Shown here piece after piece: positions 1 through 33,975 of a stretch of 33,975 nucleotides of DNA. Source of the DNA: Fodinibius halophilus (GTDB taxonomy: Bacteria; Bacteroidota; Rhodothermia; Balneolales; Balneolaceae); the NCBI RefSeq assembly GCF_011059105.1, contig NZ_JAALLS010000029.1:1-33975 (forward strand), read 5' to 3'. The position numbers and the translations under genes were made by a program. Each line of letters starts with the position of its first letter. Position 1 is the stretch's first letter. The notes below the pieces were generated by a model. It did no database searches and was not told the origin of the DNA. It saw only the letters and a list, made by a program, of their open reading frames with translations.

Positions 1-147
1 TCTTGCTTTGTTCGCTTAACATATGAGCCGGCGGACAGCATGAGGCAAGATATGACTAGTTTTGCAAAGCCCTATTTACTTAGTTTCCTCTCGTGAATTT
101 GGTTTCTCTCTTGGGCATACGTTTTTCCTGAATGTTTTAAGTATAAA

Positions 148-1851
148 TTAGGCAGGAGCGCCTTTTGTGGCAATCGCCAGTCCTTTGGTGAAAGCCTGTA
201 TAACGGCTTCCAGCGTATCGGGCGAAGCCCCCTTAGAAACCCATTCTTTTCCGTCGTTAGTAAGGGTCAAGGTTACCATTACCAGCGAATCAGTATCGGG
301 ACTCAAAATTTCGACCTCATGATTACTTACCTGTAGCAGAAAAATGTTGTCCGTTTCGCTTTTCATAGCACTTAAGATGGCATCAATAGGCCCAACACCG
401 CTTGCTTCTGTAATAACCTCTTTCCCTTCAATATCAAGCTTTACTTTCGCCTGTACCAGGCCGTGCTTACGCATGGTAAGCTTATAGTCCAGTACTTCTG
501 CCGGGTAGTCCAGGTCTACATCCTCATTAAAAACGAGCGATTGCAAGACCTCGATCTCATTGTTGCTTAACGTTTTGCCTTTTTTATTGAAGTCAGAGAC
601 ATAGTCGTTATACAGCTCTTGATGCCCTTCATCCATCTCCAGGTTAGCCATAAAGGTATCACGAGATTTTCCCCATGATTCCTTTTGCATCTCAATATAT
701 CCCGATTCAATATAGTTTCTGATTTTATCGATGTCGGGCGACAACACAGGGGATGACAGCGAGTGTTTGGCTACGGTTTTTGTATCCTTAAGACCGGCTC
801 CTGTGAGGATGAACAGGCATTTCTTTCCTTTAAAAGTATCAAGGTTGTTTTTAAAAGCTGCCAGGGGCAGGGCACAGGCCGGTTCTGTAAAGTGGCCCTC
901 TTCCACCGCCATCTCTTTCAGCGATTGCAGAATTTCATCTTCCGTTACCGTATAGGCAGCCCCATCGGTATCTTGAATACCAATCAGCACTTTTTCAAAA
1001 TCCACAGGATCTGATGCCGCCACCGATTGGGCCATGGTATTAACCTGCTTTTTGATAATCTTCTTTTTTTTGAAAATACCTTCCACCACCGGGGAGCTTT
1101 GTTCGGGTTGTAGGGCAATAAGTTTGGGGATCTTAGAAACACGTCCCGCTTCTTTGAGCTCTTGATATCCCTTGTGGATAGCGGCAAAATTGGTCCCGCA
1201 TCCTATGGGGATAAAAATATAGTCGAACTCTCCATCATGCTGTTCCTGTATTTCGTACGGAAACGCTTTTTGCCCCTCTTCACGAAATACATAATCGCCG
1301 GCCATATAGTAGTTGCCAGACTCAGCAAACTTGCGGCAAAGTCCTTCACAAACACTAAAATCTCCCTTTATTCGGATGATATTGGCATCGTAAATAGTGG
1401 CCTGTGCAATTTTAGCATCTGTCGTTTTTTCAGGCACAAAAATAAAGCAGGGAATTTTAAAATAACAGGCATAAGCAGCTACAGAGGCAGCCATGTTACC
1501 GGTAGAAGCGACGCAGATCGCATCGGCCTCTAGCTCCAGTGCTTTTTGTACTTCAATATAGCTGCCCCGATCTTTGAAACATCCTGTTGGGTGTTCAAAG
1601 TCCAGTTTAGCATAAAGATCTGCGTTATATGTTTTTGATAGTCGACCCAGGTGTGTTAATGCCGAATGGTTGCTTTTAAGGGGGTCCGGAACTAGTGAGT
1701 CCAGCGGATACCGAAGTCCATCTGCGGGCTCATCGTAGTAAACGCGAAGAACACTGCCACACTCAGTACAGTAGGTAGTTGTTTCTTCTTCTGAGTTTAA
1801 GTGTCCATTAGCCACACATTTCAGCTGGTAGTTTTTTGTCGTACGTGCCAT
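148..1851 (-). CDS. thrC: Threonine synthase with C-terminal LeuA-type regulatory domain
   Basis: PLP enzyme expected to turn O-phosphohomoserine into threonine in the cytoplasm. The N-terminus has a small zinc-ribbon-like stretch (C12, C28, C31). The fold-type II core spans about residues 50-365, with PLP lysine K93 in FKDRG, the phosphate/substrate loop STGNMAAS at 116-123, and a glycine-rich GCGTN loop near 217-221. FKDR is the threonine synthase form rather than the SFKxRG of threonine deaminase. At 567 residues it is much longer than the usual 350-430. Residues about 415-450 resemble the linker of isopropylmalate synthase, and 452-562 match the LeuA dimer/allosteric domain (GVGPIDA at 485-491, GASPDTLEA at 541-549). 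It lies 87 bases after a small same-strand gene and may be cotranscribed with it. Threonine synthase activity is likely; control by a branched-chain amino acid is inferred from the fused domain. A related PLP lyase reaction cannot be excluded. Confidence 0.88.
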   Translation of the reverse strand: MARTTKNYQLKCVANGHLNSEEETTTYCTECGSVLRVYYDEPADGLRYPLDSLVPDPLKSNHSALTHLGRLSKTYNADLYAKLDFEHPTGCFKDRGSYIEVQKALELEADAICVASTGNMAASVAAYACYFKIPCFIFVPEKTTDAKIAQATIYDANIIRIKGDFSVCEGLCRKFAESGNYYMAGDYVFREEGQKAFPYEIQEQHDGEFDYIFIPIGCGTNFAAIHKGYQELKEAGRVSKIPKLIALQPEQSSPVVEGIFKKKKIIKKQVNTMAQSVAASDPVDFEKVLIGIQDTDGAAYTVTEDEILQSLKEMAVEEGHFTEPACALPLAAFKNNLDTFKGKKCLFILTGAGLKDTKTVAKHSLSSPVLSPDIDKIRNYIESGYIEMQKESWGKSRDTFMANLEMDEGHQELYNDYVSDFNKKGKTLSNNEIEVLQSLVFNEDVDLDYPAEVLDYKLTMRKHGLVQAKVKLDIEGKEVITEASGVGPIDAILSAMKSETDNIFLLQVSNHEVEILSPDTDSLVMVTLTLTNDGKEWVSKGASPDTLEAVIQAFTKGLAIATKGAPA

Positions 1852-1938
1852 AATAGATATTCGTTTCTAAATAAAAGCTTCTTGCTATAATAAAATGTAT
1901 ACAGAGCTAATTAAGTTCAGGAAAGGAAGCTCCAAAAA

Positions 1939-2196
1939 TTACCTTTTCTTTTTAAGCGGTAACAAAGAGATCTGATCAAAATCCATATCGAGCTCATCCA
2001 ACACCGGTTCTGCCACTTCCGATATCTCGTCAGGGTTTAGGTCCTCAAGGCCATCAATCTCTATGAATAATGCATTTTGATGTCCCACTATATTATATCG
2101 TGCTTTATCAGCATTAAAACATTTGCGAAGCGTATCAACTAAAAGTTTAATGTCTTGTTCGTACGCTTCATAATCGGTGTTATCTAAATCGCCCAT
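1939..2196 (-). CDS. Small acidic hypothetical protein upstream of thrC
   Basis: An 85-residue protein that I do not recognise. It is strongly acidic (many D and E in residues 1-80) but ends in a basic KKKR tail. It has no membrane segment or signal peptide, so it is probably cytosolic. One cysteine (C27) lies in the middle. The pattern of helix, a hydrophobic strand (residues about 45-50) and another acidic helix suggests a compact alpha/beta domain. It shares strand and probably transcript with the threonine synthase gene 87 bases downstream, and a candidate sigma-70-type promoter lies about 45 bases upstream. That it is a real gene is supported by its position, its start and the lack of any competing frame; its function is unknown. 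Confidence 0.6.
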   Translation of the reverse strand: MGDLDNTDYEAYEQDIKLLVDTLRKCFNADKARYNIVGHQNALFIEIDGLEDLNPDEISEVAEPVLDELDMDFDQISLLPLKKKR

Positions 2197-2240
2197 GTCA
2201 GGTCTTTCGTTTCCTTTTGTTTAGTTGGATTAGTTGCCGA

Positions 2241-2269
2241 ACAATACATAATAGCTGGTAGGCAGTCAA
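2241..2269 (-). promoter_or_regulatory. Candidate promoter for the small acidic gene and thrC
   Basis: Read on the minus strand, TTGACT (2269-2264) is followed by a 17-base spacer and TATTGT (2246-2241). The -35 matches 5 of 6 and the -10 matches 4 of 6 consensus bases, and spacing is ideal. Transcription would start near 2234 and leave a leader of about 38 bases before the start codon. This is a match by eye only. Confidence 0.4.
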
Positions 2270-2325
2270 TCCGTTATCTTAAATTAGCTATAAAAAATAA
2301 TGATCAGTTTTGTGTTCTGCACAGC

Positions 2326-3225
2326 TTAAGAAGCAACAGTTAGCAGCTGTTTGTACTCTTTGATAAGAGCACTGCGGATAGGTTTCGATTTTTCAAAAAT
2401 AGCCTGCTGCTTGTTTAGGTATTCCTTTCGTCCTTTGTCCGTTTCAATTTTTATCGGATCCAAGCCGCGTTCACGCAGGTCATAGGGACTGGCCTTCATA
2501 TCCACATACCTGGTTTCCACTGCAAGCTCGAAGGCACGTCTTATAATATTGCTCGATGTCCATGGGTACATCTTGAAAGCCCACTTATAGAGATCCATAT
2601 TGGTATGCAAACAGCCCGGCTGCTCCATATCAGCAAACTTTTCACGACTGAGAGCATGTTTATTTTGAGGTTTCGCTTCATCCGTAAAGAATCGGAAAGC
2701 ATCAAAATGAGTACATACCAAGGGGCGGGATTCAACAAATTCGGCTAATTCTTCTTTATCCATTCGCAGTGAGAGATAATCATGGCGTACGCGGTCAGCC
2801 TTATAGACCATGGCCCATTCGTGCATCCCAAAACAACCAAATGAGGGTTTCCTGTTTGCCGATTGTTCCAACACATTAATAATCCACTTGACAGCAGAAA
2901 GGCGGTCGCGGTCAAAATGGCTGATATCCAGAAAGTAGTTGCCATTGATCGATTCCATTTCATCAAATCGCCACTCTTCGGTATGTCCATCAATAAGCAT
3001 AGTGCCTAAGCCCGGCGACCAGCTTTTGAGGTACGAAGGCCGGAAGGCATAGTATTCGAACAAGAAATCCATTACGGGCTGTTTCTTTTGATGGGAGCGT
3101 TGCTCCAGGTACCCATCAATCAGGTTACCGATCTGCTGCTCGTGAGTTTCTTTTTGATGGCACCATTCATCCGCCTCTAGGCGTTCAGTTATGTAAGTGG
3201 GGCATTGGGTTTGCGAAGAAATCAT
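2326..3225 (-). CDS. Uncharacterised protein of the family often labelled 3-methyladenine DNA glycosylase
   Basis: A 299-residue soluble protein. It resembles a family found in actinobacteria and Bacteroidota-like genomes that databases often name 3-methyladenine DNA glycosylase. Recognisable family features are the motif PVMDFLFEYYAFRPSYLKSW (residues about 50-69) followed by PGLG, and a conserved HEWAMVY segment near residue 130. The C-terminal third has a CTHFDAFRFF segment, and the PGCLHTNMDLYKWA stretch carries H and D residues that could be catalytic or metal-binding. I cannot see the helix-hairpin-helix or AlkA/Tag/AAG glycosylase signatures, so the name rests on database habit rather than visible motifs. 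It is divergent from the prenyltransferase gene. The ATG at 3225 leaves a very short shared promoter region. Confidence 0.6.
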   Translation of the reverse strand: MISSQTQCPTYITERLEADEWCHQKETHEQQIGNLIDGYLEQRSHQKKQPVMDFLFEYYAFRPSYLKSWSPGLGTMLIDGHTEEWRFDEMESINGNYFLDISHFDRDRLSAVKWIINVLEQSANRKPSFGCFGMHEWAMVYKADRVRHDYLSLRMDKEELAEFVESRPLVCTHFDAFRFFTDEAKPQNKHALSREKFADMEQPGCLHTNMDLYKWAFKMYPWTSSNIIRRAFELAVETRYVDMKASPYDLRERGLDPIKIETDKGRKEYLNKQQAIFEKSKPIRSALIKEYKQLLTVAS

Positions 3226-3308
3226 AAGCTATAAAATACCAATCTTTTGTTGGATTGATAAGCTTAAAATGGTATGATCACATTATAACCATATCGAAAC
3301 AGTTTTTG

Positions 3309-4238
3309 ATGAATTTACGTCAAAATAAGACATCTATTTTAAGGCAATGCTGGCATTTTATATTGCATCTTCGCTGGCATTATCAGCTGTTTATATTGTC
3401 CGGTGGCTTTTTATTGGGTGGAGTTCTTAGTTCTAATTTAGATTTGGGATTGTTTCTTCAACAATTTTTTAATGTTCACCTTCTTTTGTTTGGCGGAGCT
3501 ACCGCCTACAACTCATACTGGGATAAGGATGAAGGCCCCATAGGAGGGCTTGCCAATCCCCCAAAAATGGAACGTTGGATGTGGGGGGCATCGATTGCAC
3601 TCCAGTTGGCAGGGTTATTTTTAGCCATCCCGGCAGGTGGGATCTTTATAGCAGTTTATGGGATAAGCATGCTATTTTTCTGGTTGTACTCAACCCCGCT
3701 TGCCCGATGGAAAAGTCGGCCCATAAAGAGTTTAATTGCTATCGGCATAAGTACCGGTTTTAACTCCGTTTTATTGGGATACCTTGCGGCGGGTAACGGG
3801 GAATTAGCTCCCTTTGTTTTGATAGCGGCCCTTGGGGTAACATTGATGTTGCTCAGCTTATATCCCATTTCTCAAATTTATCAACAAGAGGAAGATCGGA
3901 ATCGGGGAGACCAAACGTTTGCGATTCAATATGGACGTTCTGGAGTGTTGCACTTTTTTGAAGGGGCTTTTTTTAGTGGTCTCCTTTTGGTCACGGGAGT
4001 GTTCTATGGGATTTATCTGAATTTGGCAATTTCTTTTGGAATCATAGGAGTATGTATTGGGTTATGGGTTCGTTTTAGAATCAAGAAACTTAGTGCAAAG
4101 AAAGATGATTACAAGCGAGTGATGCAACTCAAGTATAGTACCTCAATAGGGTTTGTTATTTTTTTATTATGTATTTTGCTCCTCAAGCACATTCCTGAAG
4201 GGGGAATATCCGGGGTTGCGGATTTGCTATTAAGGTAA
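3309..4238 (+). CDS. UbiA-family prenyltransferase-like membrane protein
   Basis: Predicted multi-pass membrane enzyme that would attach a prenyl chain to an aromatic or similar acceptor, as in quinone, heme O or carotenoid-type pathways. Hydrophobic helices cover most of the sequence. The first aspartate-rich motif reads NSYWDKDEG, and a second acidic loop reads YQQEEDRNRGDQ; both fit the UbiA metal-diphosphate sites, though they are divergent from the textbook NDxxDxxxD. The frame is open upstream to a TTG at 3255, but the ATG at 3309 gives a cleaner start (309 residues); neither has a strong ribosome site. No other quinone genes are nearby, so the acceptor cannot be guessed. Divergent from the gene ending at 3225. 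Confidence 0.75.
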   Translation: MNLRQNKTSILRQCWHFILHLRWHYQLFILSGGFLLGGVLSSNLDLGLFLQQFFNVHLLLFGGATAYNSYWDKDEGPIGGLANPPKMERWMWGASIALQLAGLFLAIPAGGIFIAVYGISMLFFWLYSTPLARWKSRPIKSLIAIGISTGFNSVLLGYLAAGNGELAPFVLIAALGVTLMLLSLYPISQIYQQEEDRNRGDQTFAIQYGRSGVLHFFEGAFFSGLLLVTGVFYGIYLNLAISFGIIGVCIGLWVRFRIKKLSAKKDDYKRVMQLKYSTSIGFVIFLLCILLLKHIPEGGISGVADLLLR

Positions 4239-4299
4239 GATATTATAGACCTATACATCTACTGACATAATACCCTTCAACCTTTCCATCTACAGATTT

Positions 4300-4917
4300 A
4301 TGAGTACAGTTTCAGAACAAGTTATTGCCGCCGAGAATATCGAGCAGGCGATGAGTTATAAAGAATATCGTCAAATGATTGATCAGCTTTTGGCTGAAGA
4401 TAAAACAACAGGTAGTGATCATTCCGAAGATATGATACACTACACCACCATGAATGTGCATCGTATGGCCCGTCTTGATAAACGTGTTGCTCTTACGGAT
4501 GAAATTCAAAATCGATTGGAACAGTTAAGTTCTAACCTCATTTGGCTTGTACTAACAGAAGCCTGGTGCGGTGATGCGGCTCAGAATATTCCTGTAATCG
4601 CTAAGATTGCTGATGCCAGCGAGAGTATTGAGCTCAAACTGATTCTCAGAGATGAGCATCCCGACATTATGGATCAGTATCTCACAAATGGTGGACGCGC
4701 TATTCCAAAGCTGATTTGCCTTGATACAGAGACCTTAGAAGAAAAAGGAACATGGGGACCTAGACCTGAGGCAGCGCAAAAGAAAGTAAGAAATTGGATT
4801 GATAACACTGAACTAAGCAAAGAAGAGTGGGCAGCCAAGTTGCACAAGTGGTATGCAAAGGATCGAGGAAAAGAGCTACAAGCCGAATTTGTGGACTTAC
4901 TAAAAGAGTGGACATAA
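4300..4917 (+). CDS. Thioredoxin-fold protein with a WCGD site
   Basis: A 205-residue cytosolic thioredoxin-like protein. After a helical N-terminal extension of about 75 residues, the fold starts with NLIWLVLTEAWCGDAAQNIP (residues 79-98). The active-site region is WCGDA instead of WCGPC, so it keeps C90 but lacks the resolving cysteine two positions later. The expected cis-proline is present in GGRAIPKL (P136). The C-terminal 50 residues are charged and helical. This architecture is common in Bacteroidota and is usually annotated simply as thioredoxin family protein. A one-cysteine site suggests a monothiol exchange, a binding role or a partner-dependent mechanism rather than classical disulfide reduction. 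It follows the UbiA-like gene by 61 bases and converges with the large secreted protein. Confidence 0.78.
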   Translation: MSTVSEQVIAAENIEQAMSYKEYRQMIDQLLAEDKTTGSDHSEDMIHYTTMNVHRMARLDKRVALTDEIQNRLEQLSSNLIWLVLTEAWCGDAAQNIPVIAKIADASESIELKLILRDEHPDIMDQYLTNGGRAIPKLICLDTETLEEKGTWGPRPEAAQKKVRNWIDNTELSKEEWAAKLHKWYAKDRGKELQAEFVDLLKEWT

Positions 4918-4921
4918 AAAA

Positions 4922-4953
4922 TCAGCATGTTGAACTCATATTCAACATGCTGA
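4922..4953 (-). terminator. Rho-independent terminator, mainly for the minus-strand gene
   Basis: A perfect 13-base-pair inverted repeat (4922-4934 with 4941-4953, loop of six bases) lies between convergent genes. Read on the minus strand, the stem is followed by a run of T (complement of the A run at 4916-4921), the classic form. On the plus strand there is no T run, so it may terminate the thioredoxin-like gene only weakly. Confidence 0.75.
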
Positions 4954-4983
4954 AAACTCAATATTACGGATTGGCGTTGGTTG

Positions 4984-7900
4984 TTATTTAACCAACGTCA
5001 TTTTTTTCGTTTGCAGGGCATCATCATTTGCTGTTTTAACGTATACGCGGTAGATATAAACTCCGCTCGCTAAGTCATTCATATTTACTTTTATGTTGGG
5101 AGTACCAACGGCAAGTTTATTCTTATCGTTGAGAGTTTTTTCTCTGACTTTCTGGCCAGCCATATTGTAAATTGATATCCTCATAAATTCTGCATTATCC
5201 GGCAGGTCTATGGGAATAGTAGTAGAAGGATTAAAAGGATTTGGATAGTTTTGCCTGACCTTAAATTCACTCGGAGCAATAATTGAAATAGAGAGATCTT
5301 CTGGGTCTTTGTCTCCAGAATAATTTTCTACACTTACTGTAACAGGGTATCTGCCATTAATTACGTCTGAAGTACCCGCAGTTGTACCACGTGGGACAAT
5401 AACAGTTAGTTCTGAAGATGTAGCATCTTTGACCTTAGCCTTGATGCCGTTAAATTCAACGGTATTCTCACTGGCTTGTGTACTAAACTGGAAGTTTGTT
5501 GCCGAAACAGTAACTTCATCACCGGCTTTTACCTCAGTGGCAGATATTGAGGCAAAAGGGAAATTACTTGCCGCTACTTTCCCTTTGAAGTCACCGATAA
5601 AGATACCGCGACCATGGCTGCCAATAGCCAAATCTCCATCTGACCTTCGCCAGTCAATATTTTCAACTACGGAATACCCAATATCTGCACTGCCTGTGCC
5701 ATCAAATTCAGACTCTCGCCCCCATTGGGTTTGATTCCCATTTAATCCCTGGGTAGCATAAACACCAGTACTGGTTCCCAGTACATATATGGTACCCGAA
5801 GTAGCTGGAATGATGGCAACAGAGCGCATAGAAGGGCCGGCATTATCATCTTTTACATCGTCAGAACCTTCGAGGTTGCCTTCTACAGGTTCCCAGCTTT
5901 CTCCCCCGTTTACCGTATGGTACAGACCTACAATGCCGTAATTAGACAATACTACTAAGGCTTCGTTGCCATTATTAGGATTAATAGCAATATCGTTCAC
6001 ATAAGCTCCCTGGGCTGCATTGCTTATAGATACATCAACAGGTTGAATGTTTGAACTGTTTGCATTGTCAATTTTCATTATTTTAGGTCGGTTGGAATCG
6101 TTTGATCCGGCATAGTAGAGAACATTAGCAGGCAAAGTACTTACTGCAAGTGCAGAAATATTGAAACCCGACATTTCTGCTTCAGGTAAAAGTTGCCAGT
6201 GGTCTCTTGGGTTATTTTCATCTACTTTAGTATTACGATACAGTTTACCCCCATCCGGATAATACATGATACCTTCATCATTTGGGTCTACCGTATAAGG
6301 GTGGATAAATAATTGATCAGACGCATCTTCAGGGTGGACCGAAGCCCAGTCTGTCGATGTATTTCCATCAAATGGAGAGCTTATTGACCCGTCAGCTTCA
6401 CGCCCTATACGTAAAATTCGCCCCCTTTGAGAAGAGGCATAAGCATAATTAGTACCCCAAAATGAGAACCCGCCATCACCCGAAGATATATCTACTGAAG
6501 TGCTGGCTGTTTGGTTAGTAAGGTCATATTCAAAGAAAGGAGTACCATTATCTTGGGTACCTCCGAGTAATTGATATTTGCCGTCTTCAGGGGCAATAGA
6601 AATATCATAAAACTGTGTCACCACATATGTTTCATTGCGATCTGTCCATTGCATCGGTTCTCGGGAAACGTCATTAGTTACTGAAATCCCCCCATCGTGT
6701 CCAACCCATAGTTTATTGGGATCATTTGGGTCATAGACTTGAACATGTTGGTCAGGATGTTGGTTGGGGTATTGACTAACATTATTATCATTAGAATAAC
6801 CGCCGACCCAATATGCATCTTTTTCGCTACTGGTATTTGAAGGTTCAGTAGAAAACCCGTTAGTAGATCGAAAAAGGTTTGTAGCCCCTATCGTTACAAA
6901 ATCAGGATTATCAGGTTTTACCGATACCGTCATATTGTAACCGCCTTGTAGGTTAACACCACCGACGGGATTGCCAAAATCAGGTAAGTTTGCCGACCGG
7001 TCCTCTGCGACCACATTATTTACACCTCCAGAAATATCGAGTTTAAAAAAGCCTTGGTTCGTATCGTCATTCACCTTATTTGTGAATACATATGCGATGT
7101 TTGGGTTTGATGGAGCAAAAGATATTACACTACGTGCATGTTCACTAGGAAAGTCACTTGGAGTTATTTCAGTCCAATTTTGTCCGTCATCGGTTGAAAG
7201 GAATATACCGGGGTTACCGCTGGAAACACCGGCATCGGTACTTGATAGAACAGCAATGACATCACCATTGGAAGCAATATCAAAATCTGAAAAATAGTGT
7301 TCGCCGGCTCCACCAAGTTCTATATTATCAAAATTATCTCCATTGGCAGATCGGAAAATACCAAACCCATTATTAGCGGTATAAACGGCTCCAGAAGTAG
7401 GGTGGATATCAATGCGGCTGATATAATCAAATTGGGTATCAAACCTGCTGTCTCGATCTGCGGTTGACGAAATACGAGACCAAGATTCCCCATTGTCAGT
7501 AGACCTAAATATCCCTGTACCATAATAGGAAGCACCTGTTGCACCTGCAGAATTACCTTGTATCTCTCCGGATGTATAGTACCAGGTATCTTGGTTAATC
7601 GGGTGTTGTGCTAACGAAGTAACGCTAAAGTTTTCAAAACCTCCGGTTTTAAGATCCCAGCTTGTACCTCCATCAGTCGATTTCCAGATTCCTCCGGATA
7701 CACCGCCGGCAATTATAATATTAGAATTGCGCTCATCAATACCCAAGGCACGAGTACGCCCACCAATAGCATGGGGACCTGCCAGTTGCCAATCAAAACC
7801 TTCTGCTACTTGCATTGAAGGGTTTTTGGCTTTTTTTCTGCTTTGTATTCTACGGAAAGTGGGCAGATGCTTGGCGTGGTTAATCTCACGAGCACGAATA

Positions 7901-8127
7901 TTTTGAGGGATTTTATTAGTCTCAGGATTCCGTAACATGCGAAAGAAATATTCGCTGCGAGCTTTTTTAGATTTTTCACGGCTTATTTCCTGCTCTTCAG
8001 GCACTGGGGTAACAGAAGATTCCATGTGAGCAGGAGCATTAAATTGGGTGAAAATCCAGTACCCACTTATAGCAATTACGACTGCAGCAATGGGTAACAA
8101 TGTTTTTTTTGTAGCTTTCAAATCCAT
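4984..8127 (-). CDS. Large exported sortilin/BNR beta-propeller protein with TIG and T9SS type A sorting domains
   Basis: A 1047-residue cell-surface or secreted protein. Residues 1-28 hold basic residues and a hydrophobic helix (signal peptide or anchor). Residues 110-850 look like sortilin/VPS10-type propeller repeats, with Asp-box motifs SxDxGxxW near 150, 209, 311 and, as TVNGGESW, 739. The motif GGTQDNG occurs near 522 and GSHGRGIF near 837. Residues about 858-948 form a TIG/IPT immunoglobulin-like domain. Residues 953-1047 match the T9SS type A C-terminal sorting domain (YPNPFNPST at 961-969, SIYNMAGQKV, SGVYIYRV, final KKMTLVK), which directs export across the outer membrane. It may be a glycoside hydrolase-like or binding protein; I see no catalytic residues that decide this. 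The gene stands alone with a terminator behind it. Confidence 0.85.
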   Translation of the reverse strand: MDLKATKKTLLPIAAVVIAISGYWIFTQFNAPAHMESSVTPVPEEQEISREKSKKARSEYFFRMLRNPETNKIPQNIRAREINHAKHLPTFRRIQSRKKAKNPSMQVAEGFDWQLAGPHAIGGRTRALGIDERNSNIIIAGGVSGGIWKSTDGGTSWDLKTGGFENFSVTSLAQHPINQDTWYYTSGEIQGNSAGATGASYYGTGIFRSTDNGESWSRISSTADRDSRFDTQFDYISRIDIHPTSGAVYTANNGFGIFRSANGDNFDNIELGGAGEHYFSDFDIASNGDVIAVLSSTDAGVSSGNPGIFLSTDDGQNWTEITPSDFPSEHARSVISFAPSNPNIAYVFTNKVNDDTNQGFFKLDISGGVNNVVAEDRSANLPDFGNPVGGVNLQGGYNMTVSVKPDNPDFVTIGATNLFRSTNGFSTEPSNTSSEKDAYWVGGYSNDNNVSQYPNQHPDQHVQVYDPNDPNKLWVGHDGGISVTNDVSREPMQWTDRNETYVVTQFYDISIAPEDGKYQLLGGTQDNGTPFFEYDLTNQTASTSVDISSGDGGFSFWGTNYAYASSQRGRILRIGREADGSISSPFDGNTSTDWASVHPEDASDQLFIHPYTVDPNDEGIMYYPDGGKLYRNTKVDENNPRDHWQLLPEAEMSGFNISALAVSTLPANVLYYAGSNDSNRPKIMKIDNANSSNIQPVDVSISNAAQGAYVNDIAINPNNGNEALVVLSNYGIVGLYHTVNGGESWEPVEGNLEGSDDVKDDNAGPSMRSVAIIPATSGTIYVLGTSTGVYATQGLNGNQTQWGRESEFDGTGSADIGYSVVENIDWRRSDGDLAIGSHGRGIFIGDFKGKVAASNFPFASISATEVKAGDEVTVSATNFQFSTQASENTVEFNGIKAKVKDATSSELTVIVPRGTTAGTSDVINGRYPVTVSVENYSGDKDPEDLSISIIAPSEFKVRQNYPNPFNPSTTIPIDLPDNAEFMRISIYNMAGQKVREKTLNDKNKLAVGTPNIKVNMNDLASGVYIYRVYVKTANDDALQTKKMTLVK

Positions 8128-8357
8128 TTTTCTATTTAATCATTGGTTTTAATATTACCGGAACTCCAAATACTAAATGTTCGCTTTAGGCTAAATATCT
8201 ACTTTTGAGGGTTTTATAAATCGTAAGTACCATTGATGTAATAAATAAAACTAACATCAGACAGGTTTCATATATTAAAATAACGTTTATATAATACCGA
8301 ATGGCATTAAATATAATATATGCGATAAATGTTAGTGAAGTAAACCCAATTAAAAAG

Positions 8358-8386
8358 TTCTCACTCTACTCAATTAAAAATATAAT
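8358..8386 (+). promoter_or_regulatory. Candidate promoter in the 270-base divergent gap
   Basis: The gap 8128-8397 is very AT-rich and holds several TATAAT-like hexamers. The best pair is TTCTCA (8358-8363), 17 bases, TATAAT (8381-8386). A start near 8392 would leave almost no leader before the TTG proposed for the aminotransferase, so either the mRNA has a very short leader or an upstream promoter (for example TATAAT at 8290 or 8312) is used. I see no other structure in this gap. Confidence 0.3.
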
Positions 8387-8397
8387 AGATACCAATT

Positions 8398-9582
8398 TTG
8401 AGTCACAAAGAATCATTTTACGATCATCTAGCACAAACAAGTGAAGCTCCAATGGGATTAGAAGTAGAGAGGGCCGAAGGACCTTATATCTATACCTCGA
8501 ATGACAAACAGTATGTGGATTTTATTTCGGGTATTGCCGTGAGCAGCCTTGGCCATCGCCATCCCAAAGTGGTAAAGGCGATTAAAAAGCAGGTTGATCG
8601 CCATCTGCATGTTATGGTTTACGGAGAGTTCATACAGGAGCCGCAATCGGCCTATGCTGATTTGCTGACTTCACAACTACCGGACCAACTGGAGCGTGTA
8701 TACTTCGTTAACAGTGGTACCGAAGCTAATGAAGGAGCCTTAAAGCTTGCCAAAAAACATACCGGCCGGCATAAATTTGTGGCATTTAATCATGGTTACC
8801 ACGGCGATACTCAGGGTTCGTTGAGTGTTACCGGCAGAGATGTATATCGGGATCCCTATTTACCTCTGTTGCCTGATGTGCATTTTTTGGATTTCAACAG
8901 CCACGACGGTCTCTCGACTATCGATGAAGAAACAGCGGCTGTAATAATGGAGCCCATACAGGGCGAGGGAGGCATTATACCCGCTCAAAAAGAGTGGTTG
9001 CAGGCCGTTCGTAATCGTTGTGATGAGGTTGGTGCTCTTCTGATTCTTGATGAAATTCAAACCGGGTTCTTTCGTACAGGTTCCCTGTTTGCATTACATC
9101 GTTACGGGATAACCCCGGACATTCTTTGCCTGGCCAAGGCCATGGGAGGGGGGATGCCGATGGGCGCGTTTGTGTCTTCATCAAAGATATTTGAATCGTT
9201 TATGTTCGATCCCCCTCTTAACCATGTAACAACCTTTGGAGGACATCCGGTCTCTTGTGCGGCTGCACACGCAACACTCAAAGAGTTATTGTCAGACGAT
9301 TACGGAAAACGAGCAAAAAAAATTGAGTCTATCGTACGAGAAGAGCTCACTGCTGAAGCTATTGTCGAAGTACGCGGTGTCGGAGCTATGTTAGGTATGG
9401 AACTAAGAGATAAGGAGCTTACCCAGAAAGTCGTAGAGGCTTGTCTCAGTGAAGGTATTATCCTGGGGTGGACCTTGCACTCCAATACCTTGGTGCGTTT
9501 GGCGCCCCCGTTGATTATTGAAGAGGAGTTGTTACATTCTTCTTTACAGACGATCAATCAGAAAGTCGAAATTCATAGTTAA
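8398..9582 (+). CDS. Class III PLP aminotransferase (acetylornithine/4-aminobutyrate type)
   Basis: A 394-residue fold-type I aminotransferase. Visible landmarks are the PLP-phosphate loop NSGTEANE (105-112), the HGYHGDT segment (132-138), EPIQGEGG (185-192), LILDEIQTG (215-223, with the ring-nitrogen aspartate D218), the PLP lysine K247 in CLAKAMGGG, and TTFGGHPV. The TTG at 8398 is chosen because the residues HLAQTSEAP after it are typical of the family N-terminus; the first ATG, 54 bases later, would cut this off. The next gene, 98 bases downstream, is a Sad-type semialdehyde dehydrogenase. An omega-amino acid such as GABA, oxidised through its semialdehyde to succinate, would fit the pair. 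Acetylornithine or another omega-amino acid remains possible, since no arginine or ectoine genes are near. Confidence 0.85.
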   Translation: MSHKESFYDHLAQTSEAPMGLEVERAEGPYIYTSNDKQYVDFISGIAVSSLGHRHPKVVKAIKKQVDRHLHVMVYGEFIQEPQSAYADLLTSQLPDQLERVYFVNSGTEANEGALKLAKKHTGRHKFVAFNHGYHGDTQGSLSVTGRDVYRDPYLPLLPDVHFLDFNSHDGLSTIDEETAAVIMEPIQGEGGIIPAQKEWLQAVRNRCDEVGALLILDEIQTGFFRTGSLFALHRYGITPDILCLAKAMGGGMPMGAFVSSSKIFESFMFDPPLNHVTTFGGHPVSCAAAHATLKELLSDDYGKRAKKIESIVREELTAEAIVEVRGVGAMLGMELRDKELTQKVVEACLSEGIILGWTLHSNTLVRLAPPLIIEEELLHSSLQTINQKVEIHS

Positions 9583-9611
9583 ATTCTCTTATGGGAAGCT
9601 TTTTGCTGGAT

Positions 9612-9640
9612 TTGTCAAAGTAGGAATGTGACCCTACAGT
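9612..9640 (+). promoter_or_regulatory. Candidate promoter before sad
   Basis: TTGTCA (9612-9617), 17-base spacer, TACAGT (9635-9640). The -35 matches 5 of 6 bases and the -10 matches 4 of 6. If used, the dehydrogenase could be expressed independently of the aminotransferase upstream. Confidence 0.25.
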
Positions 9641-9680
9641 TAGTAGTTAATGATAAGTTATTGGTAATAAATATACAGTT

Positions 9681-11039
9681 ATGAAGACGATTAACCCCGC
9701 AAATGAAACAGTCATTGAAGAGTATGAGCAGATGAGTGACCAGGTGTTCGATGGTATTGTAAATGATGCTGTTGAGGCGCAAGAAAATTGGCGTAGCCGT
9801 TCATTCTCAGAACGGGCAGATATACTCAACAAAGCCGCACAGATCCTACGAAAACGCAAGTCGGAGTTTGCCGAGTTGATGGCACGCGAAATGGGTAAAC
9901 CTTTGTCACAAGGAGAATCTGAGAGCGAAAAGTGTGCCTGGGTATGTGAATATTATGCAGAAAATGCCGCAGATTTCCTGGCAGATGAGTATATAGAAAC
10001 GGATGCGGATAAAAGTTATGTAACCTTTAACCCATTGGGTACGGTACTGGCCATAATGCCGTGGAATTTCCCTTTTTGGCAGCTGTTTCGCTTTGCTGCT
10101 CCTGCGCTTATGGCCGGTAATGCGGCTGTTTTGAAGCACGCTCCAAATGTTACGGGCTGTGCACTAGCCATAGAGGAGCTGTTGCATAAGGCCGGTATCC
10201 CACGAGACCTTTTCAGGACTGTATTGGCAGATGTAGAGCAAACACAACAGCTTATTAAACACTCCGGCATTGCCGCCGTTACTTTAACGGGGAGTACACG
10301 TGCAGGTAAAGCAGTAGCATCTACGGCTGGAGAAGAGTTAAAGAAAACGGTTCTTGAGCTGGGGGGCAGTGATCCATATATTATTCTAGAGGAAGCTAAC
10401 ATAGAACAGGCAGCTGAAACCTGTGTTACATCCAGGCTTGTAAACAGCGGGCAGAGTTGTATAGCTGCCAAGCGCCTTATTGTGGTAGAAGAGCACTATG
10501 ATACTTTCTTGGAGAGTGTAAAATATCGAATGAGTCGCAAGCAGTTTGGGAATCCTTTTGAGAGTTCAACTGATATTGGCCCAATGGCTCGTAAAGATTT
10601 AAGAGATAAGCTCCATCAGCAGGTACAGGAAAGTATACAGGTTGGTGCTAATTGTATTTTAGGAGGAGAAATTCCTGACCGCGAAGGGGCTTTTTATCCG
10701 CCTACGGTATTGACCAACGTTTCTGAAGGGATGCCAGCTTATGAAGAAGAACTCTTTGGACCAGTAATTTCTGTTATAAAGGTGAAAGACGAAGCCGAAG
10801 CAATTGAAGTTGCTAATGATACTGAGTACGGATTAGGAGCTGCAGTATTTTCTGAGGATGTCGAGAGGGCAGAACAGATAGCTGCCAATGAGTTGAAAGC
10901 CGGCTGTTGTTTTGTAAATGATTTTGTGAAATCAGATCCCCGTTTGCCATTCGGAGGTATTAAGAACTCCGGGCTGGGAAGAGAACTTTCCCATTTTGGG
11001 ATTAAAGAGTTTGTGAACATAAAAACTGTTTACAAATAA
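9681..11039 (+). CDS. sad: NAD(P)-dependent succinate-semialdehyde dehydrogenase, Sad/YneI type
   Basis: Oxidises succinate semialdehyde or a similar aldehyde to the acid with NAD(P). At 452 residues it is close to the short Sad (YneI) form of Escherichia coli, and many stretches are near-identical in memory (LGTVLAIMPWNFPFWQ, LKHAPNVTGCA, GPMARKDLRD, GRELSHFGIKEF). Key residues are the catalytic cysteine C260 in SGQSCIAAKR and the general base E226 in LELGGSDPYI; the cofactor loop TGSTRAG lies near 203-209. The C-terminal PFGGIKNSGLGRE is intact. It sits 98 bases after a class III aminotransferase, giving a transaminase plus semialdehyde dehydrogenase pair as in GABA catabolism. The true aldehyde is not provable from sequence; the GABA assignment is inference. 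Confidence 0.87.
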   Translation: MKTINPANETVIEEYEQMSDQVFDGIVNDAVEAQENWRSRSFSERADILNKAAQILRKRKSEFAELMAREMGKPLSQGESESEKCAWVCEYYAENAADFLADEYIETDADKSYVTFNPLGTVLAIMPWNFPFWQLFRFAAPALMAGNAAVLKHAPNVTGCALAIEELLHKAGIPRDLFRTVLADVEQTQQLIKHSGIAAVTLTGSTRAGKAVASTAGEELKKTVLELGGSDPYIILEEANIEQAAETCVTSRLVNSGQSCIAAKRLIVVEEHYDTFLESVKYRMSRKQFGNPFESSTDIGPMARKDLRDKLHQQVQESIQVGANCILGGEIPDREGAFYPPTVLTNVSEGMPAYEEELFGPVISVIKVKDEAEAIEVANDTEYGLGAAVFSEDVERAEQIAANELKAGCCFVNDFVKSDPRLPFGGIKNSGLGRELSHFGIKEFVNIKTVYK

Positions 11040-11160
11040 AAGTGTAAGGGATACTTTCTTCAACGGTCTTATTAAATGTATGGGGTGGATGAGCCAAAAT
11101 TCACCAACAATTCGCATATACTATTGAACAAAAATAAAATGACAAAAAATGGGAGTAAAT

Positions 11161-11991
11161 ATGTTACGCACTTGTATAAAATATTTTGTGGTTTTAATAT
11201 TATTCACTGGGTTGATGAGCTGTGGTAGTGATAGTACAGGGCCTGACCCCAGTGAAGCGCCATCTGTACCTTCTAAAATTATAAGTGAAGAAGCAAAACC
11301 TGATGTTAGTTTTTTTGAAGAGGAACAATCCAAACAATTGACAGGTGGAAATACTGCAAGTACAGAAAATTACAATGCTGCTAAATATACCGCTTTGAGT
11401 ATTTCTGGTATAGCGAGTATGAATGCTTTATATAGTGGTTTTATGTCTCCTGCATCATCTACAGAGCCAGAATTCAAAGATGGGAAATGGGTTTGGGAGT
11501 ACACTCATACAAACCCCGAAACTGGTGATACAGGTACTTTTAGATTGGAAGCTAAAGAAATATCTGAAGGTCATAAATGGGCTATGTACCTTTCTATGGA
11601 TACCAGTGAGTTCAGCGTAGAAAATTATAAGGTGTTTGAAGGAACCACTTCTTCTGATGGTTCGGAAGGGGAGTGGATCTTCAATTCCATAGACTTAGAA
11701 GAAACAGGAACCCAAGAGGTGAAAGCATTTAGCTCAAGCTGGGTTATTACAAATGAAGATAAAATGGAAACCTCTTTTGAGTTCTATGATAAGGAAGGGA
11801 GAGTACAAATTGACGGAGGGTATACTAAAGATGCTCCAGAGCATACGCTAGCCGTGGATTATGCCGATTCCCAGCAGTCGAATGTTAAAATTTACTGGAA
11901 TACAGAAAACAATACGGGCTATATTTTACAGGGTACCGAATGCAAAGGTTGGGACAGTAGTTTTCAAGATGATAATAGCGTTTGCCCATAA
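11161..11991 (+). CDS. Putative lipoprotein of unknown function
   Basis: I do not recognise this family. Starting at the ATG at 11161, which has a good ribosome site (GGGAG five bases before), the protein has 276 residues; an in-frame ATG at 11149 lacks one. Residues 1-21 form a lipoprotein signal with lipobox LMSC, so the mature N-terminus would be a lipidated cysteine, followed by a flexible serine/proline/aspartate-rich linker. The rest is rich in W, Y, T and acidic residues, with alternating strands such as GKWVWEYTHTN, TGTFRLEAKE and EGEWIFNSID, which suggests a beta-barrel or beta-sandwich in the periplasm or at the outer membrane. Two cysteines near the C-terminus (in TECKGW and SVCP) may form a disulfide. 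It has its own terminator downstream. Confidence 0.8.
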   Translation: MLRTCIKYFVVLILFTGLMSCGSDSTGPDPSEAPSVPSKIISEEAKPDVSFFEEEQSKQLTGGNTASTENYNAAKYTALSISGIASMNALYSGFMSPASSTEPEFKDGKWVWEYTHTNPETGDTGTFRLEAKEISEGHKWAMYLSMDTSEFSVENYKVFEGTTSSDGSEGEWIFNSIDLEETGTQEVKAFSSSWVITNEDKMETSFEFYDKEGRVQIDGGYTKDAPEHTLAVDYADSQQSNVKIYWNTENNTGYILQGTECKGWDSSFQDDNSVCP

Positions 11992-12021
11992 GCAATAGTT
12001 GAGATTTTAATTTTTGAAGAG

Positions 12022-12045
12022 GCCCGGTTTTAGCCGGGCTTTTTT
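12022..12045 (+). terminator. Rho-independent terminator after the lipoprotein gene
   Basis: GC-rich stem GCCCGG (12022-12027) and CCGGGC (12034-12039) with a six-base loop is followed at once by six T. Classic form on the plus strand, 31 bases after the stop codon. Confidence 0.9.
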
Positions 12046-12072
12046 ATTTAGTAAACTTTCTGGAATTTAAAC

Positions 12073-12088
12073 TGACACTGTGGTGTCA
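12073..12088. promoter_or_regulatory. Perfect palindrome, possible operator
   Basis: TGACAC, four bases, GTGTCA: a perfect six-base inverted repeat 54 bases before the radical SAM gene. A -10-like TATTAT lies at 12102-12107, so the palindrome sits where the -35 region of that promoter would be. A dimeric repressor site is possible; no regulator gene is adjacent. Confidence 0.35.
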
Positions 12089-12141
12089 TTCTGTTACTAT
12101 ATATTATAGGCGAAGGGAAAAAGATTAACTGTTCGTTTATT

Positions 12142-13200
12142 ATGGATGACAATAAGAATCCAATTCGTGGTCGTGGGGCATCTGATAATCCTGCTAATCG
12201 GTTTGAGGGTAAATATACCGATTATGATCTGGATGAAGAGACGGGCCAAAAGCCCTCTCAGGATACAAAGCTTATTCGCGATGATACAAAAGAGATTCTT
12301 TCGAAAAATAAGAGCCCGGATATCCCTTTCACCTATGGGTTAAACCCTTACCGAGGATGTGAGCACGGATGTATCTATTGTTACGCCAGACCCACGCATG
12401 AATTTTTGGGGTTTTCGGCAGGATTGGATTTTGAATCTCGAATTATGGTTAAATATGATGCTCCCCAAAAACTCAGGAAAAAGTTTGCTGAAAAGAGCTG
12501 GATGCCCCAACCTATTGTAATGAGCGGGGTCACAGATCCCTATCAACCTATTGAAAGGAATCTTGAGATTACCAGAGGATGCCTTGAGGTTTTTGCAGAA
12601 TCACGTAATCCTGTCGGTGTTATCACTAAAAATTACTTGGTAACACGTGATCTCGATTTCTTGAGTGAACTTGCAGAATACAATGCCGTACATGTAACCC
12701 TCTCAATTACCACACTAGACCGAGAACTTGCGCGAGTGATGGAGCCGAGAACATCACAACCTAATAGACGATTAAAAGCAATACAGGAGTTATCAGATGC
12801 AGGAGTATCAGTTGGGGTTAATGTAGCTCCAATTATCCCCGGCTTAACAGATCATGAGTGTGTTGAGATATTGAAAGCTGCTCGTGATGCCGGTGCCATC
12901 AGAGCCGGTTATACTATTCTACGATTACCCCATGGGGTCAAAGATTTGTTTAAGGAGTGGCTACAGCAACATTTTCCCGATCGAAAAGAAAAAGTACTGA
13001 ATAGAATTCGTGAGATGCGGAATGGGAAGTTATATGAGAGCGAATTTGGAAGCCGGTTTCGCGGGAAAGGAGAATTCGCTGATCAAATTAGAGAGATGTT
13101 TAAAATCCAGTCAAAGAAGCTTGGCTTTAATAAAAAAGAAATTACTATATCGCGAAGCAATTTTAGACGACCAGAAGTTGGGCAGTTAAATCTTTTTTAG
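12142..13200 (+). CDS. PA0069/Rv2578c-type radical SAM protein
   Basis: A 352-residue member of the radical SAM family grouped with PA0069 and Rv2578c, distant relatives of spore photoproduct lyase. The 4Fe-4S cluster cysteines are C73, C77 and C80 in CEHGCIYCYARP, which follow the family motif FTYGLNPYRG. The N-terminal motif RGRGASDNPANRF (about residues 9-21) is typical for this family. The barrel continues through VMSGVTDPYQP, ITKNYLVTRD, LSITTLD and GVNVAPIIPGLTD. The substrate of this family is not known to me; a role in DNA or nucleotide repair is often suggested because of the photolyase kinship. Its neighbours (a lipoprotein and a redox protein) do not help. A palindrome 54 bases upstream may be an operator. 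Confidence 0.88.
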   Translation: MDDNKNPIRGRGASDNPANRFEGKYTDYDLDEETGQKPSQDTKLIRDDTKEILSKNKSPDIPFTYGLNPYRGCEHGCIYCYARPTHEFLGFSAGLDFESRIMVKYDAPQKLRKKFAEKSWMPQPIVMSGVTDPYQPIERNLEITRGCLEVFAESRNPVGVITKNYLVTRDLDFLSELAEYNAVHVTLSITTLDRELARVMEPRTSQPNRRLKAIQELSDAGVSVGVNVAPIIPGLTDHECVEILKAARDAGAIRAGYTILRLPHGVKDLFKEWLQQHFPDRKEKVLNRIREMRNGKLYESEFGSRFRGKGEFADQIREMFKIQSKKLGFNKKEITISRSNFRRPEVGQLNLF

Positions 13201-13323
13201 GTGAGATGAGCCCCCTTTAGGGTGAGTGAGAAATTAAGCCGATTTATATATTTACTTATCCGATGCATTTAATATATTCAGGTTCAGAACGATTAATTTT
13301 TAAAAGCTTATATAGTAGATTTT

Positions 13324-13902
13324 ATGTCTAACACTCCTTCTACAATGCTGGATCTCGGAACGGAAGCACCGGATTTTAAACTTTTTGATACGGTAAATAA
13401 CCAGCTGGTATCTCGCGACGATTTTGATAACGCAAAAGGGCTGCTTGTTGTATTTATGTGTAACCATTGCCCTTTTGTAAAACATATTTTGGATGACTTT
13501 GTAGTAGCCGCTCGCGATCTGCAACAGAAAGGTATTGGCGTTGTTGCTATCAGCTCCAATGATGTTGAGAACTATCCTGATGACAGCCCCGTAAAAATGG
13601 CACAATTGGCTCGGGAAAAGCAGTTTTCCTTTCCGTATCTCTATGATGGTACACAGGAAGTAGCAAAAGCATATCGCGCAGCTTGCACACCAGACTTTTA
13701 TCTCTTTAATGAGAATGATAAGCTCGTTTATCGTGGTCAATTTGATGATAGCCGACCCGGTAATGATGAGCCTGTAACCGGAGAAGATATCCGAGAAGCT
13801 GCTGACCTTCTGTTTGATGAAGAAGTGAAAGAAGAGCAAAAGCCAAGTATGGGATGCAATATCAAGTGGAAGAAAGGTAAAGAACCAGATTATTTCGGGT
13901 AA
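13324..13902 (+). CDS. Thioredoxin/peroxiredoxin-like redox protein with a CNHC site
   Basis: A 192-residue cytosolic protein of the AhpC/TSA-thioredoxin superfamily. It begins with the peroxiredoxin-like LGTEAPDFKLFD, and the redox site is MCNHCPFVKH (C46 and C49, CxxC), followed by VVAISSNDVENYPDDSP. A third cysteine occurs in AACTPDFYLF, next to the proline expected at the cis-proline position. The GQFDDSRPGND stretch is typical for this family in Bacteroidota, where the label is usually thioredoxin family protein. It may be a thiol peroxidase-like or disulfide-exchange protein; the exact substrate is unknown. The stop codon is only three bases before the pdxH start, so the two are very likely cotranscribed and perhaps translationally coupled. 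Confidence 0.85.
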   Translation: MSNTPSTMLDLGTEAPDFKLFDTVNNQLVSRDDFDNAKGLLVVFMCNHCPFVKHILDDFVVAARDLQQKGIGVVAISSNDVENYPDDSPVKMAQLAREKQFSFPYLYDGTQEVAKAYRAACTPDFYLFNENDKLVYRGQFDDSRPGNDEPVTGEDIREAADLLFDEEVKEEQKPSMGCNIKWKKGKEPDYFG

Positions 13903-13905
13903 TAT

Positions 13906-14562
13906 ATGTCGGCAGATAACACGCAAAAAGGTATAGAAAAGATACGGCGCGAGTATGCCGGGGAAGAGCTGTCAAAGTCGGCCGTGGATAACGATCCAAT
14001 TGCTCAGTTTGAGGAGTGGTTTGAACAAGCCCTTTCGGCCGATGTGCTGGATGCCAATGCAATGACACTGTCTACTGTTTCAGGGGATGGGCAACCATCT
14101 TCACGTATAGTACTATTAAAAGGGATAGTGAATAATGGTTTCCGCTTTTATACTAATTACGGCAGTAGAAAGGGGCAGGAAATGGAAGAGAACCCTCTTG
14201 CTTCTCTTTGTTTCTACTGGGCACAGCTATCAAGACAGGTGCGTATAGAAGGAAAGGTTGAGCGTTTGTCGCGTGAAACCTCTGAATCTTATTTTCAGCA
14301 ACGCCCCCGATTGAGCAAGATTGGAGCTTGGGCTTCAAAACAAAGTAATGAAGTCTCCTCGCGAGAAGAACTTGAATCGAAGTTTGAGGAACTGAAAAAA
14401 CGATTTGATGGGCAAGATGTTCCGCTGCCTGATTTTTGGGGTGGGTATTTACTTGTACCCCATAGGATTGAGTTTTGGCAAGGGCGTCCGGGCCGGTTAC
14501 ATGATCGTGTCTGTTATAAAAAAGAGGCGGAAGAATGGCAGATCTCCCGCCTTGCGCCGTAG
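13906..14562 (+). CDS. pdxH: Pyridoxamine 5'-phosphate oxidase
   Basis: FMN-dependent oxidase that turns pyridoxamine or pyridoxine 5'-phosphate into pyridoxal 5'-phosphate, the cofactor of at least four enzymes in this window. The 218-residue length is normal. Clear family motifs are RIVLLKG, FYTNYGSRKGQEM, LCFYWAQLSRQVRIEGKVE, SYFQQRP-R-SKIGAWAS and the C-terminal WGGYLLVPHRIEFWQGRPGRLHDR, which contains the phosphate- and FMN-contacting arginine and histidine residues. It starts three bases after the redox gene and ends one base from the stop of the convergent TonB-like gene, so no room is left for a separate terminator. Confidence 0.95.
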   Translation: MSADNTQKGIEKIRREYAGEELSKSAVDNDPIAQFEEWFEQALSADVLDANAMTLSTVSGDGQPSSRIVLLKGIVNNGFRFYTNYGSRKGQEMEENPLASLCFYWAQLSRQVRIEGKVERLSRETSESYFQQRPRLSKIGAWASKQSNEVSSREELESKFEELKKRFDGQDVPLPDFWGGYLLVPHRIEFWQGRPGRLHDRVCYKKEAEEWQISRLAP

Positions 14563-14563
14563 C

Positions 14564-15202
14564 TTATTTTAAATCAAACCTCACGGGGATACTTAATTGA
14601 ACCTTTACAACCCGTCCGCGTTGTCGGCCGGGTTTAAAGGTGAGGTTTCGTACAGCACGGAGCGCCTCTTTATCACATCCACCACCAATACCGCGGATGA
14701 CTTTTGCATCTTGGACAGTGCCATCTTTGCTTACGACAAATTGAATGTTTACAGTACCCTCAATTCCGGCTAGCTTTGCTTCTCGAGGGTAAGAAAGGTC
14801 ATCATAGAGTGATTGGAGGCCGCCTTTAATTTGGGGTTCTGTTTCTACAACAATAAAAATTTCTTCCCCATCATCTTCTGAGCCTGCAGATTCTTCTGGT
14901 AGTTGCAGATTTCCTGAGTTTTCCCAGTTGATATCAAGATTACCAATAGGATCTTCGATAATTACGTCATCGGGCACCGGATTAAAAACGCTCGGTTTGG
15001 TAGGTGTCGCAGGTGTTTGATCTCGCTTGGTAATGGGAGTATCAACAGTTTTAACGACATCGAAATCACGATCCGGTATTTTCAGTGTCTGACTTTCATT
15101 GGTTGGTAGCTTGAAGGCAGATATGGCAAGCAGCAGTGCTACTATTAAGCCTGTTTCAAAAATAATATAGTATCCTTTTTTAAGATCACCGATGAACTTC
15201 AT
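14564..15202 (-). CDS. TonB-family energy transducer
   Basis: Inner-membrane protein that would pass proton-motive-force energy to outer-membrane receptors or act as a TonB-like stand-alone domain. The N-terminus has one membrane helix (about residues 9-30, YYIIFETGLIVALLLAISAF), followed by a proline- and acid-rich periplasmic linker and a TonB C-terminal domain over the last 95 residues (YPREAKLAGIEGTVNIQFVV, DAKVIRGIGGGCDKEALRAV, FKPGRQRGRVVKVQLSIPVRF). The ATG at 15202 is preferred (212 residues) because GAGGG lies five bases ahead; the ATG at 15214 has no such site. No ExbB or ExbD is adjacent, as is common for extra TonB copies in Bacteroidota-like genomes. Confidence 0.88.
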   Translation of the reverse strand: MKFIGDLKKGYYIIFETGLIVALLLAISAFKLPTNESQTLKIPDRDFDVVKTVDTPITKRDQTPATPTKPSVFNPVPDDVIIEDPIGNLDINWENSGNLQLPEESAGSEDDGEEIFIVVETEPQIKGGLQSLYDDLSYPREAKLAGIEGTVNIQFVVSKDGTVQDAKVIRGIGGGCDKEALRAVRNLTFKPGRQRGRVVKVQLSIPVRFDLK

Positions 15203-15326
15203 AGGCACCCTCATTTTTTATTTGGAAGTTGAGTACGAACTGCTCATGATATCTCTTATTTTCAATATACCTGCCCTGCCAAGAGGTTAAATCACATATT
15301 CATGCTATATAACAGAACGTTTAGAA

Positions 15327-16010
15327 ATGGGAACAAATAAATTGCAGCGATTTAAAGAAATTTCAGAATATCATAATGTCCTGGAGCTCACCGATTTCCA
15401 GGATGATGAATCTCAAAAACCCCAAGGCCGATGGCATTCAGATGTTTTTGGGAATGCTAATCCGATAATTCTGGAACTAGCATGTGGCAAAGGAACATAC
15501 ACCTTGGAGCTGGCGCGTAGAAATCCCGACGCTAATATTATTGGGATAGATATTAAAGGCGGGCGAATATGGAAGGGAGCAACACGGGCATTAGAAGAAG
15601 GGTTAGAAAATGTGCGCTTCTTGCGAATGTATATCGATCACCTCTACGAATATTTTGCTCCCCAGGAAGTCGATGATATTTGGATTACCTTTCCGGATCC
15701 GTATCCCAGGGCGGGAGATCGAAATAAACGATTGGTTGCCCCAAAATTTCTAAATATCTATCAAAGAGTATTGAAGCCCGATGGGAATGTAAGGTTAAAA
15801 ACGGATAGCGATAAACTATTTTCATATGCAAAAAGAACCATAGATAAAACGGGGTGTAGGGTAATTGACTCTGTTGAAAGTATATATGATGAGCGCCCTG
15901 AAGATGAGATATTAACTGTTAAAACTGATTTTGAGAAAAAGCATCTTGAAAAGGGACAAACAATTTCATTTATAAGTTTTGATCTGCCAGAAGAACAGAT
16001 TTTAGATTAA
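15327..16010 (+). CDS. trmB: tRNA (guanine-N7-)-methyltransferase
   Basis: SAM-dependent enzyme that forms 7-methylguanosine at position 46 of tRNA. The 227 residues hold the SAM-binding loop LELACGKGTYTLELARR, the acidic residue in NIIGIDIKGGRIWKGA, and the TrmB signature ITFPDPYPRAGDRNKRLVAPKFL, where FPDPWxKxRHxKRR is the usual form. Here the tryptophan/lysine/arginine-histidine part is altered to YPRAGDRNKR, a common variant in this phylum. KTDSDKLFSYA is the expected downstream motif. It is divergent from the TonB-like gene with 124 bases between starts, and is 111 bases before the TetR gene. Confidence 0.92.
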   Translation: MGTNKLQRFKEISEYHNVLELTDFQDDESQKPQGRWHSDVFGNANPIILELACGKGTYTLELARRNPDANIIGIDIKGGRIWKGATRALEEGLENVRFLRMYIDHLYEYFAPQEVDDIWITFPDPYPRAGDRNKRLVAPKFLNIYQRVLKPDGNVRLKTDSDKLFSYAKRTIDKTGCRVIDSVESIYDERPEDEILTVKTDFEKKHLEKGQTISFISFDLPEEQILD

Positions 16011-16078
16011 TATTTTATAAATGGATTTTTTTAGCCACTAAAAAAGTTTATCTAATACGGTTGATTTATCTTATTAAA

Positions 16079-16121
16079 TTAGTTAACTATCTTTTAGTTA
16101 ACGGTGTTAACCTCTGTTAAT
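16079..16121 (+). promoter_or_regulatory. Cluster of GTTAAC palindromes, likely TetR operator
   Basis: GTTAAC occurs at 16082, 16097 and 16106, and GTTAAT at 16116, directly before the TetR start. TTAGTTAAC is repeated exactly at 16079-16087 and 16094-16102, and 16097-16111 reads GTTAACggtGTTAAC, a 15-base inverted repeat. This is the pattern expected for a multi-dimer operator; autoregulation by the adjacent TetR protein is inferred. Confidence 0.5.
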
Positions 16122-16724
16122 ATGAATAAGACCGAAGAAAAGAGTTTAAAAGAGCAAATAATTGATGCTGCCCGAAAGGTGCTATTGGCAAAAGGGTATC
16201 GCAATTTTTCTCTGCGAAAAATTGCCGGAGAAATTGATGTGAGTGCTACCAGTATCTATCTGCATTTTGAAAATAAGGATGATTTGGTGCACACCTTGAT
16301 GGAAGAGGCGATAGCACGTCTCAATAAGCAACTTGAACAGAAGGTAGCTGAGGTAGATGATCCGATTTCCAAGCTAGAAGCTTTGGCAAGAGAATATGTT
16401 TCCTTCGCCCTTAAGCATCCGCGAGAATACCAGGTGATCTATTTGATAAGTTCAGATGAAATGACCCGATATCCCAAAGAAAAATTCAGGAAAGCACGAA
16501 AGGGATATGAGATTGTTACGGATGTACTAAAGGAGGGAGTAGAATCAGGGTTAATTGCGGAAAGCAGACCTCGCCTTGCTGCCTATACATTTTGGGCTCA
16601 GTTACATGGAGTGATGTCTGTAGTACTTTCAAAACGATTGGACAATCGAATCGAGCAGGAAGAATTTATAGAAGAAGCAATTGATCATATAATAAAAGGA
16701 TATCAGCTGCGAACATCCTTGTAA
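16122..16724 (+). CDS. TetR/AcrR-family transcriptional regulator
   Basis: A 200-residue DNA-binding repressor-type protein. The N-terminal helix-turn-helix reads IIDAARKVLLAKGYRNFSLRKIAGEIDVSATSIYLHFENKDDLV across residues about 12-57, an unmistakable TetR signature. The C-terminal ligand-binding part contains the WHG-like segment typical of this family (AAYTFWAQLHGVMSVVLSKR, near residues 153-172). The ATG at 16122 is chosen over an in-frame GTG at 16104 because the operator-like GTTAAC cluster would otherwise overlap the coding region. It is 36 bases before the acyl-CoA dehydrogenase gene on the same strand. A fatty acyl-CoA-responsive repressor of fatty-acid oxidation is a reasonable inference from this position, as for FadR-type TetR proteins. 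Confidence 0.9.
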   Translation: MNKTEEKSLKEQIIDAARKVLLAKGYRNFSLRKIAGEIDVSATSIYLHFENKDDLVHTLMEEAIARLNKQLEQKVAEVDDPISKLEALAREYVSFALKHPREYQVIYLISSDEMTRYPKEKFRKARKGYEIVTDVLKEGVESGLIAESRPRLAAYTFWAQLHGVMSVVLSKRLDNRIEQEEFIEEAIDHIIKGYQLRTSL

Positions 16725-16760
16725 TTACATAGAAACGCAGAAAAATAATAGGAGATAATT

Positions 16761-19253
16761 ATGGAGTTTTTAAATGAGAGTTTGGGTTTTTTGTTCCAAT
16801 ACCCGCTTTGGGCAGTAATTGTAAGTATGGTAATTGTTGCCACATTACTGGCTTTTTGGGGAACGCCTCTGTGGGTATGGGCCATTGCCGGGTTTGTGGC
16901 CCTTTGGGGATTTTCAGCTCCCACTTGGGCATTTTGGGTGTTTGGCGGTTTAGTAGTGCTTTTCAATGTAAAAGCTATACGCCGGTATGTACTAACGGCC
17001 CCACTAATGAAGTTATTAGATGCGCTAAACTTCTTACCTGAAATTTCTGAAACCGAACGTACTGCTATCGAAGCCGGTAATGTATGGGTCGATGCTGAAC
17101 TATTTTCCGGAAAGCCTGATCTTAAACGATTAGCCAATGAGTCGTACCCGGAACTGACTGATGAGGAACAGGCATTTTTGGAGGGACCGGTGGAAGAGCT
17201 CTGTTCCATGGTTGAAGATTGGGATGTGTATGTTCGCAAAGGATTTACGGATGAACAGTGGGAATTTATGAGAGAACATAAATTCTTTGGTCTCATTATA
17301 CCTGAAGAATATGGGGGACTGGAGTTTTCAGCAAGTGCTCACAGTGCTATTATTGCAAAGTTGTCTTCAAGATGCGGTCCGCTGGCAACCACGGTGATGG
17401 TTCCGAATTCTTTGGGACCTGCTGAGCTATTGATGCACTACGGTACTGACGAGCAGAAAGATCATTATTTGCCACGTCTGGCAACAGGAGAAGAGATGCC
17501 CTGTTTTGCCCTCACCGAGCCAACAGCAGGTTCTGATGCCGGTGCGATGACTGCCGAAGGTGAAGTCTTCAAAGGGGATGACGGGGAACTGTATATCCGT
17601 TTGAACTTCACGAAGCGATATATAACGTTAGCAGCTATTTCTACTGTAATAGGACTGGCCTTTAAATTACGAGATCCTGAAAATCACTTGGGTAAAGGAG
17701 AGTATCCGGGTATTACGTGTGCGTTAATCCCCAGTGAAACCGAAGGTATTAAGTTAGGGCGACGTCATGACCCGATGGGCGTACCTTTTTATAACTGTCC
17801 CATTGACGGTAAAGATGCTGTTGTTTCTGTTGATCAAATTATTGGTGGAGCAGACCAAGCCGGTAATGGCTGGCAGATGCTCATGGAATCGCTGGGCGTG
17901 GGACGAGGAATCTCACTGCCGGCACAAAGCCTCGGTGGGGCGAAGGTGGCTACTCGGGCTCTCGGCGCTTATACCGCAATTCGCCGACAGTTTGGTATTA
18001 ATATCGGTAAATTCGAAGGCATTGAAGAACCAATGGCCCGCATCGGTGGGTTTACCTATCTGATGGATGCTGCACGACGGTATACCTGCGGCGGGTTGGA
18101 TATCGGGGAAAAACCGTCGGTGGTTACGGCTATAGCCAAGTATAATTTTACAGAACTAGGCCGAAAGATTGTGAATGATGCAATGGATATTCAGGGGGGC
18201 GCCGGTATTTCGCGGGGACCTCGCAATATCTTTGCCCACAGCTATATTTCTTTACCGATAGCGATCACGGTAGAAGGGGCTAACATTCTTACCCGAAGCC
18301 TGATGATATTTGGGCAGGGGGCGATACGATGTCACCCATATGCTTATGACGAAATAGACGCTTTAACGAAAGGTGACCTCAAAGCTTTTGATGATGCCTT
18401 TTGGAAGCATATTGGCCACGTGGGACGAAACAAGGCGCGGGCTTTTGTAATGAGTATCACACGCGGCTTTTTTGCCTCTTCACCGGTGGGTGGACCGGCG
18501 AAAAAATATTATAAGAAGCTGTCGTGGGCTTCGGCTTCCTTTGCTTTCTTAGCAGACATAGCACTGGGATCATACGGAGGCGGTTTAAAGATAAAAGAGA
18601 AGATCAGCGGGCGCTTTGCTGATATCTTAAGCTGGATGTACTTGGCGACCGCAACCTTACGTCGTTATGATGCCGAAGGACAGCGAGAACAGGATCGAGC
18701 ATTCTTTGAGTGGTCTATGGAGTATGCCTTTGGACAAATTCAGGAAGCTTTTGATGAGATCTACAGTGAAATCAAAGTGCCTGGCCTCAGTTGGTTATTT
18801 CGGGGACCTATTGCCATGTGGTCACGAATGAACCGCATTGGATCGAAACCATCCGATAAGCTGGGACATAAAGTAGCCCAGGCCATGCAACAGCGCGGAG
18901 AAACACGAGATCGTATAACAGAGGGCATATATATCCCTGAAAAAACCGACCAGGCCCTTGGGCGGTACGAAAATGCCATGAAGTTATTAGAAGAAGCCGA
19001 GCCTGCCTATAAAAAGATTTACGTGGCTACGAAGAAAAAAGAGCTGCCTAAAACACAACCCCGCTTTGTTATAGATAAGGCTGTAGAAAAAGGAATACTT
19101 ACCGAAGATGAAGCGAAAATAGTGCGTAAGGCAGAAGAGGCACGGATTGATGTGGTAGAAGTAGATGAGTTTACCTTGGAAGAATATGAAAACCAAACCC
19201 CATCAACACCTAAATTTGAAGATTCGGCTGATGCAGAAGAGATCGCCTCTTAG
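16761..19253 (+). CDS. fadE: Membrane-associated acyl-CoA dehydrogenase, FadE type
   Basis: FAD enzyme that catalyses the first step of fatty acid beta-oxidation, acyl-CoA to trans-2-enoyl-CoA. At 830 residues it matches the long FadE form (about 810) rather than the usual 380. Residues 10-75 contain about three hydrophobic helices that would hold it to the inner membrane. The acyl-CoA dehydrogenase core follows, with CFALTEPTAGSDAGAM (the flavin/substrate signature), QSLGGAKVATRALGAYTAIRRQFG, and GGAGISRGPRNIFAHSY followed by VEGANILTRSLMIFGQGAIRCHP. A roughly 230-residue C-terminal extension typical for FadE completes it. A good ribosome site (GGAG, seven bases before the ATG) is present. 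It follows the TetR gene by 36 bases and is followed by a strong terminator, so the two form an operon. Confidence 0.95.
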   Translation: MEFLNESLGFLFQYPLWAVIVSMVIVATLLAFWGTPLWVWAIAGFVALWGFSAPTWAFWVFGGLVVLFNVKAIRRYVLTAPLMKLLDALNFLPEISETERTAIEAGNVWVDAELFSGKPDLKRLANESYPELTDEEQAFLEGPVEELCSMVEDWDVYVRKGFTDEQWEFMREHKFFGLIIPEEYGGLEFSASAHSAIIAKLSSRCGPLATTVMVPNSLGPAELLMHYGTDEQKDHYLPRLATGEEMPCFALTEPTAGSDAGAMTAEGEVFKGDDGELYIRLNFTKRYITLAAISTVIGLAFKLRDPENHLGKGEYPGITCALIPSETEGIKLGRRHDPMGVPFYNCPIDGKDAVVSVDQIIGGADQAGNGWQMLMESLGVGRGISLPAQSLGGAKVATRALGAYTAIRRQFGINIGKFEGIEEPMARIGGFTYLMDAARRYTCGGLDIGEKPSVVTAIAKYNFTELGRKIVNDAMDIQGGAGISRGPRNIFAHSYISLPIAITVEGANILTRSLMIFGQGAIRCHPYAYDEIDALTKGDLKAFDDAFWKHIGHVGRNKARAFVMSITRGFFASSPVGGPAKKYYKKLSWASASFAFLADIALGSYGGGLKIKEKISGRFADILSWMYLATATLRRYDAEGQREQDRAFFEWSMEYAFGQIQEAFDEIYSEIKVPGLSWLFRGPIAMWSRMNRIGSKPSDKLGHKVAQAMQQRGETRDRITEGIYIPEKTDQALGRYENAMKLLEEAEPAYKKIYVATKKKELPKTQPRFVIDKAVEKGILTEDEAKIVRKAEEARIDVVEVDEFTLEEYENQTPSTPKFEDSADAEEIAS

Positions 19254-19277
19254 CTAAACTTATAATTAAACTTCTTG

Positions 19278-19310
19278 GCCCTGTTGATATAGCATCAGCA
19301 GGGCTTTTTT
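19278..19310 (+). terminator. Rho-independent terminator after fadE
   Basis: An 11-base-pair stem (19278-19288 with 19294-19304, one G-U pair, loop ATAGC) is followed by six T. It closes the TetR-fadE unit 24 bases after the stop codon. Confidence 0.92.
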
Positions 19311-19428
19311 ATTTGATGTATGTAGGGGATAATACCACAAAAACATAATTGGAAGAATAAAACACTTTGTTATCCACTAAAAATAGGATTATATTCTGAA
19401 TAGGTATTAACAATTATTATATAGTGTT

Positions 19429-19926
19429 ATGAGTAGATATCAGCTGGACGATACAGATAAGAAAATCCTTTCGATCCTCCAGAAGGATGGAAGGATCCCG
19501 AATAATAAGTTAGCTGAGAAGGTCGGGCTTACAACCACTCCTACCTTAGAGCGAGTAAAGCGATTAGAACGAGAAGGTATTATCAAAGGGTACGGAGCCC
19601 AGGTAGATCCTGAAGCAATAGAGAAAGGGTTGGTTGTTTTTTGCTCGTTGCGTCTGGCTGTTCATAAAATGCATACCCTGGATGAAGTGTGTAATGAGAT
19701 TGATAAGATGCCGGAAATCCAGGCATGCTATCATATTACCGGTGATGCTGATTTCCTGCTAAAAATTGTAGTAAAGGATATGCCGGCCTATGAACGGTTT
19801 GTACACGATAAGCTGACTCAACTGCAGGGGATTGAACGTATTTACAGTAATATTGTAATGTCTACGAAAAAAGAAAATTATCACCTTCCCATAAACGAGG
19901 AGCACCATGAAAAACAAAAAGTATAG
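19429..19926 (+). CDS. Lrp/AsnC-family regulator overlapping methionine gamma-lyase
   Basis: A 165-residue amino-acid-responsive regulator. The N-terminal helix-turn-helix reads LDDTDKKILSILQKDGRIPNNKLAEKVGLTTTPTLERVKRLE (residues 5-46), and the C-terminal half is the RAM ligand-binding domain (CYHITGDADFLLKIVVKDMPAYERFV). Its last 20 bases overlap the start of the methionine gamma-lyase gene in a different frame, so the two are translationally coupled. In Pseudomonas putida the methionine gamma-lyase gene mdeA also lies beside an Lrp-type regulator, MdeR, so this is likely the local activator, perhaps sensing methionine. A short palindrome TATTC-T-GAATA lies at 19392-19402, 27 bases before the start, and could be an Lrp site. 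Confidence 0.93.
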   Translation: MSRYQLDDTDKKILSILQKDGRIPNNKLAEKVGLTTTPTLERVKRLEREGIIKGYGAQVDPEAIEKGLVVFCSLRLAVHKMHTLDEVCNEIDKMPEIQACYHITGDADFLLKIVVKDMPAYERFVHDKLTQLQGIERIYSNIVMSTKKENYHLPINEEHHEKQKV

Positions 19927-21142
19927 CATAGAATCGGAGATGGTACATGCAGATCAACCGGAGAACGATCCGTTTGGAGCGCATGTGATGCCTATTTATC
20001 AAACTTCGACTTTTAAGTTTGATTCTGTGGAGGACGGAAGAAAGTTTTTTGCTCAAGAAGAGGGGGGAGGTTCTCATGGCTATTCGCGTTTGGGAAATCC
20101 CACGGTTGATCGCCTGGAGCAGGTTTTCGCTAAAATGGAGGGTGAGAATATCGCTGAGGATGTTGGTGCTCTTGCCTTTGGTAGTGGAATGGCTGCTGTC
20201 AGTACGGCTCTTTTGGCAATGGCTAACCAGGGAGCGGTAATAGCTCAGCCGGGTTTGTATGGATGTACAGGCCAGTTTCTAAAAGAAGAGGCGCCTGAGC
20301 TGGGGATAGACACTCATTTTCTGGATCTCAATGACCTTGAGACCTTGGATCAAACGCTACAGGAAAATCCCGATGTGAAGGTAATTTATGGGGAGACGAT
20401 GGCCAATCCTACAATGTCTATCCTTAATATTCCGGCAGTTGCTGAAGTAGCAAAGGCACACAATGTGCTATTTCTTGTAGATAATACATTTGCTACCCCT
20501 TACCACTTGCGTCCGCTGGAGATGGGCGCCGACATGGTGATCCACTCTACAACGAAATACCTGAACGGTCACGGTACCTTAATAGGCGGTGCTTTAGTAG
20601 CTAAGCAATCGGTAATTGATGAGTATAATGTGGCACTGTTTCGTAAAAACCTAGGCGGTGTTACCAGTCCCTTTGATGCATGGTTAAATTTAAATGGGCT
20701 GAAGACGTTCACGCTTCGAATGCAGCAGCATACCAAAAATGGGATGAAAGTTGCACAATTTTTGGAAGAACACGAGGCGGTAAAAAAAGTCTTTTATCCT
20801 GGTTTGGATACCCATGACCAGCATGAATTAGCAGATAAGCTCTTTGAAAAAGGCTACGGCGGTGTCATGAGTTTTGAGCTGAAGGGGGGGTATGAGGCAG
20901 GTGTAGCAATGATGGATCAAGTAGACTTTTGTACCCTCGCTGTTAGCCTTGGAACCGTAGATACGTTAATTCAGCATCCTGCTTCAATGACGCATTCTGT
21001 GATGGATGCCGAAATACGCCAACAGGCCGGTATTACTGACGGCTTGGTTCGACTGGCGGTGGGGATTGAGAATGTAGATGATATTATCGGTGACCTTGAA
21101 CAGGCATTAGAAAAAAGTAAGCCAGAACCGGCTATGTATTAA
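19907..21142 (+). CDS. megL: Methionine gamma-lyase
   Basis: PLP enzyme of the Cys/Met metabolism family (fold type I) that splits methionine into methanethiol, 2-oxobutyrate and ammonia. The PLP lysine is K217 in HSTTKYLNGHG, with the ring aspartate in LVDNTFATP. Y118 and C120 in GLYGCT match the Tyr-Gly-Cys pattern of methionine gamma-lyase, where the cysteine (C116 in P. putida) sets it apart from cystathionine gamma-synthase. SRLGNPT and HPASMTHS are intact. The ATG at 19907 lies inside the regulator gene; GAGGAG five bases ahead is a strong ribosome site. The length of 411 residues is normal. Cystathionine gamma-lyase activity cannot be fully excluded, but the cysteine and the Lrp neighbour favour methionine catabolism. 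Confidence 0.88.
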   Translation: MKNKKYSIESEMVHADQPENDPFGAHVMPIYQTSTFKFDSVEDGRKFFAQEEGGGSHGYSRLGNPTVDRLEQVFAKMEGENIAEDVGALAFGSGMAAVSTALLAMANQGAVIAQPGLYGCTGQFLKEEAPELGIDTHFLDLNDLETLDQTLQENPDVKVIYGETMANPTMSILNIPAVAEVAKAHNVLFLVDNTFATPYHLRPLEMGADMVIHSTTKYLNGHGTLIGGALVAKQSVIDEYNVALFRKNLGGVTSPFDAWLNLNGLKTFTLRMQQHTKNGMKVAQFLEEHEAVKKVFYPGLDTHDQHELADKLFEKGYGGVMSFELKGGYEAGVAMMDQVDFCTLAVSLGTVDTLIQHPASMTHSVMDAEIRQQAGITDGLVRLAVGIENVDDIIGDLEQALEKSKPEPAMY

Positions 21143-21157
21143 CAGATATACATTGGC

Positions 21158-21193
21158 TTCATTTAATAATGGCATAGATCCGAATTAAATGAA
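21158..21193. promoter_or_regulatory. Ten-base inverted repeat between megL and the 5-oxoprolinase gene
   Basis: TTCATTTAAT (21158-21167) and ATTAAATGAA (21184-21193) are perfect inverted copies separated by 16 bases. There is no T run, and the arms are AT-rich, so this is not a normal terminator. It sits within the 101-base gap and may be an operator or an mRNA hairpin that separates expression of the two genes. Confidence 0.4.
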
Positions 21194-21243
21194 ATATTAG
21201 GGCGACTCTAACAAAATAATCTGAATTGGAGATACCCCTTACT

Positions 21244-24200
21244 ATGAGTGGAAGTCGGAAGTCGCCTTGGAGAGTTTGGGTTGATACAGGTGGTACTTTT
21301 ACGGATTGTATTGCTATTAGCCCACAAGGGGAAAGAAAAAAGGCAAAGGTCCTCAGTAGTAGTGCTCTGCGTGGAGAAATTATATCCAGAGTGGATGATC
21401 TCAACTTTAAAGTAGATCAATCATGGGAGGCACCGACTGATTTTATTGAGGGGTTTGGATTTGAGCTGTTGGATGGGTTCCACCAGAATGCCAAGATAGT
21501 AGCTTTTGACAGCGATCAGTCGGTCATTACATTAGATAAACCAGTTGAAGTAAACGAAGGTGTAGCTTTTGAAGCCCTATCGGATGAAGAAGCACCGGTA
21601 TTGGCGGCAAGACTTGTTACGCAAACACCCCGTCAAGACAGCCTGCCGGCAATAGATCTGCGATTGGCCACCACCAAAGCAACCAATGCTCTGCTCGAAA
21701 AAAAGGGGGCACCCACAGCTCTTTTTGTAACAAAGGGATATGGAGATTTATTAAAGATCGGAACTCAGCAGCGTCCCGATCTTTTTGCACTTGAAATTGA
21801 GAAAAAATCCTCCCTTTATGATGAAGTAGTAGAAGTAGATGAACGGCTGAATGCAGTAGGGGAGATCCTGAAGCCAATAGATATTGGTTCATTGAAATCT
21901 GATGTTAAGCACCTTTTGGATCAAGGTATCACTTCTGCAGCCGTATCATTAATGCATAGCTATAAAAACCCTAAACATGAGCAGCAGTTTAAGAAATGGT
22001 TGTTAGATCAGGGTTTTGAGCACGTTTCTGTTTCTGCTAATCTAAGTCCTTTTATAGGAATTCTTCCTCGCACAGAGACGGCACTGGTCAATGCATACCT
22101 GGCTCCCATCATCCAGCAGTATCTTGATGATGTGCAGTCCGTGATCAAAGATGAACAGATGTTTATCATGACGAGTGCCGGCGGGTTAACGCTGGAGGAG
22201 CAGTTTGCCCCTAAGGATAGCTTATTAAGTGGTCCGGCCGGTGGGGTTGTAGGGGCAGCTACGGCCGGTAAAAAAGCTGGGGTAGATCATGTTATTTCAT
22301 TTGATATGGGAGGTACAAGCACGGATGTAGCCCGTTATGACGCCGGTTATGAATATGTTTTTGAACATGCTATCGGTGATGCACATCTTGTTGCCCCGGC
22401 TCTAAATATTGAGACAGTAGCCGCCGGTGGTGGTTCAATATGTTATTTCGATGGCCATAAACTTTGTGTAGGTCCTGAAAGTGCGGGAGCGTGGCCGGGA
22501 CCTGCTTGTTATGGGGCCGGTGGTCCACTTACTGTGACAGATGTAAACTTACTGTTGGGACGTCTTGATCCCCAAAACTTTCATATCCCGGTAGATCTGG
22601 AAGCTGCGAATACACAGCTCAATACTCTCCTCCAAGAGGTGAAAGATAGTGATGCTAAATCGCTTTCCCGCCAAGAGATGCTTTCAGGATTTTTGCAGAT
22701 TGCTAATGAACGTATGGCTGATGCTATTCGAAAGGTATCTGTTCAAAAAGGATACGACACCCGAAATTATGGACTGGTTGCTTTTGGCGGGGCCGGGGGA
22801 CAACATGCATGTGCCATTGCTGATCGGTTAAATATGGAAACCGTTATTATCCCTGAAGAGGCGGGGCTGTTGAGCGCAGAGGGGTTGGGCCACGCTGAAG
22901 TTGAAGAGTTCGCTGAGCGGCAAATTCTAAGACCGTTGCATGATATTGAAGCTGACTTGGAAGTTTATTGGAAAGAGTTAGCCGATCAGGCAAAAGAAAA
23001 ATTGACGAAAGCGGGCATTTCAGCCGGCAATATTAGTATTCGGCGCAATATTTTATCCATGCGATTATCGGGACAGGAAACCTCTCTTGAGGTTGAATAT
23101 ACAAAGAATGGGGATCCGGAGAGTGCCTTCAAGGATCTGTATCGCGAACAGTACGGGCACTGGGTGTCTGGCCGTGAAATTGAAGTGGTAAGCCTGCGCG
23201 TTATTGCCTCAGCCGATGCCATTGAAGGGCAAGAAGATCAGCCTAAAACCAAAAGGTATTACCCTGATGCAGCCTATACAAAAGAGATTTGGTTTGAAGG
23301 AGAGAGCCGGGAGACTCCGGTTTTTTTAAGGGAAAAACTGAAGGCTGGGGCAGAAATAAATGGTCCGGCACTTATTTTAGATCCCCATAGTACCATTGCC
23401 ATTGAACCCAATTGGGAGGTTGCAGTAACCGCAGATGGGGCACTGAAGCTCAGTAGAAGTAGTGAGGAAGAAAAAGAAGTTGAGAGTGATCTGTCAGAAG
23501 TGGTAAGCCTGGAACTTTTTACGAATCGCTTTAGCTCTATTGCAGTAGAGATGGGTGAGATGCTGCAGCGGACCGCATTGTCCGTGAATGTGAAAGATCG
23601 CCTGGACTTTTCATGTGCTTTGCTCAACGAAAAGGGGGAGTTGGTCGTCAATGCTCCCCATATTCCCGTACATTTGGGGGCCTTAGGCCTGTGTGTGCGC
23701 AGGGTTAAGGAAGAGCTGGAAATTGTCCCCGGTGATGTGTTAGTAACAAATCATCCTGCATTCGGAGGATCACATCTGCCCGATGTAACAGTTATCACGC
23801 CTTGTTTTGTAAAAGGTAATCTCGTTGGATTTGCGGCAAGCAGGGCTCACCATGCCGAAATTGGTGGAGCCTCCCCGGGATCAATGCCGCCTACCGCTAC
23901 AAATCTGCAGCAGGAGGGTGTTGTTATTCCACCCATGCACTTGGTTAAAAAAGGAGAAGGACAGTGGCAGAAGATTAAAGAGCAACTGCTTTCAGATCCC
24001 TTTCCCACACGAAGTGTCAGTGAAAATATTGCGGACTTGCAGGCAGCAGTCGCGGCCAACCAACGAGGTATTGATAGCTTAGAAAAGTTATGTGAGAAGC
24101 ACAGTATTGAAAAGGTGAGATACTATATGGATGCGTTGACGGCTCATGCCGAATCGAAAATGCGTTCTACGATTAAGGAAATGGACTCCGGGCAGTTTGT

Positions 24201-25032
24201 GAGTGAGGAGTTCTTGGACGATGGTACCCCTATAAAGGTGAAGGTGGAGGTTGATGATGATGAAATTGAGCTGGATTTCACAGGCACCGGGGCTGTTCAT
24301 CCGGGGAATCTGAATGCTACCCCCGCTATTGTAAGTAGTGTGGTTATGTACGTGCTTCGGTTGCTTATTGATGAATCGATACCGTTGAATGAGGGGATTT
24401 TAAAAGCGGTGAACATGACACTGCCGAAATGCCTGTTGAATCCTGCTTTTGATGCGGATCCAAAAAAATGTCCGGCAGTGGTAGGAGGAAATATCGAAGT
24501 GAGTCAGCGTTTGGTTGATACTTTGCTAAAACCATTTGAAAGAATAGCCTGCAGCCAGGGCACGATGAATAATGTACTTTTTGGCAATGAAGATTTCGGA
24601 TACTATGAGACGGTGGGAGGCGGTACAGGCGCGGGACCCGGCTTTTCGGGAACGGATGCGGTGCACCACCATATGACGAATACCCGGGGAACGGATCCCG
24701 AAATTTTTGAATACCGCTATCCCGTTCGGTTGGACGAATATTCAGTACGTAAAAACTCTGGTGGTGATGGTAAATGGAAGGGCGGAAACGGTATCTACCG
24801 AAAGGTGACTTTTTTAGAAAACGTCGAACTTACCGTACTGACACAGCATCGACGGGAAGGTCCATACGGGGTTGCCGGAGGAGAAGCCGGCTCTGTTGGT
24901 GAGCAATGGGTGTACTTTAAGGATGGGAATAAGAGAAAACTGGACTCTATAGACGGTTGTTCCCTGGAGAAAGGGGATAGCTTTATTCTTAAAACTCCGG
25001 GTGGCGGAGGTTTTGGGAATGCCAAGAGCTAG
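21244..25032 (+). CDS. Fused HyuA-HyuB protein, probable ATP-dependent 5-oxoprolinase
   Basis: A 1262-residue protein joining the HyuA (ATPase) and HyuB (hydrolase) halves of the hydantoinase/oxoprolinase family, as in eukaryotic-type 5-oxoprolinase, which opens 5-oxoproline to glutamate with ATP. In the HyuA half, VDTGGTFTD (about 13-21) and DMGGTSTDVARYD are the ATP-binding motifs; LATTKATNALLEKKG and LKIGTQQRPDLFAL fit 5-oxoprolinase (human form has IGTQARxDLF). The HyuB half begins near residue 755 with VEMGEMLQRTALSVNVKDRLDFSCAL and has PHIPVHLGALG and NHPAFGGSHLPDV. About 115 residues lie between the first two HyuA motifs, some 50 more than I expect. The ATG at 21244 is preferred to a TTG at 21226. 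The transporter gene follows after 29 bases. Another cyclic amide, such as a hydantoin, is possible. Confidence 0.85.
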   Translation: MSGSRKSPWRVWVDTGGTFTDCIAISPQGERKKAKVLSSSALRGEIISRVDDLNFKVDQSWEAPTDFIEGFGFELLDGFHQNAKIVAFDSDQSVITLDKPVEVNEGVAFEALSDEEAPVLAARLVTQTPRQDSLPAIDLRLATTKATNALLEKKGAPTALFVTKGYGDLLKIGTQQRPDLFALEIEKKSSLYDEVVEVDERLNAVGEILKPIDIGSLKSDVKHLLDQGITSAAVSLMHSYKNPKHEQQFKKWLLDQGFEHVSVSANLSPFIGILPRTETALVNAYLAPIIQQYLDDVQSVIKDEQMFIMTSAGGLTLEEQFAPKDSLLSGPAGGVVGAATAGKKAGVDHVISFDMGGTSTDVARYDAGYEYVFEHAIGDAHLVAPALNIETVAAGGGSICYFDGHKLCVGPESAGAWPGPACYGAGGPLTVTDVNLLLGRLDPQNFHIPVDLEAANTQLNTLLQEVKDSDAKSLSRQEMLSGFLQIANERMADAIRKVSVQKGYDTRNYGLVAFGGAGGQHACAIADRLNMETVIIPEEAGLLSAEGLGHAEVEEFAERQILRPLHDIEADLEVYWKELADQAKEKLTKAGISAGNISIRRNILSMRLSGQETSLEVEYTKNGDPESAFKDLYREQYGHWVSGREIEVVSLRVIASADAIEGQEDQPKTKRYYPDAAYTKEIWFEGESRETPVFLREKLKAGAEINGPALILDPHSTIAIEPNWEVAVTADGALKLSRSSEEEKEVESDLSEVVSLELFTNRFSSIAVEMGEMLQRTALSVNVKDRLDFSCALLNEKGELVVNAPHIPVHLGALGLCVRRVKEELEIVPGDVLVTNHPAFGGSHLPDVTVITPCFVKGNLVGFAASRAHHAEIGGASPGSMPPTATNLQQEGVVIPPMHLVKKGEGQWQKIKEQLLSDPFPTRSVSENIADLQAAVAANQRGIDSLEKLCEKHSIEKVRYYMDALTAHAESKMRSTIKEMDSGQFVSEEFLDDGTPIKVKVEVDDDEIELDFTGTGAVHPGNLNATPAIVSSVVMYVLRLLIDESIPLNEGILKAVNMTLPKCLLNPAFDADPKKCPAVVGGNIEVSQRLVDTLLKPFERIACSQGTMNNVLFGNEDFGYYETVGGGTGAGPGFSGTDAVHHHMTNTRGTDPEIFEYRYPVRLDEYSVRKNSGGDGKWKGGNGIYRKVTFLENVELTVLTQHRREGPYGVAGGEAGSVGEQWVYFKDGNKRKLDSIDGCSLEKGDSFILKTPGGGGFGNAKS

Positions 25033-25061
25033 TTTAATTACAAATATTATTTAACGAGATT

Positions 25062-26384
25062 ATGAAAAAGCGCTTTTTAAATATTTTATTTTGGGCTGTT
25101 ATCTCTGCGGCGTTCATCGGTCCGGGAACAATAACTACGGCTGCTGCTGCCGGTGCAGAGTTTGGATATTCTCTTATCTGGGCATTAGTGTTTTCTACAG
25201 TGGCCTGTATTGTGTTGCAAGAGGCCAGTGCCCGCCTGACAATGTCCTCGGGCATTAATCTGGGTGAAGCCCTAAAAAAATATTTGAATGTAAGTCCCGT
25301 AATGAGTGGCTTATTGGGGATGATTGTAGGAGCCGTAATTCTGGGGTGTGCCGCTTATGAAGCCGGAAATATATTGGGCGCCGTGGCGGGTATCACACTC
25401 ATCTATAAAATACCTGCTTATTGGATTGTTTTAGCGATGGGAGGCATAGTGCTACCCCTGTTTTGGTATGGTACGGTAGAATCGGTCGCAAAAGTAATGG
25501 GCGTATTGGTTGCCTTTATGGGGATCTGTTTTCTCATCACGGCCGTTCTTATGAAACCTGATTTAGGAGCTGTGGCCCAAAGCTTGGTAATCCCTGAAAT
25601 ACCAGATGGGTCGAGTATGCTGATCCTGGCACTCATCGGTACCACTGTAGTGCCCTATAACTTATTTCTGGGATCGGGAATCGCTTCGGGACAAGATCTT
25701 AAAGAGATGCGCTGGAGCCTGAGTATCGCTATTGGGCTCGGGGGATTGATTTCTATCGGTGTTCTTATCGTGGGTACAGCCATTACCGGGTCATTTACAT
25801 TTGATGGCTTAGCTTCTGCTTTAACCCAGCAGCTGGGAGGCTGGGCTTCGCTGTTACTGGGATTAGGACTGTTCGCTGCGGGGCTGAGTTCATCAATAAC
25901 GGCTCCACTTGCTGCTGCTGTGACAGCACAAAGTGTGGCTGATGATGAGGATAAAGCAAAAGGAGGGAAGTGGGCAGAACCCGGCCGTAACTTTCGAGCA
26001 GTTTGGATGGGAGTACTATTGATTGGACTGGCCTTTGGGGCATCCCAGGTACAGCCCGTGCCTGCTATTATTCTTGCCCAGGCTTTAAATGGTATTATTC
26101 TACCTATGGTGGCTGTAGCATTACTTATATTGGTTAATAATTTGGAGCTGATGACTCAAAAGGCAGCGAATACGGTGGGCGTAAATATCCTGATGAGTAT
26201 CGTTGTGTTTATTACGATCATCATTGGCGTGCGAAATGTGGCGCGAGCATTATCGACATCGCTACCGGTAGAATTGGTCAACGAAACCTATATACTGATT
26301 ACCTCGGTAGTAATCTCTGTACTTATCAGCTGGCCGGTGTATCGGATGATCAAGAAATTGCGAGGCGAGAATCTAAAAGAATAA
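25062..26384 (+). CDS. Nramp-fold membrane transporter lacking the canonical metal ligands
   Basis: A 440-residue inner-membrane protein with about eleven hydrophobic helices in the Nramp/SLC11 arrangement. The helix-1 motif, normally DPGN with metal-binding D and N, reads GPGT (20-23). The helix-6 motif, normally MPHN with metal-binding M, reads VPYN (197-200). All three classical metal contacts are thus replaced, although the surrounding pattern (AFIGPGT, VVPYNLFLGSG, LEASARLT-like QEASARLT) keeps the family signature. The start is 29 bases after the 5-oxoprolinase gene, on the same strand. Bacillus subtilis YcsG, another Nramp relative, sits in the operon of a different 5-oxoprolinase (PxpABC), so uptake of 5-oxoproline or a related organic acid is a reasonable inference. 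Transport of a metal is not supported by the residues. Confidence 0.85.
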   Translation: MKKRFLNILFWAVISAAFIGPGTITTAAAAGAEFGYSLIWALVFSTVACIVLQEASARLTMSSGINLGEALKKYLNVSPVMSGLLGMIVGAVILGCAAYEAGNILGAVAGITLIYKIPAYWIVLAMGGIVLPLFWYGTVESVAKVMGVLVAFMGICFLITAVLMKPDLGAVAQSLVIPEIPDGSSMLILALIGTTVVPYNLFLGSGIASGQDLKEMRWSLSIAIGLGGLISIGVLIVGTAITGSFTFDGLASALTQQLGGWASLLLGLGLFAAGLSSSITAPLAAAVTAQSVADDEDKAKGGKWAEPGRNFRAVWMGVLLIGLAFGASQVQPVPAIILAQALNGIILPMVAVALLILVNNLELMTQKAANTVGVNILMSIVVFITIIIGVRNVARALSTSLPVELVNETYILITSVVISVLISWPVYRMIKKLRGENLKE

Positions 26385-26385
26385 T

Positions 26386-26415
26386 GTTAGAGACCGTATT
26401 GCTACGCTCTCTAAC
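26386..26415. terminator. Hairpin between convergent genes, possible bidirectional terminator
   Basis: GTTAGAGA (26386-26393) pairs with TCTCTAAC (26408-26415); CGTA and TACG (26395-26398 and 26403-26406) extend it inside, with one C-C mismatch and a TTGC loop. It starts two bases after the transporter stop codon. There is no T run on either strand, so termination strength is uncertain. Confidence 0.45.
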
Positions 26416-26431
26416 GCATTAGCAAAAAAGA

Positions 26432-27217
26432 TTACCAACCGCCGCTGGCACCGCCACCGCCGGAACCGAATCCGCCGCCTCCGCTAAAGCCACCGAAGCC
26501 GCCACCGCCGGAACTCCCGCCGCCAAAACCGCCACCTCCGCCGAGGAAGATGAATCCGGCTGGCCCCAACGTTCGTCGGCGCTTACCTTTGCCTTTTCCA
26601 CCGCCTTTGCGTCCGGCAGAGTAGAATACAAAGAATATGAAAAGTGCAAAGATGATAAATGAGATAGTATCATTTTTGTCGGAACTCTTTTCGGTCAGCT
26701 GCCCGGTATATTCGCCGCTGGCCAGTTGTATCAGGGCTGAGGTAGCACGGTCTAGTCCCCCGTAATAATTGCCTCTTTTGAAATCAGGAGTGAGAATATT
26801 TCGAATAATACGTCCGGCCATGACATCGGTTATAGCCCCTTCTAAACCGTATCCAACCTCGATACGCATTTTACGCTCCTCGCGGGCGATAACAATAAGG
26901 ACACCGTTATCTTTCTGGCCTTCCCACATCTTCCAGGTATTAAACAGCGTTGTGGCTGTTTCTTCAATAGATAGGTTGTTAAGGCTTTGCAGGGTGGCTA
27001 TGGCGATAACAGTAGTGGTAGTATCGCGGTAGTTACGGAGCTTGGTTTCTAATTGCTGCTGTTCTGAGCGATCGATCATATTTGCAAAATCACTTACGTG
27101 CCCCGTAGGTTCAGAGGGGAGGTCCTGGGCACTCAAGAGTGCCGGACTCAGTAGCAGAAACAGGAATAGAGGAATAATAAGCGATTGTAATAAACGAGAA
27201 CGATTTAGAGAAAACAT
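26432..27217 (-). CDS. TPM-domain membrane protein with glycine-rich tail (YgcG type)
   Basis: A 261-residue exported membrane protein. Residues 1-30 form a signal peptide ending near LLSAQD. The TPM domain covers about 35-170 (GHVSDFANMIDRSEQQQLETKLRNY, TTVIAIATLQSLNNLSIEETATTLFNTWKMW, KDNGVLIVIAREERKMRIEVGYGLEGAITD). A membrane helix follows near 185-200 (TISFIIFALFIFFVFYSAG), then a basic patch, GKGKGKRRR. The tail from about 220 is almost all G, F and S, ending GGGASGGW, typical for YgcG. The TPM domain may act as a phosphatase or protein-binding module in photosystem-related and bacterial relatives; here the role is unknown. It is the third gene of a lemA-TPM-TPM cluster, a conserved association often tied to envelope maintenance. 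Confidence 0.9.
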   Translation of the reverse strand: MFSLNRSRLLQSLIIPLFLFLLLSPALLSAQDLPSEPTGHVSDFANMIDRSEQQQLETKLRNYRDTTTTVIAIATLQSLNNLSIEETATTLFNTWKMWEGQKDNGVLIVIAREERKMRIEVGYGLEGAITDVMAGRIIRNILTPDFKRGNYYGGLDRATSALIQLASGEYTGQLTEKSSDKNDTISFIIFALFIFFVFYSAGRKGGGKGKGKRRRTLGPAGFIFLGGGGGFGGGSSGGGGFGGFSGGGGFGSGGGGASGGW

Positions 27218-27246
27218 ACGGCTTAGGTCTTGAACGAGAATTTATG

Positions 27247-27696
27247 CTAGGAATTTTCGGTGTCGTGGTAACTTATCTCATTAGAGAGTTCATCTATATC
27301 TCCCTTTTTATAAGGGAATAACTCTATGAGCTTGTTGCCTACCTTGTGGACCGCTTTTTCGATCCCTTCTTCATAAGCATCTTCTTTGAAATGTTGCAGT
27401 AATATATCCAAGACATCACTCCAGAAGCCTTCTTCTACTTCGGTATGGATGCCTTTACCCGCATAAACGGCAGCTTTATGATCTTCAGAGGCAATATAGA
27501 TCAAAACGCCGTTTTGCCGTTGGGTTTGATCCATCCCTAAATCATGAAAAACCTGTGCGGATCGTTCTAATGCATCATTACTGCATTCATCTTCAATATG
27601 GACGCGAATCTCACCGGAGGTTTTATTTTCGGCTTCTTGAATCGCGGCAATAACCTGCTGTTCTTGCTCTTCAGTTAATAGCTCGTTGTCGGCCAT
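27247..27696 (-). CDS. Stand-alone TPM-domain protein
   Basis: A 149-residue protein consisting of a TPM domain without signal peptide or membrane helix, so probably cytosolic or attached to a partner. Recognisable elements are LLTEEQEQQVIAAIQEAENKTSGEIRVHIED at the start and RQNGVLIYIASEDHKAAVYAGKGIHTEVEEGFW, which align with KDNGVLIVIAREERKMRIEVGYGLEGAITD of the downstream paralogue. The C-terminus is acidic. It lies between lemA and the glycine-rich TPM gene on the same strand, with gaps of 27 and 29 bases, and is surely part of one operon. Biochemical function of this family is unsettled. Confidence 0.9.
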   Translation of the reverse strand: MADNELLTEEQEQQVIAAIQEAENKTSGEIRVHIEDECSNDALERSAQVFHDLGMDQTQRQNGVLIYIASEDHKAAVYAGKGIHTEVEEGFWSDVLDILLQHFKEDAYEEGIEKAVHKVGNKLIELFPYKKGDIDELSNEISYHDTENS

Positions 27697-27723
27697 CTTA
27701 TTATACCTTAAAGATTATACTGT

Positions 27724-28314
27724 TTATTGATCAAAATTGACTTCCGGGGCTTCTTCGGCACCTTCATCTGCTTCGAAATAGGCTTTCTTTTCAAAACCAA
27801 GGATACTGGCAAAGAGATTACCGGGGAAAAGTCGGATTTCGGTATTGTAGGTTTGTACGGCCTCATTAAACCGTTGTCGCTCAGTGGCAATACGATTTTC
27901 CGTGCCTTCAAGCTGATTCTGCAAATCCCTGAAGTTCGCATTGGCTTTGAGCTCCGGGTATTTCTCTACAGTTACGAGAAGACGAGACAGAGCACCGGAA
28001 AGCTGTTTCTGTGCTTGCTGGAACTGCTGCAGCTTTTGGGGATTGTTCAGATCATTAGCCGATACTTGGATGGAGGACGCTTTACTGCGTGCCTCAATAA
28101 CTTGGGTAAGGGTACTTTTTTCGAAGTCGGCAGCCCCTTTTACGGTATTAACGAGATTGGGTACCAAGTCAGCTCGGCGTTGATACTGATTCTCTACCTG
28201 CGCCCAGCGCTGGTTTACGGTTTCCTGTTTGTTAACTAGGCCATTATTTACGCTGACACCATAAAACAAGAGTAGCGCAGCGACGCCTATTCCGATGAGA
28301 GTCTTAATATTCAT
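27724..28314 (-). CDS. lemA: LemA family protein
   Basis: A 196-residue membrane-anchored protein. A single N-terminal helix (IKTLIGIGVAALLLFYGVSV, about residues 3-22) is followed by the LemA coiled domain: NQRWAQVENQYQRRADLVPNLVNTVKG, FEKSTLTQVIEARSKA, GALSRLLVTVEKYPELKANANFRDLQNQLEGTENRIATERQRFNEAVQTYN and the RLFPGNLFASILGF segment. The start at 28314 is chosen because AGGA lies four to seven bases ahead; a longer frame to 28350 adds only twelve residues before the helix. It leads a three-gene cluster with two TPM-domain proteins, a common pairing in many bacteria. The function is unclear; a scaffold for envelope protein complexes is often suggested. Confidence 0.93.
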   Translation of the reverse strand: MNIKTLIGIGVAALLLFYGVSVNNGLVNKQETVNQRWAQVENQYQRRADLVPNLVNTVKGAADFEKSTLTQVIEARSKASSIQVSANDLNNPQKLQQFQQAQKQLSGALSRLLVTVEKYPELKANANFRDLQNQLEGTENRIATERQRFNEAVQTYNTEIRLFPGNLFASILGFEKKAYFEADEGAEEAPEVNFDQ

Positions 28315-28520
28315 TGATCCTGAAATTAGTTTAATATTTACGATGCACAATATACGAAAGGATCAGAAAATTGATACATTTTTGAAAATTAAGAATTTGA
28401 AATAAACAATTGCGCGAGAAGTAAAAGCAAAACTGAATATCATCAATATGTTTTTTAATTCTTATTGATCAAATCCCTATCTTTGAGCGAATCATTTTCA
28501 ACAAGATTTAAGTACTTCTT

Positions 28521-29228
28521 TTGTCGTACCAGTATATCTACTTCGATTTGGATGATACGCTCCTTAACCATAAGGCAGCAGAACAGGCCGGGCTTCAGGA
28601 TGTGCACAGTAATTTCGCACTTTTTGAAGAGGTAACTCCCTCCGAACTTATTGATGAGTATCATGAGGTAAACAGCGAACAATGGGGGCTCTACAGTCGT
28701 GGAGAAGTAAACCGATCCGAGCTGCAGCGGAATCGGTTTGAAAAGACCCTGCAGAACCTGCAGTTGGATGTCGCCCGTTACGAAGAGGTCGGTAACTACT
28801 ATATGCAGTGCTATCGCAATCACTGGCAGTGGGTGGATGGTGCTAAGGAAGTATATCTCAAAATAGCCGAACACTATCCCGTGGGGATATTGACCAACGG
28901 ATTTGCCGAAACGCAACGGTTAAAATTTGAAGAGTTCGGCCTTTATGAGTCGGCCAATCACACCGTTATTTCTGAAGATGTAGGTGTGCTAAAGCCCGAT
29001 CCCAAAGTGTTTGATCATGCTACACAAGAAGCAGGGGTGGCCAAAGATGATATTCTGTATGTGGGCGACTCTTTTTCTTCAGATATTGAAGGCGGTTCGC
29101 AATATGGCTGGAATACGGCTTGGTTTACAACCAACGGAGAGCCTGAGAAGCATGCAAAGGCCGATTTTGCATTTAAGGAATTTGAACAACTAGAACAGTT
29201 ACTGGAACTTTCCAACACTCAATCATAA
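28521..29228 (+). CDS. HAD-family phosphatase (YjjG-like nucleotidase type)
   Basis: A 235-residue cytosolic HAD hydrolase. All four motifs are visible: FDLDDTL (about 8-14, nucleophile and acid aspartates), LTNGF near 124, the KPDPKVF lysine near 153 and VGDSFSSDIEG near 178. The helical cap after motif 1 and the motif spacing resemble YjjG, which cleaves non-canonical pyrimidine nucleotides; other small phosphates are possible. No ATG is available: an in-frame stop lies at 28509 and the first usable codon is TTG at 28521, which puts the family start at the right place. The purL start follows the stop codon by six bases, so the two genes form one transcriptional unit. A link of phosphatase activity to purine nucleotide clean-up is speculation. 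Confidence 0.87.
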   Translation: MSYQYIYFDLDDTLLNHKAAEQAGLQDVHSNFALFEEVTPSELIDEYHEVNSEQWGLYSRGEVNRSELQRNRFEKTLQNLQLDVARYEEVGNYYMQCYRNHWQWVDGAKEVYLKIAEHYPVGILTNGFAETQRLKFEEFGLYESANHTVISEDVGVLKPDPKVFDHATQEAGVAKDDILYVGDSFSSDIEGGSQYGWNTAWFTTNGEPEKHAKADFAFKEFEQLEQLLELSNTQS

Positions 29229-29234
29229 TAACTG

Positions 29235-31481
29235 ATGTCTGATACTACTATTACTGAGCCGAAAGTAACACTCGAACTAGCCAAAGATCACGGACTCACC
29301 GAAGAGGAGTTCGAAATGATCAAAGATTATTTGGGCCGGATGCCTACCTTTACCGAGCTGGGAGTATATTCGGTTATGTGGAGTGAGCACTGCTCATATA
29401 AGAACTCAATCCTTGAAATTAAAAAGCTGCCCAACGAAGGCCCGCAGATGTTGGTAGATGCAGGGGAAGAAAATGCCGGCTTGGTTGATATTGGGGATGG
29501 ACTGGGTTGCGTATTTAAAGTAGAAAGTCATAATCACCCATCTGCAATTGAGCCCTACGAGGGAGCAGCAACGGGGGTCGGTGGAATACACCGCGATATA
29601 TTTACGATGGGTGCTCGTCCTATTGCCAGCTTAAACTCCCTGCGTTTTGGGGATCTGGATACTCCGCGTGTTCGATTTTTACTCGACGGTGTCGTACGAG
29701 GTATTGCCGACTACGGTAACTCATTTGGCGTGCCCATGGTAGGCGGTGAAATCTATTTTGATGAGAAGTATGAAGGGAACCCGCTGGTCAACGCAATGAG
29801 TGTTGGAATTGTCAAAGAAGACCGGACGGCATCTGCCATCGCAGAAGGCATTGGCAACCCTGTGATTATTGTAGGTTCTGATACCGGACGTGACGGTATC
29901 CACGGGGCAACATTTGCATCCGAAGAGATTAGCGAAGAAAGTGAAGATAAGCGACCAAGTGTTCAGGTAGGAGATCCATTCTCTGAGAAACAGCTGCTTG
30001 AAGCTACGCTTGAAGTTATTAAGAACGGGGGTATCGTCGGTATCCAGGATATGGGTGCTGCCGGAATTAGCTGTTCTTCTTCTGAAATGACCGCTAAAGG
30101 CGGTGTGGGCATGCACTTGGATCTGGATAAAGTGCCGGCTCGCGAAGAGGGCATGACTGCTTACGAACTGTTACTCTCAGAAAGCCAGGAACGCATGCTG
30201 GTGGTTGCCGAGGACGGACGCGAACAAGAAATTATCGATATCTATGAGAAATGGGATCTCAATGCCGTTGTGATCGGTGAGGTTGTAGAAGGTGAAAATG
30301 TAACCTATGAGAAGGATGGGGAAGTAAAAGCCGATATCCCGGCTGACAGTTTGGTATTGGGGGGCGGTGCTCCGCAATATGAGCGAGAGACGAAGAAGCC
30401 TGAATACCTGGAAGAAACACAGTCGTTTGATATCGATTCCCTGGATCATCCCTCGGATCATAAAGAGATTATGTCGGATCTGTTGGGAGCTGCAAACATC
30501 GCCTCAAAGCGATGGGTTTATGAGCAGTATGATACCATGGTCCGCACCAATACAGTGAACGGACCGGGAGCCTCCGATTCGGGCGTGGTTCGTATCAAAG
30601 GAACGAACAAAGGGTTGGCTGTTAAGACCGACTGTAACGGACGTTATGTCCATCTGAATCCCCGAAAGGGCGGTCAGATTGCTGTGGCTGAATCCGCACG
30701 GAATGTTGTGTGTAGCGGAGCTAAGCCAATGGCAATTACCAACTGCCTGAACTTCGGTAATCCCTATAAACCGGAAGTGTACTGGACCTTTAAAGAAGCG
30801 CTTGCCGGTATGGGCGATGCCTGCCGGACATTCAATACGCCGGTGACGGGAGGAAATGTGAGTTTCTATAATGAAAATCCTGAGATGGCGGTATTCCCAA
30901 CTCCCGTAATAGGAATGCTGGGACTTATCGAAGATCTGGAAAACGATCGCATGACGCCCGAGTTTAAAGAAGAGTCTGACGCAATTTATTACATCGGCGC
31001 GCCTCGTAAAGGGCTGGGAGCCAGTGAATATCTGCATGCTATCCATGATCTTACAACTGGTGATGCCCCTGAAATCGATCTTGAGTTTGAAGGGCGTTTA
31101 CAGTCAGTATTGCTTGAGGCTATTCAAGAAAATCTGGTGAATGCTGCGCATGATATCTCCGATGGTGGCTTGGCAATAACATTGGCCGAGATGTCCATGT
31201 TTGCGGGCAAAGGGGCTACAGTATCTGTTGATAAGCTGGGCTCTAACATGCACGAAGTCCTATACAGTGAAGCCCAATCCGGGGTAGTAGTAACATGCAG
31301 TCCCGATCAGCAGAAAGCATTCGAAGCTCATATGGCTGATAATGATCTTCCCTTTATTGAATTGGGGCAGGTTGGCAGCGAAGACGATGACTTCGAAATT
31401 GCAGACCTGTTGACCTTTTCACAGGATGAGATGATTTCGATCTACGATAATGTGATTAAAGCAGGAATGCAGCAGCGATAA
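29235..31481 (+). CDS. purL: Phosphoribosylformylglycinamidine synthase subunit PurL
   Basis: ATP-dependent enzyme for the fourth step of purine synthesis, turning FGAR into FGAM with ammonia from the glutaminase subunit PurQ. At 748 residues it is the small PurL form, which needs separate PurS and PurQ; neither is in this window. Landmarks are [11 protein letters not shown] (the histidine involved in catalysis) near 48-58, [66 protein letters not shown] and the C-terminal [19 protein letters not shown] at 29235 follows the HAD gene by six bases. A strong terminator lies 46 bases after the stop. Confidence 0.97.
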
Positions 31482-31527
31482 GCGCTGGAATGCTGAATCT
31501 ATTTAACGATTTAAAATGGAACACCTA

Positions 31528-31562
31528 AAGGGGCTTCTCTCAAAGAAGTCCCTTTTCTTTTT
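31528..31562 (+). terminator. Rho-independent terminator after purL
   Basis: An 11-base-pair stem (31528-31538 with 31544-31554, one G-U pair, five-base loop) is followed by TTCTTTTT. It closes the HAD-purL unit. Confidence 0.9.
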
Positions 31563-31627
31563 GAACGATTTTTGCAGCAACGGAATTAACAGGGCAGAGT
31601 AAATTAACTTTAAATGAACTTATAGTA

Positions 31628-32347
31628 ATGAAAGACAAAATTATACTTATAGTTGGTGGGTCAGGCGGCATAGGAAGCGCTTGCGGGCGCGTATTTGCTA
31701 AGGCCGGGGCCACGGTGGTATTAGCGGCGCGCAACCAGCAGAAAGCCGAAGAGGTAGCAAAGGAGATTAATGACGAAGGGGGGGAGGCTTACGTAATTGG
31801 TGTGGATGTTACTGATCTGGCTTCTGTATCAAAAATGGCCCGAGAGGTTATTGATGATTTAGGTCCCATCGATGTCTTGGTAAATGCTTTTGGGACGGCT
31901 GTTATCCAGCCTCTGTTGGATATTAAGCCTGAAGACGCCAAGGAGATGCTGGATGTTAATGTCTATGGTACTTTCCTGGTGACCCAAACGGTAGTGCGTT
32001 ATATGGCTACGGAAAAAAAGGGAAGAGTGATTATGTTCCCGGGCAGTGTAGGAAAGTATCCCATGAAAAACTCTTCGGTTTATTCGGCTTCAAAATTTGC
32101 TGTCACAGGTTTTACAAAATCTTTAGTGGAAGAACACAAGAGAAGCGGGGTAACGTTTACACTGATGCACCTCGGAGGCGTAGATACGCCTATGTGGGAT
32201 AGTGACACAGTAAATATGCGGGTACAAAAGAAAAAGATGCTAAGCACTGAAGAGGTGGCGAAATCGGTTTATTATGCGGCTAATCAGCCAGAAGGGTCGG
32301 TACTTAATGAGATTACGATTCAGCCCGAATCGCACCAGATGGTGTAA
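31628..32347 (+). CDS. Short-chain dehydrogenase/reductase
   Basis: A 239-residue NAD(P)-dependent oxidoreductase of the classical SDR family. The Rossmann motif is GGSGGIGSA (10-18), the active-site serine S140, tyrosine Y152 and lysine K156 sit in GSVGKYPMKNSSVYSASK, and N111 completes the catalytic tetrad. AARNQ at 33-37 after strand 2 suggests NADP, because of the arginine there. NAFG (86-89) replaces the usual NNAG. The substrate cannot be read from the sequence. It stands alone: a terminator precedes it, and the gene behind it is convergent. Confidence 0.92.
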   Translation: MKDKIILIVGGSGGIGSACGRVFAKAGATVVLAARNQQKAEEVAKEINDEGGEAYVIGVDVTDLASVSKMAREVIDDLGPIDVLVNAFGTAVIQPLLDIKPEDAKEMLDVNVYGTFLVTQTVVRYMATEKKGRVIMFPGSVGKYPMKNSSVYSASKFAVTGFTKSLVEEHKRSGVTFTLMHLGGVDTPMWDSDTVNMRVQKKKMLSTEEVAKSVYYAANQPEGSVLNEITIQPESHQMV

Positions 32348-32354
32348 GTCTTTA

Positions 32355-32423
32355 ATTCAGTTACCAGTGTGCAGTTAACAGGAGGTGGTTACCTCAACTG
32401 TTAACTGTCCACTGACGACTGAA
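32355..32423. repeat. Palindromic element of seven-base CAGT/ACTG units
   Basis: CAGT occurs at 32358, 32365 and 32372 (and CAGG at 32379), and ACTG at 32397, 32404, 32411 and 32418: exactly seven bases apart in each arm. The arms are inverted copies and fold into a long stem: 32372-32381 pairs with 32398-32407, and GAGGT with ACCTC (32382-32386 and 32391-32395) inside, around a GGTT loop. CAGTG/CACTG and TTCAGT/ACTGAA extend it outwards. It fills almost the entire gap between two convergent genes. This resembles the heptad repeats of cyanobacteria in style only. Confidence 0.75.
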
Positions 32424-32429
32424 AATGAA

Positions 32430-33779
32430 TTATGCGTTAATCGCAGGGCACTGTTTCATTGCTGATTTGATGGACTTTTCAATAATGTCGAGTCCTTCAT
32501 CAATATGTTCTTTGGTTACATTTAGCGGCGGACGGAAACGCATAGTTTTAGGTCCGCAAGAGAGGATCATCAAGTTGTTCTTAAAGCATTCCTTAATGAC
32601 GGCATCCCGAACATGTCCGTTGGGAAAGTCAATGGCACATAGCAACCCTTTGCCACGTGGATTACTGACATGCTCAAACTGTTCTTCAAGAGCCTTAAGT
32701 TTTTCGAGTAGATAATCACCTACAGTTGCAGCGTTCTCAACGAGATTCTCTTCTTCTATTACTTCCAGAATACGTCCGAACCGTACCATATCAACCAGGT
32801 TTCCGCCCCAGGTAGAGTTGATGCGCGAAGAAACATTAAAGCAGTTTGTTTCTACATCGTCGATACGCGTACCGGCTAAAATTCCGCATACCTGTGCTTT
32901 TTTACCGAATGCGAGAATATCGGGCTTTACGTAATGCTCGTGGGCCCAGAACTTACCGGTAAGGCCAACGCCCGTTTGTACTTCATCATAGATCAGCAGT
33001 GCTTCGTGTTTGTCGGCCAGTTCGCGCAGTGCCTGGTGAAACTCCAGTCGGAAGTGACGGTCGCCGCCTTCGGCCTGGATGGGTTCAAGAATAATGCAGG
33101 CGATATCATCTTTATAGGTCTCAAAATATTGTTCGGCCTGGGCAATAGCACGTTCTTCATCCTGTACGGTCTTTCGGATATTTTCATCCGTAGCGGGATA
33201 GGTCATCGCCGGGGATTCTATACGCGGCCAGTCGAACTTTGGGAAATATTTTACTTTCGTGGGATCCGTATTGGTGAGCGACATTGTATAGCCGGTACGC
33301 CCGTGGAAAGCCTGTTCAAAGTGCAGGACTTTGTGTCCCTTTTCTTCGCGATATCCTTTTTCAAAGTTTTTCTGCACTTTCCAGTCAAAAGCGACTTTTA
33401 GCGCGTTTTCAACGGCCAATGCACCACCGGAAATAAAGAAAGAATGTGGAAGATAGTCGGGGATTCCTACGCGATCAAAGTTGTCTACAAATTCAGCCAT
33501 CTCTTCGGTATATACATCAGAATTGGAGGGCTTGTTGATGGCTACCCGTCCAATCTTGTTTTGAAATTCTTGGTTAGCCAATCGGGGGTGATTCATCCCC
33601 AGGGGATTGGAGGCAAAAAAGGTAAAGAAATCAAGATAACGTTCGTCATTTTTCGAATCATATAGATAAATTCCCTCACTTTTATCGAGGTCTAGAACAA
33701 TATCATACCCGTCGGTGAGAATATGTTTTTGAAGAATGTCATGAACTTGTGCGGCACTTACCTGATTTGTGGTGGACAT
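32430..33779 (-). CDS. lat: L-lysine 6-aminotransferase
   Basis: PLP enzyme that moves the epsilon-amino group of lysine to 2-oxoglutarate, giving allysine (which closes to piperideine-6-carboxylate) and glutamate. The 449 residues match the family represented by Rv3290c. Diagnostic stretches are FFASNPLGMNHPRL, SFFISGGALAVENALK, EPIQAEGGDRHF (232-243), LLIYDEVQTGVGLTGKFWAH (261-280), the PLP-lysine region FGKKAQVCGI (291-300) and SSRINSTWGGNLVDMVR. The ATG at 33779 is chosen for its strong ribosome site (AGGAGG, three bases before the codon); an in-frame extension to 33857 lacks one. Likely fates of allysine are 2-aminoadipate or a lysine-derived solute. No matching dehydrogenase is adjacent. 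The tRNA gene lies in the opposite direction. Confidence 0.93.
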   Translation of the reverse strand: MSTTNQVSAAQVHDILQKHILTDGYDIVLDLDKSEGIYLYDSKNDERYLDFFTFFASNPLGMNHPRLANQEFQNKIGRVAINKPSNSDVYTEEMAEFVDNFDRVGIPDYLPHSFFISGGALAVENALKVAFDWKVQKNFEKGYREEKGHKVLHFEQAFHGRTGYTMSLTNTDPTKVKYFPKFDWPRIESPAMTYPATDENIRKTVQDEERAIAQAEQYFETYKDDIACIILEPIQAEGGDRHFRLEFHQALRELADKHEALLIYDEVQTGVGLTGKFWAHEHYVKPDILAFGKKAQVCGILAGTRIDDVETNCFNVSSRINSTWGGNLVDMVRFGRILEVIEEENLVENAATVGDYLLEKLKALEEQFEHVSNPRGKGLLCAIDFPNGHVRDAVIKECFKNNLMILSCGPKTMRFRPPLNVTKEHIDEGLDIIEKSIKSAMKQCPAINA

Positions 33780-33850
33780 AAGCCTCCTATGAGATTTAAA
33801 TTGAGGTTTGAAGTGATAATTCCGGTCTGCAAAGAAATTTGAATTTACTA

Positions 33851-33880
33851 TTGACAAGTACCCATGTCAAGCCTTATTAT
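33851..33880 (+). promoter_or_regulatory. Promoter of the initiator tRNA
   Basis: TTGACA (33851-33856, perfect consensus), 18-base spacer, TATTAT (33875-33880, 5 of 6). A start near 33887 would be seven bases before the mature tRNA. This is the best sigma-70-type promoter in the window. Confidence 0.75.
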
Positions 33881-33893
33881 TACGGACTCACAT

Positions 33894-33966
<73 letters not shown>

Positions 33967-33975
33967 CTACGTAAA

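Follow-up and report, generated by a model that had tools for sequence, protein, structure and literature searches.

The window analyzed here, a 33,975-nucleotide stretch of a Fodinibius halophilus contig, carries two adjacent plus-strand genes that encode a fused HyuA-HyuB enzyme and an Nramp-related carrier, separated by 29 nt (25033-25061; Table 1). The reading frame of the enzyme spans 21226-25032 from a TTG codon, while the ATG at 21244 is the start chosen in the earlier note. On one 1268-aa chain, the enzyme contains Hydant_A_N (PF05378), Hydantoinase_A (PF01968), Hydant_A_C (PF19278), and Hydantoinase_B (PF02538), and thus the HyuA and HyuB domains of the OplAH/hydantoinase superfamily in fused form. 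This superfamily also includes hydantoinases, caprolactamase, and ketone carboxylases. Membership leaves the substrate unfixed because members also act on hydantoins and caprolactam.

Table 1. Positions of the gene pair, its upstream neighbors, and the carrier motifs in the window.
Feature	Position	Strand	Basis
Lrp/AsnC-type regulator, upstream neighbor	19429..19926	+	profile matches
PLP Cys/Met-metabolism enzyme, methionine gamma-lyase-like, upstream neighbor	19907..21142	+	profile matches
Fused HyuA-HyuB (OplAH-type) ATP-dependent 5-oxoprolinase/hydantoinase	21244..25032	+	ORF, Pfam, PDB relatives; TTG 21226 as alternative start
Nramp-related carrier, "G-motif"/"orphan" outgroup, branch G1, 440 aa	25062..26384	+	ORF, PF01566, motifs, model
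TM1 unwound segment GPGT (canonical DPGN)	25119..25130	+	alignment; model helix break at residues 19-20
TM3 segment YEAGN, Asn103 replacing Glu of canonical Nramps	25356..25370	+	alignment
TM6 unwound segment TTVVPY (canonical ATVMPH)	25641..25658	+	alignment; model helix break at residues 196-197

The PLP enzyme and the Lrp regulator were considered as parts of the system and rejected, as neither adjoins oplAH in the sister locus L033; the PLP enzyme is on this account probably not part of the system. A trypsin-like gene cluster, considered as a companion, was found at 7 of 40 loci and is not general. In L036-L041 it separates oplAH from nramp and runs on the opposite strand, and in L034 it follows downstream on the same strand. 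Promoter-like sites in the window numbered 13 against 16.6 in shuffles, and terminator-like sites 13 against 8.4 (sd 3.0); neither count was used as evidence.

The carrier matches the Nramp profile PF01566 at 224.8 bits (cut-off 29.8) over profile positions 1-353 of 357, and its AlphaFold2 model (pLDDT 81.7, pTM 0.82) displays the LeuT fold, in which both TM1 and TM6 are broken. A fold search with this model returned DraNramp as the top PDB match (6c3i, Z 46.1, 26% identity). Alignment with canonical Nramps reveals metal-site exchanges of D to G20, N to T23, and M to V197, together with A to T194 and H to Y199 on TM6 and E to N103 on TM3; all 16 canonical rows have D, N, M, and H at the respective positions. 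The canonical SLC11/MntH motif (TM1 DPGN, TM6 A-x-x-MPH) therefore reads GPGT and TTVVPY, and the NRMT motif, DxxG on TM1 and TxxA/T on TM6 (PMC8806188), is likewise absent, with no TM1 Asp and with Val at the A/T position. The residues of the orphan/G-motif outgroup (TM1 G, T; TM3 Y, N; TM6 T, V, Y) are all present. In the branch that contains the window carrier, which we named G1 in this analysis as distinct from a second G-motif branch, G2, the exchanges are fixed: G20 is kept in 125 of the 125 rows covering TM1 and N103, V197, and Y199 in 128 of 128, of which 80 are named, mostly flavobacterial, mutually close loci. Motif readings cover the window and 40 of the 76 further genomes that gave a G1 match (TM1 is missing from two of these 40 rows, L037 and L069). 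These results uphold the earlier note where it described an Nramp fold, the disappearance of all three classical metal ligands (DPGN to GPGT, MPHN to VPYN), and a start 29 bases downstream of a 5-oxoprolinase-type gene.

Given this altered site, it is quite unlikely that the carrier remains an importer of divalent metal such as Mn2+, serving as cofactor supply for the adjacent enzyme or through co-regulation with nitrogen metabolism. Such a role would fit its PF01566 membership, its score with the NCBIfam model Nramp_1 ("Nramp family divalent metal transporter"; 77.5 bits, cut-off 50), and the genome itself, where neither of the two PF01566 proteins has the canonical motif; moreover, Mn2+ transport in vitro persisted in EcoDMT after mutation of its Met ligand and in a triple mutant given NRMT-like ligands (PMC8806188). 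However, the window carrier has lost the TM6 His and TM3 Glu along with the three ligands, and the substituted residues are fixed throughout its branch. The genus also manages without the G1 carrier, since five of its seven other sampled genomes lack one, with one weak PF01566 match each among the matches listed (E 1e-14 to 1e-16), and when the window was searched for a metal riboswitch against Rfam, at gathering scores, a tRNA was the sole family returned.

The final tree places the window carrier among G1 and sets G2 apart on a long branch (support 100/100); it joins canonical Nramps with NRMTs in a single group (98/95). The window carrier did not cluster with the pxp-linked G2 rows that represent the YcsG/PxpT/MumT branch. 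As a single group, G1 received 93 (SH-aLRT only) in a first 90-row quick tree and 26/0 in the final 73-row tree, and is thus a tentative group. Rows were thinned, among them several G1 near-duplicates and some from G2, NRMT, and the canonical set; L037 and L069 were left out of both trees, and the long branches L002 and L161 out of the final one. G1 and G2 have in common Gly-Pro-Gly on TM1, Asn on TM3, and Tyr on TM6, with GPGF and GGTVGGY as the G2 motifs. All G2 loci read lie alongside pxp genes, 13 of these having been found by searching beside pxpA. The enzyme type linked to the carrier switched at least four times on the tree.

The co-occurrence of carrier and enzyme was investigated across 394 genomes of the phylum, which are kin to one another, and a G1 carrier (E <= 1e-30) was present in 77. 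These 77 encode either PxpA without HyuB (48) or HyuB without PxpA (29), and none encodes both or neither. The 317 genomes without the carrier comprise 265 with no enzyme, 28 with HyuB, 22 with PxpA, and 2 with both, that is, 52 with either enzyme; overall, HyuB occurs without the carrier in 30 genomes and PxpA in 24, and within the window's genus it is missing from three of the five genomes that have HyuB. Since enzyme-only genomes are common and carrier-only genomes were not seen among the 394, the pattern is that expected of an importer. Both enzymes in one genome were seen twice against 10.8 expected, as for mutually replacing enzymes. By genus (37, tallied over 75 of the 77 genomes), 24 were of the PxpA class, 12 of the HyuB class, and 1 was mixed, and the two genomes outside this tally leave every genus in its class. 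PxpABC itself was reportedly first described by Niehaus in 2017.

This association is further strengthened by gene position. The G1 carrier lies within 10 kb of an enzyme gene in 56 of 77 genomes (37 pxpA, 19 hyuB), on the same strand in 54 of these 56, and farther away in the other 21. The control set comprised 80 genomes that have a canonical Nramp while lacking a G1 carrier. PxpA or HyuB is encoded in 14 of them, and in no case did the canonical gene examined, one per genome and top among the matches listed, lie within 10 kb of the enzyme gene. Of the control genomes with PxpA, 13 in number, most have a G2 Nramp close to pxp genes. The co-occurrence counts and this control rule out chance adjacency, and carrier-enzyme linkage exceeds chance. 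The absence of such linkage for canonical Nramps argues against metal import by the window carrier, as does an MFS carrier found between pxpC and pxpA in two pxp operons, which can evidently fill the same slot.

Beyond these genomes, pxp genes flank 77 of the 80 named, mostly flavobacterial, G1 loci. A contig scan for relatives matched Bacteroidota only, nearly all flavobacterial, with other phyla reached via plasmid records, where three of the four haloarchaeal loci read (Haloferax, Haladaptatus, and Haloarcula) have the order nramp-hyuA-hyuB. Six G1 loci on plasmids were read, and for Qipengyuania, Pseudoalteromonas, and Natrononativus the stretch covered shows no PxpA/HyuB-type enzyme; none of 38 viral-contig stretches that matched a pattern encodes a relative. 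The tie of the window branch to both enzymes and their exclusive co-occurrence are new. The earlier note had argued from linkage to two non-homologous enzymes of the same reaction, and this argument proved stronger than claimed, as both are tied to G1 within one phylum and exclude each other; the random neighbors that would have spoken against it were not seen.

Because such carriers, in the genome sample, always accompany one of two unrelated 5-oxoproline-degrading enzymes, the window carrier probably takes up 5-oxoproline rather than metal; with good though not full confidence, we regard it as a putative importer whose substrate is 5-oxoproline or a closely similar lactam with a carboxyl group. 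The gene pair would then form a 5-oxoproline (pyroglutamate) uptake-and-use module, in which the small carboxylated lactam would be bound by the LeuT-fold carrier between TM1 and TM6, its two broken helices, and be moved inward, and OplAH would open the ring with ATP to yield glutamate. The pocket is neutralized (Asp to Gly, Glu to Asn), and backbone amides of its TM1 Gly-Pro-Gly turn may hold the carboxylate, in the way described for the Gly-x-Gly turn of SLC7-type amino acid carriers (PMC10998858, PMC13194723). Both substrate and direction are what we infer from these features.

The substrate might alternatively be a related cyclic amide or carboxylated ring (hydantoin, an N-carbamoyl compound, or another lactam), with a hydantoinase-like amidase in place of a 5-oxoprolinase, which we consider unlikely. 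The top PDB relative of the enzyme is named N-methylhydantoinase (7hk5, 444.5 bits, residues 139-1265), followed by 6yra, a chain that bears the name 5-oxoprolinase; among NCBIfam models, caprolactamase and acetophenone carboxylase come nearest, each scoring far below its cut-off; and the Haladaptatus operon closes with an Asp/Glu-racemase-family (Pfam Amdase) protein. Yet G1 alternates between HyuAB/OplAH and PxpABC, which is known to act on 5-oxoproline (PMC13274462), and the avoidance of PxpA and HyuB described above, complete in the 77 carrier genomes, speaks against a differing substrate. Export of 5-oxoproline or a related overflow product would suit a compound that arises inside cells (PMC13274462) and a sequence that gives no transport direction, but it is highly improbable given that the carrier adjoins a degrading enzyme and that growth on external 5-oxoproline depends on PxpT, from the related branch (PMC13274462).

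Import of 5-oxoproline by the window carrier would bear on a conflict in print, namely whether YcsG and MumT import manganese or 5-oxoproline. Corynebacterium glutamicum PxpT, 50% identical to Bacillus subtilis YcsG, is required for growth on 5-oxoproline, which plasmid-borne pxpT restores, and was proposed as a 5-oxoproline carrier in 2026 (PMC13274462). Manganese import is claimed for YcsG/MntG, whose overexpression raises cell Mn, whose promoter is bound by MntR, and whose triple mutant with mntH and mntA could not be built (PMC10448178), and for MumT from ICP-MS of a complemented deletion (PMC5050338) and again in PMC11796373; these phenotypes of the related branch would favor a metal substrate for the window carrier as well. 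The earlier note took this substrate class as not known for the family, a novelty forestalled by the PxpT report (PMC13274462), while its metal-site loss, 5-oxoprolinase link, and two-enzyme argument hold.

That the deeply split G1 and G2 are both 5-oxoprolinase-linked and have common TM1, TM3, and TM6 residues forms the basis for a more tentative proposal, which we think may well not hold, that organic-acid carriers gave rise to the metal-importing SLC11/Nramp family. With a root on the G2 side, as suggested by the paraphyly reported for Nramp-related proteins (PMC12873925), 5-oxoproline transport would be the older state and the metal site would have been made by adding Asp and Glu to a carboxylate pocket. 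Under such an origin, the Mn phenotypes reported for YcsG and MumT would be indirect. This possible origin is new here, and it offers a concrete model of a metal site evolving from (or into) a carboxylate site via few substitutions. A large Nramp outgroup, with members annotated "Nramp family divalent metal transporter," also gains a testable substrate.

Among known systems, canonical Nramp/MntH (DraNramp, E. coli MntH) has the fold in common with the window carrier, whose metal ligands, TM6 His, and TM3 Glu are replaced. The Mg2+ carriers of the NRMT type (EleNRMT) resemble it in fold (Z 43.6) and in the lost Met ligand, whereas the seven NRMT-like rows retain the TM1 Asp and an acidic TM3 residue, neither of which it has. 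YcsG/MntG (B. subtilis), PxpT (C. glutamicum), and MumT (A. baumannii) are Nramp relatives encoded with the PxpABC 5-oxoprolinase, and operons of this layout have, like the window, the TM1 GPG turn, TM3 Asn, and TM6 Tyr. Placed by operon layout, the three seem to fall within G2, and since pxp operons of this layout carry that distant second branch and not the window's, YcsG is probably only a remote relative of the window carrier. The YcsG integrative model 9a52 was recovered with the window model at Z 39.0, and a G2 query matched no chain of the sequence library. The closest likeness is to the SLC11 "orphan" outgroup (Cellier), or "G-motif" groups (BfraNramp preprint): the window exchanges are those used to mimic the outgroup in PMC10606218 (TM1 D to G, N to T; TM3 Y and N; TM6 A to T, M to V, H to Y), and no structural difference was seen. 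The accessible parts of the orphan/G-motif papers assign this outgroup no substrate, and PMC12873925, as far as available, describes the Nramp-related groups except NRMT-like and "G-motif 3" (with MntG) as entirely uncharacterized. The window branch is this published outgroup and hence not wholly new, and while G2 was seen with pxp genes, G1 occurs also with OplAH/HyuAB.

The earlier note described a 5-oxoprolinase gene linked to an Nramp-fold carrier lacking a metal site, and this description was confirmed by a gap of 29 nt between the two genes, a PF01566 match of 224.8 bits (Pfam) and exchange of the metal ligands. Alignment with 16 canonical Nramps reveals replacement of D by G and N by T on TM1, of E by N on TM3, and of M by V, A by T and H by Y on TM6, so that, as read from sequence, the metal site is gone. 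These exchanges are those of Cellier's "orphan" outgroup, as far as the available text of PMC10606218 describes it (see also PMC9606685). Across this Nramp-related group (hereafter G1), the TM1 glycine is invariant in all 125 alignment rows spanning TM1, and N103, V197 and Y199 in 128/128 rows; 80 of the rows are named loci, mostly flavobacterial. An AlphaFold2 model of the carrier (pLDDT 81.7, pTM 0.82) places predicted helix breaks at residues 19-20 of TM1 and 196-197 of TM6, the positions of the exchanged motifs. Compared with 1000 PDB chains, the model matched DraNramp best (Z 46.1), with EleNRMT as the top match from other subfamilies (Z 43.6) and the alanine carrier AgcS as the top match outside the family (Z 30.4). 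Automatic annotation would name the protein a metal transporter, because it passes the broad NCBIfam Nramp_1 model (77.5 vs a cut-off of 50) but falls far below the cut-off of the MntH model (111.8 vs 430). The same genome encodes a second PF01566 protein (G000:C12:38957-39985, locus L002), which reads AIGVSH on TM1 and is without the canonical metal motif.

Gene features around the enzyme-carrier pair
Feature	Position	Strand or orientation
Lrp-type regulator	19429-19926	+
PLP Cys/Met enzyme	19907-21142	+
Fused HyuA-HyuB enzyme	21226 or 21244 to 25032	+
Nramp-family carrier	25062-26384	+
TPM-TPM-LemA block	3' of carrier	convergent
tRNA gene (window's end)	33894-33966	

The distribution of G1 carriers was investigated in 394 genomes from 170 genera of the window's phylum, Bacteroidota, in which a relative (E <= 1e-30) was present in 77 genomes and 37 genera, the marker HyuB of HyuAB/OplAH-type enzymes (PF02538, E <= 1e-20) in 59 genomes, and the marker PxpA of the unrelated 5-oxoprolinase PxpABC (PF03746, E <= 1e-20) in 72. 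Every carrier-bearing genome encoded exactly one of the two enzymes (PxpA alone in 48, HyuB alone in 29, both or neither in 0), while the 317 genomes without such a relative held none in 265 cases, HyuB in 28, PxpA in 22 and both in 2; by genus, 24 carrier genera had PxpA, 12 HyuB and 1 was mixed. The Fisher value for this association (2e-47) ignores kinship and is descriptive only. PxpA and HyuB occurred together in 2/394 genomes against 10.8 expected, a pattern that fits two enzymes substituting for one another. In this sample the carrier was never found without an enzyme and the enzyme was often found without the carrier, an asymmetry that fits an importer because 5-oxoproline also arises inside cells, as stated in the accessible part of PMC13274462. 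The earlier note's proposal that this branch carries 5-oxoproline or a similar organic acid is probably correct. The branch's own double link to both enzymes and the exclusive co-occurrence are new, and no description of an OplAH-linked Nramp was found in the accessible text of the open-licence literature searched.

Gene coordinates placed the carrier within 10 kb of the enzyme gene in 56/77 genomes (pxpA in 37, hyuB in 19), with 54 of these 56 pairs on the same strand, and farther away or apart in 21/77. The flanks of 40 loci from other carrier genomes held HyuA/HyuB in 17, pxp genes in 15 (PxpA, PxpB and PxpC being confirmed with Pfam in L056) and neither in 8, and pxp genes were found in 77 of the 80 named loci, whose titles are almost all flavobacterial, and absent from 3. 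Among six G1 plasmid loci, three haloarchaeal ones carried the order nramp-hyuA-hyuB, and in the other three (haloarchaeal, Pseudoalteromonas and Qipengyuania) no 5-oxoprolinase-type enzyme was found within the stretch examined. Two genomes of the window's genus (G360 and G227) have an apparent oplAH neighbourhood, by gene sizes, from which the carrier is absent. As a control, we took the first 80 genomes listed with an Nramp-family match outside the 77; 13 of them encoded PxpA and 14 at least one of the two enzymes, and in 0/14 of the latter was an enzyme gene found within 10 kb of the canonical Nramp gene that headed the match list. Several control genomes carried an Nramp of a second branch (G2) near pxp genes.

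Several neighbourhoods showed additional genes. An Amdase/Asp-Glu racemase family gene (L157:12886-13620) closes the Haladaptatus nramp-hyuA-hyuB operon, and in six loci (L036-L041) oplAH and nramp are separated by a trypsin-like gene on the opposite strand; in another locus such a gene follows 3' of nramp (L034:10366-11412). On a Neorhizobium petrolearium plasmid, an Nramp relative with GPGN on TM1 (L161:8022-9206) adjoins the genes of a LacI regulator and a dihydrodipicolinate-synthase family member, a hint of more organic-acid carriers in the Nramp family.

The G2 branch emerged from 20 loci fetched from the 24 PxpA genomes without a window-like carrier: 13 encoded a different Nramp relative, which reads GPGF on TM1, GN on TM3 and GGTVGGY on TM6 (PF01566 confirmed in two of the 13), in two pxpC and pxpA flank the gene of an MFS carrier (L192:6435-7679 and L196:6085-7326), and in five no carrier was recognised. 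Moreover, 168 plasmid records matched a G2-type Nramp, and pxp genes neighboured it in all nine loci examined (Deinococcus, Klebsiella, Lactiplantibacillus, Rhizobium, two Paracoccus, Shinella, Acinetobacter and Moraxella), with two transposase genes intervening in Deinococcus. A G2-type Nramp was matched in 93 Klebsiella plasmid records, and in the single one examined, from K. grimontii, it adjoins a pxp gene cluster. The Acinetobacter baumannii locus (L230, NZ_CP064203.1) encodes, in order, an Nramp without the metal motif, PxpA, a 268-aa protein, a fused PxpBC and a 573-aa protein, PxpA and PxpBC being assigned by HMM. Judging by layout and species, we infer that this is the mum locus, described in the available part of PMC5050338 as a five-gene operon, mumTLUHC, that opens with the carrier and has an "allophanate hydrolase" in fourth place; since the fourth place matches, MumH looks like PxpBC.

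In an IQ-TREE analysis of 73 rows, not rooted by the data, G2 (100/100), canonical Nramps (100/100) and the Mg2+-carrying NRMTs (100/99) were each set off by one branch, and canonical and NRMT rows joined at 98/95. Support for G1 as a single group was 26/0 in this tree and 93 (SH-aLRT) in an earlier quick tree. Within G1 the linked-enzyme label changes at least four times (the genome label needs 5), and an oplAH-linked row (L176) is nested in a starred clade of pxp-linked rows. A further new element is the evolutionary direction that our results suggest, a possible derivation of metal carriers from organic-acid carriers.

The consulted portions of the BfraNramp preprint (PMC12873925) name "G-motif 3", place MntG (YcsG of B. 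subtilis) there and term the remaining Nramp-related groups uncharacterised. The earlier note's view that such a substrate class was wholly unknown for the family did not hold, as PMC13274462, in the text available, reports that C. glutamicum requires PxpT for growth on 5-oxoproline and that pxpT complements, though its authors leave room for transport of metals. Against this result stand the Mn phenotypes of YcsG and MumT: in the accessible text of PMC10448178, YcsG overexpression raises cell Mn, MntR binds the ycsG promoter and construction of an mntH mntA ycsG triple mutant failed, and mumT deletion is described as lowering cell Mn, with complementation (PMC5050338; also PMC11796373, each as available).

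The acidic residues that canonical Nramps have on TM1 and TM3 are missing from both G1 and G2, in which the TM1 turn reads Gly-Pro-Gly. In SLC7 carriers, according to the available text of PMC10998858 and PMC13194723, a TM1 Gly-x-Gly turn holds the substrate carboxylate via backbone amides. By analogy, the TM1 turn of these Nramp relatives may hold the carboxylate of 5-oxoproline, and the TM6 Tyr with the TM3 and TM10 Asn would surround its ring. The likeness to SLC7 is not exact, because Pro takes away one amide, and one exchange would be enough for the Gly-Pro-Gly turn, since canonical Nramps read Asp-Pro-Gly.
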